Source: Hyphomicrobium nitrativorans NL23 (GTDB taxonomy: Bacteria; Pseudomonadota; Alphaproteobacteria; Rhizobiales; Hyphomicrobiaceae). Taken from it: a stretch of 64,000 nucleotides of DNA. The stretch spans positions 3,413,821-3,477,820 of the forward strand of contig NC_022997.1 in NCBI RefSeq assembly GCF_000503895.1, in the 5' to 3' direction. Position numbers and translations under genes: made by a program. Positions 1 through 64,000 of the stretch are shown one piece after another; within the stretch, counting starts at the first letter, position 1, and each line of letters opens with the position of its first letter. The notes beneath the pieces were generated by a model. The model did not search any database. It was not told the DNA's origin and worked only from the letters and a program-made list of their open reading frames with translations.

Positions 1-1242
1 AACGTCGAGCGTGCCGCAGCGCTCGAAGTCCACCTTGCCTATGAGCGTGTTTCCGAACTCGTGCATGGACTCGCCGATGAGATAGGCGCGGGTGACACGC
101 GGGAAATAGTAGCCGAGCGATTTGATACCGCCAGACTTCGGCCGGCCGCCGGCGATCCAGTAGATGTCGCCCGTGAAGCTCGCGAGCGCCTTTTCGGTGC
201 TGTCGGCGTTGGTCGCCTTGCTGTCGTTGATGAAGTCCACCACGCCGATGCGACGGACGACTTCCAGGCGATGGGCGAGCCCGGGAAACGTGCGAAGCGC
301 GGCCGCGATGTTGCCTTTGCCGCGCACGGATTTCGGCAGCGCGCTTACGGCCGCGACGGCGGCGGCGGCGTTCTGCCAGTTGTGACGGCCGCGGAGCGTC
401 GCGATGCCGTCGAGGTCAGCAACCGGCTTTTCCTTCTCGTCCGGCGCATTCTCGTAGAGCTTGCCGTCCGACGCCGAGATGCCGTCTCCGACACGCTCGC
501 CAACCGAGATGCGCCGCACTCTTCCGCCGCGGGCTTCCAGCGTGCGGGCGATGTCTGCGGACCAGGGATCGTCGATGCCGATGACCGCGGTCGTCTCGGC
601 TGCGTCAACGAGTCGGCGTTTGACGTCCGCGTAGTGCTCCACCGTGCCGTGGCGATCGATATGATCGGGCGAGACGTTGAGCAGGACGGCGACAGTGGGA
701 CGGACGCTGGGTGCGAGATCGATCTGGAAGGACGACAGTTCGAGCACGTAGACGCGCTTGTCGGAAAACGGTTCGAGCGTCAGGAGCGCGCGGCCGATGT
801 TTCCGCCAAGCTGGACGTCGGCGCCGAGTTCGCGCAGCACGTGCGCGATCAACGCCGATGTCGTCGATTTTCCGTTCGTGCCGGTGATGGCGATGACGGG
901 TGCGGCCGGGCACACGGCGGCGCGCTCGCGGAAGAACAGCTCGACGTCGCCAATGACGTCAACGCCCGCAGCATTTGCGGCCTTGACCGTCCAATGCGGC
1001 TCGGGATGCGTGAGCGGCACGCCCGGCGCGAGCACGAGAGCTGCGAACTCCGACCAATCGGCGGTCGAGAGGTCGACCAGCGGCACGCCCGCCTGTGCTG
1101 CAGCCTCTCGGCCCTGCTCGCTATCGTCCCACGCCGCGACGCGCGCGCCGCCGTCCACGAGGGCGCGCACGGTCGCAAGGCCCGAAGCCCCGAGGCCGAA
1201 GACCGCAACGGTCCGATCGTTGAACGTCGAGACGCGAATCAT
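1..1242 (-). CDS. murD: UDP-N-acetylmuramoylalanine--D-glutamate ligase (MurD), 3' end outside window
   Basis: Cytoplasmic ATP-dependent ligase that adds D-glutamate to UDP-MurNAc-L-Ala in peptidoglycan precursor synthesis. The first 414 codons are present and the frame runs off the left edge without a stop. It begins MIRVSTFNDR with a Rossmann-like GLGASG near residue 16. The Mur ligase P-loop GTNGKST is at residues 121-127, followed by an SPDH segment and the characteristic DSKATNADST motif, so family assignment is secure. It follows mraY on the same strand after a 125-bp gap and is the last visible gene of murE-murF-mraY-murD. The opposite strand is also open over much of this length but encodes only arginine-rich, unrecognisable protein. 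What lies beyond the edge (ftsW, murG in relatives) cannot be seen. Confidence 0.96.
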   Translation of the reverse strand, partial: MIRVSTFNDRTVAVFGLGASGLATVRALVDGGARVAAWDDSEQGREAAAQAGVPLVDLSTADWSEFAALVLAPGVPLTHPEPHWTVKAANAAGVDVIGDVELFFRERAAVCPAAPVIAITGTNGKSTTSALIAHVLRELGADVQLGGNIGRALLTLEPFSDKRVYVLELSSFQIDLAPSVRPTVAVLLNVSPDHIDRHGTVEHYADVKRRLVDAAETTAVIGIDDPWSADIARTLEARGGRVRRISVGERVGDGISASDGKLYENAPDEKEKPVADLDGIATLRGRHNWQNAAAAVAAVSALPKSVRGKGNIAAALRTFPGLAHRLEVVRRIGVVDFINDSKATNADSTEKALASFTGDIYWIAGGRPKSGGIKSLGYYFPRVTRAYLIGESMHEFGNTLIGKVDFERCGTLDV

Positions 1243-1367
1243 GGCACCCGAGGCTAAAGTTCTTCCCAAACAGATTGAAGCGCGAATGGTCTTTGGAGCG
1301 TCGCGCCGCACCGGAGCGACGTGTCGGCTTCACCGCGTTTGTCTTCGCGCGCTGCGCCGCGTGTTCT

Positions 1368-2450
1368 TTACCTGAGCTTCAGCGTGGCAAGCCCGATCAG
1401 CGCGAGGATGACCGAGATGATCCAGAAACGCACGACGACCGTGCTTTCGTGCCATCCCTTTTGCTCAAAGTGGTGATGGAGCGGCGCCATTCGGAATACG
1501 CGCCGTCCCGTCATTTTGAAGGACGCGACCTGGATGATCACCGACAGCGTTTCCAGCACGAACAGGCCACCGACGATGGCGAGCACGATCTCGTGCTTGG
1601 TTGCCACCGCGATTGCGCCGAGCGCGCCGCCAAGCGCGAGCGAGCCCGTATCGCCCATGAAGATCATGGCGGGCGGCGCGTTGAACCAGAGGAAGCCCAG
1701 GCCCGCGCCGATCAGCGCGCCGCAGATGACGGCGAGTTCGCCAGTTCCGGCGACGTGGTGAATCTGCAGGTAGCTCGCGAACCTTACGTTGCCGATCAGA
1801 TAGGCGATGAGGCCGAAGGTGGCCGCCGCGATCATGACCGGCACGATGGCGAGGCCGTCGAGGCCGTCCGTCAAGTTCACCGCATTGCCCGCACCGACAA
1901 TGATGAACATGCCAAACACGACGAAGAACAGGCCGAGATCGATCAGCACCGTCTTGAAGAACGGCAGCGCCAGCTTGCCCGCGAGATCGGGCGTCGAAAG
2001 CTGCACGAGGAAGTAGACGGCGACAGCCGCCACCAGAAATTCCAGGCCGAGGCGCGCGCGGCCGCCGAACCCGCTCGACTGCTGCTTCGTCACCTTCAGA
2101 TAGTCGTCGTAGAAACCGATGCCGCCATAGGCGAGCGCAACGAAGAGCACGATCCAGACGTAGGCGTTCGAAAGATCCGCCCAGAGCAGCGTCGCCACCG
2201 TCACGCCAGCGAGAATCATGAGGCCGCCCATGGTGGGCGTGCCCTTCTTGGAGAAATGCGATTGGGGGCCGTCCTCGCGGATGGGCTGGCCCTTGCCCTG
2301 CTTCAGCCTGAGCAGCGCGATGATGCCAGGCCCGAACAGAAGTACGAACAGGAGCGCGGTGAAGATCGCGCCGCCAGTGCGGAAGGTGATGTAGCGAAAT
2401 ACGTTCAGAATGTTGATCTGATCGCTGAAGCTCACCAGCTCGTAGAGCAT
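1368..2450 (-). CDS. mraY: Phospho-N-acetylmuramoyl-pentapeptide transferase (MraY)
   Basis: Inner-membrane enzyme that transfers phospho-MurNAc-pentapeptide to undecaprenyl phosphate, giving lipid I. The 360-residue length is normal for the family. Visible signatures are DDYLKV at 115-120, the NLTDGLDGL active-site loop at 192-200, GDTGS near 266-270 and the histidine cluster [11 protein letters not shown] at 325-335; there are about ten hydrophobic segments. The start is placed at MLYELVSF, the usual MraY N-terminus; an upstream in-frame start would add nine unconserved residues. It lies 27 bp downstream of murF on the same strand. Confidence 0.96.
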
Positions 2451-2477
2451 TGCATTCCCCCTCGACCCCGTCCCCAA

Positions 2478-3893
2478 TCAGCCTGCGGCGAGCCTTTTCC
2501 TCAGTGCGTCTGCGAGCGGCCCCATGCGGCTGCCGTTCGACCCCTTGACCATTACCACATCGCCCGGTGCGAGCCGCGCGACGAGCGCGTCCTCGATCTC
2601 GCCGGACCGCAAGCCCCATGCCCCCTGGCGCTCCGGCGGCAGCGCGCGGAAAAGATGCTCCATGTTCGGACCACTCGCAAAGACCAGATCCGTGCCTGCG
2701 GCGTCAACCGCTTCCTTCAACGCCAGGTGGTGCGATTGTTCCTCGGCACCCAGCTCCAGCATATCGCCGAGCACGGCGATGCGCCGCTTGTAGGCTGCCC
2801 GCGGCACCGTGCCCAGGACCGCGAACGCCGCACGCATGGACGCGGGGTTCGCGTTGTAGCTCTCGTCGATCAGTAGGATATGGCCATCCCCGAGCGGCAA
2901 CTCCGTGCGCACACCGCGGCCCGGCGGCGGCGGAACGGTTGGGAGGGCCGCGAGCGCCGTCTCGACATCGGCTCCAGCCGCATCGATGGCGGCGGCGACT
3001 GCGAGCGCGTTCATCGCGATGTGAATGCCCGGCACGCCCACCCGGCAATGGATCTCGCGCCCGCCGATGTCGATTTGCATCGCCGTGCCGTCGGCTGCGA
3101 TTTCGAGCACCTTGGAGCGCACGTCCGCGCGCGCGCTTTGACCGAACGAGACCACGCGCGCGCCGACCTCTTCGGCATGGCGGCGGAGCGTTTCGAAATG
3201 CACGTTGTCGCGGTTGAGGATCGCCGTGCCGCCGGGTTCCAGCCCTTGGAAGATCTCGGCCTTGGCTTCCGCGATGGCCTCGACGTTCGGGAACTGCGCG
3301 AGGTGGACGGCATCGACGGTGGTGACGATGGCGATGTGCGGGCGGACCATGCGCGACAGAGGCCCGATCTCGCCCGCGTGATTCATGCCGATCTCGAACA
3401 CGCCGAAACGCCTTGCTGCGGGCATGCGCGCCAAGGTGAGCGGCACGCCCCAGTGGTTGTTGAACGACTTGTCTGCACCGTGCGTCGCCCCAACGCGAGA
3501 CAGCGCGGCGCGCAGCATGTCTTTCGTACCCGTCTTTCCCGCACTGCCGGTGACCGCGATCACGCGCGCATCGGGCGACAACCGCGCGCGGGCGGCGCGG
3601 CCTATGTTTTCAAGCGCCGCCTGCACATCCGGCACGCGGATCAGCGGACCGTCGCCGGGCTTAGCTTCGTAAGACGTGGAGACGAGCGCCGCCGCTGCAC
3701 CTGCCGCAAATGCCGCGCTCACGAACTCGTGGCCGTCACGCTGATCCTTGAGGGCAACGAAAAGATCTCCGGGCGCGAGCGTGCGCGTATCGATCGAGAG
3801 GCCCGTCACGGGGGCGCCTGACGCGTTATCCGCCCGGCCGCCAGCCGCGCCCACGAGATCGTCGAATGTCCACAGCGTGTCTTGAAGGGTCAC
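2478..3893 (-). CDS. murF: UDP-N-acetylmuramoyl-tripeptide--D-alanyl-D-alanine ligase (MurF)
   Basis: Adds D-Ala-D-Ala to UDP-MurNAc-tripeptide, the last cytoplasmic step of nucleotide-precursor synthesis. About 471 residues. The P-loop GSAGKTGTKD is at residues 116-125, followed by NNHWGVPLTLAR, GMNHAGEIG, and a C-terminal domain with DESYNANPASMRAA. The reading frame extends upstream to 4112, inside murE, but that part is arginine-rich and unlike any MurF. I therefore place the start at the GTG at 3893 (MTLQDTLWTFDDL). No strong ribosome-binding site sits directly before it, and an AGGAG lies about 30 nt further upstream, so the start is moderately uncertain. It lies 55 bp after the murE stop, on the same strand. 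Confidence 0.94.
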   Translation of the reverse strand: MTLQDTLWTFDDLVGAAGGRADNASGAPVTGLSIDTRTLAPGDLFVALKDQRDGHEFVSAAFAAGAAAALVSTSYEAKPGDGPLIRVPDVQAALENIGRAARARLSPDARVIAVTGSAGKTGTKDMLRAALSRVGATHGADKSFNNHWGVPLTLARMPAARRFGVFEIGMNHAGEIGPLSRMVRPHIAIVTTVDAVHLAQFPNVEAIAEAKAEIFQGLEPGGTAILNRDNVHFETLRRHAEEVGARVVSFGQSARADVRSKVLEIAADGTAMQIDIGGREIHCRVGVPGIHIAMNALAVAAAIDAAGADVETALAALPTVPPPPGRGVRTELPLGDGHILLIDESYNANPASMRAAFAVLGTVPRAAYKRRIAVLGDMLELGAEEQSHHLALKEAVDAAGTDLVFASGPNMEHLFRALPPERQGAWGLRSGEIEDALVARLAPGDVVMVKGSNGSRMGPLADALRKRLAAG

Positions 3894-3948
3894 GTCGCGT
3901 ATCGGACGCCCTTTACGGACATCCTCTCCTTGCTGCTGTCTTGTTCGT

Positions 3949-5403
3949 TCAGGACGCCTGTAACGCTTGGCCGAGACAGTCATGATCCGAGAAGGGAATG
4001 ACCGTCTGGCCCACGATCTGGCCGGTTTCGTGGCCCTTGCCGGCGACCACAAGCACGTCTCCAGGTTGCAGGAGCGCCACGGCCGCGCGGATCGCCTCGG
4101 CGCGGTCCCCAATCTCTCGCGCGCCGGGCGCGGCGGCCAGGATTTCGGCGCGGATGGCGGCCGGATCCTCGGTGCGCGGATTGTCGTCGGTCACGATGAC
4201 GATGTCGGCGTTCGAAGTGGCGATGGCGCCCATGATCGGCCGCTTGCCACGGTCGCGGTCGCCGCCGCAGCCGAAGACGCAGATGAGGCGGCCGGTCGCG
4301 AACGGCCTGAGCCCCGCGAGCGCCGCTTCGAGGGCTTCGGGCTTGTGGGCGTAGTCGACGACGGCGAGCGCGCCGTTCTTCTCGCCGACGATGTCGAGGC
4401 GTCCGCGCACGCCTTTCAGCCCGGCAAGCGCGGGAACGACGACGGCGGGGTCTTCGCCCATCGCGAGAACGAGGCCGAGCGCGACCAGCGCGTTCGCGAC
4501 CTGATAGGTGCCGATCAACGGCAGGCGGGCTTCGTACGTGCGGCCATCATAGACGAGCGTCATGACCTGCGCGAAGCCATCGCGATCGAGGGCTGCAAGG
4601 CGCAACGTTTCGCCTGCCGTTCCGACGCTGACGATGCGATGCCCGCGCAGGCGCGCGGCCTGGATCACCGTCTCCGCCCCGGCCGCATCGACATTGACGA
4701 CGGCTGGCGCGCCGAGCGGCAGAAGCTCTTCGAACAAGCGGAGCTTGGCGGCGAGATAGGCTTCGGTCGTGGGATGATAATCGAGATGATCGCGCCCGAG
4801 GTTCGTAAACGCTGCCGCGCTCACGCGCACGCCATCGAGACGATATTGATCGAGACCGTGGGACGAGGCCTCGAACGCAAGATGCGTAATGCCTTCGCCC
4901 GCAAGCGCAGCAAGCGTTGCGTGGAGCGTCACCGGATCGGGTGTGGTGAGCGAGCCATAGGTTGCGCCGTCCGGCTTCACCACACCGATGGTGCCGAGCG
5001 ACGCCGCACGCCGGCCTGCCGCCGCGAAGAGCTGGCGCGTGAATTCCGCAACCGATGTCTTTCCGCTCGTGCCCGTTACGGCAACGATGGTTTCGGGCTG
5101 GCGTTCGAAGAAGCGCGCCGCGATGAGCGCAAGCGCCCGGCGCGGGTCGCGCGCGCGAAGGACGGGTACGGAGAGCCCATCCGGCACGTCGGCGGTTTCG
5201 CTCGTCAGGATGGCAACGGCGCCCTTTTCCACCGCGTCCGCGATGAACGCGGTGCCATCTGCCTTGGCGCCGGAGAGGGCCGCAAACAGCGCTCCCGGCT
5301 CCACGCGGCGGCTGTCCGCCGTCAGACTGGTGACGGCGATGCTGAAGGCGCCGGCTGGCACCTCGGCAACCTCATCGTGGGGAATGAGCGTGGAAAGAAG
5401 CAT
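3949..5403 (-). CDS. murE: UDP-N-acetylmuramoyl-L-alanyl-D-glutamate--2,6-diaminopimelate ligase (MurE)
   Basis: Adds the third stem-peptide residue in peptidoglycan synthesis. 484 residues, normal length. The P-loop GTSGKTS is at residues 111-117. The amino-acid selectivity motif DNPR is at 407-410, which in this family indicates meso-diaminopimelate rather than lysine. GHETGQ is near 457. It heads murE-murF-mraY-murD on the minus strand. In most relatives murE follows ftsI directly; here ftsI is about 46 kb away on the other strand. The gene just upstream, only 76 bp away and on the same strand, is the last gene of an iron-related operon. I see no terminator hairpin in that gap. Confidence 0.97.
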   Translation of the reverse strand: MLLSTLIPHDEVAEVPAGAFSIAVTSLTADSRRVEPGALFAALSGAKADGTAFIADAVEKGAVAILTSETADVPDGLSVPVLRARDPRRALALIAARFFERQPETIVAVTGTSGKTSVAEFTRQLFAAAGRRAASLGTIGVVKPDGATYGSLTTPDPVTLHATLAALAGEGITHLAFEASSHGLDQYRLDGVRVSAAAFTNLGRDHLDYHPTTEAYLAAKLRLFEELLPLGAPAVVNVDAAGAETVIQAARLRGHRIVSVGTAGETLRLAALDRDGFAQVMTLVYDGRTYEARLPLIGTYQVANALVALGLVLAMGEDPAVVVPALAGLKGVRGRLDIVGEKNGALAVVDYAHKPEALEAALAGLRPFATGRLICVFGCGGDRDRGKRPIMGAIATSNADIVIVTDDNPRTEDPAAIRAEILAAAPGAREIGDRAEAIRAAVALLQPGDVLVVAGKGHETGQIVGQTVIPFSDHDCLGQALQAS

Positions 5404-5479
5404 GTGTTCCCGGCCAGGCGAATGCTCGGACGCTTTTAGACTGCTTCCCCCTCAGTTTGAAGCGCGTCGCGCACAGCCA

Positions 5480-6631
5480 TCAAACGCGGCGGAGGTGATT
5501 GTCAAACTCTGTGGACGGGAAACGGGTTTCAAGCGCATTTTCGCCTTCTCGCGCCTCCTCGGTTCTGACGACACCATGGCCCGAACTGATTGCGAAGGCA
5601 CGGGGACCGCTTCCGGCGAGGCCGCAAGCATCCTTCAACGCCACCTCGCGCACGATCTTTCCGGTTTCAGTATCGGTGTAGACGACGCGCCCGGCACGAG
5701 GGGCAGATGCGGCGAGGAGGCGGCCTTCGGCGCAGACCGCCACCGAGCCGATGTATCCGCGCAGCGCGTCTCCCGCCGGACCGCCCGGCTCGATCAACGC
5801 AATCGGACGGTCGAGGCGCGCGCGGCCGATCAGCTCCGGCGCATCCTCGATTGCACCCTGCCATTGCCCGCCGAACCACACCGCACCGCTGGCGTCGACC
5901 ACGAGGTGGCGGATCGAGAGCAGATTGATCTCGGGCGGCAGGCCGTGCTGCGCCTTCAATGCACCCGTCTCCACATCGATGAACGACATGTTCGGCTCCA
6001 TGCCCGCGACGTCGATGCTCTCGCGGCCCGTGACGGGATCGCTGCCGAACCCTCCGTTCGCTGCGACGAGCGTCTTGCCGTCGGGCAACAGGATCGCCTC
6101 GTGCGGGCCGATGCCGTACGAGGGAAATTCGCCGATGCGGCGGAAGCCTTTTCCCGTTTCGTAGACGCCGATGATGCCCTCTCCGGTCTCGACGTCGTGC
6201 TCGGTCATGTAGATCAGCCGCCCATCCGGCGAGAATGCGCCATGGCCGTAGAAATGCCGATCCGGCGGCGGCGCGAACACTTCGGGTTCGGCGCGGCCGT
6301 CAATGTCGAAGCAAAGCGCGAAGTAGCCGGGGCGGCGTGCGCACGCCACAGCACGGCGGCGTGCGCGGTCGATGGCGATGTCGTGCGCGCGGGCAGTGAG
6401 CGGGATCTCGCGCAGGACGCGCCCATCGCCGGTGACGAGAAGCACCGCGTAGCCGTTCCCCTGTCTGCGAGCGGCGGCGGCGTAGACGACGGCTGTGTCG
6501 GCATGGCCTGCCGCACGCGCTTCGGCCGACAGAACGCAGCGCGGCGCAGTGAGGGCGATCAGCGCACCCGCAACAAACCGGCGGCGATCAATCGCCGTCG
6601 AGTTCGTTGAAGCCCAGGATGATGCCGGCAT
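5480..6631 (-). CDS. DUF1513 family protein with Tat-type signal
   Basis: Predicted exported beta-propeller-like protein of the DUF1513 family, usually found beside imelysins and di-heme oxidoreductases in periplasmic iron-related loci; the biochemical role is not established. 383 residues from the ATG at 6631. A twin-arginine stretch DRRRFVAGALIAL near residues 15-27 is followed by a hydrophobic segment and an Ala-rich cleavage region. Repeated strand-forming blades are seen, for example SPDGRLIYMTEHD, IGPHEAILLPDGKTLVAANGG and RHLVVDASGAVWFGGQWQG. Its 5' end overlaps the preceding imelysin gene by 44 nt, which indicates translational coupling. It is the last gene before murE. Confidence 0.82.
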   Translation of the reverse strand: MPASSWASTNSTAIDRRRFVAGALIALTAPRCVLSAEARAAGHADTAVVYAAAARRQGNGYAVLLVTGDGRVLREIPLTARAHDIAIDRARRRAVACARRPGYFALCFDIDGRAEPEVFAPPPDRHFYGHGAFSPDGRLIYMTEHDVETGEGIIGVYETGKGFRRIGEFPSYGIGPHEAILLPDGKTLVAANGGFGSDPVTGRESIDVAGMEPNMSFIDVETGALKAQHGLPPEINLLSIRHLVVDASGAVWFGGQWQGAIEDAPELIGRARLDRPIALIEPGGPAGDALRGYIGSVAVCAEGRLLAASAPRAGRVVYTDTETGKIVREVALKDACGLAGSGPRAFAISSGHGVVRTEEAREGENALETRFPSTEFDNHLRRV

Positions 6632-7739
6632 TGGCCGCGAGCTCCCTGACAACGATTTGGCGAATAGAGGTGATGTCGAAGCGCAGCTTGTTGGCGACGT
6701 GCCTGTGAGCCTTCGAGGCGATGTCTCCGGCCCGGACATCGTCAAGTCTTCGCGACTCTGTCGCGAGCCCGTTCCACCCAGCCGACAAAAATCCGACCAT
6801 CCACGGCTTATCGGGACCGATGCGGGCGGCAAACGCGCACACGTCATAGAGTTCCTTCAGCGCGTCGATTGTCGCGATGACGAAGACGCCCGTCGCATTC
6901 GACCTCTCGAACGGAAGGCGTGCGCGACGGGGAGGATCGCGCGACACGGCATGAAGCTCCGGCAACGCGATGCGGTCGCGCACGAGATCGAAGCCGACGA
7001 CGAGCGCCTTGGCGATCTCGCGGGCCGACTCGGACGTGTCGCGATAGAGGCGGTTCTCCGGTCCGGGATTCAGGATCTTGGCGCGATAGCCGTCTTCGCC
7101 CGCCCAGCCGCTTTGGATTTCTCCGGCAACCGTATCGATGGCCGAGGCTACGGCTCGCGCCATGTCGCAGCGATAACGTGCCGCCTCGTCATTCCCGTTT
7201 CCAAGCGGCTGCTTTTCGCTGAAAAGGAGCGCTTCGAGCGCCGTCAGGCCTTGGACGGCAACGCTTTGCTTGGCGAGCGCGCCGGGCTGCAAAAGCTCCG
7301 GCTTGCGCGCGGCGAGCAGCGTGTTCAACTGCCGCTCTGCGGTGGCGCGAGGGTCGGGCCAGAACAGCACCCGTTCGAGGCGGTGGTTTCGGGCCGAGGG
7401 TCCGAAGCGCACGAAATCGAGCGGCGCCCACGCGCGCACCGTCTCGACGAAGGCGGACTGGGCCACCGCGAGGGCGGCGGGCTTCGCCTCCACCCTGCAC
7501 GCCTCGCCAACCGCTTCGGACAAGACGTTCGCACGCGTCTTGAAAGCGTCGATGCGCGGCAAGATAAATTCGTCCACGGCGTCGCGAACCATCGCCGCCT
7601 GGGTTTTCGGCTGAGGCGCGCTTTCCGCCCAGCTACCCGTTGTGCCAACGAACATCACCGACGCAGCGGCGGCGGCTGCCATCGCTGCTGCTCTTGAGAG
7701 CAGGCCGAAATTCACTCGGAAAGGTCTTCGGGACACCAT
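6588..7739 (-). CDS. Imelysin family protein, second paralogue
   Basis: Predicted periplasmic protein of the imelysin (peptidase M75-like, EfeO/IrpA-related) superfamily, linked to iron acquisition in other bacteria. 383 residues with an N-terminal signal peptide (hydrophobic Ala-rich stretch about residues 14-37, cut near SWAES). This is the divergent class that normally sits next to DUF1513. The usual GxHxxE is replaced by a segment reading RNHRLERVLFWPDP, so any metal site differs from that of the first imelysin at 9.75 kb. It lies 69 bp downstream of the Bfd-like gene and overlaps the DUF1513 gene. Function is inferred from family and context only. Confidence 0.82.
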   Translation of the reverse strand: MVSRRPFRVNFGLLSRAAAMAAAAAASVMFVGTTGSWAESAPQPKTQAAMVRDAVDEFILPRIDAFKTRANVLSEAVGEACRVEAKPAALAVAQSAFVETVRAWAPLDFVRFGPSARNHRLERVLFWPDPRATAERQLNTLLAARKPELLQPGALAKQSVAVQGLTALEALLFSEKQPLGNGNDEAARYRCDMARAVASAIDTVAGEIQSGWAGEDGYRAKILNPGPENRLYRDTSESAREIAKALVVGFDLVRDRIALPELHAVSRDPPRRARLPFERSNATGVFVIATIDALKELYDVCAFAARIGPDKPWMVGFLSAGWNGLATESRRLDDVRAGDIASKAHRHVANKLRFDITSIRQIVVRELAANAGIILGFNELDGD

Positions 7740-7808
7740 GGCCCGATGTGTACGCCGTGGCGCAAGGAAACGAAAGGCTGAGCGACGCGAGGGCGGACGA
7801 AAGCACCC

Positions 7809-8135
7809 TCACTCGGCGAGGACGTAATCCTCTTCTTCCGCCGTGAAGGGCACGTTCGCCTTCTGATTGCGGCGCTGCTGCTGCATGCGCATGAGGCGCT
7901 CGCGCGTCGAGAAGCTGCGGTATGGGCAGATGAGGCCCTTCTTCTCCAGCACTTCGAGGCGCGCGTAGATGACGTCGACGGCCAGCGGCGCGCATCCGCA
8001 GCACTGCATGCGCTTTTGCATGTGGCGGTAGACGACGCCGGGCGTCGGGATCGGCGCCTCGGGCTGGTTCAGGATGTCGAGAAGCGCAAGCTCGATGTCG
8101 TGATCGGAGATGCGCGTACAGGAGCAAACGATCAT
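7809..8135 (-). CDS. Bfd-like (2Fe-2S)-binding protein
   Basis: Small cytoplasmic protein with an N-terminal BFD-type [2Fe-2S] domain. In bacterioferritin-associated ferredoxins this domain reduces stored iron for release. 108 residues. The cluster ligands are recognisable as C4-x-C6 and C45-x2-C48 (CCGC), the normal Bfd arrangement. The C-terminal 60 residues (STRERLMRMQQQRRNQ...) are an extension beyond the usual 60-70-residue Bfd. The start at 8135 is supported by a GAGGA ribosome-binding site. The frame extends upstream inside the neighbouring gene, but that part is not Bfd-like. It lies 17 bp downstream of the Cys-helix protein, in the same operon. No bacterioferritin gene is in the window. 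Confidence 0.83.
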   Translation of the reverse strand: MIVCSCTRISDHDIELALLDILNQPEAPIPTPGVVYRHMQKRMQCCGCAPLAVDVIYARLEVLEKKGLICPYRSFSTRERLMRMQQQRRNQKANVPFTAEEEDYVLAE

Positions 8136-8152
8136 TTTTCCCGTCCTCGCCG

Positions 8153-8674
8153 CTACTGCCTGAGATCGGCCACCGGGGCCGACGCATAGGCTGCGGCATT
8201 CACAATCAGACCCGGCGAGAGCACCTGATCGAGGCCACGCATGGTGACGGCGAAGCTCTCGGCGTGGTGGACGACCTCGTCGATCAGCGAGCTTTCGATC
8301 AGCGCGAAGGCGCAGGCGCGCATCGCAGGGCAGGTGTTGTGCTGGCAGGCCGCGATCATCGACACGGCCAGGCACTCGTCGCGACAGAAGCCCGCGCAGT
8401 CGCCGGCGCACACCTCGATCTCACGGCGGGCCGCAGCGCTGACCGCGCGCACCCAGGCCGAAAGCTCGGACACGGCCGTGCGGGCGGCATTGGCGCCGAG
8501 CGCGCTCGAATAGATGCGCCAGGCTTCTTCCCAGCGGTCGATATCGCCGGATTTATATCCGGCGACCCAGTAGCGGAAGCCGAGGCCGATCAGCCGCTCG
8601 GCGCCACGCTCGCCCGAGAGCGTCTGCAGCGGGGGCGGGGCAATGACGGGGCGCGCGGCACTAGAACGACGCAT
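8153..8674 (-). CDS. Cysteine-rich helical protein of unknown function in iron operon
   Basis: 173 residues, not assigned to a family by me. The mostly helical sequence carries seven cysteines within 33 residues: C89, C93, C97, C101, C110, C115 and C121. The first four are spaced i, i+4, i+8, i+12 (VCAGDCAGFCRDEC), which would put four thiols on one helix face, as in Cys-lined four-helix-bundle metal-storage proteins; this similarity is spacing only. No signal peptide is evident, so a cytoplasmic location is likely. The start has a GGAGG site 6 nt upstream and overlaps the preceding 48-codon gene by 14 nt. It is co-oriented with bfd-like, imelysin and DUF1513 genes, which suggests a role in handling iron or another thiophilic metal. 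Confidence 0.7.
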   Translation of the reverse strand: MRRSSAARPVIAPPPLQTLSGERGAERLIGLGFRYWVAGYKSGDIDRWEEAWRIYSSALGANAARTAVSELSAWVRAVSAAARREIEVCAGDCAGFCRDECLAVSMIAACQHNTCPAMRACAFALIESSLIDEVVHHAESFAVTMRGLDQVLSPGLIVNAAAYASAPVADLRQ

Positions 8675-8807
8675 GAAGGACCTCCCGCATCTGCGACAGG
8701 ACCGGAACGCTCAAGCGACAGGAAGGAAAGGCGAGCCCATAAGGCGGGCATGAGAACGGCACGCAATCCGCGCGCAACACCCAATTGGGGTGCGTTTCGA
8801 GAAGCAT
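8661..8807 (-). CDS. 48-residue cysteine-containing small protein
   Basis: Short frame of 48 codons, from the ATG at 8807 to TAG at 8661-8663. An AGGAAGG ribosome-binding site sits 7 nt before the ATG, an ideal spacing. The stop overlaps the start of the 173-residue gene by 14 nt, the usual sign of translational coupling. The peptide begins MLLETHPNWVLRADC and has three cysteines (C15, C20, C30) in a proline- and aromatic-rich centre (CVPFSCPPYGLAFPSC). It has no signal peptide and no family I recognise. Its context, first gene behind two ICE-like operators, argues for a genuine gene. It could instead be a translated leader that sets expression of the downstream gene. Confidence 0.55.
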   Translation of the reverse strand: MLLETHPNWVLRADCVPFSCPPYGLAFPSCRLSVPVLSQMREVLHASF

Positions 8808-8940
8808 CGTTCGACCTTCCTATTGTCGAGGTTCAAGGCCCCGAAAAGGATATAGGTATGCCGGCTGCTCAAGGGCAGCCTTGCGCGTAAACAAGCCTCT
8901 TTCTCAGGCTGGAGTCAAGGGTGCAGTCGCGCCCTAGCCT

Positions 8941-8979
8941 ATTGGAATCATTCAAATCTTTGTTTTGAAGAGTTCCAAA
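8941..8979. promoter_or_regulatory. Tandem Irr/ICE-like palindromes
   Basis: Two imperfect 17-bp palindromes resemble the iron control element (TTTAGAA-N3-TTCTAAA) bound by Irr in alphaproteobacteria. The first, ATTGGAATCATTCAAAT (8941-8957), matches 10 of 14 defined positions. The second, TTTTGAAGAGTTCCAAA (8963-8979), matches 12 of 14. Their centres are 22 bp apart, about two helical turns, which would put two dimers on the same DNA face. They lie 134-172 bp upstream of the 48-codon gene. Assignment is by motif only; no irr gene is in the window. Confidence 0.5.
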
Positions 8980-8999
8980 GTACAGAAAGCTAAATGCTT

Positions 9000-9500
9000 T
9001 CAGAGCTGCGCTCGGGAGCGACGGGTGGCGGCACCCGAAATTGCGACCGCTTTCGTGCGACGCTGTGTCTTCGGCTTTACAGAACGAGGCGCCTGAGGAC
9101 GCTGCACCTTGAGCATCTGCTCAAGGGTGTGCTCGTCCAATACGCTGATGAACGCATCGAGCGCGTTGTCGAAAAGCTGATCAAGGGCCGCAAGCTGACC
9201 CTGGTTCTCCCCTTCGGCACCGTCTTCCGTCTCCATCTCAAGGCGCAGGATCTCCATCGACCGCACCACGTCGCCGATGCGGATTTCGGCTGCGGGACGG
9301 GCCAAACGGACCCCACCATGGCGGCCGCGTACAGCCTGAATGAAGCCAGCCCGGGAGAGGAGATGAACGATCTTGAACGTGTTCTGGAGCGTGATGTCAC
9401 GCCGCTCGGAGATCTCTGCGACCTTCACAAGTTCGGGCGCGGCTCCGGCGCAATCCAGCAGAATGCGGATGGCATAGTTCGTTGTCTTGCTTAGGCGCAT
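9000..9500 (-). CDS. Rrf2 family transcriptional regulator lacking cluster cysteines
   Basis: Winged-helix DNA-binding protein of the Rrf2 family (RirA, NsrR, IscR relatives), 166 residues. The recognition region is typical: MRLSKTTNYAIRILLDCAG, then ITLQNTFKIVHLLSRAGFIQAVRGRHGG-V-LARP. Family members that sense iron or NO carry three conserved cysteines around residues 90-110. Here the corresponding segment (EILRLEMETEDGAEGEN...LAALDQLFDNALDAF) has none; the only cysteine is C17. The C-terminus is basic (KTQRRTKAV...RRSRAQL). It sits between the two iron-locus arms and is transcribed toward the minus arm, so it is a good candidate local regulator. The sensing mode must differ from RirA or use no cluster. 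Confidence 0.87.
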   Translation of the reverse strand: MRLSKTTNYAIRILLDCAGAAPELVKVAEISERRDITLQNTFKIVHLLSRAGFIQAVRGRHGGVRLARPAAEIRIGDVVRSMEILRLEMETEDGAEGENQGQLAALDQLFDNALDAFISVLDEHTLEQMLKVQRPQAPRSVKPKTQRRTKAVAISGAATRRSRAQL

Positions 9501-9572
9501 GGTCTATCCAGCTCTCCTCCCGTGCGCGCCACCGTTCGCGCGGGTCCGTTTGGTTTTGTATCTCAACAAAAT

Positions 9573-9589
9573 TCTAGATCAATTCCAAA
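9573..9589. promoter_or_regulatory. Irr/ICE-like palindrome upstream of Rrf2 and imelysin genes
   Basis: The minus-strand reading TTTGGAATTGATCTAGA matches 11 of the 14 defined positions of the ICE consensus TTTAGAA-N3-TTCTAAA. It lies 73 bp before the Rrf2 start on one side and 161 bp before the imelysin start on the other, in an AT-rich patch that contrasts with the GC-rich surroundings. It could serve either or both divergent transcripts. Confidence 0.42.
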
Positions 9590-9749
9590 CTACCAAAAAA
9601 TCGCCCGGCGCAGGGAAAAATATTCCCTTGGCCCTTAGGGGCGCCGCCCCGGTTTCTCTACGCGCGGAAATCGGCAATCATTCTTGACTGCTTTCGTAAA
9701 TAAGTCCAGTCGCGTCCGCCCGCTGACCAGATCCCGAGGAGTTCGATCC

Positions 9750-11051
9750 TTGCCCCAGCCAACCCTAAGATTTCCAAAGATTTTCCTCGCATTTGCGGCG
9801 ATTGTGCCTGCCGCGGGAGCCTTTTCTGCAACGGTTCACGCCGAAGCACCCACCGCAGACGCGGTGCTCGCCACCTATGCGGACATCGCCAAGGCGGGAT
9901 ATGAGGACAGCCTGGAGCGGGCGAAGGCCCTTCAAAAAACCATCGGGACACTGCTCGACAGCCCCAGCGCAGAGGCGCTGGCAACCGCGCGCCAGGCCTG
10001 GATCGACGCCCGCGCCCCTTACATGCAGACAGAGGCCTACCGCTTCGGAAACCCGATCGTCGACGATTGGGAGGGCCGCGTGAATGCGTGGCCGCTGGAC
10101 GAGGGTCTGATCGACTACGTGGCCGAGGCCTATGGCGGCGACCACCCGGAAAACGAGTTCTACACCGCGAACGTGATCGCAAATTCCACACTCAAGGTTG
10201 CAGGCAATACGGTCGACGCCTCGGAGATTACGCCGCAACTCATTCGCGAGACGCTGCATGAAGCGGGTGGCATCGAGGCCAACGTGGCCTCCGGCTATCA
10301 CGCTATCGAGTTCCTGCTATGGGGGCAGGACCTCAACGGAACGGGTCCGGGCGCGGGCGAGCGGCCTCATACCGACTACGACCTCGCGAATTGCTCGAAC
10401 GGCAATTGCGACCGGCGCGCGGCCTATCTCCGCGTCGTGACCGGGATGCTCGTCGAGGACCTTGCCTGGATATCCGAACAGTGGGGGCCGGAGGGTGACG
10501 CGCGCGCCGCCGTTACCGAGAACGAGACGGACGGGCTCACCGCCCTGCTCACGGGGCTCGGCAGCCTCACCTACGGCGAGCTTGCGGGCGAGCGCATGAA
10601 GCTCGGCCTCATGATCCACGATCCGGAGGAGGAGCACGATTGCTTCTCGGACAACACGCACAATTCTCACTACGGCAACGCGCTCGGCATCCGCAACGTG
10701 TACCTCGGCAGCTATAAGCGTACGGACGGCAGCGTGGTTTCGGGACCGTCCGTCTCCGACCTCGTCCGCGCGAAATCGCCCGAGACGGACGAAGCGGTGC
10801 GAGCCGCCATAGACAAAACCATGAGCCAGATGGACGTGCTGGTGGAGCGCGCCAAATCCGTCGAGGCCTACGACCAGATGATCGGGCTCGGCAACGCGGA
10901 GGGCAACGCCGTGGTGCAAAAGACGATCGACCTTCTGGTCGCGCAGGCCAAGGAACTGGAGCGCGCCATTGCCGTGCTCGATCTCAAGGGCATCGCGTTC
11001 GAGGGGTCGGACAGCCTCGACAATCCCGATCTCGTCGAGGGCGCGCAGTAG
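9750..11051 (+). CDS. Imelysin family protein (IrpA-like), first paralogue
   Basis: Predicted periplasmic imelysin (M75-like) protein associated with iron uptake. 433 residues from a TTG at 9750, chosen because GAGGAG lies 8 nt upstream and the product then begins with a clean signal peptide (FPKIFLAFAAIVPAAGAF, cut near VHAEA). An in-frame ATG at 9684 would add 22 residues before the signal. The family motif GxHxxE is present as GYHAIE at 182-187 (H184, E187). Other conserved stretches are EAYRFGNPIVDDWEGRVNAW and NSHYGNALGIRNVYLG. It lies 183 bp upstream of the di-heme oxidoreductase gene and is probably co-transcribed with it. The other half of the usual four-gene set runs divergently at 5.5-7.7 kb. 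Confidence 0.9.
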   Translation: MPQPTLRFPKIFLAFAAIVPAAGAFSATVHAEAPTADAVLATYADIAKAGYEDSLERAKALQKTIGTLLDSPSAEALATARQAWIDARAPYMQTEAYRFGNPIVDDWEGRVNAWPLDEGLIDYVAEAYGGDHPENEFYTANVIANSTLKVAGNTVDASEITPQLIRETLHEAGGIEANVASGYHAIEFLLWGQDLNGTGPGAGERPHTDYDLANCSNGNCDRRAAYLRVVTGMLVEDLAWISEQWGPEGDARAAVTENETDGLTALLTGLGSLTYGELAGERMKLGLMIHDPEEEHDCFSDNTHNSHYGNALGIRNVYLGSYKRTDGSVVSGPSVSDLVRAKSPETDEAVRAAIDKTMSQMDVLVERAKSVEAYDQMIGLGNAEGNAVVQKTIDLLVAQAKELERAIAVLDLKGIAFEGSDSLDNPDLVEGAQ

Positions 11052-11234
11052 ATGACGTCGTCGGCGTGGCGGAGCGATGCGTTCAGCCGCGCACGTCTTC
11101 GCCTTCTCGGACGCCCGCGCGCGACGTGGGCGAGAGGCGCTTCGCGCGGAAAAGCGCGGCGTCGACGTCCTCGGTGCCCGGGGACGGGGACCCTGCGCCG
11201 CTTGATCGGCGCAGGACTTTGAGCTTCATAGGCG

Positions 11235-12731
11235 ATGGCAAAGACGCTCAGAGACATGTTGCCTCCCGTTGCGCTTGCCGCCCTCGTGCCGCTGGCGGTC
11301 GGTGCCGTGCTCGCCGGAAACGAGGCGCCTCCCGCCGTCACGATCACACCCGCGACCCTTGAGGCTGGCGAGGAATGGCCGGGCGGCGGCGCCACGTCAC
11401 GGCAGCGCGTCGACAATCGCGATGCCTTCTCGCATTTCTCCCACGGCATCGGCTTCGAAGGCGAGATGAACTTCCGCATCGGAAACTCGGTGTTCCGGCG
11501 GCTGTGGGTGTCCGCACCGTCTTCCACCACGGCCTCGGACGGACTTGGGCCGCTTTACAATGCGCGCGGCTGCCAAAACTGCCACATCAAGGACGGGCGC
11601 GGGAGGCCACCCCAAGCGAACTGGCCGGACGACACGGCCGTCTCGATGATCCTCAAGCTTTCCATTCCACCCGAGACCGACGAGCAGAAACGGCTGCTTG
11701 CAGACAGGACGGCGACGTTCATTCCAGAACCCGTCTACGGCCGGCAACTGCAGAACGTCGCCATTCAGGGGCACGCGGGAGAGGGCCATCCGCACGTTAC
11801 CTATACGGACGTCCCGGTGACGCTTGCGGGCGGCGAGGTGGTTACGCTGAGGCGGCCAGAGTATTCCGTGACACAGCTGGGATATGGCCTGCTGCATCCC
11901 GACGTGCGGCTTTCGCCGCGCGTGGCGCCGCCGATGATCGGGCTCGGCCTCATCGAAGCGATCCCGGAGGCGGATATCCGCGCGGGCGCCGATCCGGACG
12001 ATGCGGATGGAGACGGCATTTCCGGGCGCACCAACGAAGTGTGGTCGCTCTCGGGGCAGCGCGTTGCGCTCGGGCGGTTCGGCTGGAAGGCGGGGGTTGC
12101 GAGTGTGCGCGACCAAAGCGGCATCGCGGCTGCGACCGACATCGGGCTTTCCAACCCGCTCATGCCGCTCCCATCCGGAGACTGCACGCCCGCGCAGACG
12201 GCCTGCCTCGATGCCCCCAACGGGAACTCCGACCATACGGGCGGCGTGGAGCTTGGCGGCGAATTGTTCGATCTTCTCGTCTTCTATTCGGAGAACCTTG
12301 CCGTGCCGGCGCGGCGCGATCCGGAAGATGCGACCGTCCTGAGAGGAAAAGCGCTGTTTCACCATGTGGGATGCGCTGCCTGTCATCGTCCGACATTTAC
12401 GACCGGCGCGTTCGAAGGACAGCCTCATCTCAGCGGTCAAAAAATATGGCCGTATAGCGATTTCCTGCTGCACGACATGGGCGAAGGTCTTGCGGACGGA
12501 TGGACAGAAGGGGATGCTAGCGGAAGCGAATGGCGGACAGCGCCGCTCTGGGGCGTGGGGCTCACCGAAACCGTCGTTGGGCACACCTTCCTGCTGCACG
12601 ACGGACGGGCGCGGGACGTGCAGGAAGCCATCCTCTGGCACGGCGGTGAAGCCCAGCGCGCGCGCGATGCCTATGCGGCGCTGACGCCGGAGGATCGGGC
12701 GGCCTTACTTGCGTTCGTCAACTCTCTCTGA
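11235..12731 (+). CDS. Di-heme oxidoreductase (DHOR) family c-type cytochrome
   Basis: Predicted periplasmic di-heme c-type cytochrome, often annotated as thiol oxidoreductase and found with imelysins; the true substrate is unknown. 498 residues with an N-terminal signal (MLPPVALAALVPLAVGAVLA). Two heme c attachment motifs are present: CQNCH at 113-117 and CAACH at 380-384. Other conserved pieces are HFSHGIGFEGEMNFRIGNSVFRRLWV, DGISGRTNEVW, and the C-terminal LLHDGRARDVQEAILWHGGEA. The EcCsm-type maturation genes are not nearby. It is convergent with the FAD monooxygenase gene; stops are 9 bp apart. Confidence 0.9.
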   Translation: MAKTLRDMLPPVALAALVPLAVGAVLAGNEAPPAVTITPATLEAGEEWPGGGATSRQRVDNRDAFSHFSHGIGFEGEMNFRIGNSVFRRLWVSAPSSTTASDGLGPLYNARGCQNCHIKDGRGRPPQANWPDDTAVSMILKLSIPPETDEQKRLLADRTATFIPEPVYGRQLQNVAIQGHAGEGHPHVTYTDVPVTLAGGEVVTLRRPEYSVTQLGYGLLHPDVRLSPRVAPPMIGLGLIEAIPEADIRAGADPDDADGDGISGRTNEVWSLSGQRVALGRFGWKAGVASVRDQSGIAAATDIGLSNPLMPLPSGDCTPAQTACLDAPNGNSDHTGGVELGGELFDLLVFYSENLAVPARRDPEDATVLRGKALFHHVGCAACHRPTFTTGAFEGQPHLSGQKIWPYSDFLLHDMGEGLADGWTEGDASGSEWRTAPLWGVGLTETVVGHTFLLHDGRARDVQEAILWHGGEAQRARDAYAALTPEDRAALLAFVNSL

Positions 12732-12740
12732 GGCGCATCG

Positions 12741-13937
12741 TCAGGCGGGCAGCGCCCAGCCGTAGAGCCAATCGTATCGGCTCATGAAACGCTCGGGCGG
12801 AATGTGCCGCAGCGCCATGTTGCGGCCCGCCGCCATGACGCCCTCCATGTGATAGATGCGTCCGTTCGCACGCGAGGCCTCGGCCACGCGGCGCACGCGC
12901 GGCGTGCGCTCGCGCGCATAGGCCTCTAAGGCACGGGCCGGATCCTGCGGATCGGCAGCAAGTGCGCGCGCGACGACGACCGCATCCTCAAGCGCCATGA
13001 CGCCGCCCTGCGCGAGGAAGGGAAGCACCGGGTGCGCGGCGTCCCCGAGCAGGGCCATGCGTCCCACGGAAAATTGCGGAGACGTTTCAAGTGCGAGCAG
13101 CGACCAGCGGCGCCATGTGTCCGGACGGCCGACAAGATCTTTCAGAAGCGGTGCGAAGCGCTGCCGGCGCGCGCCTACCCAGCCCCGGTCGCACGGCGAG
13201 TTCCAGTCCCCCGCGACGCGGCCGTCGTCGAAGATCGCCACGAGCGCAACGGCTTCCCCGCCCGAAACGGGATAATGCACGACGTGGACATCCGGTCCGA
13301 TCCAAAGATTGACCTCGGGGCGGCGGAGCGGTTCCGGCACGGCAGACACCGGAAGCACGGTACGCACGGCGCATTTTCCCGTGTAGCGCGGTGCGCCGCC
13401 GCCGAAGGGATCCGTGCGAAGGGCGGACCATGCGCCATCGGCGGCAATCAACGCCCGCCCCCTGCTGGCTTCGCCATCCGCTGCAACGGCGGTGACGCTC
13501 TCATCTCGTTCTTCGCGGAGCGCAGTCACGACGACATCGGTTCTGATGCGGATCAGAGGCTCGCGCCTGGCCGTGTCAAGAAGCGCTTTGTGAAGATCGC
13601 GCCGATGAAGCGTCCAGTATGGGGCTCCGTGACGTTCCGCGATCCACGGGCCGAGCGGAAAGCGCGCCAGATCCCGGCCGCTCATCGCATCGCGGATGTG
13701 GACTGCGTCCGGCGTCGTGACGGACGCTTCGAGCATGGGCGCAACGCCGAGCGCCGTCAGGATACGGGTGCCGTTGGGGCCGATCTGGATGCCGGCACCG
13801 TCTTCGCCGAACGCGGGGCGGCGCTCCAGCACTTCGGATGGAATGTTTTGCCGTGCGAGCGCAAGCGCCGCCGCGAGTCCGCCGATACCGCCGCCTGCGA
13901 TCACGATCTGGCCGGGCGGGGGGCGCGCGTCCGTCAT
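12741..13937 (-). CDS. FAD-dependent aromatic-ring-type monooxygenase
   Basis: Class A flavoprotein hydroxylase resembling salicylate hydroxylase-type enzymes; substrate unknown. 398 residues from the ATG at 13937. The Rossmann FAD motif GGGIGGLAAALALA is near residues 13-26. The second FAD motif reads RMALLGDAAHPVLPFLAQGG. An intermediate DGAWSALR segment matches the DG motif. The frame is open further upstream, but that part lies inside the zf-CHCC gene in another frame. Only 4 bp separate it from the zf-CHCC gene, so the two are probably one transcript. Confidence 0.9.
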   Translation of the reverse strand: MTDARPPPGQIVIAGGGIGGLAAALALARQNIPSEVLERRPAFGEDGAGIQIGPNGTRILTALGVAPMLEASVTTPDAVHIRDAMSGRDLARFPLGPWIAERHGAPYWTLHRRDLHKALLDTARREPLIRIRTDVVVTALREERDESVTAVAADGEASRGRALIAADGAWSALRTDPFGGGAPRYTGKCAVRTVLPVSAVPEPLRRPEVNLWIGPDVHVVHYPVSGGEAVALVAIFDDGRVAGDWNSPCDRGWVGARRQRFAPLLKDLVGRPDTWRRWSLLALETSPQFSVGRMALLGDAAHPVLPFLAQGGVMALEDAVVVARALAADPQDPARALEAYARERTPRVRRVAEASRANGRIYHMEGVMAAGRNMALRHIPPERFMSRYDWLYGWALPA

Positions 13938-13941
13938 GGCG

Positions 13942-14193
13942 TCAGGCCGCCAGGTCGCTCGCGGAGACAAGGCAATTCCTCGGATCGCTCTCGTCCGCGG
14001 CAAGGCGCGGATCGTAAACATAAAGCGTCGAGCAATAGGGGCAAAGGACCTGGCTGTCGGCGCCCATATCGAGGAACACGTGCGGATGGTCGAAGGGCGC
14101 GCGCGCGCCCATGCACTGCAGCTCCTTGACACCGACAAAGATTTTTTCGGCGCCGACATCGTTTGCGAAATGAGGGGTCACGTTCTTGGCCAT
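13942..14193 (-). CDS. zf-CHCC zinc-finger protein (NDUFS6-like)
   Basis: Small zinc-binding protein of the zf-CHCC family, homologous to the mitochondrial complex I accessory subunit NDUFS6 and common in alphaproteobacteria. 83 residues. The candidate ligands are Cys27 (LQCMG), a His in FDHPHVFLDMG and the pair CPYC at about 51-54. It lies 4 bp upstream of the FAD monooxygenase and runs divergently from the alpha/beta hydrolase at 14.4 kb. No complex I genes are nearby, so the link to NADH dehydrogenase is from family knowledge only. Confidence 0.87.
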   Translation of the reverse strand: MAKNVTPHFANDVGAEKIFVGVKELQCMGARAPFDHPHVFLDMGADSQVLCPYCSTLYVYDPRLAADESDPRNCLVSASDLAA

Positions 14194-14417
14194 TGCCGTG
14201 GTCTTTCCGCGTCAGTTCGTTCGGATGGGCGACCATAGCGGGGGCCTCCCGAAAAGAACAGAGGACGGTTCGTCCCGGAAGGCGGGCGCGTCCGCCTGCC
14301 GCAAGGCATTGCCATCCATGTCCGTTTGCTGCCACCCTTGCCTTCCTCGTCCGCCGTTTCGGCGCGGACGAGCGTGAAAGCGATTTGCGGGACAGCGACG
14401 TGACCTCTCGACCAGCG

Positions 14418-15194
14418 ATGACGACCTTCAACTCCCAAGGCGTGGAGATCGCCTACATCGACCAGCGCCCGCCGCAGCCGAACGACATTCCGGTGCTGCT
14501 CATCCATGGGTTTGCGTCGAATGTGCCGACCAACTGGGTCGATACGGGCTGGGTCCGGACTCTGATCGACGCCGGATACCGCGTGATCGCGTTCGACAAC
14601 CGCGGGCATGGCGCAAGCGAGAAGCTCTACGAACTCGACGACTACGGCGCGCCGCTCATGGCCGAAGATGCGCGGTGCCTGCTCGATCATCTCGCGATCC
14701 CGCGTGCACACGTCATCGGCTATTCGATGGGCTCGCGCATCGCGGCCTTCCTTGCGCTTGCGCATCCCGAGCGCATCCAGAGCCTGGTGTTCGGCGGGCT
14801 CGGCATCAACATGGTGCGGGGAATGGCTGGCACCGGGCCCATCGCGCATGCACTCGAAGCCGCTCACGTGGACGACGTGAAGAGCCAGGCCGCACGCACC
14901 TTCCGCGTGTTTGCCGAGCAGACGAAAAGCGACCTCAAGGCGCTCGCGGCCTGCATCCGCTCCGCGCGGGCGCCGATCACGGCAGACGCCGTTGCGCAGA
15001 TCGGCGCGCCCGTGCTGGTGGCCGTCGGCGAGAACGACGTCGTCGGCGGGTCTGCACCGGATCTCGCCAAATTGATCCCAGGCGCGGAAGCGTTCGTCAT
15101 CGCGGGACGAGAGCATATGAAGGCCGTCGGCGATCGGACGTTCAAGGCTGCGGCGCTGGAATTTCTCGCGCGCGTGGATGGGCGAGCGCCCTAG
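14418..15194 (+). CDS. Alpha/beta hydrolase
   Basis: Cytoplasmic serine hydrolase of the alpha/beta fold, 258 residues, substrate unknown. The oxyanion region is LLIHGFAS. The nucleophile elbow is GYSMGS. The acid is in GENDVVGG and the catalytic histidine in GREHMKAVG. The start at MTTFNSQGVEIAY is chosen because this is where family similarity begins; the frame stays open to 14163 but that part is Arg/Pro-rich. It is divergent from the zf-CHCC gene with 224 bp between them. Confidence 0.88.
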   Translation: MTTFNSQGVEIAYIDQRPPQPNDIPVLLIHGFASNVPTNWVDTGWVRTLIDAGYRVIAFDNRGHGASEKLYELDDYGAPLMAEDARCLLDHLAIPRAHVIGYSMGSRIAAFLALAHPERIQSLVFGGLGINMVRGMAGTGPIAHALEAAHVDDVKSQAARTFRVFAEQTKSDLKALAACIRSARAPITADAVAQIGAPVLVAVGENDVVGGSAPDLAKLIPGAEAFVIAGREHMKAVGDRTFKAAALEFLARVDGRAP

Positions 15195-15655
15195 GCAAGG
15201 CCGGAAGCACGACGCGAAAGTCACAAGGCCCCGGTGTCTCAGCCGTTGCTCGTCGAGGGAACATCGTGGGGGATGCCGAGCGAGCAACTCTGACGACGGG
15301 CCGGGGCCTCGACGCACGAAAAAGTCGTGACGCCTTACGCATACGCTGCCCGGCTTCGGCCGAACCTGACCCATCCATTCAGAGGGCTGGATGCTGCGTC
15401 AGAGAGCGACCGGCGTCCAGAAATCCGGGCAGTCCGGATTGTAGCAGGCACTCAATTGATTGGTGCACGTATTCTCTGCCCTCCCCCTCCGTTCCCTGTG
15501 GATATCTCGAAAAAGGCGCCGGAAAAACGCCTCCGATACGCCCGAGGTCAGCCGTAGACCCGGCCGCAAACCGCCCGAAAGTGATGGCACACCGTGCCAG
15601 GGAGGATGGGACATTCACCGTTCGTTAGTGCTAACGGACTTAGTGTTCCCAGGTC
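15195..15655 (+). other. Intergenic region with a large nested hairpin at 15227-15308
   Basis: No convincing gene in 461 bp. It contains an interrupted inverted repeat of 82 nt: GGCCCCGG (15227-15234) pairs with CCGGGGCC (15301-15308), TCAG (15239-15242) with CTGA (15290-15293), and TTGCTCG (15246-15252) with CGAGCAA (15281-15287). All pairs are collinear, so a long imperfect stem with a 28-nt apical region is possible. No T-run follows, so it is not a standard terminator. Downstream there is no ribosome-binding site linked to a credible frame until the extensin-like gene. Confidence 0.45.
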
Positions 15656-16321
15656 ATGCGTCTCAGTCGTGTACTCGTGTTGCCGGTGCTTGTTCCGGCC
15701 TTGCTCTCGGCGTGCAGCTCGGGGCCGAATTTCGTTGCCCAATACGAGCCTTGGCGCGACCAGGAAGAAAGTGCGTGCATCGCGTCCGGCGTGCTCCAGC
15801 GCACGACCTACCTTTCGAGCCGCTCCGCCCTCGGCGGACCCGGCATGTGCGGCACGGAGCGCCCCTACGAAGTCACGGCCGTGGACGACGGGCGGGTGCG
15901 GATCAAACCGGCCGCCCTTCTTCGCTGCCCCATGATTCCCCAGATCGAGCGGTGGATCCGCGAGCATGTGTCGCCCGCCGCGCTCTATCATTTCGGCGCG
16001 GAGGTGGAAGAGATCTCGACGGCGGGCTCCTATAATTGCCGCCCGATCAACCACAAGTCCGGCGGCAAGCTTTCCGAGCACGGCTATGCCAACGCGCTCG
16101 ACGTCACCGGCTTCGTTCTTTCGAACGGGGAGCGGGTCTCGCTCGTGCGCCACTGGAACGGCAATCAGGCGCAACGGGCGTTCCTGCGGGCAGCCCATCA
16201 CGGGGCCTGCCAGCATTTTACCACCGTGCTCGGCCCCGAATACAATCGCGCGCACCGCGATCACTTCCACGTGGACTTGGCGCGGCGCGGGCGCGACGGG
16301 CTCGGCCGGGTGTGCAAGTAG
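15656..16321 (+). CDS. Extensin-like family lipoprotein
   Basis: Secreted protein of the extensin-like C-terminal family (Pfam PF06904), a group with a fold related to zinc D,D-peptidases. A role in cell-wall peptide processing is plausible but unproven. 221 residues. The signal peptide ends in a lipobox, LLSACSS, with C19 as the probable lipidated residue. Zinc-site candidates are in KLSEHGYANALDV (H and D) and AHRDHFHVDL (the HxH). Cysteines at GMCG, RCP, NCR, GACQ and the C-terminal VCK suggest disulfides. It is followed by a convergent kinase gene 39 bp away. Confidence 0.9.
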   Translation: MRLSRVLVLPVLVPALLSACSSGPNFVAQYEPWRDQEESACIASGVLQRTTYLSSRSALGGPGMCGTERPYEVTAVDDGRVRIKPAALLRCPMIPQIERWIREHVSPAALYHFGAEVEEISTAGSYNCRPINHKSGGKLSEHGYANALDVTGFVLSNGERVSLVRHWNGNQAQRAFLRAAHHGACQHFTTVLGPEYNRAHRDHFHVDLARRGRDGLGRVCK

Positions 16322-16360
16322 CGAACGCGGGGCGACCCCCAGACAGACGCGCGGCGTCTC

Positions 16361-18055
16361 TCAGACCTTCTCGCCTGCTTTGCGCTTTGCGGCACGGCCT
16401 GCCGTATCGGGCCCTTCGTATGTACAGCGCCCCGGTGCGCGGACCTTCCAGACGAGCCCGCTCTGCGGATATTCGACGATGACCTCGGCATCGAGCGACT
16501 TCTCGACCATGGCCACCATGATGGTGTGCCCGAACCCGCGCCGCTCGGGCGGCGTGACGGGAGGTCCGCCCTGTTCCCGCCATTCGAGCCGGAACTCGCG
16601 CTCCTCCGCCCCCGGCACGAGGTCCCACGAGACGTGGACCTGCCCATTCTCATCGGACAATGCACCGTATTTGCTGGCGTTCGTCGCCAGCTCGTGCAGC
16701 GCCATGCCGATGGCCTGGGCGGCAGGCGGCTGGAGGCGGACGAGGGGACCCGATATCTCGATGCGCGTCCCGATCAGCTCGCGAAAGAGCGAAAGCTGAG
16801 ACCGCACGAGGTCGGCCACGCGCACGCCCTGCCAATTGCTCTCGATGAGAAGATCCTGGCTCGCGGCGAGGCCTACGATGCGGTCCGAGAACTGGCGAAC
16901 GAACTGCTTGGGTTCCTTGGAGGGCATCTGGCGCGCGATGGCCTGCACAACGGCCAGCATGTTCTTGGAGCGGTGATTGACCTCGCGCATCAACAGCATG
17001 ATCTGCTGCTCGGCTTCTTCCCGGAGACGGGCGGCCTCGACCAACGCAGTGCCGATCGCGTTCGCCTCCTCGACGACGGTCGGCTGGAAATCGACAGGCC
17101 GGCCCTCGCCGAGCGATTTCGCCGCCTTTTCGGCAAGCCCGAGCGGGCGGGTGATGACGCGCGCAACGCCGACCGCGCCGGCGATCCCGGCACAGGTGAA
17201 CGCGGCAACGATCAGAACGTAGCTCAAGAGCGCCTCGCGGGCCGAAGCCTCGACCAGATCGGCCGGGACCGAGACCGAGATCAGCCAACCGCTGGTGCGC
17301 GACGGCGCGGAGCCCCAAATAACGGCGCGGCCTTCCAGGTCCGTTCCGTGGCGAGCGCCTTCCATCTTGTCGCGCAGCGCCTCTTCCTTGAACGGCTTGC
17401 CGAGGAACTCGTCGTGGAGACGCGTGCGCGCGATCACGTTGCCTTTGCGATCCGTGATCGTCCCGCGCCATTCCGGCGGAAGCTTCTGGCGGTCGAGTAG
17501 CTCCTTCATCAGCACCGGATCCAGCGAGAGCGAGAGGACGTAGCGGATCTCTTCATTTCGCATGACGGGAACGGACACGGCCATGACAGGCTTCTTCGCC
17601 ACCTGCCCGATGACGATATCGGAAACGTGCGGACGCCCGTCTTCGAAAACGGGTTCGTCCGTTCCTTTCGCGTTCGGGAGAGGCGCGCCGTATGGCAGGC
17701 GCGTATTGAAGCGCTGCTGCCCGCTTGGGTCGCGCAGGAACGCGAACAACCGGCGCGATTTGAGCGCGGCGACGGCCTGATGATAGACGGTTTCGAAATT
17801 ATCTTCCGCGAGCGCAGGCGTGGTGGCCAAGGACTCGAGGATCGCCATGTAGCTATTGAGCGTCTGATCGAGGTCGGCGGCAATACGCGCGGCAGAACTC
17901 GCAGCCTCTCCAACGAGGCGCTCCCGCTCCGACGCCGTGAGACGGGCCGCCTCCATGGCGAGCAGCGCAAGTAGCGGTACCGCGAGGGCTATGATCGATA
18001 GGGCCAGGAGAAAGGAAACGGGCCAGGGCGGTCGTACGGAAAAGGAGCGTTTCAT
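16361..18055 (-). CDS. Membrane-bound HWE-family sensor histidine kinase
   Basis: 564 residues. TM1 at about 13-35, a periplasmic double-Cache-like sensor domain at about 40-270, TM2 at about 277-298, a HAMP segment, then an HWE/HisKA_2-type kinase. The phosphoacceptor is H361 in REVNHRSKNMLAVVQAI. The HWE-type ATPase motifs are HELATNASKYGAL and WREQGGPP (the W-x-E that names the family), then GFGHTIMVAMVEKSL. No response regulator gene is adjacent, so it is an orphan; such kinases often signal in the general stress pathway. The ligand is unknown. It is convergent with the extensin-like gene. Confidence 0.92.
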   Translation of the reverse strand: MKRSFSVRPPWPVSFLLALSIIALAVPLLALLAMEAARLTASERERLVGEAASSAARIAADLDQTLNSYMAILESLATTPALAEDNFETVYHQAVAALKSRRLFAFLRDPSGQQRFNTRLPYGAPLPNAKGTDEPVFEDGRPHVSDIVIGQVAKKPVMAVSVPVMRNEEIRYVLSLSLDPVLMKELLDRQKLPPEWRGTITDRKGNVIARTRLHDEFLGKPFKEEALRDKMEGARHGTDLEGRAVIWGSAPSRTSGWLISVSVPADLVEASAREALLSYVLIVAAFTCAGIAGAVGVARVITRPLGLAEKAAKSLGEGRPVDFQPTVVEEANAIGTALVEAARLREEAEQQIMLLMREVNHRSKNMLAVVQAIARQMPSKEPKQFVRQFSDRIVGLAASQDLLIESNWQGVRVADLVRSQLSLFRELIGTRIEISGPLVRLQPPAAQAIGMALHELATNASKYGALSDENGQVHVSWDLVPGAEEREFRLEWREQGGPPVTPPERRGFGHTIMVAMVEKSLDAEVIVEYPQSGLVWKVRAPGRCTYEGPDTAGRAAKRKAGEKV

Positions 18056-18209
18056 ACCTGGCGCTGCATCCCAAGCTTGCGGAAATCCGGCCGCTCCACC
18101 TTAATGCGAGCGGTCGCCGTCGAAGCTTCAAATAGCGCAGTTGGCCAAATTGTTCGAGCCCGATTGCCCGCGCGATCCAACCTTCCAACCAATTGGATCC
18201 GAAACCTCC

Positions 18210-19151
18210 TTATGCTCCCCGTGGCTCGGCGGGTTGCTCAATTTTCGCACGCACGACCGATTCCGTCAGCGCCGGCGAGCAATATTCGATGAAACGGTAG
18301 GCGTATCCCCTCAGGTAAGCGCCTCGGCGTACCGCGATCTGCGACGTATTTACCTCGAACAGATGCGTGGCGTCGATAAGGCGCAGTTCGGGATCGCGCT
18401 GAGGCTCGAATGCCTGAGACGCGACAACGCCGACGCCGAGACCCAACTCGACGTAGGACTTGATGACGTCCGCGTCGAGAGCGGACAGCACGATGTCGGG
18501 CACGATACCGGCTTCCGCGAAAGCCTTGTCGATCTTGGGCCGGCCCGTGAAGCCTTCGCTGTAGGTGATCAGCGGCCATTCGGAGAGCGTTTCGAGCGTG
18601 AGCTTGCCGGCGTTTTCCAGCGCGTGGCCGGCACGCACGACGACGCCGTGATGCCAACTGTAATAGGGGAACGACGCCAGCTCCGGCGCATCCTTCAAGG
18701 ATTCGGTGGCGATGCCGATGTCCGCCGCGCCTTCGGCCAACATGCGTGCGATCTCAGCCGGGCTCCCCTGGTGAAGCACGAGATGGACGTTGGGATAGGC
18801 CTCCCGAAACTTTGCGACCACGAGCGGCAAGGCATAGCGCGCCTGCGTATGCGTGGTCGCGACGTCGAGCTGGCCGCGGTCGCGATTGGCGAATTGCTCG
18901 CCAAGCTTCTTGATGTTCTGGGTGTCGAGCAAGATGCGCTCGACGATGCCCACGAGCTCGCGCCCCGGCTCGGTCAGACCGAGCAGGCGCTTGCCGCGCC
19001 GAACGAACAGCTCGACGCCCAGCTCGTCCTCAAGATCCTTGATATGCTTGGAAACGCCCGACTGCGAAGTATAGAGCGCGTTCGCAACATCCGTGAGATT
19101 GAAGTTTCGCCTTACAGTCTCACGGATGATGCGTAGCTGCTGAAAGTTCAT
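18210..19151 (-). CDS. CysB-family LysR transcriptional regulator
   Basis: LysR-type regulator of the CysB/Cbl group, 313 residues. The N-terminal winged helix reads [45 protein letters not shown], split here as the MNFQQLRI start and the SQSGVSKHI recognition helix. The effector domain has CysB-like features ([39 protein letters not shown]). Its ATG overlaps the cysA stop as ATGA, so it is the last gene of the cysT-cysW-cysA operon rather than a free-standing regulator. The regulator would therefore be made in proportion to the transporter. Likely effector: O-acetylserine/N-acetylserine or sulfate-derived signals, from family knowledge. Confidence 0.92.
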
Positions 19152-20233
19152 CTGTTCTCGTTTTCTCCGAACAGGCTCAGGCGCCTGCTCTTGATGCGAA
19201 CGTTGTCGCCTGTCGATAGACCGAGCGATGCCAAATGATCGGCCGTCACTTCGACCTCAAAATAATCGTGTTTGCCGCCACGCGCATCTCCATTTGCAAG
19301 CAGTTCGACGCGGGTAACAGCGCCGCTGCTATCGAGGATGCGGTTCACACGGGCCGCGATGCCCTCTCCGTCAGAGGTTTTCACGATTTCCGTGTCGTGC
19401 GGGCGGGTGAACGCCACGACGGACGCGCCATCGTGAAGATCGGTGCGGCCATGCGGAAGCAGATCGTTGCCGACCCGCACATAGCCACCTTCGACATGCC
19501 CACGGAACTCGTTCACGTTGCCGATGAAGCTATACGCGAACGAGGTCGCCGGATTGTTGTAGATCTCCTTCGGGGATCCGATCTGCTCGATCTTGCCCTT
19601 GTTCATGAGCACGATGCGGTCGGAGACTTCCAGCGCCTCCTCCTGATCGTGAGTCACGAACACGGACGAGATGTGCAGTTCGTCGTGAAGACGGCGGAGC
19701 CAGCGGCGCAGCTCTTTTCTCACCTTCGCATCGAGCGCGCCGAACGGCTCGTCGAGCAGCAGCACCTGCGGCTCGACGGCGAGAGCGCGCGCCAGCGCGA
19801 TGCGCTGGCGCTGGCCGCCGGAAAGCTGCGCCGGGAAACGGTCGGCGAGCCACCCGAGCTGGACGAGTTCAAGCAGGCGCTCGACGCGCTTCTTGATCTC
19901 GGCGTTCGAGGGACGCTGGCTGCGCGGTTTGACACGCAAACCGAAAGCGACGTTCTCGAACACGGTCAGGTGCCGGAACAGGGCGTAGTGCTGAAACACA
20001 AAGCCGACGCGTCGCTCGCGGACGTGCTTGGCGGAGGCATCCTCACCCGAAAGAATGACGGTGCCTTCATCCGCCTGCTCAAGGCCGGCGATGATGCGAA
20101 GCAGCGTGGTCTTGCCGCAGCCCGAGGGTCCGAGCAACGCCACCAGCTCACCCGGCGGCAGGGTCAGGTTGATATTGTCGAGCGCTTTGAACGTTCCGAA
20201 AGACTTCGAGATGTCTTTGACCGCAATGCTCAT
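19148..20233 (-). CDS. cysA: Sulfate/thiosulfate ABC transporter ATPase CysA
   Basis: ATPase subunit of the sulfate/thiosulfate importer, cytoplasmic face of the inner membrane. 361 residues. Walker [10 protein letters not shown] near residues 34-42, signature LSGGQRQR, Walker [13 protein letters not shown], and a CysA/TOBE-type C-terminal domain ([10 protein letters not shown]...). Start and stop overlap the neighbouring genes by four bases each (ATGA with cysW and with the LysR gene), so this is a tightly coupled operon. The substrate-binding proteins are encoded separately at 25.6 and 27.5 kb. Confidence 0.97.
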
Positions 20234-21126
20234 CCCAATTTCTCCTCAGCGTAGGCTGCACTCGCGCGCCACTCGATGAATGTCTTCACGGCAAGCGTAA
20301 TGATCGCCAGGAAGGCCAAGAGCGACGCCACTGCGAACGCGGCTGCGAATTGATATTCGTTATAAAGGATCTCGACGTGCAGCGGCATGGTGTTGGTCTG
20401 GCCGCGGATGTGTCCGGACACGACCGACACCGCGCCGAACTCTCCCATTGCACGCGCGTTACAGAGTATCACGCCGTAGAGGAGCGCCCATTTCACGTTG
20501 GGCAGCGTGACGCGCCAGAATGTTTGCAGCCCCGACGCGCCGAGCGTGACGGCGGCTTCTTCCTCGTCGCGGCCCTGTGCCTGCATCAGCGGGATCAACT
20601 CGCGCGCGATAAACGGGAAGGTCACGAACACCGTCGCCAGCACGATGCCCGGCACCGCGAAGATGATCTTGATGTTGTTGTCCTGGAGCCAGGGACCGAA
20701 CCACCCCTGCGCACCGAACAGCAGCACGAAAACAAGACCCGCGACCACCGGAGATACCGAGAACGGCAGATCGATGAAGCTGATGAGGATCTGCTTGCCG
20801 CGGAAGTTGTGCTTGGTGATGGCCCAGGCCGCCGAAATGCCGAACACCAGGTTCAAAGGCACCGCGATGGCTGCCGCGAGCAAGGTGAGCCTTACGGCGG
20901 CCAGCGCATCGGGATCGGAGAGAGACGTGATGTAGACGCCCCACCCCCTGCGGAATGCCTCGAAGAAGACCGTGATCAACGGCAGGATAAGGAAGAGCAC
21001 GAAGAACGTCAGGCCGGTACCGAGGACAAGGTATTTGACCCAGCGCTCGTCACGGGTGGCGAGGTTGTTCTCGAAGCGGGTCGCGGAACCGGCGAACCCG
21101 TGAAGATGTGTAACAGCTCCGGCCAT
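20230..21126 (-). CDS. cysW: Sulfate ABC transporter permease CysW
   Basis: Inner-membrane permease subunit. 298 residues from the ATG at 21126 ([11 protein letters not shown]), which overlaps the cysT stop as ATGA; an upstream frame start would add 11 residues inside cysT. Six hydrophobic segments, with the ABC permease EAA loop in [22 protein letters not shown]. Conserved CysW features are [18 protein letters not shown] and [23 protein letters not shown]. The stop overlaps the cysA start by four bases. Confidence 0.97.
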
Positions 21127-21962
21127 CAGGCTTCCCTCCCTCCACGGCGCGACGACCAAGCCTGCAGACCGTTGATGATGAGCAGCAGGACGAACGAGAG
21201 AATGAGCATGACGGATGCGATGGCGGTGGCGCCGGCATAGTCGTACTGCTCAAGCTTGGTGATGATCATGAGTGGCGTAATCTCGGAAACGAACGGCATG
21301 TTGCCGGCGATGAAGATCACCGACCCGTACTCGCCGACGGCACGCGCGAAGGCGAGTGCGAAGCCGGTCAGCAAGGCCGGAACGAGGGCCGGGAACACGA
21401 CGCGGATGAAGGTCTGGAGACGCCCCGCACCCAAGCTCGCAGCGGCCTCCTCGAACTCGGCATCGAGATCTTCGAGGACCGGCTGCACCGTCCGCACAAC
21501 GAACGGGAGACCGATAAAGACGAGCGCGATGACGATGCCGATGGGTGTGAAGGCGATACGGATATCGAAGGGCGCGAGCCACTGTCCGATCCAGCCGTTC
21601 TGAGCGTAGATGGCCGTCAGCGCGATACCGGCGACGGCCGTCGGCAGCGCGAACGGCAGGTCTACGAGAGCGTCGACGAGCTTCTTTCCGGGAAAGGTGT
21701 AGCGCACCAGGCCCCACGCCAGGATCAGGCCGAACACCACATTGATGGCGGCGGCAAGGAGCGAAGCGCCGAAGCTCAGCTTGTAGGAAGCAACGACGCG
21801 AGGCGCGGTCGCGGCGGCGAGATAAGCGTCCCAGCCCATGCCGGCCGCCATGATGAATACGGCCGAGAGCGGGATGAGAACGATCAGGGACAGGTATGCC
21901 AACGTGAATCCGAGCGACAGCCCGAATCCAGGCAGAACGCTGCGTTTACGTGCGAATGCCAT
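21126..21962 (-). CDS. cysT: Sulfate ABC transporter permease CysT (CysU)
   Basis: Inner-membrane permease partner of CysW. 278 residues from the ATG at 21962, chosen because AGGAA lies 8 nt upstream; the frame could also start nine codons earlier. The EAA loop reads [21 protein letters not shown]. Family features include [18 protein letters not shown] and [17 protein letters not shown]. First main gene of cysT-cysW-cysA-LysR. A possible 31-codon membrane peptide gene ends 16 bp upstream. Confidence 0.96.
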
Positions 21963-21978
21963 CGATTCCGTTCCTATG

Positions 21979-22074
21979 TCAGTGTGCAATCGTCAGAGCG
22001 ATGATCACGGACACGGAACAGAGCAGCGCCGTCCAAGAGATGAACCTCTCCAGTTGAATCCGTTTCGATGACAC
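21979..22074 (-). CDS. Possible 31-residue single-span membrane peptide upstream of cysT
   Basis: Short frame from a GTG at 22074 (another GTG at 22080) to TGA at 21979-21981. GGGGG lies 8 nt before the 22074 codon. The product starts [11 protein letters not shown] and then forms one hydrophobic span ([19 protein letters not shown]). The basic N-terminus and single span would suit a small inner-membrane protein. It ends 16 bp before cysT in the same direction, and the shared sulfur-promoter motif lies about 50 bp upstream. I recognise no family; it could be a chance frame in the leader. Confidence 0.32.
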
Positions 22075-22128
22075 AGTCACATCCCCCAAACCGTATGCGC
22101 GCACCGTAGGGTCTCCTCTTTAGAAGCA

Positions 22129-22141
22129 GAACTAATAAGAA
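22129..22141 (-). promoter_or_regulatory. Shared 13-bp motif, cysT-operon copy
   Basis: GAACTAATAAGAA on the plus strand (TTCTTATTAGTTC reading with the gene). It matches 11 of 13 bases of the motif found upstream of the XRE-cupin gene (22884) and the sulfate-binding protein gene (26640). It lies 167 bp before the cysT ATG and about 50-55 bp before the small leader frame. Candidate operator for the CysB-type regulator or the XRE-cupin regulator; inference from recurrence only. Confidence 0.35.
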
Positions 22142-22181
22142 CTGCGATCGTTATTCGAATTTCTGCAAAGGCGGCGGCCGC

Positions 22182-22826
22182 TCACGGCGTGGGCGAAACC
22201 ACGACCAGATAGGCGATCGCTTCGGACCCGGCCGGGTTCTCGATCGCGTAAGGCGTGCCTCCTTCGAAGGCGACGGCGTCCCCTTCGGCGAGCGCAATCG
22301 GCGTCTCGTCACCGATGGAAACGGTGAGGCTGCCATGCGCCACGACCAAGCTATGGCGTGTGCCGATGGGGGCTGCGGGGCAGGCCTCACGGTGGCTTCC
22401 AGCAATGTGAAGCTCGAAAAAGCCGGTGGAGGCCGCGCGCCCGTGGGGTAAGAGGCTGCGGCTCGCATAGCGGCCCTCGCTGCCGACAAGAAGGCTCGCA
22501 CCGCTGCGGCTCAGAACCACCGCGAGGGGCTCGCTTTCACTCGCCACGAGCGTTGCAACGGGGACGCCGAGGGCGTCCGCGACACGCCACAGCAGGCTCA
22601 CGGTCGGCACGCTCTTGGCCGTCTCGATCTGGCCCAGCATCGCACGGCTCACGCCCGACAGCTCGGCAAGACGCTCAAGCGACAAGCCATGCGCCTTGCG
22701 CAATCGGCGAAGGTTTCCGCCGACGATGAACGGGACATTGCGGGCGCCTGCCGGTCCGCCGGGCGGGCGCACCTCCGGCGAGACACCCGCCAGGCGGCCG
22801 CCGTCTTCGGTTTCTGTTCGTGACAT
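22182..22826 (-). CDS. XRE-cupin transcriptional regulator
   Basis: Two-domain regulator, 214 residues from the ATG at 22826. An N-terminal HTH_3 domain at about 30-90 (GGNLRRLRKAHGLSLERLAELSGVSRAM, IETAKSVPTVSLLWRVADAL) is followed by a small-molecule-binding cupin at about 120-210 (GSLTVSIGDETPIALAEGDAVAFEGG). An alternative ATG at 22850 would add eight residues; neither has a strong ribosome-binding site. It lies between the cysT operon and the porin in the sulfur region and carries the shared 13-bp motif 58 bp upstream. That context suggests a role in sulfur-source control; the ligand is unknown. Confidence 0.9.
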   Translation of the reverse strand: MSRTETEDGGRLAGVSPEVRPPGGPAGARNVPFIVGGNLRRLRKAHGLSLERLAELSGVSRAMLGQIETAKSVPTVSLLWRVADALGVPVATLVASESEPLAVVLSRSGASLLVGSEGRYASRSLLPHGRAASTGFFELHIAGSHREACPAAPIGTRHSLVVAHGSLTVSIGDETPIALAEGDAVAFEGGTPYAIENPAGSEAIAYLVVVSPTP

Positions 22827-22883
22827 CGCGTATGCTGTGATTGTTCTCATGGCTGCCAAGGTAACGGAGCACCGGCAGCGGAC

Positions 22884-22896
22884 GAACCAAGAAGAA
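22884..22896 (-). promoter_or_regulatory. Shared 13-bp motif, XRE-cupin copy
   Basis: GAACCAAGAAGAA, 58 bp upstream of the XRE-cupin ATG. With flanks, 16 bases (GACGAACCAAGAAGAA, from 22881) are identical to the copy at 26637-26652 before the sulfate-binding protein gene, and 9 of the next 13 also match. Likely a shared operator or promoter element of the sulfur genes. Confidence 0.42.
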
Positions 22897-22943
22897 ATGA
22901 TGTTCTTATACGCGGACGCGAAAAGGACGCGGTGCCGCGCAAA

Positions 22944-22974
22944 CAAAAAGGGCCGCCCCGGAGAGCGGCCCTTC
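22944..22974 (-). terminator. Rho-independent terminator of the porin gene
   Basis: Reading on the minus strand: AGGGCCGC, a short loop, GCGGCCCT, then TTTTTG. It lies 30 bp after the porin stop and matches a standard intrinsic terminator. Confidence 0.85.
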
Positions 22975-23004
22975 CCGTCAACTGATCACCGGGAGAAGGT
23001 TGGA

Positions 23005-24390
23005 TCAGAACTTGATGATACCGCCGGCGAAGACGAGATCGAGGTCTTCGAGGTTCGCAGCGGTTGCCGGACCGGCGGCAACGCCGCCCACGACCTGCGA
23101 CGCAGTGAGGTCCGCCTCGACATGCCGGTACGAGAGATAAAGCGTGAGCGCGGCCGCGTCGAACCCTTGCGCGACACCGAAGCCCACCGACCTCAGCTCC
23201 GTCGAAAGGACGGCGGCGTTGCCCGCGGCGCCGGTTCCGGCGAAAGTCGCCTCGATCGTGCGATTGTTCGAACCACCGCTGTAGTCGTAGTACTCACCAT
23301 AGATGGTGGTCTTGCCGAACGGCGTCCACTTGCGCTCGATACCGGCCTGGATCGACCAGAACGTTTGCTCGTCGTCCGCCGCGATCGGGCCTTGGAACAG
23401 GGCCGAATGCGAGGCCAACTCATCTTCCTTCACGCCAGCAGCCGCGTTCAGGAACAGGCCGGTGGGGTTGTGAAGGATGCTGACCGAACCGCCGAACTGA
23501 TTGCATCGTGTGTCGGAGTTCGTGCCCACGCCGCCGCCGATGAAGGCGCACGCCGTCTGGGTCTGGCTGCCGTCCGTGATCTCGCCGTAACCGATGCCGG
23601 CAGCGACCTTGAACGGCCCCAGCTCGCCGGCATACCGCAGGGCGATATCCCAGTAGTCGTCGTTGGCCCACGTCGCCGAGGCGGTGAAGCCCGCCAGTTC
23701 CGGCGTCCGGTAGGTGACGGCATCGAAGCGACGTTCACCCTCGCCCGGCTGATCGCCGTGCACGCCGATGAGGCGACGATACTGATACCGCCCGCTGAGC
23801 GCGCCGGCACCGTTGCGCAGGCTCAGGCCGAGGCCCGTGTCCTCGACGTCCGAATACTTCGCGAAGTCCGCGGTCTGCGTCAGGTTGATCTCGGTGATCT
23901 GATCTGTCGCAGTGCCGCCGCGTCCAACCGTCACCCGGCCGAGGCTCTTGTTGTCGATGTACCAGTGCGAATCACGCAGATCCAAACCGGACTCGCCGGT
24001 CGGATCGTCCTGCGTGAAACGCTTCGAGTTTGCCGACCGGACGCCGATCTCAAGACGGTAGCCCGCAGACCACTCGCTGTTGATCTTCGCGTTGCCGCGG
24101 AAACCGATGCGCGTCCGCGAGTTGTCGTTGGTGTAGACACCAACGTTGCTCTCGAAGCCGTCGTCCCAGGCCAGAACGCCCTGGTTCACCTGGCCGTAGA
24201 CGGTCAGCGACACCTTGCGGTTGCCCTTGCGCGCCGTGGTGGCTTCGAGCTCGGCGATCCGTTCTTCGAGATCGGCGCAGCAATTCCCCCCCAGGTCTGC
24301 CGCGAACGTTTGCGTCGCCCCCACCGAGAGAAGCAGGCCGGCTGCGGTCGCAGCAACGAACCCCCTTCTCAAATTCACACCCCCAATCAT
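23005..24390 (-). CDS. Outer-membrane porin
   Basis: 461-residue outer-membrane beta-barrel porin. Signal peptide GFVAATAAGLLLSVGATQTFAA, cut before DLGGN. A short coiled-coil-like segment (CCADLEERIAELEATTAR) precedes the barrel, as in alphaproteobacterial porins. Alternating strands follow (KVSLTVYGQVNQGV, SAGYRLEIGVRSAN, FKVAAGIGYGEI). The chain ends in phenylalanine (AGGIIKF), the usual barrel assembly signal. The AT-rich 150 bp before the start is a likely promoter region. Its place among sulfur genes may mean sulfate or sulfonate passage, but nothing in the sequence fixes specificity. Confidence 0.9.
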   Translation of the reverse strand: MIGGVNLRRGFVAATAAGLLLSVGATQTFAADLGGNCCADLEERIAELEATTARKGNRKVSLTVYGQVNQGVLAWDDGFESNVGVYTNDNSRTRIGFRGNAKINSEWSAGYRLEIGVRSANSKRFTQDDPTGESGLDLRDSHWYIDNKSLGRVTVGRGGTATDQITEINLTQTADFAKYSDVEDTGLGLSLRNGAGALSGRYQYRRLIGVHGDQPGEGERRFDAVTYRTPELAGFTASATWANDDYWDIALRYAGELGPFKVAAGIGYGEITDGSQTQTACAFIGGGVGTNSDTRCNQFGGSVSILHNPTGLFLNAAAGVKEDELASHSALFQGPIAADDEQTFWSIQAGIERKWTPFGKTTIYGEYYDYSGGSNNRTIEATFAGTGAAGNAAVLSTELRSVGFGVAQGFDAAALTLYLSYRHVEADLTASQVVGGVAAGPATAANLEDLDLVFAGGIIKF

Positions 24391-24542
24391 CCGACACTCT
24401 CCGTTATGTTAGATCGAATTCTGATATAACGCATTGATATTACTGATATTTTCTCGATTCACTCCTTCAAGCACAAGCTTTGATCTGCACCAGCCGTCAT
24501 AAATTCAAAGATCTGTTGCATTTTGGATGCGCCGGTGGCTGC

Positions 24543-25232
24543 TCAGACACGCACAGCGTCCACGATGGTCGTCGAAAGGTCACGATGGATAAGACGCGAG
24601 CGGGCTTGGTCGAGGGTGTCCTCGCGCTCAGACGGCACATGCGGCCACTCGCCGCCAACGGGCAGCTTCGTACCCAGCGTGAACTGATTTGCTTGCGCGC
24701 GCCCGTTAAAAAGCAGCCGCTGCAGGAGCCGGAGACCGCCGGGCCAAGGGCCGTAGCCGCTCTCCGTATTGATGTGGCCGGCCGCTCCCACGCTCACGAA
24801 ATCGGCATCCCACGCTCCGGCGAGACGGGCTGCACGCTCGATGCTCAGCCACGGGTCGTTGGACGACGCGACAACGACGGCAGGGAAGCCGAGCGGGCCG
24901 TGCGGCAGCAGGTCCGACACACCGAATTTTTCGGGATCTGCCGGAGCAACGAGAAGCGCACCCGCGATCCTGTGGCGGTGGTCGTCCGCCGCCTGGACGG
25001 CCGCCAGCGCACCGAAGCTGTGCGCCGCGATCAAAACGCGGCCCGGACTGCGGGAAATCTCGCGGCGAACGCGGCTCGACCATTCTGCGAGGTCGGCGCT
25101 TTTCCAATCTCGCTGTACGACGCGGACTGCGCCGGGGATCTGCTCTTCCAGCCAGGTTTGCCAATGTGCGGCGCCACTGGAATTCAAGCCGGGAACGATA
25201 AGGGTCGTAGGTTCAAGGTCGCTGGCGGTCAT
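24543..25232 (-). CDS. RBBP9/YdeN-type serine hydrolase
   Basis: Small alpha/beta hydrolase of the RBBP9/YdeN family, 229 residues, cytoplasmic, natural substrate unknown. Features: TTLIVPGLNSSGAAHWQTWLE, nucleophile elbow AAHSFGALAA, SSNDPWLS with the acid, and GAAGHINTESGYGPWPGG with the catalytic histidine. It lies between the porin and the sulfate-binding protein gene on the same strand; members of this family recur beside sulfate transport genes, but the reason is not known. Confidence 0.87.
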   Translation of the reverse strand: MTASDLEPTTLIVPGLNSSGAAHWQTWLEEQIPGAVRVVQRDWKSADLAEWSSRVRREISRSPGRVLIAAHSFGALAAVQAADDHRHRIAGALLVAPADPEKFGVSDLLPHGPLGFPAVVVASSNDPWLSIERAARLAGAWDADFVSVGAAGHINTESGYGPWPGGLRLLQRLLFNGRAQANQFTLGTKLPVGGEWPHVPSEREDTLDQARSRLIHRDLSTTIVDAVRV

Positions 25233-25555
25233 GGCGAATATCCTTCAAGCCAAATGTCGTTTGCGGTGCTTTGGAGGGCTCAAACTCAATGCGAGCGTCA
25301 ACAGAGCGAGGCGATCGGCTTTACGGAACGACAGAGCATTTCGACCTGGAAAAACTGGCTGCCTTGGGAAACCCAAGTGAGCGGCCAACCGAGCATCACA
25401 TAGGGTGCCGATGCGGCATTCCTCGTCTGTGGCGTTGCGTTGACCATGGGGCATTCTTTCTGTGTCGGGATCGTCAGGGGCTGCCGCCCCCGAACTCCTC
25501 CGGGAGGAGTGATGGGAGAGCGCGGGAGCGGCAGAACCCTAACTTTCAGGCGTGT
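25233..25555. other. Intergenic stretch between sulfate-binding protein and hydrolase genes
   Basis: 323 bp without a gene I can support. On the minus strand, just after the sulfate-binding protein stop, there are two compact GC-rich hairpins at about 25478-25511: CTCCTcccggAGGAG and GGGGGCGGCAGCCCC. No T-run follows, so they are at best a factor-aided terminator. The rest is unremarkable. Confidence 0.4.
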
Positions 25556-26578
25556 TTAGCTGCGCTGTTCGAAGATCTGATCGAAGACCGCGCCGTCTTT
25601 GAAGTGCGTCTCGAAGGCCTTGTCCCAACCACCGAACGCATCGTCGATAGTGAACAGATTGATCGGCGAAAGCTGATCCTTGTACTTCTCAGCAAACTGC
25701 TGGTTGCGCGGACGGTAATAGTGCTTGCCGGCCAGATCCTGGGCCTCGTCGCTGTAGAGGTATTCGAGGTACGCCTCGGCGACCTTGCGCGTGCCTTTGC
25801 GGTCGACGTTGACATCAACGACACCGACCGTCGGCTCAGCGAGGATCGAGATCGAAGGCAAAATGATCTCGAACTTGTCCGGGCCAAGCTCCTTGGTCGC
25901 GAGGTGCGCTTCGTTCTCCCAGGAGAGGAACACGTCGCCGATGGCACGCTCGGTGAAGGTGGTGAGTGCGCCGCGGGCGCCCGAGTCGAGAACGGGGACG
26001 TTCTTGTAGAGCTTCGTAACGAACTCCTGGGCCTTCTCGTCGCTGCCGTACTTCAGCTTGGCGTAGTGCCAGGCTGCGAGATAGTTCCACTGCGCGCCGC
26101 CCGAGGTCTTGGGGTTCGGCGTGATCACGGCGACGCCTTCCTTCACCAGATCGTCCCAGTCCTTGATGCCCTTCGGGTTGCCCGTGCGGACGAGGAAAAC
26201 GATGGTGGAGGTGTAAGGCGCTGAGTTGTCCTTGAGGCGCGACTGCCAGCCTTCGGGAAGCAGCTGGCGCTGCTGGCGGATCGCGTCGACGTCGCGGGCG
26301 AGAGCGAGCGTGACGACATCGGCCTCAAGGCCGTCGATCACGGCGCGCGCCTGCTTGCCGGAGCCGCCGTGCGACTGACGGATCGTGAGGTCTTCGGTGT
26401 TGCCCTGCTCTTTCCAATGCTTCTTAAAGAGTTCGTTGTATTCCTGATAGAATTCGCGCGTCGGATCGTAGGAAACGTTCAAAATCTCGGTGGCGTAAGA
26501 GGCTGCGGCCAGCCCCACGACACCGGCCGACGCGGCCAGCGCAAGAGCAGTTCGGCGGGAAAATTTCAGAAGTGACAT
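25556..26578 (-). CDS. Periplasmic sulfate-binding protein (Sbp), copy 1
   Basis: High-affinity sulfate receptor for the CysTWA transporter. 340 residues from the ATG at 26578, preceded by GGAGAGGA. The N-terminus [14 protein letters not shown] resembles a twin-arginine signal; the mature part starts near [15 protein letters not shown], the Sbp/CysP signature. Conserved ligand-region motifs include [33 protein letters not shown] and [16 protein letters not shown]. It is a paralogue of the protein at 27.5 kb; the two genes are divergent. The shared 13-bp motif lies 62 bp before the start. Confidence 0.95.
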
Positions 26579-27081
26579 GTGATGGTTCCTCTCCAATGAG
26601 ATCAACTGGGAGGACCCTAGGCGTGGGCTTGCTTGCGACGAACCAAGAAGAAGTGCTGAGCTTATGAACGAACGCGAACTCTCTCTTTGTGACGGAAAAG
26701 AGAGGGGGCGTCAGGCCGCGCCCCGCCCCGCTTCACGCTGCCCTTTGTTATATCGCTCCGGATTGTATCCTTCGCACTTCTTGTTATTTGACGCTCGAAG
26801 CCCGAAACGGCTTGATGGGCTTGCGACACGGTCCTCGTGCTCGCCGCGGTGATTTGAGGTTCGCTTGCGCCGCGTCATCAAACGCTAAGGAGCATCCATG
26901 TCGTCCTTCGCTTCCCTTCGCGGCCAAGATGCCGCAGCCCGTCTCTCGGCCAGCCTTTCGCGCACTCTCTCGTGTCGGTGTTGTTGATGCCATGAGCCTG
27001 GATGCACCCTGCGCATCCGGCATTTGAAACCCATCACATCGTTCACGAGTTAGCCCGCCGAAAACGGGAAAGGACGAGACT
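26579..27081. other. Divergent intergenic region between the sulfate-binding protein genes
   Basis: 503 bp. It holds the leader and promoter of the minus-strand sbp gene, including the shared motif at 26640-26652, and presumably the promoter of the plus-strand small gene at 27082. A weak variant of the motif (TTCTTGTTATTTG, 26778-26790, 10 of 13 matches to the cysT copy) is in the plus orientation. I see no coding frame with a convincing start. Confidence 0.4.
26640..26652 (-). promoter_or_regulatory. Shared 13-bp motif, sulfate-binding protein copy
   Basis: GAACCAAGAAGAA, identical over 13 bp (16 with flank) to the site upstream of the XRE-cupin gene and 11 of 13 with the site upstream of the cysT operon. 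The distance to the ATG is 62 bp, similar to the 58 bp in front of the XRE-cupin gene. Confidence 0.42.
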
Positions 27082-27288
27082 ATGTCAGACGCCTATGTCA
27101 TCGAAGTCGCCAACGAGACCGCCGGTATCGTGGTGCGCCAGGAGAACGAGAAGACCTATCGCTTCCATGCCTCCCTGCCCCGCTACTATCCGCTCGACGG
27201 AAAGCTTTTCTCAGCTCCGCGCGACGCCGAACGGGCTGCGATCGCGCAGTTCGGAAACCGCTTTAGGCAGAAGGCGAGGGCTGCATGA
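27082..27288 (+). CDS. Small conserved-looking protein upstream of second sbp
   Basis: 68 residues: MSDAYVIEVANETAGIVVRQ, then a basic, aromatic segment (YRFHASLPRYYPLDGKLF) and FSAPRDAERAAIAQFGNRFR. It has no signal peptide and no cysteines. Codon use matches the neighbours, and it starts soon after GGAAAGGACGAGAC, which contains an AAGGA site. I do not recognise a family. It lies 240 bp before the second sulfate-binding protein gene in the same direction, with an intrinsic terminator between, so joint transcription is possible only if that terminator is bypassed. Confidence 0.65.
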   Translation: MSDAYVIEVANETAGIVVRQENEKTYRFHASLPRYYPLDGKLFSAPRDAERAAIAQFGNRFRQKARAA

Positions 27289-27450
27289 CGGCTTTCGGGG
27301 CTGGCCTGCATGGCTCTGCCCAGGCATGCAGGCCAGACCCGCCTATTTCGCGGATTTCTGCTTCTTTTCTTCCCTTCAAACGGTCGCTCCGCATCCTGCA
27401 TGGCCGTGTGTCTCCCTGGACCAGGTCGTCACCGGCCGCGGTTCTGCCTC

Positions 27451-27485
27451 GGGCCGGCTCGCTTCAACGAGCCGGCCCCTTTTTC
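27451..27485 (+). terminator. Intrinsic terminator in the leader of the second sbp gene
   Basis: GGGCCGGCTCG (27451-27461), a 6-nt loop CTTCAA, CGAGCCGGCCC (27468-27478), then CTTTTTC. The 11-bp stem and T-run make a strong rho-independent terminator. It ends 43 bp before the ATG of the second sulfate-binding protein gene. The upstream segment ACCGGCCGCGG (27431-27441) could pair with part of the stem, so a conditional attenuator is possible. Confidence 0.75.
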
Positions 27486-27527
27486 GAGCTTCTTCTTTTC
27501 CGTTCCGTCTGAGAAAGGGTCAAACAG

Positions 27528-28550
27528 ATGACGTTCTTCCGCAAAGCTCTTGTCGGCGTCGGCCTAGGCGCCCTCGCCGTCGCGCCGCTGGCGGCGCACG
27601 CCGATAGCACAACGCTGCTCAACGCCTCCTACGACGTGTCACGCGAGCTTTATAAAGAGATCAACCCGGCGTTCTCCGCGCATTGGAAAGCGGCGCAGGG
27701 GAGCGATGTCACGGTCAACCAGTCGCATGGCCCTTCGACCAAGCAGGCGCTTGCCGTCGCATCGGGTCTCGACGCCGACGTGGTGACGCTCAACCAGCCG
27801 ACCGACCTCGATCATCTCGCCGAAAAGGGCGTGATCGCGGCCGACTGGAAAAGCAAATTCCCGCACGACGCGGCTCCGTACACCTCGACCAGCGTGTTTC
27901 TCGTGCGCAAGGGCAATCCGAAGGGAATCAAGGACTGGAACGACCTGACGAAGCCCGGCATCTCCGTCGTCATTCCCAATCCGAAGACGTCAGGCAACGG
28001 GCGCTACACGTATCTCGCGGCCTGGGGTTACGCGCTGGAGAACCTCAAGGGCGACGACAAGGCGCGTGAGTTTGTCGGCAATCTCATCGCCAACGTGCCG
28101 ATCCTCGACGGCGGCGGACGTGGCGCCACGACCTCCTTCACCCAGCGCGATGTCGGCGACGCCCTTGTGACGTTCGAGAACGAGGCCAAGCTCGTCGCGG
28201 CCGAGTTCGGAGACCAGTTCGACATCGTCTATCCCTCGCTCAGCATCGAGGCCGCGCCACCTGTTGCCGTGGTGGAGAAGGTCACGGCAAATCGCGGCAC
28301 GGCCGCACTCGCGAAGGCCTATCTCGACTACCTCTTCGAGGACGAGGCGCAGGCCATCATTGCCAAGCACAACTTCCGTCCGCGTAGCGAGGCAATTCTT
28401 GCGGCCAATGCCGAACAGTTTCCGCCGATCAAGACGTTCAAGCTCGAACAGTACTTCGAGAGCTGGGCCAAGGCTCAGGACGACCACTTCAAGGACGGCG
28501 GTGTCTACGACCAGATCGTCGAGGCGCAGGCGCAGGCCAGGAGCAACTGA
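27528..28550 (+). CDS. Periplasmic sulfate-binding protein (Sbp), copy 2
   Basis: 340 residues with a normal Sec signal (KALVGVGLGALAVAPLAAHA, cut before DSTTLL). Sbp/CysP motifs are clear: NASYDVSRELYKEINPAF, NQSHGPSTKQALAVASGLDADVV (split by a few residues), [17 protein letters not shown] and NPKTSGNGRYTYLAAW. A purine-rich AAAGGG lies before the ATG. It is a diverged paralogue of copy 1, whose signal is twin-arginine-like. Both would serve the single CysTWA transporter in this window; different affinity or sulfate/thiosulfate preference is possible. A strong terminator follows. Confidence 0.95.
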   Translation: MTFFRKALVGVGLGALAVAPLAAHADSTTLLNASYDVSRELYKEINPAFSAHWKAAQGSDVTVNQSHGPSTKQALAVASGLDADVVTLNQPTDLDHLAEKGVIAADWKSKFPHDAAPYTSTSVFLVRKGNPKGIKDWNDLTKPGISVVIPNPKTSGNGRYTYLAAWGYALENLKGDDKAREFVGNLIANVPILDGGGRGATTSFTQRDVGDALVTFENEAKLVAAEFGDQFDIVYPSLSIEAAPPVAVVEKVTANRGTAALAKAYLDYLFEDEAQAIIAKHNFRPRSEAILAANAEQFPPIKTFKLEQYFESWAKAQDDHFKDGGVYDQIVEAQAQARSN

Positions 28551-28579
28551 TGAGCTGCACGCCAAAGGTTTAGCGCTTC

Positions 28580-28615
28580 GACCCCGGCCGCTATCCCCGG
28601 CCGGGGTCTTTTTCT
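28580..28615 (+). terminator. Rho-independent terminator after second sbp
   Basis: GACCCCGGCCG (28580-28590), a 7-nt loop, CGGCCGGGGTC (28598-28608), then TTTTTCTTT. Perfect 11-bp stem, 29 bp after the stop codon. Confidence 0.9.
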
Positions 28616-28652
28616 TTCGCGTGACCATTGCGGCTCGGCGGAGCGAACTCGT

Positions 28653-31331
28653 TTATCCCTTACCTTCGTCCAGAATTTTTCGCACCTTGAACGCGAGATC
28701 TTCAAGGCTGAAGGGCTTGGTGAGCAGGCCGGTGCCCGCATCCAAAATGCCGTTGTGCACGATTGCGTTGCGCGTATAGCCCGTCGTGTAGAGCACCTTG
28801 ATGTTCGTCTGCAGCCTACGCACGAGGTCGGCAAGCTCCCGGCCGGACATTTCGGGCATCACGATGTCCGTGAAAAGCAGCGAGAACTTTTCGCCTCGCT
28901 CGAAGATGCGAAGCGCCTCCCCAGGTCCCGCGGCCTCAGCAACGGTATAGCCAAGCTCTCGCAACGCCTCGACGGACAGGGCGCGGACCCGGTCGTCGTC
29001 CTCGACCACGAGAATGGATTCGTTTTTTGCGCCACGGTAGACCGGCAGAGGCGGCACAGGATCGGCTTCCTCGACGTCGGCACTGTGGCGTGGCAGGTAG
29101 ATCTTGACCGTCGTTCCGATGTTCGCTTCGGAATAAATCTTCACGTGCCCGCCCGACTGGCGAACGAAGCCGTAAACCTGACTCAGACCGAGGCCCGTTC
29201 CCTTGCCGACTTCCTTGGTGGTGAAGAACGGTTCGAACGCCTTGGAGATGAGATCCACGCTCATACCGCAGCCGGTGTCGGCAACGGCGATCATCACGAA
29301 CTGGCCCGGCGCAATCGCGTACTCCTGGGCGTAGGCGTCGTCCACGAAGACATTCTGCGCTTCGATCGTGAGCTTGCCGCCGTTCGGCATCGCATCGCGT
29401 GCATTGACTGCAAGGTTGAGGATGGCGTTTTCCAGTTGCGCCGGATCGGCCTTGATCTGCCACAGCCCCGCTGCGATCACCGTCTCGACGTCGATGTTCC
29501 CTCCCAGCGTTCTGGACAGGAGCTCGCTCATGCCCGCCACCAGCCTGTTGATGGCCAGCGGCTCCGGGGAAAGCGGCTGCTGGCGGGAAAAGGCGAGCAA
29601 TCGCTGCGTCAGGATCGCCGCACGGTTCGCGCCGTCGATCGCCGCCTCAACGAAGCGGCCGACATCCGTGTCGCCGCGTGCGAGCCTGCGCTGGAGAAGG
29701 TTCAATCCGCTGATGACGATGGCCAGCATGTTGTTGAAGTCATGCGCGATGCCGCCCGTGAGCTGGCCCACCGCCTCCATCTTGTGGATCTGGCGCAACT
29801 GTTCCTCGATCTTGGAGCGCGCCTCCACTTCCTCGCGGACACGCTGCTCCAGCGTGGCATTCAGCGTATGGAGCGCCGCTTCGGCCCGGCGCCGCTCCGC
29901 AACTTCGCGCTCGGCAGCCTGGATCAGTCGCGCGTTGTCGATGGCCGTCGCCGCCTGTCCTGCAATGCCGACCAGAAGCTCCTCATGCTCTGCAACGAAT
30001 TTCGCCGGTTCGCCGTGGCCGAAGAAGAGCCCGCCGATCACCTCGCCCGTCCGCGAGACAACGGGCACGGCCAGATAGCTTCTGACGGGAAGGTGGCCTT
30101 CCGGCATGCCGTAATGGGGGGCACTCTTGCCGTAGCGCGGATCGTTCGGGATATCGTCGGAGCGGACAATGGCGGATCCGCTGAACGTGGGCGCGAATAC
30201 AGCAGTGTTGCGCGGCATCGGGAACTTATCGAACTTGTCGCGCGACACGCCCGACAAGGCGTAAAGCATGTAGCTCTCGCCTTTTTTGTTTGCGACGTTG
30301 TAGAAAAATGCACCGAATTCGGCGCCGACGAGATCCGTCGCAGCGTCCGTTACGATTTCCACGATACGGTCGACGTCGAGCTCGGCTGCGACGGCGGCGC
30401 CGGTGCGGTTCAACACCGCGAGCTTATGGGATTCGGCACGGATCGCCCGTTCGGTCTCAAATTGCTCGGTGACGTCGTTGCCTTGGACGAAGATCCCCGT
30501 CGTCTCTCCATCTTCCGAGACGATCGGTTGATAGATAAAATCTAGGAAACGCTCGTTCGATCCGCCGCCCGACTGCTGGATCTTCACCGCCACCCCGCGC
30601 CCAACGTATGGCTCGCCTGTTTCATAGGCGCGATCCAGAAGATCGAGGAAGCCTTGCTCAACGATCTCCGGCAGCGCTTCCTTGACGGTTTTTCCCGTCA
30701 CGTCGCGATGACCCACGAGCGTCTTATACGCCTGATTGGCCATCACGAAGCGATGCTCCGGCCCGCTCAAAACCGACAGGAACCCCGGTGCCTGCTCGAA
30801 CATGCGCTTCAGGCTTTCGCGCTCGGCTTCGAGCGCGCGCTGAGCCTGGATCTTCGCGGTGATCTCCACAACGATCGCCATGACGCCGATGGGAACGCCC
30901 TCGTCGCTCAGAAGGGGCGAATAATCCAGGTCCAACCAGACTTGCTCGGGCTTCCCGTCACGGCGGTAAAGGGTCAGCGGGAACTCGCGGTAGGCGAGCG
31001 TTTTGCCTGAGAGGCCGGTCCTCATGATGTTATCGTTGAAATCGGCAACCTCCGGCCAGCCCTCACGAACCTTCGAACCGAAAAGTTTGGGATGACGGTC
31101 GCCGGCAAATCCCGAATAGGCATCGTTGTAGATCATGATGCCGTCCTCGCCCCACAGCGTCACGATCGGAACATGCGATTGGAGGATCAGCCCAACCGCA
31201 CTTTTTTGGCTGAGTGGCCAATCTTCAAGCGTGCCGAGCGCCGTCCCCGTCCAATCGAACGCCGCGATGATGTCGGCGACTTCTCCGCCACCTGTCAGGA
31301 ATGGGTGCGCATCGGATGTTGGTTTCTGCAA
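28653..31331 (-). CDS. Hybrid sensor histidine kinase (PAS-PAS-GAF-HisKA-HATPase-REC)
   Basis: 892 residues, no transmembrane span, so probably a soluble sensor. Two PAS-like domains (about 45-160 and 175-290), a GAF domain (about 305-470), a coiled linker, HisKA with the phosphoacceptor H530 in [14 protein letters not shown], an HATPase_c domain ([38 protein letters not shown]), and a C-terminal receiver starting [13 protein letters not shown] with the phosphorylated Asp in [13 protein letters not shown]. The PAS/GAF set suggests a redox, light or small-molecule signal; no chromophore-binding cysteine motif is evident. No separate response regulator or phosphotransferase is adjacent. Confidence 0.93.
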
Positions 31332-31799
31332 TGGACGCTCTTAGCGGATATGCCTATCGGGCCTGCACGTCTGTCTTCAACTCACGCCGAGCAGCGAATC
31401 TCCCCGACATGCCGCGCAGCACACCGCCGTGCCCATCGCTCCATAACGGTTGAACGAGCCTCCGCAACCCGTGCTGCAACCCAAAGCTTGCCGAAGACGC
31501 TTCGCCGCCTTCTGCCTACCCTCGCCTGTCAACGCCAAGAATGACGAAACAGATCCTGGCAGGGTTCGCAGAAGCGGCCGCTCTCACCGCCCCCTGGATT
31601 AGCCGCTAACTCACGCTCCGGGCTTAGGTTCCCCGAAGGCACTCCACCTTGCCGCAAATTCATGCGCGGAGCTTCGCAAACCGGTGCCGAACGGCCTTGT
31701 CAGGAGATCCACGCCGACAACAACCGGGCAGAGGCCCCGGCAAGGTCATCAGCAAATCACCGCGCAGCGGTCGCCAGCTTTTTTTGGATTGAAATGAAT
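31332..31799. other. Intergenic region upstream of hybrid kinase and tRNA-Leu
   Basis: 468 bp between the start of the kinase (minus) and the 3' end of the tRNA gene (minus). I see no supported gene, repeat or hairpin with a T-run. The first part presumably contains the kinase promoter. Confidence 0.4.
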
Positions 31800-31886
31800 T
31801 GGTGCGGACGGTGGGAATCGAACCCACACGACGTTGCCGTCTCAGGATTTTAAGTCCTGTGTGTCTACCAGTTCCACCACGTCCGC
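31800..31886 (-). tRNA. tRNA-Leu (UAA anticodon)
   Basis: 87 nt including an encoded CCA (31800-31802). Acceptor arms GCGGACG and CGTCCGC pair. The D-arm reads TGGTAGAC, the anticodon stem-loop is CAGGA-CTTAAAA-TCCTG with TAA at positions 34-36, there is a long variable arm (GAGACGGCAACGTC, class II as expected for Leu), and the T-loop is GGTTCGATTCC. It decodes UUA/UUG codons. It stands alone, 35 bp from the end of the ceramidase-like gene. Confidence 0.97.
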
Positions 31887-31921
31887 GGAGGCCCGCTTTA
31901 TGCGACGATCCGCGTCCAGGC

Positions 31922-32656
31922 TCAAGCCGGACCGTTGAGCCTCGCCCCCGAGCTTCCGTAGCGGATTGCGGCGCGGAGCAACAGGTAAAGCGTCAAGGCG
32001 TTGAGCACATGCCACAGGAAATGCGTTCCGACCACCAGGTCGCCAAGCCGGATGCGGTTGCAGAGTTCGAGATCCAATGTGCGGAAGGTCATCGAGGCCA
32101 GGAACACCACGCCCGCAAGTCCTATGAGCCGCCAAGCGGGATGGCGGAGCGCGGCGAGAAGCGCGGCCGCGCCGATCAGCGCGAAAAAGGCCGGGGCATA
32201 ACCCAGGGTGCCGTTGAAGCAGCGGGCCCCCGTTCGCGAGGTGATCGGCAGCAGGGTATCGTATCGGCATTCGATGGTGCCGGAGTACCAGAGCGTGGCG
32301 TAGAAGGCGGCGACACCAGCCACCGCCACCAGCCAGTGCAGCCCGAGGAAGCGCCTCAATACGAATCCGAAGTAGGCTAGCATGAAGAGCGCAATCGGGA
32401 TTGTGTCCGCGAGTGCCGCCCAACGTGTTGCATAGGTGTGAAAAAGGAAGCTGCCGGCGCCTATGGTGTACGTCAGCAAGATCAGCAACGCCGCCGACGT
32501 ATGCCGGCGCTCAGGGGGTGCTGCCCAGTAATCCCGCGTTGCGACCGCAGCTGCGACGATGAACGCGCCATTGGTCAACGCATTCATTGGCTCTGCCCAG
32601 AACGCCGGGTCTTGTCCGCGCTCGCAGTAGATGAAGATCTGTTGACTGAGGCTCAT
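31922..32656 (-). CDS. Ceramidase-like integral membrane protein
   Basis: 244 residues, about seven membrane spans, resembling the alkaline ceramidase family (PF05875, CREST superfamily). Signature residues are YCERG near the N-terminus, PMNALTNGAFIVAA, GSFLFHTYATRWAALADTIPI with the His and Asp of the proposed metal site, and the C-terminal GTHFLWHVLNA with two more His. In the wider family these residues bind zinc and hydrolyse lipid amides. Whether this bacterium makes sphingolipids cannot be told here, and the natural substrate may differ. Confidence 0.85.
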   Translation of the reverse strand: MSLSQQIFIYCERGQDPAFWAEPMNALTNGAFIVAAAVATRDYWAAPPERRHTSAALLILLTYTIGAGSFLFHTYATRWAALADTIPIALFMLAYFGFVLRRFLGLHWLVAVAGVAAFYATLWYSGTIECRYDTLLPITSRTGARCFNGTLGYAPAFFALIGAAALLAALRHPAWRLIGLAGVVFLASMTFRTLDLELCNRIRLGDLVVGTHFLWHVLNALTLYLLLRAAIRYGSSGARLNGPA

Positions 32657-32761
32657 GGACGAACGCTCTCGGAGCTAAGACGCGGCGGGTTTAAAGGCTC
32701 TGGCGATGAAAGCGCGCGCCTCGCACGCTTGCTCCGTTGGTGCGTGAGGTCGGTTGCTTTA

Positions 32762-32919
32762 GGTCGTGAACCCAATCAGGATGGCATCACGGTGCGAGGG
32801 CTTTTGTTCGGCTGGCAGGAGCAAGGTCGCAGCAAACCTCTACGGTTTGGCAGACCATGCGACGCCGCCATCGGGCAATCTTGTCTCATCGTGACGCCAT
32901 CCTGATTGGGTTTGGAGCC
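32762..32919. mobile_element. MITE-like element, short copy
   Basis: 158-bp non-coding element flanked on both sides by TA (32760-32761 and 32920-32921). Its right 30 bp are identical to the right terminal inverted repeat of the 289-bp copy at 62.1 kb. Its left end matches from position 8 inward (ACCCAATCAGGATGGC) but the outer seven bases have drifted (GGTCGTG instead of GGCTCCA). Interior sequence near both ends is also shared, with about 130 bp missing from the middle. TA duplication suggests mobilisation by an IS630/Tc1-type transposase; none is in the window. Confidence 0.75.
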
Positions 32920-32995
32920 TAGGATGTGCGGGTTTGGATGCGCGTTCAATCCCCTGGCGGTGAGATGCGCGCGAGCATAACAAAGGTCTGAGCCC

Positions 32996-33277
32996 ATGCG
33001 ATGCGCCATGGTCGTTGCCGCGTGCTTTCTTCCGGTGCTGTCCGCGCCCGGTGCCGAGGCGCGCCGCGATACCGCTCCCAAATCCGTTAAGGCTTGCAGC
33101 CAGCACGGCAACGGTTGCCTTGTGGCGCCTGTGCGCAAAGCGCGTTTCGGCCTCGAAGCCCAACTCAAGAGCGGGACGTGGATCCCTTGTCGGGGCGATT
33201 GCCGCGAAACGATCCGCCAGGACGTGCTGGATTTCTGGGAGACGCAAGCCGACCGGGCGCTCGCGATCGGCCGCTAA
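32996..33277 (+). CDS. Small secreted protein of unknown function
   Basis: 93 residues with a signal peptide (MVVAACFLPVLSAPGAEA). The mature part has three cysteines in the pattern CSQHGNGC and WIPCRGDC, so one or two disulfides are likely, and a helical C-terminus (ETIRQDVLDFWETQADRA). Similar small CxxDC proteins occur in other rhizobial genomes, without known function. It starts 76 bp after the MITE-like element and is convergent with the thioredoxin-like gene. Confidence 0.72.
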   Translation: MRCAMVVAACFLPVLSAPGAEARRDTAPKSVKACSQHGNGCLVAPVRKARFGLEAQLKSGTWIPCRGDCRETIRQDVLDFWETQADRALAIGR

Positions 33278-33301
33278 GCCAGCCGGACCGGGCCGATCCG
33301 G

Positions 33302-33856
33302 TCAGTTGGATGCGCGCCGTTCGAGTTCGGGCGCGGGAGCGGGCGGCGTTCCGCCGGAAGCCTGTTCCATCAGCGTTCTGAGCTCGGTGGGGTCTTCGAT
33401 GTCGATGGTGTGCGGAAATTCCGGATCCTTACCCCGCACGTGCTTCATCACTTCGCCCTCGGCGCTGTAAAAAATCGTGCGCGGAATGTACGTGCCGTCC
33501 GGCGCGAACGCGCCGTTATCCTGCGGACGCCGATCCACATCGACGAGCACCATAACGAAGTTGCGAGAGCCAGCGACAACGCCCGGATCTTTCCAAACCT
33601 CGCGGTAACGCCGGCAGGCCTTACACCACTCGGCGTGGAACACCATCACGAGCGGTTTTCCGGTGCGCGTCGCTTCCCGGATGCCGGGACCCACATCGCG
33701 CCATTCGATCTCGGCTCCGTTCCACGCCTCCGCGAGGTTCGGAGCGCGCGGAGCAGCGGGTGCCTGAGCCATTGCGCCCCAGGCAAGAAGCGCAAACGCG
33801 GCCGCAATGGTGCGCTGACAAGATGGTCCGACGAGTGTGCGAAGCGACATCGACAT
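33302..33856 (-). CDS. Secreted thioredoxin-like protein
   Basis: 184 residues from the ATG at 33856, with a signal peptide (RTIAAAFALLAWGAMAQA). A thioredoxin fold carries the redox pair in VMVFHAEWCKACRRYREVW (CKAC), and the cis-proline region is YIPRTIFYSAEG. Probable periplasmic thiol oxidoreductase or reductase. A Pro/Ala-rich C-terminal tail (GGTPPAPAPELERR) follows the fold. Two in-frame ATGs two codons apart make the exact start uncertain. Confidence 0.82.
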   Translation of the reverse strand: MSMSLRTLVGPSCQRTIAAAFALLAWGAMAQAPAAPRAPNLAEAWNGAEIEWRDVGPGIREATRTGKPLVMVFHAEWCKACRRYREVWKDPGVVAGSRNFVMVLVDVDRRPQDNGAFAPDGTYIPRTIFYSAEGEVMKHVRGKDPEFPHTIDIEDPTELRTLMEQASGGTPPAPAPELERRASN

Positions 33857-33937
33857 GGATAATCGGGCTCCCGACTTGAGATGGGATGTTTTCCCGGATC
33901 CTGACCGCCGTGGCAAGCCTCATCGGGAACCTAAGGA

Positions 33938-33972
33938 AACGAAACGGCCGGGCGCGCGTCCGCTCCCGGCCG
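33938..33972 (-). terminator. Terminator after the 34-kb hydrolase gene
   Basis: On the minus strand: CGGCCGGG, a 12-nt loop, CCCGGCCG, then TTTCGTTTCC. It is 25 bp beyond the stop of the hydrolase at 33997. The T-tract is interrupted, so moderate strength. Confidence 0.6.
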
Positions 33973-33996
33973 GTCTCGATCCTTCATCGCTCTGCG

Positions 33997-34821
33997 TCAA
34001 CTCTGCGCGAACGCAAGGAGATCGGCGTTGAGCTGGTCCTTGTGCGTATCGGTGATACCGTGCGGCGCGCCGGGATAGACCTTCAACTCGGCGTGTTTCA
34101 CGATTTCCGCCGATGCGCGTCCCGCCGCGTCGATGGGGACAATCTGGTCGTCATCGCCGTGCACGACGAGGGTCGGGACGTCGAACTTCTTCAGGTCGTC
34201 GCGGAAGTCTGTCTCAGAGAATGCCTTGATGCTGTCGTAGGTGTTCTTGTGACCGCCCTGCATTCCCTGGCGCCAGAAGCTGTCGATCGCACCTTGCGAG
34301 GCCTTGGCACCGGGCCGGTTGAAGCCGAAAAACGGCCCGGAGGCGATGTCCTGGTAGAGCTGAGAGCGGTCGGCGATCGAGCCTGCCCGGATGCCGTCGA
34401 ACACCTCGATGGGGAGGCCGCCAGGATTATCTGCGGTTTTCACCATCAGCGGCGGCACGGCGGAAACGAGCGCGGCCTTGGCCACGCGCGCCGTGCCGTG
34501 GCGGCCGATGTAGCGTGTCACCTCTCCGCCGCCGGTCGAGAAGCCGACGAGGATCACATCGCGAAGATCGAGGTGCTCGATCAGCTCGGCGAGATCGTCG
34601 GCATAATGGTCCATGTCGTTGCCGTCCCACGGCTGGCTCGAACGGCCATGGCCGCGCCTGTCGTGGGCGATCACGCGGAAGCCGTTGTTCGCGAGATGGA
34701 GCATCTGCGATTCCCAGCTGTCGGCGCTCAGCGGCCAACCGTGGCTGAACACCACGGGCTGCCCCTTGCCCCAGTCCTTGTAATAGATCTCAACGCCGTC
34801 CCGGGTGGTGAAGGTGGTCAT
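33997..34821 (-). CDS. Haloperoxidase/arylesterase-like alpha/beta hydrolase
   Basis: 274 residues, cofactor-free haloperoxidase/esterase-like branch of the alpha/beta hydrolases. Oxyanion [10 protein letters not shown], nucleophile elbow GFSTGGGE, acid in [11 protein letters not shown], His in [13 protein letters not shown]. The family hydrolyses esters and can make peracids. It is divergent from the OhrR-type regulator at 34.98 kb, with palindromic operators in between, so it is probably controlled by that regulator. Confidence 0.9.
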
Positions 34822-34864
34822 GACGTGTCTCCTTCGATCGCGGGCCGCAGCCCTATTAATAGCT

Positions 34865-34934
34865 CACGATTAAATCGTGTGCGATTTATTTAGACCCTCC
34901 TTGTCCGGCTGTCAAGCGCTTGCGATTAAATCGC
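34865..34934. promoter_or_regulatory. Paired palindromic operators between hydrolase and OhrR-type regulator
   Basis: Two related palindromes: CACGATTAAATCGTG (34865-34879) and GCGATTAAATCGC (34922-34934), sharing the core CGATTAAATCG. Each is followed by a further half-site (GTGCGATTT, GTGCGATTA). They lie 44 bp from the hydrolase start and 48 bp from the regulator start. MarR/OhrR dimers bind such AT-cored palindromes, so control of both divergent genes is likely. Confidence 0.65.
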
Positions 34935-34981
34935 GTGCGATTATATTCGGAGCACGCCGATACGTCCTGGAGATTCGCCGC

Positions 34982-35425
34982 ATGGCCGAAAAAACTCTCA
35001 ACCTCGACAACGCCTTATGCTTCGCAATCTACTCGGCGAACCACGCCGTCACGCGCGCCTATAAGCCGATCCTCGATCCCCACGGGCTCACGTATCCGCA
35101 ATATCTCGTGCTGCTTATCCTGTGGGAACGCGACGGCCAGACGGTGGGCAGCATCGGCCAGCGTCTCTTCCTCGAATCCAGCACGCTCACTCCGCTTCTC
35201 AAACGGATGGAAAAAGCGGGGTCCGTGCGGCGCGAACGGGCCGCCGACGACGAACGGCAAGTGTGCATCTTCCTGACGGACGCCGGCCGTGCGCTTCAAA
35301 CGGCTCTCGCAGACGTGCCGCGGCGCCTGCTCGCGGCCTTCGGATGCGGCGCCAGGGAGGCCGAAACGCTGCACGATCAGGTCACGACGCTGCGCGACAA
35401 CGTCGCGAAGGCCAGCTCCGAATGA
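34982..35425 (+). CDS. OhrR-type MarR family regulator
   Basis: 147 residues from the ATG at 34982 ([13 protein letters not shown]), with GGAG 9 nt upstream. The OhrR signature is clear: [40 protein letters not shown] (given here only as the cysteine-bearing start and the YPQYL region). C13 corresponds to the peroxide-sensing cysteine of OhrR. The winged helix follows ([21 protein letters not shown]). Predicted to repress its own gene and the divergent hydrolase until oxidised by organic peroxide. No ohr gene is in the window. Confidence 0.88.
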
Positions 35426-35504
35426 TCTCCGATCATTCCCAAGACAGGACTGAGCTTAAGGTTCGAGAAAGGCTGAGCCACCTCATTTTCCCAGGAGAAG
35501 ATCC

Positions 35505-37145
35505 TCAGGAGTAAGCATTTGTCATTGTGGTGGGACTAATATCAGCGCTCTGATTGCAACTATCTTCCGGAGTTGCCCGATGTACGGGTGGCGGGGTTTC
35601 CTCGGCCGCATTCTCGATCCGTTCAGGACGACGGTCTTCGGGCCGCTCGGCGATACTGCATGCGCCTCCGTGCAGGTCTCTCCGCCGGCCGATGTGCCCC
35701 TGCCGAGCGTCGATCATTTGGTGTGGGTGCTCGACGAGGTGCTGGAACAGGCCCGCCTGCTGGGCCCGGAACCGCAGACAGAGCCGGTCGATGTGCGCGC
35801 GCTCCTCGCGCAGATCGTCGGACGGTACGATGCGGATCGCGTGCTGCTCGCTCCCGTTCCGTGGCCGGTTTTCGTTCTTGCCAAACCGCCGGTGCTCACG
35901 CGCGTTTTCGAAATCCTGCTCGACACAGCCGTGGGAAGCAGCACACGCGCAACGGTTCGGCTGGATCGGGGGCTTTCCGCGATGGTCGCTCATGTGGACG
36001 ACAACGGTCCGGGCGTCCCACGCTGCGCACGCGAGGTTCTTCTCGCGCGTCCTGCACCCCATGAAGGCCGGGGCGACACACTCGCGACCGCGCGCCTCAT
36101 CGCCCGTGCAATGCATGGAGACGTGACGATATCGTCCTCTCCCGAAGGCGGGGCACGCTTCACCGTGCGGCTGCCGATCGTTCCGGACGGTCTGCTGGAG
36201 TATGCCGCAGCCTCTTAGGTGGCGCGCGGGCGCGACCTCGCTGCATGCAAGCGGCGAGATCAGCGGCGCGCCTTTTTCGAGATTGAGGGCCCGATCCAGC
36301 CCCTTCGCCGTATCCAAGCCCTTGACGCCCGCGAGGTTCGCTCCGTCGAAGTCCGCGCCCGTCACGTCCGCCCCCGTGAAATCCGCGCCGGAAAAATCGA
36401 CCTGGACGAGATCGGCCTCAACGAGACGCGCGCCGGTAAGGTCCGCGCCGACAAGGCGCGCGTGCGTCAACACGGTGCGCGTCAGATCGGCATGACGCAG
36501 CGTGGCGCCAGAGAAATCGCAGGACTTGAGAACATTGCGCGCGAGCGTGACGAGCGTGCCCTGGCCGGGCCGCGCTTCGAGCGGGCTCAAATCGGCACGG
36601 GTGAGATTGGCGCCGCGGAAGTCGGCTCCCGATAACTCCGCCTGGACGCGCACGCCCGTCAGGTTCGCGCCGGCGAACCGTGGCGCATCGGACAAGCTGT
36701 TCTGTAGGTCGGAGTAGACCGTCGGCCTGAAAATGGTCGCTCCGCGAAGATTGGCGCCGGAGAAGTCGGCGCGGATCAGAACGGCCCGATCGAGACGCGC
36801 CCCGGACACGTCCGCGCCCTTGAGGCTGGAGCCCGTGAAATCTGTGCCGTAGAGGTCGGTGCGCGTCAGCGTGGCCTGCTTGAAGTCGAGGCCCGACAAA
36901 TCAAGGTAAGTCAGCTTGTGGCCAGCATAGTTCACGCGCTCGCCAGGCTTGGCCTCGAACAGCATGCGCGTGACCTCGCGCGCAGTGAGGTCGGCTTCGG
37001 GCGAGACGTTCTCCGTCGCGACAGCCGAGGACCACGGTGCGCTGCTTGCGCCGGTGGCCGCGTGGGAGGCCGCGAGCGCCACGCCGAGGGTCATACTACC
37101 CGCTGCGATGACTATCGCTCTCGTCTCCAGGCGCAATGCCATCAT
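35505..37145 (-). CDS. Pentapeptide-repeat protein with aberrant C-terminal read-through
   Basis: The supported part is about residues 1-310 (36215-37145): a signal-like N-terminus (AIVIAAGSMTLGVALAASHAA) and about 25 tandem pentapeptide repeats of the A(D/N)Lxx type (LSGLDFKQATLTRTDLYGTDF and similar), which form a right-handed beta helix. The frame should end near LNLEKGAPLIS. Instead it runs 240 codons further to 35505 through Arg/His/Cys-rich sequence lying antisense to the ATPase gene at 35580-36218. I regard that tail as non-native: a lost stop or a sequence error. The start at 37145 has AAGGA upstream; the next codon is also ATG. Function unknown. Confidence 0.72.
   Translation of the reverse strand: MMALRLETRAIVIAAGSMTLGVALAASHAATGASSAPWSSAVATENVSPEADLTAREVTRMLFEAKPGERVNYAGHKLTYLDLSGLDFKQATLTRTDLYGTDFTGSSLKGADVSGARLDRAVLIRADFSGANLRGATIFRPTVYSDLQNSLSDAPRFAGANLTGVRVQAELSGADFRGANLTRADLSPLEARPGQGTLVTLARNVLKSCDFSGATLRHADLTRTVLTHARLVGADLTGARLVEADLVQVDFSGADFTGADVTGADFDGANLAGVKGLDTAKGLDRALNLEKGAPLISPLACSEVAPARHLRGCGILQQTVRNDRQPHGEACPAFGRGRYRHVSMHCTGDEARGRECVAPAFMGCRTREKNLACAAWDARTVVVHMSDHRGKPPIQPNRCACAASHGCVEQDFENAREHRRFGKNENRPRNGSEQHAIRIVPSDDLREERAHIDRLCLRFRAQQAGLFQHLVEHPHQMIDARQGHIGRRRDLHGGACSIAERPEDRRPERIENAAEETPPPVHRATPEDSCNQSADISPTTMTNAYS
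35580..36218 (+). CDS. HATPase-only histidine-kinase-like protein
   Basis: 212 residues with a recognisable C-terminal HATPase_c domain: MVAHVDDNGPGVPRC (G1 box) and TARLIARAMHGDVTISSSPEGGARFTVRLP (G2 and end of domain). The N-box region TRVFEILLDTAVGSS has Asp where kinases usually have Asn. The N-terminal 100 residues contain no HisKA helix or phosphoacceptor His, only LDEVLEQARLLGPEP. It may be a degenerate kinase or an anti-sigma-like ATPase. It overlaps, antisense, the aberrant tail of the pentapeptide-repeat frame; homology favours this strand as coding. Confidence 0.72.
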   Translation: MYGWRGFLGRILDPFRTTVFGPLGDTACASVQVSPPADVPLPSVDHLVWVLDEVLEQARLLGPEPQTEPVDVRALLAQIVGRYDADRVLLAPVPWPVFVLAKPPVLTRVFEILLDTAVGSSTRATVRLDRGLSAMVAHVDDNGPGVPRCAREVLLARPAPHEGRGDTLATARLIARAMHGDVTISSSPEGGARFTVRLPIVPDGLLEYAAAS

Positions 37146-37303
37146 GGCGTTCTGCGATCCTTCCGGTTTCCGCATCCTGCGGGCGGCTCATCCGCTTCGG
37201 TTGCGCCCCGATCATTCCCGAGCCGCATCGGGACCGCAAGCACCGCAGAGACACAGGCCATGGGCAACCCTCCTCGCACGCCCCCTTTGAGACAATGGCA
37301 TCT

Positions 37304-37346
37304 AGAGTGTTTTCCGATCCGATGGAATCGGATCGGAAAACACTCT
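37304..37346. repeat. Perfect 43-bp palindrome
   Basis: AGAGTGTTTTCCGATCCGAT, centre GGA, then the exact reverse complement: two perfect 20-bp arms. It sits between the pentapeptide-repeat gene start and the 59-bp tandem array. Similar long palindromes are dispersed in rhizobial genomes; here there is only one copy in the window. It could act as a bidirectional transcript end or as a REP-like element. Confidence 0.7.
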
Positions 37347-37358
37347 GTCTCTTTCGTC

Positions 37359-37528
37359 AGACCGATGATTCACGCTTCAGGCTGATAGGGCCTGAAGCGA
37401 TCATGGTTACTTTAGCGAGACCGATGATTCACGCTTCAGGCTGATAGGGCCTGAAGCGATCATGGTCTCCTTAGTTAGACCGATGATTCACGCTTCAGGC
37501 TGGTAGGGCCTGAAGCGATCATGGTCTA
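37359..37528. repeat. Three tandem 59-bp hairpin repeats (REP-like)
   Basis: Units begin at 37359, 37418 and 37477, an exact 59-bp period. Each holds a 48-bp interrupted palindrome: outer arms ACC-ATGAT / ATCATGGT and inner arms CGCTTCAGGC / GCCTGAAGCG around a 6-nt loop. The spacers between hairpins (about 11 bp) differ more than the hairpins. A fourth relative with compensated stem changes is at 56126-56175. The last unit ends at the TAG stop of the pcm gene. There are no unique spacers, so this is not a CRISPR. Confidence 0.85.
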
Positions 37529-38278
37529 GTCATCCTCATTCTTTTTGCGTGTGAGCGGCACGAAACGGACCGGGACGACCGTTGTCCTCGTCGTCGTGCC
37601 ATCGGCGTTCTTCGTCAGCACCATCAGATCCTGCCAGATCTCTCCGACGGGAATGACGAGTCGCCCGCCGGGCTTCAGTTGCTCGATCAGCGCCGGCGGG
37701 ATGTGATCGGGCGCCGCCGTCACCACGATCCCGTCGTAAGGTCCATGCTCGGGCCAGCCCCGATACCCGTCACCGACGGTTGCGTGGATGTTCGTATAGC
37801 CGAGACGTTCGAATGCGGCGGCAGCGGTTTCGGCCAGGGGGCCCACGATCTCTATCGTGTAGACATCGCGCACGAGCCCCGCGAGCACCGCGGCCTGATA
37901 GCCGGACCCGGTGCCGATCTCCAGAACGCGATGCTCCTTCTTCACATCGAGAAGCTCGGTCATCAGCGCGACGACGAACGGCTGAGAAATCGTCTGCCCG
38001 TGGCCGAGAGCGAGCGGGCGGTTTCGATACGCAGCCGCTTTCTGTTCGGACGGTACGAATTCGTGGCGCGGAACCTCTGCCATCCGGTCGAGAACGCGCG
38101 CGCTCAAGCTCGCGATGCCGGTCTCGCCGGCGACTTCGGATGTCATGGTCTTAATGTCCTCGACCATCCGGCGGCGGTCGGTCAAGGTGGCTGGCTCCGC
38201 CCAGGCGGACGACGCGACGGCGACCAGAGCCATCGCGGCCAGCAGCGTTCGCGTCAATCTCTCGGGCTCCACGTCCAT
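37526..38278 (-). CDS. Exported protein-L-isoaspartate O-methyltransferase
   Basis: Repairs isoaspartyl residues by methylation with S-adenosylmethionine. 250 residues from the ATG at 38278. The methyltransferase core is standard: RHEFVPSEQKAAAYRNRPLALGHGQTISQPF (PCMT signature, quoted in part), VLEIGTGSGYQAAVLA, YDGIVVTAAPDHIP, LKPGGRLVIPVG. The N-terminus RTLLAAMALVAVASSAWAEP is a Sec signal peptide, so the enzyme should be periplasmic, although S-adenosylmethionine is not normally available there. Its TAG stop lies in the end of the adjacent tandem repeat. It is 17 bp from the 5-oxoprolinase stop, same strand. Confidence 0.9.
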   Translation of the reverse strand: MDVEPERLTRTLLAAMALVAVASSAWAEPATLTDRRRMVEDIKTMTSEVAGETGIASLSARVLDRMAEVPRHEFVPSEQKAAAYRNRPLALGHGQTISQPFVVALMTELLDVKKEHRVLEIGTGSGYQAAVLAGLVRDVYTIEIVGPLAETAAAAFERLGYTNIHATVGDGYRGWPEHGPYDGIVVTAAPDHIPPALIEQLKPGGRLVIPVGEIWQDLMVLTKNADGTTTRTTVVPVRFVPLTRKKNEDD

Positions 38279-38295
38279 GATCTCAATATAGGGAT

Positions 38296-41200
38296 CTACC
38301 GCTCGCCGACACCGCCGCCGGTCGGCGTTTCGATGACAATCGCGTCGCCCGGCTCGACGGGGACGGTTGCGGCGCCGCCGAGATCCCGCTCCGACCCATC
38401 GCGTTTGCGAAGTGTGTTGCGACCCGTGTCTCCCGGCGCGCCGCCGAGCAGGCCGAAGGGCGCGACCTTGCGGTATCCTGACAGGATCGAGACCCGCATG
38501 GCGTCCAGGAAACGTATGACGCGTATCGTGCCGTCGCCGCTTGTCCAACGGCCCCTGCCTCCGGAACCGCGGCGGATCGCGAAACGCTCCAGTACGACGG
38601 GATAGCGGCTTTCCAGGATTTCCGGATCGGTGAGGCGCGTGTTCGTCATGTGGACGTGCACGCCCGCTGTGCCGTCGAAGCCGTCGCCGTTTGCATCGAA
38701 GCCAGCGGGCGAGCCGGAGCAGATCGTCTCATAATACTGCACGCGGCCGTTGCCGAACGTCAGGTTGTTCATCGTTCCCTGCGCGGAGCCGAGAACGCCG
38801 AGCGCTGCGAAGAGCGCGTTGGTGATGACCTGGCTGGTCTCGACGTTTCCGGCCACGACGGCCGCCGGATAGCGCGGGTTCAAGAGCGATCCTTCCGGGA
38901 TCACGATCTCGATGGGGCGGAGGCAGCCGGCGTTGAGTGGGACGGGCGCGTCGAGCAGCACGCGCACGACGTAGAGCACGGCGGCTCGCGCGACGGGTGC
39001 GGGTGCGTTAACGTTCGTGGGTTGCTGAGGCGAGGTGCCGGTGAAGTCGATTTTTGCAGCGCGCCGCTCGCGATCGAGGGTGACCGAGACCTCCACCGCC
39101 CAGCCGTCGTCCGTGTCCACGCGGAAGCGCCCGTCGCGGAGGCGGCCGATAAGCCGGCGCACGGCTTCCTCGGCGTTGTCCTGGACGTGGGCCATGTAGG
39201 CAGCGACCGTCTCGGCGCCGAACTCTGCCACGAGGCGCTGAAGCTCTGCGTGGCCACGCGCGTTGGCCGCGACCTGCGCCTTGAGATCGGCGACGTTCTG
39301 ATCGGGATTGCGGGCCGGATACCGCGCGCCGCTCAGAAGCGCGCGCGTTTCGTCTTCCAGGAAGCGGCCATCGCGCACCAGGGGTACGCAATCGATGTAG
39401 ACGCCTTCCTCTTCGATGGTCTTTGCATCGGGGCTCATGGAGCCGGGTGCGGTGCCGCCGACGTCCGCATGGTGTCCCCGGCTCGCGACGTAGAAGGCAG
39501 GCGTCCGCGCACCATCGAAAAAGACCGGCGTGACGACCGTGATGTCCGGCAGATGCGTGCCGCCGGAATAGGGCGCGTTCAGCATATAAACGTCGCCGGG
39601 CTTCAACGCGGGCCCGCGCGCGCGGATGACCGTTTCGACCGCGCTCTCCATGCTGCCAAGATGCACCGGAACGTGCGGAGCGTTGGCGATCAAGCTGCCA
39701 TGCGCATCGAACATGGCGCAGGAGAAATCGAGCCGCTCCTTGATGTTCACCGACATGGCCGTTGCACGCAGCGCTTCGCCCATCTCCTCGGCAATGCCCA
39801 TGAAGAGATTGGAGAAGACTTCGAGAAGCACGGGGTCGGGCACGGCCGAACGAGTGTCCCGCTGTCCAACTCGGTGCATCTCCCGCCTTGCCGCCTCGCG
39901 TGTCAGAATGAGATCGCCGCGTTCCGAGAGCGCCGCCGACCACCCTGTCTCGACAATTGCCGTCTGGTTCGGCTCGATGACGATGGCGGGTCCGGCCACC
40001 TTCTGGCCTGGCGCGAGATCGTCGCGACGCCAGACGTCCGCATCGCGCCACACGCCTTGCGAATAGAAGCGGGTGCGTGCGTGCGGCTCGCCCGGCACGC
40101 GGCCGACCGAGGGCGGCGGCAACGCGTCGGGTTTGCCACCGCCTTCCGCTTCGACTTCCACCAGTGCGATGACAATGCGTTTCTCCGGCGAGACGAAGCC
40201 GAAGCGTTGGCGGTGGGCTGCTTCGAAGGCCGCCTGCATCTCCGCGATTGACGCAAGCGGCACAGGCAGCGCGACCTCCGTCGCCTCATAGCGCAGATGA
40301 AGGCGGATAGCGGTCTGGATATCGGACTCCGAAACGCCTTCGCCTTCGAGTTCGGACGCCGTCTCCTTTGCCATCGTCTCCGCGAGGTCGCGGGCCGCGG
40401 CCAGGTTCTCGTCGTCAAGATGGCGTTCGAGGGACCGCTCGCGGCTTGCGCGCACGGCGGAAAGACCGATGCCGTAGGCGGACAGCAGGCCGGACAAGGG
40501 CGGAACCAGCACCCGGCTCATGCCAAGCGTCTCTGCCATCAGGCAGGCGTGCTGACCGGCAGCCGAGCCGAACGCATTCAGGACGTAGCCCGTCACGTCA
40601 TAGCCGCGCTCGACAGAGATCTTCTTCACGGCCTTGGCCATGTTCTCGACGGCAATGCGGATGAAGCCGTCGGCGACCTCTTCCGCCGTGCGGCCGTCGC
40701 CGATGCGGCGCGCGACATCCGTGAAGGCGGCGCGGACGCGCTCGGGTTCAATCGGTTCGCCGCCGCTCTCGCCAAACACGGCCGGAAGGAATGCCGGGTG
40801 GAGCTTCCCCAGCATCACGTTGGCGTCGGTGACGGTGAGGGGGCCGCCGCGGCGGTAGCACATGGGGCCGGGATTGGCGCCCGCGCTTTCGGGGCCGACG
40901 CGCATCCGCGCGCCGTCATAATCCAGGATCGAGCCTCCGCCCGCGGCCACGGTATGGACGCGCAGCATGGGGACGCGAAGCCTGACGCCCGCGACCTCCG
41001 TCTCGAAGGTGCGCTCGTAATTGCCCGCGAAATGCGACACGTCCGTCGACGTGCCACCCATGTCGAAGCCGATGACGCGGCTGAAGCCCGCCCGCTGTGC
41101 CGTCTCGGCCATGCCGACGACGCCGCCTGCGGGGCCGGAGAGAATTGCGTCGCGGCCGTTGAAGTTGGCTTTCGTCTTGAGCCCGCCGGAGGACGCCATG

Positions 41201-41922
41201 AACATGAGGCGGGTCGCGAGGTCGCCTGTGAAGGCGGTGGCCACACGGTCCGTGTAGCGCCGGAGCACGGGCGAGAGGTAGGCGTCCGCGACCGTCGTAT
41301 CGCCACGCGGCACGATCTTGATCAGCGGCAGCTCATGGCTCACCGAAACCTGCGTGAACCCCACTTCGCGCGCCACGCGGGCTGCGGCCTCCTCGTGCGT
41401 CGGATAAGCGTAGCCGTGCATGAAGACGATGGCGGCGCTTTCGATGCCGTCGCGACGGGCTGCTGCGAGATCATGCTTGAGCCGATCCAGGTCGAGCGGC
41501 TTTTCCACGGTGCCGTCTGCGAGCACGCGCTCGGCGGCACCGATCACACGCGCATAGAGCATGTCCGGCTTGACGACGCGGCGTGCAAAGATGTCGGCAC
41601 GGGCCTGGGTGCCGATTTCGAGTTGGTCGTCAAAGCCGCCGGTTATGACGAGCACGGTCTGTGCGCCTTTGCGCTCCAGCAGCGCGTTGGTCGCGACTGT
41701 GGTGCCGATCCTGACGGCTTCTATCGCGTCGGCAGGGATGGGAGCCTCGGAGCCGAGCCCCAGGAAGCGGCGGATACCGGCGATGGCGGCATCTTCGTAC
41801 TGGCCTGGGGCCTCCGACAGGAGCTTGAGCGCCTCGACCCGTCCCGCAGGCGTGACGGCGACAACATCCGTGAACGTACCGCCCCGGTCGATCCAGAATT
41901 GCCAGCGCCCGGGCGACCCCAT
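38296..41922 (-). CDS. 5-oxoprolinase / hydantoinase A-B fusion
   Basis: ATP-dependent 5-oxoprolinase family, opening 5-oxo-L-proline to glutamate, or a related hydantoinase/acetone-carboxylase-type enzyme. 1208 residues from the ATG at 41922. The HyuA half (about 1-690) has the N-terminal [12 protein letters not shown] and [11 protein letters not shown] phosphate-binding motifs. The HyuB half (about 700-1208) starts [20 protein letters not shown] and contains [16 protein letters not shown] and [18 protein letters not shown]. Both halves in one chain is the usual 5-oxoprolinase design. The frame is open another 50 codons upstream, without family similarity. The opposite strand is also open for long stretches (40297-42207), a GC-skew shadow. 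Confidence 0.92.
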
Positions 41923-42050
41923 TCTTCCAACCGCTCCCAAAAGCCGATTTCCCGTGTGGCTATCGGCGCCCTGCCGGTGCGTCAACAGGGGATCATGAAA
42001 TTTAGTCCACGTGCTTCTAGCGCGGCCAGGAAGCAGGTAGATTTCTTTCC

Positions 42051-42773
42051 ATGTCGTCCGATTGCTTCTCAAACCTGCTCGCGCCGGACCTGCGTCCGAG
42101 CGTGCGTGCCCGCCTCGCCGACTGGGTCGCGCGCTGGTGGCCCGCCCTCAGCCGGATTCTGCGGCCCAAACCCGCGCACGAGACCGCCGCGTTCTCCGCC
42201 GCGGTGATTGCGCTTGCGGCCAAGATGGCGAAAGCCGATGGCGTCGCCGTCCGGCTCGAATGCGAAACGTTCGAGCGCTTTTTCGAGCCTACGCCCGACG
42301 AACTCCCGCGCATCCGGCGCCTCTATAACCTGGCGAGCCAGGATACGGCCGGGTTCGAAGCTTATGCGGCCAGCATCGCGCGGATGCTGGATGGCGAGCC
42401 CGACCTCAAAATCAATGTGCTCGAATGCCTCCTGATGATCGCCTGCGCCGACGGCGTTTTGCATCCGGCCGAGGAGGCGTTTCTCAGAACCGTGGGCGAG
42501 ACGTTCGGCGTGAGCTGCGAGCGGTTCCGGAAAATCCGTGCGCGCTTCGTGAGCGATATGAGCGACCCCTATCACGTGCTTGGCGTCGATCCGGCGGCTT
42601 CACAGCAGGAAATCCGCGCGCGCTATCTCGAACTGGTCCGCCGGTTTCACCCCGATCATCTCGTCGCGCGCGGGGCACAGGCCGCACTCATCAAGGCGGC
42701 CACCGTCAAACTCGCGGCGATCAACGCGGCTTACGAGTTGGTGGGCGGCAAGCTGCAAGGAGAGCGTGCTTGA
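42051..42773 (+). CDS. DjlA-like TerB/J-domain protein
   Basis: 240 residues. A TerB-like helical domain at about 45-150 ([40 protein letters not shown]) is followed by a C-terminal J domain ([21 protein letters not shown]) with the DnaK-activating HPD at 200-202. Classical DjlA has an N-terminal membrane anchor; here the N-terminus ([13 protein letters not shown]) is only amphipathic. It probably recruits DnaK. In rhizobia this gene precedes the PGRP amidase, rnpB and mraZ, as here. Its stop overlaps the amidase start (TTGA). Confidence 0.9.
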
Positions 42774-43555
42774 CGGATCTTATCGCACGCGCCGACAGCG
42801 CCCTCGTTTCAGGCCTGCACCCGTCGCCCAATATCGAACCCCGAAAGCCCGGCATGCGGCCGACGATGCTAATCCTGCATTACACGGGGCTGCCGACCGT
42901 CGACCGCGCGCTCGACGTTCTCTCGCGGCCCGACTGCAAGGTGTCGTGCCATTACGTCATCGACGAGGACGGGCGCATCATCCAGATGGTCGCCGAAGAG
43001 GCCCGCGCATGGCACGCGGGCGTCTCCTACTGGGGGGGCGAAACGGACATCAATTCGGCCTCCATCGGGATCGAGATCCAGAACCCAGGCCACGTGCTCG
43101 GCTATAGGGACTTCCCCTCGGCGCAGATGCGGGCGGTGCTGGCGCTTGCCCGAGAGATCATCGGGCGCCACGGGATGGACGCCCGCCACGTGCTCGCGCA
43201 TTCCGATGTCGCGCCGGGGCGCAAGATCGATCCGGGCGAGAAATTCGGCTGGGCATGGCTTGCCGAGCACGGCGTGGGCCATTGGGTTGCACCAACTCCA
43301 ATCGACGAGAGCGATCCGGGGCTCACGCTCGGCGCGCGCTGTGCGGACGTTATGCGGGCGCGCGCCTTGCTCGCCGCCTACGGCTACAAAATCGATCCGG
43401 AAGGTGCTTTCGACCCCGACATGCAGACCGTCGTCAAAGCCTTCCAACTGCACTTCCGGCAGACCCGGCCGGACGGGCGTCTCGACCGCTCCACGCTCGA
43501 TACGCTGACCAGGCTCCACGCCGCGGCGAGCCTCAAAGATGACCGGATCGCGTGA
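42770..43555 (+). CDS. N-acetylmuramoyl-L-alanine amidase with peptidoglycan-binding domain
   Basis: Cleaves the amide between MurNAc and the stem peptide (amidase_2/PGRP fold, AmpD/AmiD-like). 261 residues from a TTG at 42770, chosen because AGGAG lies 7 nt upstream and the codon overlaps the DjlA-like stop (TTGA). Zinc ligands: H37 (ILHYTG), the His of AWHAGVSYW and that of LAHSDVAPGRKIDPG. A C-terminal peptidoglycan-binding domain at about 190-250 reads RARALLAAYGYKIDPEGAF and VVKAFQLHFRQ. No signal peptide is visible, so cytoplasmic muropeptide recycling fits better than wall cleavage. Confidence 0.92.
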   Translation: MTDLIARADSALVSGLHPSPNIEPRKPGMRPTMLILHYTGLPTVDRALDVLSRPDCKVSCHYVIDEDGRIIQMVAEEARAWHAGVSYWGGETDINSASIGIEIQNPGHVLGYRDFPSAQMRAVLALAREIIGRHGMDARHVLAHSDVAPGRKIDPGEKFGWAWLAEHGVGHWVAPTPIDESDPGLTLGARCADVMRARALLAAYGYKIDPEGAFDPDMQTVVKAFQLHFRQTRPDGRLDRSTLDTLTRLHAAASLKDDRIA

Positions 43556-43748
43556 TTAATGCTTTCAATTGAATTTGAAGCGTAAACGTGCTGGTTTGTG
43601 GCTCTCTCTTATCCCTATCAAGATCATCTGTCGCGGCGGGCGGCCCTGGCCTCGCGGCGGCTGTCGTTGCATTTTGGGAGGGGCGCGCCCTAAAACCGGC
43701 ACACGCGAGACCGGACGGCGCGCGCAGGGAAGCAGAGGAAGTATCCGC

Positions 43749-45137
43749 ATGAAGATCGTCATCGCCCCGGACTCCTTCAAGGAGAACCTGACCTCGCTTG
43801 AGGTGGCGAACGAGATCGAGACGGGGTTGCGGCGCGTCTGGCCGGATGCGGTCTACGTCAAAGTGCCCATGGCCGACGGCGGCGAAGGCACCGTGCAGTC
43901 GCTTGTCGATGCGACCGGCGGGCGGATTATCAAGTGCGCCGTCACGGGCCCGCTCGGGCAGAAGGTGCTCGCGTCCTACGGTCTCCTGGGCGACGGCGAG
44001 ACGGCCGTGATCGAGATGGCCGAGGCCTCCGGCCTGCCGCTCGTTCCGCGCTCGGAACGCGATCCGCTTCGCGCGACCACGTTCGGCACCGGCGAACTCG
44101 TGGCCGACGCCGTGCATCGCGGCGTCCAGAACATCATCATCGGCCTCGGCGGCTCCGCGACGAACGACGGCGGCGCAGGCTTCGCTCAGGCGCTCGGGGT
44201 GCGCTTCCTCGACACGGACGGGTCGCCGATCACGAGCCCGCTCGGTGGCGGACAGCTCGATCAGGTGCATTCCGTCGATACGACTTACATCAATCCAAAG
44301 CTCGCTAGCGTTTCGATCAGCGTCGCGTGCGACGTGACGAACCCCTACATCGGAGACAAGGGTGCGTCGGCCGTTTACGGCCCGCAGAAGGGCGCAACGC
44401 CCGACATGGTCGCCCAGCTCGATGCGAACCTTGCACGTCTTGCGGACATCATTCAGCGGGACCTCGGCATCGACATTTCGAACGCGCCAGGCGCAGGCGC
44501 CGGCGGCGGTCTCGGTGGCGGTTTGCTCGCGTTTACGTCTGCGGAAATGAAGCGCGGCGTCGAACTCGTGATCGAGGCGGTCGACCTGGATCGTCACATG
44601 CAGGGCGCGTCCCTCGCGTTCACCGGAGAGGGCCGCGTCGATTTCCAGACCGCATTCGGCAAGACGCCGTCGGGCGTGGCCACTGTCGCGCGCCGGCACG
44701 GCGTGCCGGTGATCGCCATCGGCGGCGGACTTGCCGACGACGCGAACGGCGTGTTCGATCACGGCATCGATGCCATCGAGGCGGCGACCTCCAATCCGAT
44801 GCCGCTCGAAGTCGCGTTGCAGAATGCGCGTCAGTATTTGCAAAATGCGGCCGAGCGCGTCGCGCGCCTCATCGTAATGGGCCAGCGCATGGCCGGAAAC
44901 ACCTCTGAGGCGACATCGAAGCCGCGTCCGACGGAGGCCGCACCCGCGGCCGCCGGCGCGGCTCCTGCGTCCGGATCGCTTAACGGAGCACATTCGGCTG
45001 CCCCCTTCGCACAGCCGATTGCGCAGACCAACAAGCCGGTGAAGCGGTTCATGCGTGCAAAGCGCGTGCAGGGGCTCACGCGCGCGGCGGTGGAACTGTC
45101 GCGCCGCCGCCAGAAGCTTCATCACCCCAACACCTGA
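43749..45137 (+). CDS. Glycerate kinase (GarK/GlxK family) with C-terminal extension
   Basis: Phosphorylates D-glycerate, usually to 2-phosphoglycerate. 462 residues from the ATG at 43749, with AGAGGAAG upstream. Family motifs: MKIVIAPDSFKENLTS, VPMADGGEGT, GLGGSATNDGGAGFAQALG, DVTNPYIGDKGASAVYGPQKGA and FTGEGRVDFQTAFGKTPSGVA. Usual family length is about 380. Here about 80 extra C-terminal residues follow: an Ala/Pro/Ser-rich linker (TEAAPAAAGAAPASGS) and a basic tail (VKRFMRAKRVQGLTRAAVELSRRRQK, cited in part). It is inserted between the amidase and rnpB in the dcw neighbourhood. Confidence 0.9.
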   Translation: MKIVIAPDSFKENLTSLEVANEIETGLRRVWPDAVYVKVPMADGGEGTVQSLVDATGGRIIKCAVTGPLGQKVLASYGLLGDGETAVIEMAEASGLPLVPRSERDPLRATTFGTGELVADAVHRGVQNIIIGLGGSATNDGGAGFAQALGVRFLDTDGSPITSPLGGGQLDQVHSVDTTYINPKLASVSISVACDVTNPYIGDKGASAVYGPQKGATPDMVAQLDANLARLADIIQRDLGIDISNAPGAGAGGGLGGGLLAFTSAEMKRGVELVIEAVDLDRHMQGASLAFTGEGRVDFQTAFGKTPSGVATVARRHGVPVIAIGGGLADDANGVFDHGIDAIEAATSNPMPLEVALQNARQYLQNAAERVARLIVMGQRMAGNTSEATSKPRPTEAAPAAAGAAPASGSLNGAHSAAPFAQPIAQTNKPVKRFMRAKRVQGLTRAAVELSRRRQKLHHPNT

Positions 45138-45165
45138 TTGGGAGTGCCGCAGTACATTCCGTCCC

Positions 45166-45194
45166 TTGACGCAGGGGACGGAACATACCTTATT
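45166..45194 (+). promoter_or_regulatory. Probable rnpB promoter
   Basis: TTGACG (45166-45171) as -35 element, 17-bp spacer, and CTTATT (45189-45194) as a weak -10, placing initiation near 45201 where the P1 helix of RNase P RNA begins. The -35 box sits in an inverted repeat GTCCC/GGGAC. Assignment is by motif and spacing only. Confidence 0.45.
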
Positions 45195-45200
45195 CCCTCT

Positions 45201-45594
45201 GTCAGCCGGCTGGACGGTCGCTGCCGCCTAACGGCGGTGGAGGAAAGTCCGGGCTCCATGGAGACAGGGTGGCGGCTAACGGCCGCCGGGGGCGACCCCA
45301 GGGAAAGTGCCACAGAAAACAAACCGCCAACGCCGGGCCTCGGCCCAGCGCGGCAAGGGTGAAAAGGTGCGGTAAGAGCGCACCGCGCGACTGGTAACAG
45401 GAGCGGCATGGCAAACCCCACCCGGAGCAAGACCAAATAGGGGTGGCCGCGTGCGGGGAAACCCGGCACGGAGGCGCGTCTTCACGCCAGTCACCCGGGT
45501 TGGTTGCTTGAGGCGTCCAGCGATGGACGTCCCAGATGAATGGCCGTCGCGGAGGGAAACCTCCTGACAGAACCCGGCTTACAGGCCGGCTGAC
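45201..45594 (+). ncRNA. rnpB: RNase P RNA (rnpB)
   Basis: Catalytic RNA of ribonuclease P, which matures tRNA 5' ends. The P1 helix closes perfectly: GTCAGCCGGC (45201-45210) with GCCGGCTGAC (45585-45594). Universally conserved elements are all visible in order: GAGGAAAGTCCGGGCTCC, AGGGAAAGTGCCACAGAAA, GGTAAGAGCGCACCG, CCCAGATGAATGGCCGTC and ACAGAACCCGGCTTAC. Length about 394-400 nt, bacterial type A. Position upstream of mraZ matches other rhizobia, although here dfrA-like and hydrolase genes intervene. Confidence 0.97.
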
Positions 45595-45873
45595 AAATTC
45601 CTTCTCCGGTTGCCGCGTGCGGCAGCAAACGGCCCGCTTCCTGCGGCGCGCGGAATCGCCGCGCCGCGCGCGTTTGCCTTGCTCCCCTGCGCGGGCCGAG
45701 CGTCCCAAATCCCGCTACGGGCACGGCAATTCCGAAAGTGACGTCCTGCTTCACGCACGGACCGCCAGGTATTTGCATGCGCTCAGCATTTCACAATTCC
45801 ATCATGGTCAACCTTTGGCCGCATTGGGCGTTGACCCACGTGCCCTCCGCTTCAAAAAGAAGGATGATGAGAC

Positions 45874-46116
45874 ATGAGAGTGATGCTGTCTGCCGTTGCC
45901 GCCGCCCTGGTCCTCGGCGCTGCCCCCGCGCTTGCCGATCATGAGCGCCGCGAGGAAACGCGCTCGACCGGCCTCTACGACCGCATCTCGGCGCACTACA
46001 GCCAATACGGGAAGGATGTCCGCGAGCGCTTCCGCGACGGGCCCTGCACGGTGCGCCGCGAATGGAGCAAGAACGGCGATTACTCCGAGAGCATCCGCTG
46101 CCGTCCGCGGCGTTAG
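45874..46116 (+). CDS. Small secreted basic protein of unknown function
   Basis: 80 residues with a signal peptide (LSAVAAALVLGAAPALA, cut before DHERR). The mature 58 residues are charged and end in a two-Cys segment (GPCTVRREWSKNGDYSESIRC), so one disulfide is likely. A purine-rich AGAAGGATGATGAG precedes the ATG. I recognise no family. It follows rnpB after 280 bp and precedes the 67-bp direct repeats. Confidence 0.65.
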   Translation: MRVMLSAVAAALVLGAAPALADHERREETRSTGLYDRISAHYSQYGKDVRERFRDGPCTVRREWSKNGDYSESIRCRPRR

Positions 46117-46439
46117 TTTTGGCCTGACACAAGCGGCGACAAGCTTCGGATAATGGGCCGGGTGCACGGTGGATGGCCGCGGCACTTGCCGCGGGTCGCC
46201 TTGCTCCCGGGCTGCTGCGCAGCCTTTGATTTTGGCCTGACACAAGCGGCGACGAGCTTCGGATAATGGGTCGGGTGCACGGTGGATGGCCGCGGCAGTC
46301 CATGCGGAGCATGGCTTCGTCATGACCCGCGGGTCGCGTCCAAGCGAAGCTTGGCTCCGCCAAGACGCTCCCGTGCTGCTGCGCAGCCGTCGGTTTGCGC
46401 TCACAGATACTGTTCGATTTCGGACCGAAGGCCGCTTGC
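46117..46439. repeat. Direct repeats of 67 bp in a gene-free stretch
   Basis: Two near-identical 67-bp copies at 46117-46183 and 46230-46296, starting TTTTGGCCTGACACAAGCGG and differing at two positions. A shared tail (GCTGCTGCGCAGCC) follows each copy at variable distance, with an extra segment (AAGCGAAGCTTGGCTCCGCC) in the second. The pattern is an imperfect tandem duplication of a unit of about 113 bp. Frames on either strand across it translate to repeats such as AAIHRAPDPLSEA and are not credible genes. Probably a dispersed rhizobial repeat family. Confidence 0.7.
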
Positions 46440-46853
46440 TCAGACGGGCGGGCGGCCTTTGCCTGTCAGCAGCCACTTGGGATCGAACCAGCGGTCGGCC
46501 GGGCCGTCATAGGGCAGGCGCGTGATGTCCCAGTGCATGATGTAAGGGGCGTACACGTCCCACACCGGCGGCCCGCCGCCGACGAAAACCACCTGATCGG
46601 GATAATCGGCCAACACATCCTCCGGCCGCTCGTGCGAGCGGATCGCGCGTAGCGTACGATCCTTCGCCGCGAAGTCCGGTACCGCCGAAATGGTCTTCGG
46701 CCCGGCGATCAGGACGTGCCCGCGCGTGATCTCGAAGAAGCGCTCCACGTCGGCGCGAAACTCCGGGCGCGGATCGCCCTCCCATGGAAGCTCGCCATTG
46801 AGACCGAGCTGACCGCTCAAACCAATTGCGCAGATGCAGCGCACGTCCGCCAT
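46440..46853 (-). CDS. Dihydrofolate reductase-like protein
   Basis: 137 residues from the ATG at 46853. DHFR-fold features: ICAIGLSGQLGLNGELPWEGD at the N-terminus (NADPH and folate site), a middle VLIAGPKTISAVP and a late VVFVGGGPPVWDVYAPY. It is shorter than chromosomal DHFR (about 160-170) and lacks the usual M20-type loop details. It could be a diverged folate or pterin reductase. It is co-oriented with the alpha/beta hydrolase gene at 46.9 kb. Confidence 0.72.
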   Translation of the reverse strand: MADVRCICAIGLSGQLGLNGELPWEGDPRPEFRADVERFFEITRGHVLIAGPKTISAVPDFAAKDRTLRAIRSHERPEDVLADYPDQVVFVGGGPPVWDVYAPYIMHWDITRLPYDGPADRWFDPKWLLTGKGRPPV

Positions 46854-46941
46854 TTCGCTATTCCTCGCCGTTGTCCGCAATTCGTTCGATCATTCACAAC
46901 GTTGGCGAGAGGTATTCGATCCCCGCTCGTCGCTCAAGCCG

Positions 46942-47997
46942 CTATCGCGCGAGAAATTTTTCGAGCTCGGCCAGCAAGGCATCCGGCCGCTCGTGCTGGG
47001 GCAGATGATGGCATCGGTCCAGGATTTCGAGTGTGGCCGAAGGCAGAGCCGCCGCCAAGCGGCGCCCGGCGCGCAGCGGCACGATCGGATCGTTGCGGCA
47101 CCACACCACGAGCACCGGCTGGCGAATGGCGCGATACCGCTTGACGATGGCCTTGGCGCCCTCCTCTTTCACGATGGCGCGTGCCGTGGCCAGGAAGGAC
47201 TGCATCGCATCCGGATCGCGATAGGGGGCGGCGTAGCCTTCGACCATATCATCGCTGACAGCGGCCTCGCCGCCCATCGCCTCGCTCAACAGAATGCGCG
47301 CGAGCAACTCGGGCGACAAGGTCGACGCCACCATGTCGGGGAGACCCGGCATTTTCACCAGGTCGAGGTGGCGCGCCGTCGAACGCGGCAATGCGGGGGC
47401 TCCGATGACCGCGATGCGACGGATGCGGTCGGTGCCGCGAATACCGCCGGCGAGCGCCGTCCTGAGGGCCACCGTGCCGCCGAAGGAATGACCGACGAGC
47501 GTGACGGCGTCGAGATCGCGCGCGAGCAGGAAGGCCGCGACCAAGGCGGCTTGATCGTCGGCGCCGTAAGCTTCGTCGGCGGGTTTGTCGGAGCGACCGA
47601 AGCCCTTGAGATCGAGCGCGATCACGCGGTGGCCCTCAGCCAGGCGAGGCGCGATCTCGTGCCATGTAAAGGTGGACTCGCCCAGGCCATGCAGCAGCAG
47701 GATCGGCGAACCCTCTCCCCGCTCTTCGTAATAGAGCGTCACGGGCGCATGGCCTGAAACGGCCAGCTCGATCCGATGGCCCGGCGCTTCCGCCGGAGGC
47801 GCCGGCAAGCGGGTTGCTGCCGCCATAGCGGGGTCCAGAAGCGCAAACGCAAGACCAATGGCAACCAAGCCAAGGGCGACGTCTTTCCAGCGGCGGCCCC
47901 GTGTTCTCACCTCGCTCCCACCTTCGCCATATCCCGGTTCCTCCGCTCCATATCGTGTGCCGCGCAGGCTGGCGATAGCCCCTCCCTTTTTGAACAT
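46942..47997 (-). CDS. Exported alpha/beta hydrolase
   Basis: 351 residues if started at the ATG at 47997 (MFKKGGAIASL), which has GGAG about 11 nt upstream. A transmembrane or signal segment follows (DVALGLVAIGLAFALLDPAMAA). The hydrolase core has LLLHGLGEST, nucleophile elbow VGHSFGGTVA, VVWCRNDPIVP and a His in RCHHLPQHE. Substrate unknown. An alternative GTG start lies just before the hydrophobic segment. It stands divergent from mraZ with about 290 bp between the starts. Confidence 0.82.
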   Translation of the reverse strand: MFKKGGAIASLRGTRYGAEEPGYGEGGSEVRTRGRRWKDVALGLVAIGLAFALLDPAMAAATRLPAPPAEAPGHRIELAVSGHAPVTLYYEERGEGSPILLLHGLGESTFTWHEIAPRLAEGHRVIALDLKGFGRSDKPADEAYGADDQAALVAAFLLARDLDAVTLVGHSFGGTVALRTALAGGIRGTDRIRRIAVIGAPALPRSTARHLDLVKMPGLPDMVASTLSPELLARILLSEAMGGEAAVSDDMVEGYAAPYRDPDAMQSFLATARAIVKEEGAKAIVKRYRAIRQPVLVVWCRNDPIVPLRAGRRLAAALPSATLEILDRCHHLPQHERPDALLAELEKFLAR

Positions 47998-48290
47998 TCG
48001 ACAGATAACTCCGCCCACGCGTTGGTGGGGAAAAGCGGCACGTGGGCCCTTGCGAATCCTTAACGATCCATTGACGCCCATAGCGAACCATGTCATCCCA
48101 TAATAGCCCGACCGCACCGGGCACGGGCCCGTGGTCGTGGCGCTTGTCTTCGAGAGAGGGCCGAAGCCGAGCGACCGCCACGGCCCAGCCCGGAGCGGAC
48201 GGGTATCGGGACAGCCTCAGGGCTCCCGCGCGATGTGAAACGAAGCGTTCCTTTGTTGTTGTGGCGTTTGAGAGCGAGCTCGAAAAAGGG
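47998..48290 (+). promoter_or_regulatory. Divergent promoter region of mraZ
   Basis: 293 bp between the hydrolase start and mraZ. It contains two GTGGG elements (48025-48029, 48042-48046) and an inverse CCCAC (48014-48018). MraZ operators are TGGG-type repeats about 10 bp apart; the 17-bp offset here does not fit well. I see no other clear regulatory element. Confidence 0.3.
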
Positions 48291-48794
48291 ATGGACCGCT
48301 TTGTCTCGACGTTCACAAACAAGATCGACGCCAAAGGGCGCGTCTCCGTGCCAGCACCGTTCCGCGCCGTTCTTGAGCGCGACGGATACAGCCAGGGAAG
48401 CCTTGGCGGAATTTACTGCTACCCCGCAATCGACGCTCCGGCTCTCGATGCGGGCGGCGAGAGACTTGCGAAAAAGATCGACGGGCTACTCGCGGGCCTG
48501 CCGGACTATTCGGACGAGCGGGACGAACTCTCTGTCGCGCTCTACGGCGACGTCCAGGTTCTCGGCATCGATGGCGACGGGCGTATCGTCCTTCCTGAAA
48601 GCCTTCGCCGCCACGCCGGTCTTGAAGATCACGTCACATTTGTCGGGCTTGGCGACAAGTTTCAGATCTGGGCGCCGCGCGCCTTCGAGGAGCGGCGCGA
48701 GCGCGCCCGCGAGAAGGCTCACGAGCACAGAAAACTTTTCGGCGCGGGGAGCGGCCACCGCGGGGGCGGTGGTGATGGAGGAGCACGGGACTGA
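48291..48794 (+). CDS. mraZ: Transcriptional regulator MraZ
   Basis: DNA-binding regulator of the dcw cluster. 167 residues from the ATG at 48291. Two SpoVT/AbrB-like (MraZ) domains are visible: FVSTFTNKIDAKGRVSVPAPF near the start and VLGIDGDGRIVLPESLRRHAG with DKFQIWAP in the second half. The C-terminus ends in a Gly-rich tail. A rho-independent terminator follows 120 bp downstream, before rsmH, so most mraZ messages may end there. Confidence 0.94.
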   Translation: MDRFVSTFTNKIDAKGRVSVPAPFRAVLERDGYSQGSLGGIYCYPAIDAPALDAGGERLAKKIDGLLAGLPDYSDERDELSVALYGDVQVLGIDGDGRIVLPESLRRHAGLEDHVTFVGLGDKFQIWAPRAFEERRERAREKAHEHRKLFGAGSGHRGGGGDGGARD

Positions 48795-48914
48795 CGCCTC
48801 GGCGCGCCAGTCTACCGGCGCACCTGGACGTGCGGGTGACCAGTTCCGTGCTCTTCACCTTTTTTCCGGCAAGGCCGGGCTTCACTGAGGCCCGGTGGAA
48901 CACCAGAACGTTTC

Positions 48915-48938
48915 AGGCGGCCGCGAGGCCGCCTTTTT
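48915..48938 (+). terminator. Intrinsic terminator between mraZ and rsmH
   Basis: AGGCGGCC (48915-48922), loop GCGA, GGCCGCCT (48927-48934), then TTTTAATTT. A second hairpin, CCGGGC/GCCCGG, lies just upstream at about 48876-48895. The stem and T-run are typical, although mraZ and rsmH are normally co-transcribed. Confidence 0.75.
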
Positions 48939-48998
48939 AATTTCCGGGCCAAGCTCGAAATGTCGCCCGGCCCCGAATTGGCCTATAAGGCCGTCACC

Positions 48999-49991
48999 AT
49001 GACGACGGCATCCTCCGACCCCGAAAACACCGCAGCCCGCCACGTCCCCGTGCTTCTTGCAGAGGTGCTGGAGCAGTTGGGCCCACGAGACGGCGAGACG
49101 TATATCGACGGCACGTTCGGCGCCGGAGGCTATACGCGCGCCATTCTCGAAGCCGCGGATTGCCGGGTGATCGCCATCGAGCGCGATCCTTCCGCGTTCG
49201 CAGCCGGGCAGGCGCTTGTGCAGGAGTTCGGCGGGCGGCTCACGCTCGTCCCCACGACGTTTTCGAACATGGCCGAGGCCGCGCAGCAGGCCGGATGCGA
49301 AGCCGTGGACGGCGTGGTGCTCGACATCGGCGTCTCGTCCATGCAGCTCGACGATGCGGAGCGCGGCTTCTCGTTCCTGCGCGACGGGCCGCTCGACATG
49401 CGCATGTCGCAGGAGGGCCTCTCCGCCGCCGACGTGGTCAACACGACGGACGAAGGGGACCTTGCCGATATTCTTTACCAATTGGGCGACGAGCGGCGCT
49501 CCCGCGCGATTGCGCGCACCATCGTGAAGGCGCGTTCGGACGCGCCGATCACCACGACGCGCGCGCTCGCGGCCATCGTGGAGCGCGTGCTCGGCCGGCC
49601 CCGCCCGGGCGACAAGCACCCCGCGACGCGAACGTTCCAGGCGCTTCGGATTCACGTGAACGACGAGCTTGGCGAGCTTTCAGCGGCGCTGACGGCGGCC
49701 GAACGGCTTCTGAAGCCCGGCGGGCGGCTCGCGGTCGTCACGTTCCATTCTCTGGAAGACGCGCTCGTTAAGCGCTTCTTCAACGATCGATCCGGCAAGC
49801 AGGCTGGCGGTTCGCGGTATTTGCCGGAGCCGACTGCACCTCGCCGAGACTCAAGTTTCCGAATTGTTAACACTCGGGGCGTTACACCTAACAAAAAGGA
49901 AACGGACGCAAATCCACGGGCGCGCTCTGCCCGGCTCCGCGTCGGGCTTCGGACCGAAGCACCGGCGTGGCAGACACGAGCAGACCCGTAA
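48999..49991 (+). CDS. rsmH: 16S rRNA (cytosine-1402-N4)-methyltransferase RsmH
   Basis: Methylates C1402 in the ribosomal P-site. 330 residues from the ATG at 48999 ([15 protein letters not shown]), with TATAAGG upstream; an in-frame ATG at 48960 would add 13 residues. Conserved: [24 protein letters not shown] (SAM site), [23 protein letters not shown] (in part), [21 protein letters not shown] and [13 protein letters not shown]. First gene of rsmH-ftsL-ftsI. Confidence 0.96.
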
Positions 49992-50021
49992 CGTCCTTTG
50001 TTTTCTGTTGGGGTCAGAACT

Positions 50022-50312
50022 ATGCATCCGCTTACGGTATCGGCAGCGTTTCTCGCCATCTCAAGCGCTTTTCTGCTTTACGGACTTTCCTACGATACCC
50101 GCCAGCTCGAAGCCCGCATCGCCACACAGGAGCGCGAAGCCGACCGGGCGCGCGCCGATATCGCCGTGCTGAAGGCGGAACGGGCCCATCTGGCGCGCCC
50201 CGACCGCATCTCGCCGTTGGCGCGCAAACAGGGGCTCGAACCGCTCACCGACCGCCAAATCGCCGACTTCGCCGCTGAAGCCGACATTCAAACGGGCGCC
50301 ATCGCCCGATAG
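50022..50312 (+). CDS. ftsL: Cell division protein FtsL
   Basis: 96-residue bitopic membrane protein of the divisome. A TM segment at about 5-22 (TVSAAFLAISSAFLLYGL) is followed by a periplasmic coiled coil at about 26-57 (DTRQLEARIATQEREADRA, IAVLKAERAHL) and the RPDRISPLARKQGLEPL motif at 59-75 typical of alphaproteobacterial FtsL. Called on these features and on its position between rsmH and ftsI. The start at 50022 is the ATG that gives a short cytoplasmic tail. Confidence 0.9.
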   Translation: MHPLTVSAAFLAISSAFLLYGLSYDTRQLEARIATQEREADRARADIAVLKAERAHLARPDRISPLARKQGLEPLTDRQIADFAAEADIQTGAIAR

Positions 50313-50331
50313 GGCCGTTGTGGGGGCGGAC

Positions 50332-52029
50332 ATGAAGCGCGTGTCGAGGGGTAGCCGGCAAACGCGGAGGCGGGATCTTCCTCAGATGACGGCGGATGCT
50401 CGCGTCTCGGCAACCGCAGGAATGAGGACGCGTCTCGTGATCCTTGCGGTGATGATGACGTTCGCCAGCATCACCTTCCAGCTCGCACGCCTTGCCGCGA
50501 GCGGCACCGGCGACATGGTCGCGACGCTCACCGAGCAGACGCCGCGCAGCCTCGCGCGGCCGGACATTGTCGATCGCGGCGGGCGGCTGCTCGCAACCGA
50601 CGTCGAGATGCCGTCGCTCTATGCCGACCCTTCGCTGGTGCGCGGCATCGACAATCTCACCGAGCGGCTCCAGACCGTGCTTCCCGATCTCGACAGGGCC
50701 GAACTCCGGCGCACTCTTTCCGACCGCAACCGCCGCTTTGCCTGGATCCGGCGCGGACTTTCTCCGAGGCTCGCTCAAGAGGTGCACGACCTCGGCTTGC
50801 CGAGCCTCGCCTTCCGCACCGAGTTGCGCCGGGCGTATCCGCTCGAACGGCTCGGCGGTCACGTGCTCGGCGCGGTGAACGTCGACAATCGCGGCGCGGC
50901 GGGCGTGGAACGCTTCATCGACGAGGGCCTCGGCGCCGATCCTCAGACCGGCCGCCCGTTCAATGCCGGCCTGCCGGTGCGCCTCACCATCGACCTCGGC
51001 GTGCAGCACGCACTGGAAGAAGAACTCAAATCCGCGATGTCCCGCTACGAGGCGAAAGGCGCGGCGGGGCTTGTGATGGATGTGCGCACGGGCGAGATGG
51101 TGGCGTCCTCGTCGCTGCCGGGGCTGCATCCGTCGAGCCCGGCGGAACTCATGGATCCCGAGCGGCGCGACAAGATCCAGGGCGGCACGTACGAACTCGG
51201 CTCGATCTTCAAGATCGTCACCGTCGCGATGGGTCTCGAAGGCGGGAAGACCAAACTCGATACCGTGTTCGACGTGACGAAGCCGCTGACCGCGAGCCGC
51301 TTCACGATCCGGGATGCACACCCGGCCGGGCGTCCGCTCACCACATCGGAGATCCTGATCCGCTCATCGAACGTCGGCTCGGGGCTGATCGCGCTGCAAG
51401 AAGGGCCCGAGAAACAACAGGCGTTTCTCGACAAGCTCGGCCTCACGGCTACGATCCGGACGGAAGTGGGGCCGGTGGCACCGCCGCAGCTCCCGCCCAA
51501 ACTCGGACGCGTGGAGCAGATCACCGTGTCCTACGGACACGGGCTTGCCGTGGCACCGATCCAGTTCGCGGCCGCCGTGGCGAGCCTCATCAACGGCGGG
51601 ACCGCTGTCACACCGACGTTCATTAGCGGGCGCACCAGCGGCACGGACCGGGCGCGCGTCGTGAAGCCGGAGACGAGCCGCGATCTCAACCTCCTGCTCC
51701 GGCGGACGGTGAGCGAGCCCAACGGCACCGGGCGGCGCGCGGAAGTTCCGGGCTACCGGGTTGGCGGCAAGACCGGCACGGCCGAACTGCCCGGCCGCGG
51801 CGGCTATCAGAAGAAGGCCGTGATCTCGTCGTTCCTCGGCGCATTCCCGATGGACGACCCGCAATATCTGACGCTGATCCTGCTGTTCGAGCCTTCAGGC
51901 ACGGAGGAAACGGGCGGAGAAATCCTGGCGGGACGCAACGCAGCCCCCACGGCGGGCCGTCTGATTTCCCGTATCGCGCCGCTGCTCGGCGTTAAACCGG
52001 AGCGCGATGTCGCCCTGCTTCGGAACTGA
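50332..52029 (+). CDS. ftsI: Septal peptidoglycan transpeptidase FtsI (PBP3)
   Basis: Class B penicillin-binding protein that crosslinks septal peptidoglycan. 565 residues from the ATG at 50332 with GGGGGCGG upstream; a GTG four codons earlier is possible. TM at about 34-55, PBP dimerisation domain, then the transpeptidase domain with active-site S291 in SIFK (291-294), SSN at 345-347 and KTG at 480-482. In relatives murE follows directly; here a GNAT/FemAB-like gene follows after 14 bp and murE is at 5.4 kb on the opposite strand. Confidence 0.96.
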   Translation: MKRVSRGSRQTRRRDLPQMTADARVSATAGMRTRLVILAVMMTFASITFQLARLAASGTGDMVATLTEQTPRSLARPDIVDRGGRLLATDVEMPSLYADPSLVRGIDNLTERLQTVLPDLDRAELRRTLSDRNRRFAWIRRGLSPRLAQEVHDLGLPSLAFRTELRRAYPLERLGGHVLGAVNVDNRGAAGVERFIDEGLGADPQTGRPFNAGLPVRLTIDLGVQHALEEELKSAMSRYEAKGAAGLVMDVRTGEMVASSSLPGLHPSSPAELMDPERRDKIQGGTYELGSIFKIVTVAMGLEGGKTKLDTVFDVTKPLTASRFTIRDAHPAGRPLTTSEILIRSSNVGSGLIALQEGPEKQQAFLDKLGLTATIRTEVGPVAPPQLPPKLGRVEQITVSYGHGLAVAPIQFAAAVASLINGGTAVTPTFISGRTSGTDRARVVKPETSRDLNLLLRRTVSEPNGTGRRAEVPGYRVGGKTGTAELPGRGGYQKKAVISSFLGAFPMDDPQYLTLILLFEPSGTEETGGEILAGRNAAPTAGRLISRIAPLLGVKPERDVALLRN

Positions 52030-52043
52030 CGTCCCTTAACCCT

Positions 52044-53306
52044 ATGCCAACGGTCGTCGCCGATACTTTGCGTATCAGTTTCTCAGCCGCGACCTTGCCC
52101 CGTGTTGCTGACGCTACCCTGCAGCATCGGTGCCGTATACTCATGGACGATATCGAGATCGTATCGGGCTCTTCGGCCATTTCACAGCTTGCCCCTCTCT
52201 GGGACGAGGCGAGTGTGCATGGCGGCATCGGTGCGTTCGAGCGGTTCGACCTCGTTCGCGATGCGGCGCGGGCTGCGGCCGACCTCGGCTCCGAGCCCAT
52301 GGTCGTCGTGTTCCGGCGCGACGGAAACGTCGCCTCGCTGCTCGCATTGCGTACCGAGCGTGTCCTGGGAGCGCGTGTCGCCATCGCGCTCGTCCACCCG
52401 CTCGCGCAATATGCAGATACCGCGGGCGCGACGCTCACGCCGGAAGAATTCGAGCGTGCAACCCAGCTTCTCGCCCAGCGCGGGGTCAACATGCTGCTTC
52501 TGCGCAAAGTGCGCGAGGACAGCGGACTCCACGCGGCGCTCTCAGCCAAAGGGCTGTCGCAAGGCGCATCCGAGACCGCGCTCTTCATCGATCTCGCCGC
52601 GTTCGGTACGCTCGACGCATACGAAGCCTCCTTTTCCAGCACAACGCGACGCAATCGCCGCCAGCGCCGGCAGAAGCTCGAAGGCCTCGCCGGGCCGCTC
52701 TCGTTCGCGGTGCTGCGCGGAGAGGAAGCGCTCCCGGCTTTCGACAAAGCACTCGACTGGAAACGCGCGTGGCTGGCGGATCGGGGCATCGCGAGCCCGG
52801 TGTTCGATAGCGGTGCCTGGGAAGGGCTTCTGCGCAGCATGGTGCTCTCCGGCGAAGGCATCCTCTCGGCGCTTCATGCGGGAGACCGGCTCGTCGCCGT
52901 CGAACTCGGCTTTGCGGATGAGGCGACCTACATCGCCTATCTCGGGGCGTTCGATCCGGAGTTCAGCTCGGCAAGTCCGGGGCAGGAGCAAATGCTGCGC
53001 ACCATCGCGTGGTGCTTCGAGCAAGGCTTTTCGCGCTACGACCTGCTCGCACCCGCCGACGACTACAAACGCCAGTGGACGCGCAAGGAGACGGGCGTCG
53101 CCATCGACGATTACGCCGTCGCGCTGACCGTGCTGGGACGCGGCGTCGCCGAAGTGCGCCGCCGCGTACGTCCGCTCGCGCGCTCGCTTTACTTGCGGCT
53201 CTCGCCGGAAGTGCGCCTTGCAGGCGAGCGCTACGGTAAGCCCGCCGCAGCCGTGGCGGCGGCTGCCGCTCTTTGCGCCGGCGCCGTGCTCGAAGCGATG
53301 AGCTGA
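52044..53306 (+). CDS. GNAT/FemAB-like (BioF2/CelD-type) acyltransferase
   Basis: 420 residues with the acetyltransferase_6 (BioF2/CelD) type GNAT fold seen in polysaccharide-modifying and FemAB-related enzymes. Visible parts: LAPLWDEASVHGGIGAFERFDLV, then SFSSTTRRNRRQRRQKLEGL (basic helix), GDRLVAVELGFADEATYIAYLGAFDPEF and FSRYDLLAPADDYKRQWTRKE. The C-terminal 60 residues end in a hydrophobic Ala-rich stretch (AAAVAAAAALCAGAVLEA), possibly a membrane tail. It begins 14 bp after ftsI and is probably co-transcribed with it, so a cell-envelope role is likely; substrate unknown. A stem (AACCA-CGGCGG/CCGCCG-TGGTT) at 53344-53373 may end the transcript. Confidence 0.8.
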   Translation: MPTVVADTLRISFSAATLPRVADATLQHRCRILMDDIEIVSGSSAISQLAPLWDEASVHGGIGAFERFDLVRDAARAAADLGSEPMVVVFRRDGNVASLLALRTERVLGARVAIALVHPLAQYADTAGATLTPEEFERATQLLAQRGVNMLLLRKVREDSGLHAALSAKGLSQGASETALFIDLAAFGTLDAYEASFSSTTRRNRRQRRQKLEGLAGPLSFAVLRGEEALPAFDKALDWKRAWLADRGIASPVFDSGAWEGLLRSMVLSGEGILSALHAGDRLVAVELGFADEATYIAYLGAFDPEFSSASPGQEQMLRTIAWCFEQGFSRYDLLAPADDYKRQWTRKETGVAIDDYAVALTVLGRGVAEVRRRVRPLARSLYLRLSPEVRLAGERYGKPAAAVAAAAALCAGAVLEAMS

Positions 53307-53563
53307 CGGCTCCGCCGCTCCCTCACCGATCCAACGCGTTTAGAACCACCGGCGGCACAGGCCGCCGATGGTTCCTCCCCGCATTTGCGCTTCGGCGCCA
53401 TCGGGCAGCGCCTCAGCGCTCACGGTGCTATTTCAACCGAGCGGCGCTTACCCGCTTGTGGCGCAAGCCCGATTGCCGCCGTCATTAATCTCTAGGAAGA
53501 CGATGGGGCGCATTCAACGTCTAAGACCGTCTATCGGAGGCCCGTGCGCATGAGCGAGGAGTT
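53307..53563 (+). other. Intergenic region with a hairpin after the ftsI operon
   Basis: 257 bp without a gene. At 53344-53373 there is an 11-bp interrupted stem with a 6-nt loop, followed by CCTCCCC, so not a classic intrinsic terminator. At its end a duplicated 11-mer ATGAGCGAGGA (53550-53560 and 53564-53574) gives two overlapping start contexts for the downstream gene. Confidence 0.45.
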
Positions 53564-54166
53564 ATGAGCGAGGACTGGCGCACGTTCGTGCGGCGCTATC
53601 GGCTTCGCCACGGTTTGAGCCAAGTGCACATGGCCGAGCTTCTGGGGGTCGCGCAGCGGACCGTTTCGCGTTGGGAGCGCGGCGACGACAAACCGAGCGT
53701 CGCCCAGCAAAAGCGCCTGCGCGATCTCGGGTGGGAACCGGAAGGCTCGCTCGTCCGCTCGCTCTATGCGTCGATCACCCATTGCCCGGCGGCACGCGCG
53801 CTGACGCGCACGTCGAACCTCGAACTGCATCGCCTCTCGGGCCCTGCCCTCGTCAAGCGCCCCTCCATGGCCAACTGGGTGGGGCACAAGCTGGCACCGA
53901 TTGCGTGCGGCGTGCTGGCGGACATCATGGAAGACCGGCCGTTGCAGCAGGCCATTGCGAACGGTGAGATCCAAAGCCTCGTCACGACGACACGGAGCGT
54001 GCTCAAAACCGAGGAGCACGACCAGATCGGGCTCTACCGCACCACGATCACCTACTTCTTTCACGAGGGAACGCTCTATAGCGACGCCATCGGCGTTCCG
54101 GTCGATGCGGATGCGGAGTGCGGGTATCGTGCGGTGTCGATGGACGAAGCGGTCGGCCCGATCTGA
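53564..54166 (+). CDS. XRE-family regulator with C-terminal sensor-like domain
   Basis: 200 residues. An N-terminal HTH_3 domain (RTFVRRYRLRHGLSQVHMAELLGV, RTVSRWERGDDKPS) is followed by a C-terminal domain of about 120 residues with no clear family (RPSMANWVGHKLAPIACGVLADIM, LYRTTITYFFHEGTLYSDAIG), which looks like a small ligand-binding or PAS-type fold. The likely RBS GAGGAG ends only 2 nt before the ATG and lies inside a duplicated ATGAGCGAGGA, so the first copy encodes a 5-codon upstream frame. It is convergent with dxs; stops are 9 bp apart. Confidence 0.8.
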   Translation: MSEDWRTFVRRYRLRHGLSQVHMAELLGVAQRTVSRWERGDDKPSVAQQKRLRDLGWEPEGSLVRSLYASITHCPAARALTRTSNLELHRLSGPALVKRPSMANWVGHKLAPIACGVLADIMEDRPLQQAIANGEIQSLVTTTRSVLKTEEHDQIGLYRTTITYFFHEGTLYSDAIGVPVDADAECGYRAVSMDEAVGPI

Positions 54167-54175
54167 GAGCGGATC

Positions 54176-56080
54176 CTACGCGCGGCTCGCGAGTGCGTCG
54201 CGGCCAAGGGCGGCGAGTGCGGTGGTCACGATCCCCTGTGCCGAGAGACCCGCTTGCTCGTACATGCGCGCGGGAGAATCGTGATCGATGAACTCGTCCG
54301 GTAGCACCATGGTGCGCACCTTGAGGCCCCGGTCGAGCGCGCCCGACGTCGCCAACTCCTGCAGAACATGGCTGCCGAAACCACCGACCGCGCCTTCCTC
54401 GATGGTGATGAGCACCTCGTGCTCCTTGGCGAGACGTGCGATCAGCTCGCGGTCGAGCGGCTTCATGAAGCGCGCGTCGGCAACGGTGGTGGAGAGCCCC
54501 ATGGCGCCGAGCTGATCGGCTGCCTTCAGCGCTTCGCCGAGGCGGGCGCCAAGTGACAGGATGGCGACAGCCGTGCCCTCGCGGAGGATGCGGCCCTTCC
54601 CGAGCTTCAGCGGCACACCTTCCTCGGGACGCTCTACGCCAAGCCCTTCGCCGCGCGGATAACGGAAGGCGCAGGGGAGATCGTCGAGGGCGGCGGCGGT
54701 GGCCACCATATGGACCAGTTCCGCCTCATCCGCGGCGGCCATGATGACGAAGTCCGGCAGGCAGCCGAGATAGGCGAGATCGAACGAGCCCGCGTGCGTC
54801 GGCCCATCCGCACCGACGAGACCGGCGCGGTCGATCGCGAAACGGACGGGCAGTCGCTGGATGGCAACGTCGTGCACGACCTGATCGTAAGCGCGCTGCA
54901 GAAACGTGGAGTAAATGGCGCAGAAGGGCTTCAGGCCTTCCGCGGCGAGACCGGCCGCAAACGTCACCGCGTGCTGCTCGGCGATGCCCACGTCGAACGT
55001 GCGGTCGGGGAACTCGCGGCCGAAGAGGTCGAGGCCGGTTCCGTCCGGCATCGCGGCCGTGATGGCGACGACGCGCTTGTCCTTCTTCGCTTCGGCGATC
55101 AGGCTGTCGGCGAACACGCGCGTGTAGGTCGGCGCGTTCTGCTTCGGCTTCACCTGCGCGCCAGTGACGACGTTGAATTTAGCGACGCCGTGATACTTGT
55201 CGTCGGACGCTTCGGCCGGCGCGTAGCCCTTGCCCTTCTTGGTAACGACGTGCACGAGGATCGGGCCCTGCGTCGCGTCCTTCACATTCTTCAGGACCGG
55301 CAGGAGCTGATCGAGATCGTGGCCGTCGATGGGGCCCACGTAATAGAAACCAAGCTCCTCGAACCACATGCCGCCCTGCCAGAGGTGGCGCGTGTATTCC
55401 TCCATACGCGCGGCACGCCGCTCCCAGCTCTTGGGCAGGCGCTTGGCGAGCTGCTTGGCGAAATCGCGGATCTGGAGATAGGTGTCGCTCGACGTCACGC
55501 GTGCGAGATAGGACGAGAAGGCGCCGGTCGGCGGCGCGATCGACATGTCGTTGTCATTGAGGATCACGATCAGGCGCTCGTCGCGCGCGCCCGCGTTGTT
55601 CATGGCTTCGTAGGCCATGCCCGCACTCATCGCGCCATCGCCGATCACACAGATGACGTTGTTCGCCTCGCCCTTGAGATCGCGCGCGACCGCCATGCCG
55701 AGACCGGCGGAGATCGACGTCGACGAGTGGGCCGCGCCGAACGGGTCGTATTCGCTCTCGGCGCGCTTGGTGAAGCCGGACAGTCCACCGCCCTGGCGCA
55801 GCGTGCGGATACGGTCGCGGCGGCCGGTCAGAATTTTGTGAGGATAGGACTGGTGGCCAACGTCCCAGATCAGGCGGTCGCGCGGCGTGTCGAACACCCA
55901 GTGCAGTGCGACCGTCAGCTCCACGACGCCGAGCCCGGCGCCCAGATGGCCGCCCGTGACGGACACGGCCTCGATGGTCTCGTGGCGCAGCTCATCGGCG
56001 ATCTGGCGGAGATCGGACTCGGGGTGCGCGCGGAGGTCCGCCGATGTGCGGATACGGTCGAGGAGCGGGGTCTTGCTCAC
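54176..56080 (-). CDS. dxs: 1-Deoxy-D-xylulose-5-phosphate synthase
   Basis: Thiamine-diphosphate enzyme for the first step of the methylerythritol-phosphate route to isoprenoids. 634 residues if started at the GTG at 56080 ([17 protein letters not shown]); a GTG ten codons upstream (56110) is an alternative. Conserved: [51 protein letters not shown] with NDNDMSI for the cofactor, and [17 protein letters not shown]. It lies downstream of xseB and the HDAC-like gene, the standard rhizobial order, with a hairpin repeat (56126-56175) just upstream. Confidence 0.96.
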
Positions 56081-56125
56081 GGTGAGGTCTTCATCCTTCG
56101 ATCTTGGCACCCAGACTCTTTAATG

Positions 56126-56175
56126 AGGCCGATGATCACGCTTCGGACGGATAGGGTCCGAAGCGATCATGGCCT
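56126..56175. repeat. REP-like hairpin, covarying relative of the 37.4-kb array
   Basis: AGGCC-ATGATC ... CGCTTCGGAC, loop, GTCCGAAGCG ... ATCAT-GGCCT. Layout, loop (GGATAG) and spacing match the units at 37359-37528. Three stem base pairs differ, each change compensated on the other arm. It lies between xseB and dxs, 46 bp before the chosen dxs start. Confidence 0.8.
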
Positions 56176-56315
56176 AGGTCCTGGCGCCATGCCGCAGGCG
56201 GGAAACGGTCTCCTGGCGGACGCCGAGGTACTTTAGCCCCGAACAGGCGGCAGATGAAAGGCCGATCCCGTGCAATTCCCGCCTCAGGATGCGGCAGAAC
56301 GCGCTCCGCGCTGCC

Positions 56316-56573
56316 CTACTCGGGATCGAACGGCTCCGTGCCCTTCGGGGCGCCGTCGGTGCCGACGGTGAGCTTTTCGACGCGCGCCTCGGCCTGCTTC
56401 AGGAGGCGGTCGCAATGCTCGCGCAGCGCTTCACCCCGCTCATAAATGGTGATGCTTTCCTCAAGCTCCACGTCCCCGCGTTCCAGACGGCTGACAATGG
56501 TCTCCAGCTCCTTCAGCGCACGCTCGAAGCTCAGCTCGCGGATATCGGAATGCTTGTTCGCCGGTTTGCTCAT
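56316..56573 (-). CDS. xseB: Exodeoxyribonuclease VII small subunit
   Basis: Small subunit of exonuclease VII, which degrades single-stranded DNA. 85 residues with the family signature [28 protein letters not shown] (in part) and a predicted helical pair. The C-terminal tail [17 protein letters not shown] is extra. Sits between the HDAC-like gene and dxs, as in other rhizobia. The large subunit xseA is not in the window. Confidence 0.94.
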
Positions 56574-56663
56574 TCGAATACGGCCCCCTGATTCTTTGGA
56601 GCGGAATTTAGAGCTTCAGGCCCCGATCTGCACCCCTCTTGTTTCCTTTTCCAGATCAAACGG

Positions 56664-57614
56664 TTAGCTGCCGAGATCCATAAGTGTGCGGACATGCACG
56701 GCCACAGACTTTGCAAGCGCATCGAGATCGTAGCCGCCTTCGAGCATGGAGACGACGCGGCCATCGGCGTGTTTGTGCGCGATCTTGCCCAGTTCTTCCG
56801 TCGCCCACATGAAGTCGGCCTCGACGAGGCGAAGGCCGCCCAGGGGATCGCGGCGGTGGGCGTCGAAGCCTGCCGAGATCACGATCAGATCGGGGCCGAA
56901 GTTGTGCAGAGACGCCAGGATGCGCGAGGAAAACGCGTCGCGGAACGTCTCGCCGTCGTCGCCGGACCGCAAGGGGGCGTTCCAGATGTTGCCGACGCCT
57001 GTTTCATTCATCTCGCCGGTGCCCGGGAAGAGCGGCATCTGATGCGTCGAGCCGTAGAACAGGTTCTTGTCGCTCCAAAAGATGTCTTGCGTGCCGTTGC
57101 CGTGGTGGACGTCGAAATCGACCACCGCGACGCGTTCCGCGCCGTGCTTCGCGCGTGCGTGGTGGGCGGCGATGGCCGCGTTCGAGAACAGGCAGAAGCC
57201 CATGGGGCGGCTCTTCTCGGCGTGGTGGCCGGGCGGGCGCACCTGGCAGAATGCGTTGGCGACGCGGCCTTCCATTACCGCATCTACCGCGTCGAGACCC
57301 GCACTGACGGCGCGGAGCGAGGCTTCGAGGCTCGCGGGCGACATCACCGTGTCGCCGTCGAGGTGGATGTTGCGGCTCTCGGTTTCCGCGGTCTTGGCCG
57401 CGCCCTTAATGCGGGCGATGTGATCGGGAGGATGCGTTCTTAAGATCGCGTCCTCGACATCGTCGCGCAGCGGTGCCACGGCGCGTTCGAGCGCGTTGTA
57501 GCTCTCGTGCGCCAGCACTTTGTCGATGGCGCGCATCCGGTCCGCGCGCTCTGGATGCCCCGGCCCCGTATCGTGCTCGACAAAGACGGGGTGGGTCAGA
57601 AGCAGTGTCGCCAT
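56664..57614 (-). CDS. Histone deacetylase-like amidohydrolase
   Basis: Zinc-dependent deacetylase of the arginase/deacetylase superfamily (class II HDAC-like, HdaH/AphA/AcuC relatives); acts on acetyl-lysine, acetylpolyamines or similar, substrate unknown. 316 residues from the ATG at 57614. Catalytic features: RPPGHHA, VDFDVHHGNGTQ (Asp and His zinc ligands), GFDAHRRDPLGG and LEGGYDLDAL. Length is typical. Upstream of xseB-dxs in the same direction. Confidence 0.93.
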   Translation of the reverse strand: MATLLLTHPVFVEHDTGPGHPERADRMRAIDKVLAHESYNALERAVAPLRDDVEDAILRTHPPDHIARIKGAAKTAETESRNIHLDGDTVMSPASLEASLRAVSAGLDAVDAVMEGRVANAFCQVRPPGHHAEKSRPMGFCLFSNAAIAAHHARAKHGAERVAVVDFDVHHGNGTQDIFWSDKNLFYGSTHQMPLFPGTGEMNETGVGNIWNAPLRSGDDGETFRDAFSSRILASLHNFGPDLIVISAGFDAHRRDPLGGLRLVEADFMWATEELGKIAHKHADGRVVSMLEGGYDLDALAKSVAVHVRTLMDLGS

Positions 57615-57706
57615 CGTGTCATCAGCCTTCGAGCGTTTCCAAACGTTTTTTCTTGGCCCCCATGATAGCCACGAGGCCAAGGCTGACCAGGGCTATCGGG
57701 CTCAAT

Positions 57707-59191
57707 TTAAGCGCTGCGCCCGCGGAGCCAGTTCCATCCTCGTATCGGGGCCGTGATCAGCGCCCAGATCGAGAGCAGGCCGGTCCAGAGCAGGGCGGGA
57801 ACGCCCGCAAGCGGCAGGAAGACGAGGAGAAACGCGAGGAAGCGCGCGGTGCGGGCGGCCCAATACCCGATACGGCCGGCGTATTCGGCGCGGTCTTCGG
57901 GCGGCCACAGACGCGCCCACCAGCTTCGCGTGACGGCGAGACCGATCACGCCGCACGCAAGCGCGCCGAGATAGAGATACTGGATCCAGGCCGGAATGCC
58001 CGCAACGATGCGGGCGTCCAGCTCGCGCTCGTGCGTGGCGTCGCGGGCGTAGACCGTTGCCGCGCGCACGGCGACATGGCCGGTGATGTCGCCGATCCAG
58101 GGACCCAACGTGTTCGTGATCGGCGTTGTCATGCCCGGTGCGGGAACAGCCGATAGAACGACACGGCCCAGCGATCCCGGAGACGCCTGGACCGCCAGTT
58201 CGCCGCCCCCGCCGAGGGCTGCGAGAAAATCGGCGAACGTCGCACGCGTCATCGCCTCATCGAGCCCGGTGACCGCGATGCGCTGCCAGAGCCAGTTACG
58301 CCCGCCCGGCTGATGCGCGGCGCTGGCGTGGACCAGCACCAGATTGACGTCGGAGGCTTCAGCAGCGCGCACCAGATCCTGGATGTCGAGCGACTGCTCG
58401 GGTCCGCGCGAGGGGCGGAACGAAATGCGGTTTCCCTCGATGCGACCCGAAAGGACGGCGGTCTGACCCTTGAGGCCGGACAGAGCGCCAGGCAGCAATG
58501 CAGGATCGATCTGGTCGACGAGGGCTGCGCCGGACTTGAGGTCGCGACGCGGCGCCGTCGTGAGGCGCTGCGGGCCGCCGGGCTCCAGCGCGAGCACGCG
58601 GATGCTCGTCTTGTTGAGAGGCCGGCCGAGGCGAAACGCGGCTTCCTCGAACAGGGCGCGCGTGCCGAGATCGACCGTCACGTTGGGGCGGACCTCGGCT
58701 ATGAGGTCGCCACCCGCGCTTGGGCGGCGCAACGGATAGGCGTCCTTGCCGACCACGAGATGGAGATCCGCGCTCGGGAGATCGCGCAAGAGTTCGCGCC
58801 GCGCAAAGACGGAGTCGGCGCTCAGATAGAGCGCGAGCGGATCGTCCGCGGCGGCATTCGGCGCGAGCGTCGTGCGGACCCGCGCCATCTCGGCCGGCGT
58901 CGCGGCCGTAAACACCTCGCCCTCGCGGGTCGCGAACCGCCAGTGGCCCTCGGGCGTGACATGAGCGGCAAGCGCAGTGCCGCGCGCAAGGCGCGGCAGC
59001 TTGGCGACGTGGGCGACGGCCTCGTCGAGCGCGCCGAGGCCGTACCGTCCGGCCTTGAGGCCCGCCGATCCTCCGGCGTCGCCCGCCTCGCGAACGATGC
59101 GCGACAGCCAATGCGCATCGGACGGCGCGACGGACACGACGGCGAGGACGGCGAGCACAACGGTCAGGATCACCCATCGCAGACTGCGCAT
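57707..59191 (-). CDS. Membrane protein of unknown function
   Basis: 494 residues, not assigned to a family. N-terminal signal or anchor (VILTVVLAVLAVVSVAPS), a long extracytoplasmic region of about 370 residues, and two hydrophobic spans near the C-terminus (YLYLGALACGVIGLAV and FLAFLLVFLPLAGVPALLW) with a basic tail (GWNWLRGRSA). No catalytic motif is obvious. Codon use is like its neighbours. It runs in the same direction as the HDAC-like gene 92 bp away, and the acyl-CoA dehydrogenase is 43 bp upstream. Confidence 0.72.
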   Translation of the reverse strand: MRSLRWVILTVVLAVLAVVSVAPSDAHWLSRIVREAGDAGGSAGLKAGRYGLGALDEAVAHVAKLPRLARGTALAAHVTPEGHWRFATREGEVFTAATPAEMARVRTTLAPNAAADDPLALYLSADSVFARRELLRDLPSADLHLVVGKDAYPLRRPSAGGDLIAEVRPNVTVDLGTRALFEEAAFRLGRPLNKTSIRVLALEPGGPQRLTTAPRRDLKSGAALVDQIDPALLPGALSGLKGQTAVLSGRIEGNRISFRPSRGPEQSLDIQDLVRAAEASDVNLVLVHASAAHQPGGRNWLWQRIAVTGLDEAMTRATFADFLAALGGGGELAVQASPGSLGRVVLSAVPAPGMTTPITNTLGPWIGDITGHVAVRAATVYARDATHERELDARIVAGIPAWIQYLYLGALACGVIGLAVTRSWWARLWPPEDRAEYAGRIGYWAARTARFLAFLLVFLPLAGVPALLWTGLLSIWALITAPIRGWNWLRGRSA

Positions 59192-59234
59192 GTCACTCCC
59201 CTACCCCAGCTTCATCGGCTCTCGCGCTTCGCGG

Positions 59235-61016
59235 TCAGGCGGGCGCTAGATCGGCCGACGCGCCCAACACCGCATGGCCGCCGGACATTACGATGGCGGA
59301 AAGGCCGCCCGCACCGACGGCGATGTTCTCCGCGAAAAAGCGGGCGAGCGCGACCGACTGGCCGGCGTGTCCGCTTTCTTCGAGTTCCTGCAATGCCGCC
59401 TTGGCGAGGAAATGCCCGCCCGCGACGACGCCGAACAAGCGGAGGTAGGGCGTGGCCCCTGCGAGCGCGAGCGCGGGCGTTTTCGTCAACGCCTCGCCCA
59501 TCCACCGGGTCGCTTCTTCGAGGTCCGCGACAGCCGCGGCGAGGCGTTCGCCCGCGCGGCCCAGCTCCGGGCGGTTCTCGCCCTTGAGGCGGCGCGCGGT
59601 CACTTCGAATTCCGCGATCACGTTTTCGATCACGCGACCTTCACCGAGCGGCAGCTTGCGCGTGACGAGATCGATGGCCTGAATGCCGTTGGTACCTTCG
59701 TAGATCGGCAGGATGCGCGCATCGCGATAGGGCTGGGCCGCGCCCGTTTCCTCGATGAAGCCCATGCCTCCGTGCACCTGGATGCCAAGCGATGCCACCT
59801 CGCAGCCGATGTCGGTGGAGAATGCCTTCGCGACGGGCGTGAAGAGCGCGGCACGGTCGGCGGCGGTTCTGCGGGCGGCTTCGTCGGAAGCGTTGTGCGA
59901 GGTGTCGATCTCGCGGGCGGTGGCGTAACAGATGGCGCGCGCGGCACGCGTCATCGCCTTCATCGTCAGCACCATGCGGCGCACGTCGGGATGCTCGGCA
60001 ATCGGCACCATGCCGCCTGCGCGCACGCCGTAGGCGCGGCCCTGGCGGCGTTCTTCGGCATAGCGCTCGGCGGCTTGGGTTGCGCGCTCTGCAATCGCCA
60101 CGCCCTGGATGCCGACGGCGAGACGGGCCGCGTTCATCATCACGAACATGGTGTTGAGGCCGCGGTTTTCCTCACCCACGAGATAGCCAACGGCGCCCTC
60201 GCCCCGCTCTCCGAACTTCATCACGGCGGTGGGGCTGCCGTGAATACCGAGCTTATGCTCAAGGCCCGCGCAGATGACGTCGTTCTCGCCGCCGAGCGAT
60301 CCGTCATCGCCGACGAGACGCTTGGGCACCACGAACAGCGAGATGCCGCGCGTGCCTTCGGGCGCGTCGGGCAAGCGCGCGAGCACGAGATGGACGATGT
60401 TCTCGGTCAGGTCGTGATCGCCATACGTGATGAAAATCTTGGTGCCGAAGATGCGGTACGTGCCGTCGTCGCGGCGCTCGGCGCGGGTCGAGATGGGGCC
60501 GAGGTCGGAGCCCGCATGCGGCTCGGTCAGGTTCATGGTGCCCGTCCACTCGCCGCTCACCATGCGTGGCAGATAGAGCGCTTTGAGCTCGTCCGATCCG
60601 CCGGCTGCGAGCGCGTCGATAGCGCCTTGCGTGAGCAGCGGGCAGAGGCCGAACGACAAGTTCGCGCCGTTCCACATCTCGCAGACGGCCATGGCCACCG
60701 TTTCGGGCAGCTCCTGCCCGCCGAACTCGGCCGGGCACGGCAGTGCGCTCCAGCCCGCCTCGCGAAACGCCGTGTAGGCTTCCTTCCAGCCTGGAGGCGT
60801 CGTCACGTTTCCTTCCACCCAGCGCGAGGGTGTGCGATCTCCGGCCGCGTTCAATGGCGCGAGCTTTTCGGACGCGAACTTTCCAGCCTCCTCCAGGACG
60901 GCCCGCAGCGTCTCCTCGTCGAGCTCGCCATACGCGCCCTTATCCATCTCTTCGGAAAGGCCCGCCGCCGTCTTGAGCGCGAGGAGGATGTCGTCTACTG
61001 GAGCCTCATACGTCAT
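59235..61016 (-). CDS. DmdC-like acyl-CoA dehydrogenase
   Basis: Long-form flavin acyl-CoA dehydrogenase of the DmdC/AidB-adjacent branch, which includes 3-methylmercaptopropionyl-CoA dehydrogenase. 593 residues, near the usual 590-600. N-terminal helical domain, then MNLTEPHAGSDLGPISTRAE and GTKIFITYGDHDLTENIVHLV for FAD and substrate binding, RILPIYEGTNGIQAIDLV for the FAD adenine and catalytic region, and a C-terminal extension (LKGENRPELGRAGERLAAAV). Actual substrate (fatty acyl-CoA or methylmercaptopropionyl-CoA) cannot be told. The opposite strand is open for 936 codons, an artefact of GC content. Confidence 0.9.
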   Translation of the reverse strand: MTYEAPVDDILLALKTAAGLSEEMDKGAYGELDEETLRAVLEEAGKFASEKLAPLNAAGDRTPSRWVEGNVTTPPGWKEAYTAFREAGWSALPCPAEFGGQELPETVAMAVCEMWNGANLSFGLCPLLTQGAIDALAAGGSDELKALYLPRMVSGEWTGTMNLTEPHAGSDLGPISTRAERRDDGTYRIFGTKIFITYGDHDLTENIVHLVLARLPDAPEGTRGISLFVVPKRLVGDDGSLGGENDVICAGLEHKLGIHGSPTAVMKFGERGEGAVGYLVGEENRGLNTMFVMMNAARLAVGIQGVAIAERATQAAERYAEERRQGRAYGVRAGGMVPIAEHPDVRRMVLTMKAMTRAARAICYATAREIDTSHNASDEAARRTAADRAALFTPVAKAFSTDIGCEVASLGIQVHGGMGFIEETGAAQPYRDARILPIYEGTNGIQAIDLVTRKLPLGEGRVIENVIAEFEVTARRLKGENRPELGRAGERLAAAVADLEEATRWMGEALTKTPALALAGATPYLRLFGVVAGGHFLAKAALQELEESGHAGQSVALARFFAENIAVGAGGLSAIVMSGGHAVLGASADLAPA

Positions 61017-61124
61017 AGGTTCTCCTTTCCCGGGGGGAGCCTGAATTTTTTACCGTTGCGGCGTGCGGCGCATCATCGTCGGGAAGGCCAGCCCGCGCAA
61101 CGGAGCAACAGCGACCCATTCCTC

Positions 61125-62084
61125 ATGACCGTGCGAGCACCCGATCCCACCGCCATCGAAGACGCCGCGCGGCTTCTCAACGAGGGTGAGCTTGTGGCCT
61201 TTCCGACGGAGACCGTCTACGGCCTCGGCGCGGATGCCACCAACGGACGCGCCGTCGCAGCCGTGTTCGCGACCAAGGGGCGGCCGCAGTTCAACCCGCT
61301 GATCGTGCATGTGCCCGATCTCGCGGCCGCCGAGCGGATCGCGGTGGTGGGGCCGCACGCGCGCCTTCTGGCGGAGGTGTTTTGGCCGGGGCCGCTGACG
61401 ATGGTTCTCAAGCGCCGTGCGGAGAGCGGATTGTCGGATCTCGTGACGGCGGGGCTCGACACGGTGGCCGTACGAGTGCCCTCCCATCCGGTTGCGCAGG
61501 CGCTTCTCGCCGCCACGGGCAAGCCGCTTGCCGCACCTTCCGCCAATCGCAGCGGGCGCGTCAGCCCGACGAGCGCGCAGCATGTGGCGGACGATTTCGG
61601 CAGCGACGTGCGGCTCGTCCTCGACGGCGGCAATACGGGATACGGCGTCGAAAGCACGGTGGTGGATGCGTCGCGCTTCGACGGCATCCGGCTGCTGCGC
61701 CCCGGTGCGGTGACGCGTGGCGCGCTCCAGGCGGTGCTGATGGGGCCGTTCGCGGAAGACGATGCGCCGGACGCGGCACGCCCGACCTCCCCCGGCCAGC
61801 TCGCGAGCCATTATGCGCCGAATGCGCTGCTGCGGCTCGACGCGACCGACGTTCGGCCCGGGGAAGCGTTGCTCGCGTTCGGACCGAACCCTCCGGCGAC
61901 GGATGGGGCTGCGATCAATCTCAGCGCGAAGGGCGATCTCGCCGAGGCCGCGGCGGCGTTGTTCGCTTCCCTGCGCGAACTCGACCGCTCGGGCGTCGCG
62001 GCCATCGCGGTGATGCCCATTCCGGATCACGGTCTCGGGGAAGCGATCAACGACCGGCTTCGGCGCGCGGCCGCGCCTCGCTAG
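61125..62084 (+). CDS. L-threonylcarbamoyladenylate synthase (Sua5/TsaC type)
   Basis: Makes threonylcarbamoyl-AMP for the t6A37 modification of ANN-decoding tRNAs. 319 residues from the ATG at 61125, the long Sua5-type form. YrdC domain at about 1-205: VAFPTETVYGLGADA, FATKGRPQFNPLIVH, GPLTMVLKRR and SANRSGRVSPTSAQHV. A C-terminal Sua5 domain starts at PTSPGQLASHYAPNALL. It is divergent from the acyl-CoA dehydrogenase gene. The MITE-like element begins 22 bp after the stop. Confidence 0.93.
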   Translation: MTVRAPDPTAIEDAARLLNEGELVAFPTETVYGLGADATNGRAVAAVFATKGRPQFNPLIVHVPDLAAAERIAVVGPHARLLAEVFWPGPLTMVLKRRAESGLSDLVTAGLDTVAVRVPSHPVAQALLAATGKPLAAPSANRSGRVSPTSAQHVADDFGSDVRLVLDGGNTGYGVESTVVDASRFDGIRLLRPGAVTRGALQAVLMGPFAEDDAPDAARPTSPGQLASHYAPNALLRLDATDVRPGEALLAFGPNPPATDGAAINLSAKGDLAEAAAALFASLRELDRSGVAAIAVMPIPDHGLGEAINDRLRRAAAPR

Positions 62085-62105
62085 ACGGGGCTGCGCCTCG
62101 CTTTA

Positions 62106-62394
62106 GGCTCCAAACCCAATCAGGATGGCATCACGACGCGAGGGCTTTTGTTCGTCTGGCAGGAGCGAGGTCGCAGCAAACCTCTATGGTTTGCAAGACC
62201 TTGCGACGTGCTGGAAGCACGCCTCCGGCATGAACCAGACGGGCAAAAGAGCCGCGCGGCTCCGCCGTGAGACAAGATTGGCCGATGGCGGCGTCGAAAC
62301 GCTCGACCGATGCGTAGGCATCGCTCTTCGCGCTTCTCCTGGCCCTCGGCCAATCTTGTCTCATCGTGACGCCATCCTGATTGGGTTTGGAGCC
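62106..62394. mobile_element. MITE-like element, full copy
   Basis: 289 bp, no transposase. Terminal inverted repeats of 30 bp start GGCTCCAAACCCAATCAGG and match at 29 of 30 positions. TA on both sides (62104-62105, 62395-62396) fits TA target duplication of IS630/Tc1-type transposases. An internal 17-bp inverted repeat (GAGACAAGATTGGCCGA at 62269-62285, complement at 62346-62362) gives a second hairpin. A 158-bp internal-deletion relative is at 32762-32919. Its right edge forms the stop codon of the neighbouring minus-strand gene. Confidence 0.82.
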
Positions 62395-62885
62395 TAGCAC
62401 TGAGACCGGCAGCTCAGACGGCATCGTTGACGGGCGGCGGTGCATTGCGAGGCGCTGAGGCCCGCGCACGACACCGACTGGCACTGGCTGCCACAGCGGC
62501 CGATGCAGTCGCGCCCGATCGTGGATGGGCGTGCGACGCCGGGGCTGATCTCGCCGGGCGCGGACGGAAGGCGAGGTCCGGGCTCCACGCGCGGAGCGGG
62601 CAGGAACTGCGGGCGCGGCGTGATCCGAGTTGGGGGTGCGGGGCGCGGATTGGGGCGAATTCCAGGGACGATGGGATCGCGGACCGATTGGGCTTCGGCG
62701 GGAGCGGACGTCGCAACTCCAAGCGTGGCGACGCCGGCAACGGCCGCGAGCCCGCATAGAATCACTGGAACGATATGCCTGAGATGACCGGCTCTTTGCC
62801 GAAGGCGGCCAAAGCCTGTAAAGGGATCGAAATGAAAGATGGCATAAAATATGCGATCTGTTCTTTCGCGAAACCGTCCGTCCAT
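62394..62885 (-). CDS. Secreted Pro-rich protein with Cys-rich C-terminus
   Basis: 163 residues if started at the ATG at 62885, whose codon overlaps the ATG of the divergent oxidase gene (shared CATG). A hydrophobic signal-like segment (IVPVILCGLAAVAGVATLGVA) lies about 45 residues in, followed by a Pro/Arg-rich linker and a Cys-rich end with eight cysteines in 40 residues (CIGRCGSQCQSVSC, CTAARQRCRLSCRSQC). The late signal suggests the true start may be a GTG closer to it. The TAG stop consists of the TA target duplication plus the last base of the MITE-like element. Function unknown; the cysteines suggest disulfides or metal binding. Confidence 0.62.
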   Translation of the reverse strand: MDGRFRERTDRIFYAIFHFDPFTGFGRLRQRAGHLRHIVPVILCGLAAVAGVATLGVATSAPAEAQSVRDPIVPGIRPNPRPAPPTRITPRPQFLPAPRVEPGPRLPSAPGEISPGVARPSTIGRDCIGRCGSQCQSVSCAGLSASQCTAARQRCRLSCRSQC

Positions 62886-64000
62886 GTCGTCCTCCGTTCG
62901 CCCCGCATCAAGCGATTTTCTTTCCCGCCTGACGGCCATCGTCGGAGCCGACAACGCCATTGCGGACCCGGCAGAGCAAGCGCCCTACCTTAGCGAATGG
63001 CGCGACCTTTATATGGGCCGCACACCGCTCATCGTTAAGCCCGCCTCTACGGACGAGGTTTCGCGCGTGTTGGCGCTTGCTAATGCCGAGGGCGTCGGCA
63101 TCGTCCCGCAGGGCGGCAACACCGGCCTCGTCGGCGGGCAGATCCCGCGCGAGACCGGCTGCGACATCGTGCTGTCGCTGAAGCGTATGCGGCGCATTCG
63201 AGCCATCGATCCCGCCGGCACGGCGATGACGGTCGACGCCGGACTCACGCTCGCGGACGTGCAGGATGCCGCGCGCAAGGCCGGACGGATGTTTCCGCTC
63301 GGGCTCGCCTCCGAGGGCAGCGCCACCATCGGCGGCAATCTCGCGACCAACGCAGGCGGGCATCAGGTGCTGGCGTACGGCCCGACGCGATCTCTCGTCT
63401 ACGGGCTCGAAGTGGTGCTCGCGGACGGACAGGTGTGGGACGGGCTTCGGACGCTCAAAAAGGACAACACAGGCTACGATCTGCGCGACCTGTTCGTCGG
63501 ATCGGAAGGCACGCTCGGCGTCATCACGGCAGCGACGCTGAAGCTCTTTCCGGAACCGGACGAGCGGACGACGGCGTTCGTCTCGCTGCCGAGCCTCGAC
63601 GCCCTGCTCCCATTTTTCCAGCTTGCGGAACGCCGTGCCGGGGCGGCGCTCACCGCGTTCGAGTTCATGTGCGATCTCATCGTTTCGTTCGTCGTACAGC
63701 ACATCCCAGGCACGCGCCATCCGCTCGCGGACGACGCCCCGTGGTTCGTATTGCTGGAGCTTTCGGGCGCGGAGGGCAGCACGGCGACGCCGATGGAACG
63801 GCTTCTCGGAGAGGCCAGCGAGGCGGGGCTCGTGAGCGATGCCGTTGTCGCGCAGTCGCTGACCCAGGCCGAGGTGCTGTGGAAGATCAGGGAAGCCGCG
63901 TCGGAAGCGCAGAAGGGCGAGGGCGGCTCCATCAAGCACGACATCTCGGTGCCGATCGCGCGCGTGCCGGAGTTGCTTGTGAAAGCGGGGGAGGCCGTTC
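62884..64000 (+). CDS. FAD-linked oxidase (GlcD/D-2-hydroxyacid dehydrogenase type), 3' end outside window
   Basis: First 372 codons of an FAD-binding_4 / FAD-oxidase_C enzyme, relatives of which oxidise D-2-hydroxyacids such as D-lactate, glycolate or D-2-hydroxyglutarate. Starts MSSSVRPASSDFLSRL at 62884. FAD-site motifs: VPQGGNTGLVGGQIP, GLASEGSATIGGNLATNAGG and DLFVGSEGTLGVITAATLKL. The C-terminal catalytic domain begins near residue 215 (FVSLPSLDALLPFFQLAE) and is cut off at SIKHDISVPIARVPELL. Exact substrate cannot be told. Confidence 0.92.
   Translation, partial: MSSSVRPASSDFLSRLTAIVGADNAIADPAEQAPYLSEWRDLYMGRTPLIVKPASTDEVSRVLALANAEGVGIVPQGGNTGLVGGQIPRETGCDIVLSLKRMRRIRAIDPAGTAMTVDAGLTLADVQDAARKAGRMFPLGLASEGSATIGGNLATNAGGHQVLAYGPTRSLVYGLEVVLADGQVWDGLRTLKKDNTGYDLRDLFVGSEGTLGVITAATLKLFPEPDERTTAFVSLPSLDALLPFFQLAERRAGAALTAFEFMCDLIVSFVVQHIPGTRHPLADDAPWFVLLELSGAEGSTATPMERLLGEASEAGLVSDAVVAQSLTQAEVLWKIREAASEAQKGEGGSIKHDISVPIARVPELLVKAGEAV

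Follow-up and report, generated by a model that had tools for sequence, protein, structure and literature searches.

A candidate RNA hairpin at the translation start of iron genes in Hyphomicrobiales, with short open reading frames as possible relays

The window, by which we mean the whole stretch of 64,000 nucleotides analysed here, comes from a Hyphomicrobium-like genome of 3,653,837 bases on one contig and carries a row of minus-strand genes headed by a 48-codon frame (8661–8807) and a gene for a 173-residue protein (8153–8674; P173), followed by genes for a Bfd-like [2Fe-2S] protein (7809–8135; Pfam Fer2_BFD at E 1.6e-4 and 22.4 bits, under the cut-off of 26), an imelysin (Peptidase_M75; 6588–7739; Pfam E 1.3e-24) and a DUF1513 protein (5480–6847; Pfam E 8.9e-97). 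The last pair of coordinates delimits an open frame, within which the real start probably lies, since the domain begins at residue 149. A second imelysin gene and a gene for a di-haem oxidoreductase lie nearby on the opposite strand. Upstream of the row, also on the minus strand, are a predicted RNA hairpin (8817–8850) and the gene of an Rrf2-family, RirA-like regulator (9000–9500; 96.5 of 193 bits, far under the RirA cut-off). The initial annotation of this DNA had the two leading frames precede and act with iron genes, and their membership in an iron-gene operon is supported; the Bfd-like, imelysin and DUF1513 genes are present behind them on the same strand by Pfam matches, that of the Bfd-like gene being under its cut-off. 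Six named loci (L002–L007) are closest to the window, five of them labelled Hyphomicrobium and L006 labelled only Hyphomicrobiales; their P173 proteins are 79–92% identical to that of the window, and with it they make up the seven close loci.

The 48-codon frame was correctly described at the outset as an ATG frame with AGGAAGG ending 7 nt before the start codon, three cysteines in its product and a 14-nt overlap with the 173-residue frame. Its start and stop positions, including that overlap, are kept in 7/7 close loci, and the reading frame is maintained through changes in length (48 codons in the window, then 50, 48, 41, 38, 38 and 39 in L002–L007). The peptide is unconserved except for a loosely kept start: residue C15 of the window peptide corresponds to A, R, R, R, R and G in L002–L007, codon 14 encodes Cys in all but one of these six and Asp in the window, and the later part, which holds the other two cysteines (spacings CX4C and CX9C), is unalignable across L002–L007. 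No Pfam match was obtained for the window peptide up to E 1. The notion of a conserved small protein thus survives by half, in that relatives keeping the 173-residue gene also keep the frame and do not keep its cysteines. Because the peptide varies while its start and stop positions hold, a relay ORF is suggested rather than a functional peptide. Just past the start of the short ORF, the window (8759–8793) and L002–L007 share two predicted tandem 6-bp hairpins, in which 89% of cells are paired across the seven close loci as against at most 63% when the alignment is slid; covariation beyond that of shuffles was not found there.

P173, which similarity places in 20 loci, is predicted to be all-helical and belongs to no named family. 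Its cysteines C89, C93, C97 and C101, and a further three at C110, C115 and C121, are as originally reported. Their proposed placement along one helix face does not hold, however: the AlphaFold model (AF2, mean pLDDT 86.6) has helices at 61–81 and 98–111 with coil at 82–97, so that C89, C93 and C97 fall in coil, and the series is unconserved, being kept among 36 aligned members in 4 (C89), 16 (C93), 22 (C97) and 18 (C101). A cysteine-ladder protein is rejected on these counts and on the predicted structure. Conservation lies elsewhere, with R34, W36, G39, E100 and A103 invariant in 36/36 members and Q111 (35), D99 (34), H112 (33), C121 (32) and C115 (29) well kept; H112, C115 and C121 may give P173 a binding site for a metal or cluster. 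In copper storage proteins (Csp), conserved cysteines line a four-helix bundle. The counts for C89 to C101 give P173 no such conserved lining, and its comparison with the copper storage protein 5fig reached Z 2.3 over 64 residues, with unrelated rows equally good. Searches of Pfam and NCBIfam returned no Pfam family above cut-off and no NCBIfam family; AWS was matched by the window protein at E 0.038, under the Pfam cut-off, and DUF6628 by one of 21 members at E 0.004, an assignment that we did not adopt. With the model as query, Foldseek found nothing at E≤0.001 and the best match of VIA-align 2, at Z 4.6, was a designed protein, and we therefore assign no fold; a sequence profile searched against the PDB reached only E 0.53. 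Of 397 genomes of the order Hyphomicrobiales, 122 encode P173, as do 16 of 385 genomes sampled across the class, its own genome included, and a search on plasmids gave no match.

The best-conserved feature of the locus is the hairpin, which the initial annotation missed. It was met when the upstream DNA of the seven close loci was aligned, as a block almost free of variation ahead of the short ORF: from UCCUUUU to AGGAAGG it is invariant in L002–L007, the window shows one stem change (C to U, still paired), and the ATG of the short ORF follows the hairpin by 9–10 nt in all seven. A related block stands directly before P173 in L008, L009 and L014, before the gene for a ferric-binding protein in L013 and L016, and elsewhere before other short ORFs. 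The element measures 34–35 nt, lies directly before the ATG of the 48-codon frame in the window, and takes the form UCYRAU, 1–2 nt, five pairs, CCUUGAA, five pairs, 3 nt and AUUGGAG, followed by the start codon; its outer stem (UCYRAU/AUUGGA) can thereby pair the Shine-Dalgarno sequence, which is AUUGGAG generally and AGGA in the window type. The window copy is divergent and has a shorter outer stem, its predicted fold as an isolated element comprising an outer stem UCCU/AGGA, an inner stem of 5–6 bp and the CCUUGAA loop; in the outer stem of this type one pair is altered on both sides, from G-U to U-A. It was matched at 26.6 bits (E 4e-4 over 484 kb) by a covariance model whose training set held neither the window nor L002–L007. 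The isolated fold of the window copy is ordinary (z -0.28), as are those of several other copies.

Pairing in the element was evident in seed copies that had all been matched by a text pattern with no pairing requirement: among these 16 copies (15 distinct), four of the five inner pairs show double changes. Across 70 distinct copies, most of them collected with the structure model, 94.2% of cells pair and seven of 11 pairs change on both sides, with 38 both-side changes where shuffles give 8.8 and slid controls no more than 8. In the loop, U16 and U17 never vary (70/70), variants occur at G18 (to U in 8/70) and A20 (to C in 10/70), the internal-loop columns 7–8 and 26–28 are variable, and one outer-stem pair is G-U in 64/70 copies. 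No Rfam 15 family matched at the hairpin (window 8600–9100 scanned to E 10; L012, L016, L017 and L019 to E 3), the three rows returned by that scan all lying away from it, and no description of such a hairpin was found in the open-access literature by searches some of which were strict in their terms. On these comparisons the hairpin looks like an undescribed RNA family, in the sense of one with neither an Rfam 15 nor a literature match.

For the genome scans a model of 11 copies was used, none of them from the window or L002–L007. At E≤0.01 it detected the hairpin in 114 of 397 genomes of Hyphomicrobiales (100 of these at E≤0.001) and in 52 of the 141 sampled genera of the order; in the class-wide sample of 385 genomes it matched the window's own genome alone at E≤0.001, and 0 of the 384 others. 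A further copy in that genome precedes a gene of FbpA type (L054). In the same genome a strict text pattern had no hits; relaxed, it picked up the window copy and a single site incompatible with the stem. The hairpin tracks P173, which is present in 81 of 114 genomes with the hairpin and in 41 of 283 without it, a contrast inflated by kinship. Those 41, out of 122 P173 genomes, lack a first-model hairpin; a broader model applied to 20 such P173 regions recovered a diverged copy in one and a weak copy in another. P173 is not required for the hairpin to be present.

What lies behind the hairpin was assessed from 119 matches in the fetched loci, of which 14 (duplicates of named loci, near-identical relatives and, inadvertently, the minus copy of L017) were left out. 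The remaining 105 copies come from loci hand-picked for diversity from model matches rather than taken at random, include two loci entered twice and retained (L003/L096 and L013/L099), and collapse to 58 clusters, with 33 copies in one SBP cluster. A first recognised gene follows within 1.8 kb in 103/105 copies: ferric-binding SBP (45), P173 (38), imelysin (9), Bfd-like (5), DUF2325 (2), FTR1 (2), FeoB (1) or a TonB receptor (1). In the other two no iron gene was recognised, and one of these copies lies at the end of a contig. With the caveat that the iron families were partly defined from genes seen downstream, a named iron family lies within 1.2 kb downstream in 82/103 copies as against 7/63 in the divergent direction, all seven of the latter being the window and L002–L007. 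P173 itself appears in the divergent direction in 12/63, mostly as divergent pairs with a hairpin of their own, and 20 of the 38 P173 loci also have a Bfd-like, bacterioferritin or imelysin gene within 1.2 kb downstream. Two SBP representatives match the solved ferric-binding proteins 1y9u and 1q35 and are thus of FbpA/FutA type, the nearest NCBIfam models being phosphonate transporters far under cut-off; Pfam supports the representatives of FeoB, FTR1, Ferritin, Imelysin and TonB plug. Bfd-like proteins were named by similarity to that of the window or to that of L104, and the one in L107 had no Pfam match at E≤1e-5. In L094 and L107 a Bfd-like gene with a GTG start comes after the hairpin, and a gene resembling that of bacterioferritin follows (Pfam Ferritin in L107), which extends the element beyond iron import. 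DUF2325-type proteins are encoded behind the hairpin in L068, L077 and L078, Pfam having been applied to L077, with which the others cluster; in L077 the gene adjoins a P173 gene with its own hairpin. Such a protein is a possible further member of the iron regulon.

Two layouts recur. The hairpin stands directly before the iron gene, with no intervening ORF, in 53/103 copies, or else before a short ORF, unconserved in sequence, that ends across the start of the iron gene. By cluster, an ATG lies 6 nt past the hairpin in 26/56 and 3–10 nt past it in another 21, and nine of 103 copies have no ATG 3–13 nt downstream. With these nine excluded, 41 intervening ORFs could be compared, a set that includes cupredoxin genes of 124 codons in L034 and L038 and a frame of 163 codons in L105. 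Overlap was scored where an ORF ended within -5 to +20 nt of the start of the next recognised gene, with the frame shifted by one or two as a control: 30/41 ORFs qualify as against 1/41 and 5/41 in the control frames, or 23/31 as against 1 and 5 once similar loci are collapsed, and 11/41 end away from the next start. The arrangement of hairpin and short ORF thus extends to other genera with other peptides, often with a 4-nt overlap; apart from the three longer frames, the ORFs run from 20 to 94 codons and have no common sequence. Outside the 41, the hairpin in L108 is accompanied by a frame of 28 codons, not started by ATG, that overlaps a Bfd-like gene by 4 nt. The stop-start pattern points to translation and coupling over independent peptide function, and the 48-codon frame of the window is probably translated and coupled to the 173-residue gene. 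Six loci (L017, L018, L019, L026, L027 and L029) contain two divergent P173 paralogues, each with a hairpin and short ORF; one short ORF of the pair starts like HLTRGAFSG in L017, L018, L027 and L029, and this type of ORF stops short of the gene in L018, L027 and L029.

Control at the level of DNA may also operate here. Between the Rrf2 gene and the hairpin lie two TTTGAAnnnTTCCAA palindromes (8942–8978, neither strand being assigned), at 8942–8956 and 8964–8978 and 7 nt apart; within the window TTTGAAnnnTTCCAA has 4 matches at three places with at most 3 mismatches, as against 0.44 expected, and the TTTGAATGATTCCA of the hairpin-proximal palindrome is kept in six of the seven close loci, L004 differing by one letter. 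The palindromes, which may resemble an Irr box, are possibly an Irr- or Rrf2-type operator, and such an operator would put the operon under transcriptional control as well. A sigma-70 scan of window positions 8640–9700 found no promoter. RirA had no match in the window genome at E≤1e-45, and the idea that the hairpin replaces RirA found no support, since RirA occurs in 16/100 genomes with the hairpin and in 61/297 without (Fisher p 0.2); the hairpin neither follows nor avoids RirA.

We consider it likely that the hairpin in the window is a cis-acting RNA element, one copy of a type by which the translation of iron genes is controlled in Hyphomicrobiales. The conserved, covarying stem able to pair the Shine-Dalgarno sequence is what a cis-regulatory RNA would be expected to have, and the whole leader of the window folds, at minimum energy, with the hairpin absent. 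In L004–L007 the whole-leader folds retain the full hairpin; in L002 and L003 the inner stem is retained and the outer stem lost, and in these two and the window the Shine-Dalgarno of the short ORF is paired elsewhere, which slightly lowers confidence in the RNA-element reading. Further down the seven leaders, the Shine-Dalgarno of P173 has a mean unpaired probability of 0.01–0.34 in GC-rich RNA that pairs readily, and its predicted pairing fits a need for coupling. When closed, the hairpin would hide the Shine-Dalgarno in its outer stem and block ribosome loading. Under iron sufficiency a factor reading the loop would hold it closed; under iron shortage it would open, ribosomes would translate the short ORF, and stop-start coupling would pass translation to the 173-residue gene and the rest of the operon. 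That the iron-dependent factor recognising the apical loop is a protein seems to us to fall a little short of an even chance.

What reads the hairpin may be conceived of in other ways. Activation by a small RNA that frees the Shine-Dalgarno is a known mode, and a conserved small RNA under iron control might pair with the CCUUGAA loop and so open the hairpin; a conserved loop beside a variable internal loop does indicate that recognition is probably apical, but the variants at G18 and A20 would break pairing with a constant small RNA, and we regard this as unlikely. Small riboswitches such as THF-II are also known from alphaproteobacteria, and the layout, sequestering the Shine-Dalgarno, would suit a riboswitch of very small size with iron, haem or another iron-linked metabolite as its direct ligand; such a reading is decidedly unlikely, given that the internal-loop columns vary and that a 7-nt loop with stems offers little for a ligand pocket. 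An inverted repeat close to iron genes, with an Rrf2 gene adjoining in the window, could alternatively be the operator palindrome of an iron repressor at the DNA level. Against an operator stand the fixed asymmetric loop, the prevailing outer-stem G-U, the covarying stem letters, the sense orientation, the short distance to the start codon, the Shine-Dalgarno within the repeat and the divergent P173 pairs with one copy per transcript (L018, L019, L026, L027), and it appears very improbable.

Two further possibilities shift the function from the RNA to the peptide. The initial annotation had envisaged a cysteine micropeptide acting with a cysteine-lined helix protein as a metal-handling pair. 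The iron operon context, the kept C115, C121 and H112 of P173, which may bind something, and the cysteine at codon 14 in most of the closest relatives all speak in its favour; yet the peptide is unconserved, with Asp at that codon in the window and its cysteines unaligned, and the C89–C101 series is likewise unconserved (C89 in 4/36) and partly in coil. The pairing of the two as metal binders is thus unsupported, and we think it very unlikely. It is similarly hard to credit that iron is sensed by the nascent peptide of the short ORF itself, in the way that CruR senses copper, even though a leader ORF heads metal-uptake operons in both cases (PMC9426467) and the HLTRGAF start is common to one clade (L017, L018, L027, L029): the ORFs vary widely in length, lack any sequence common across genera, and are missing from the copies in which the hairpin directly precedes the iron gene.

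Comparison with known systems helps to place the cis-acting RNA that we favour. Bacterial iron regulons are usually explained by the DNA-binding repressors Fur, RirA and Irr. Animal IREs have a CAGUGN loop and a C bulge. Like them, the present hairpin is a short stem-loop placed close to where translation of several iron genes begins, with a conserved loop, in which an IRE-like C1-G5 pair is conceivable; it differs from them in that the loop is CCUUGAA, with both central uridines invariant, and in that it has no C bulge and no known binding protein and overlaps a bacterial Shine-Dalgarno. THF-II (folE) riboswitches, which belong with other small leaders that sequester the Shine-Dalgarno, are also small alphaproteobacterial hairpins that pair this sequence, whereas the hairpin described here has no Rfam match, precedes iron rather than folate genes and has an unconserved internal loop. 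CruR, a DUF2946 protein, is described in PMC9426467 as a copper-responsive upstream ORF heading a metal-uptake operon and acting post-transcriptionally. The small ORF at the head of a metal-uptake operon is common to both, but the window peptide shows neither a Pfam match (DUF2946 included, to E 1) nor CXXC, and is unconserved; what is conserved here is the RNA that precedes the ORF. For Rhodobacter sphaeroides, PMC4344238 predicts that bfd and imelysin are under an Rrf2-family regulator. Control by RirA, Irr or Rrf2 regulators concerns the same kinds of target genes as the hairpin; those regulators bind DNA, whereas the hairpin is a putative RNA element.

A bolder possibility, which we advance as a tentative conjecture with more doubt than confidence, is a bacterial counterpart of IRE/IRP, in which a single RNA-binding protein dedicated to iron sensing recognises the CCUUGAA hairpin in many mRNAs. 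Its target mRNAs would be those of the ferric-binding protein, imelysin, Bfd-bacterioferritin, FTR1, FeoB, the TonB receptor and P173, and an order-wide iron regulon would be run at translation, the short ORFs relaying the decision to the following gene. If the cis-acting reading is true, one hairpin at the start of many iron genes would add a shared translational layer to iron regulons, would constitute an RNA family with no match in Rfam 15 and would give a handle for pulling out the factor that binds it, and unconserved short ORFs before iron genes would be explained as relays rather than as functional peptides.
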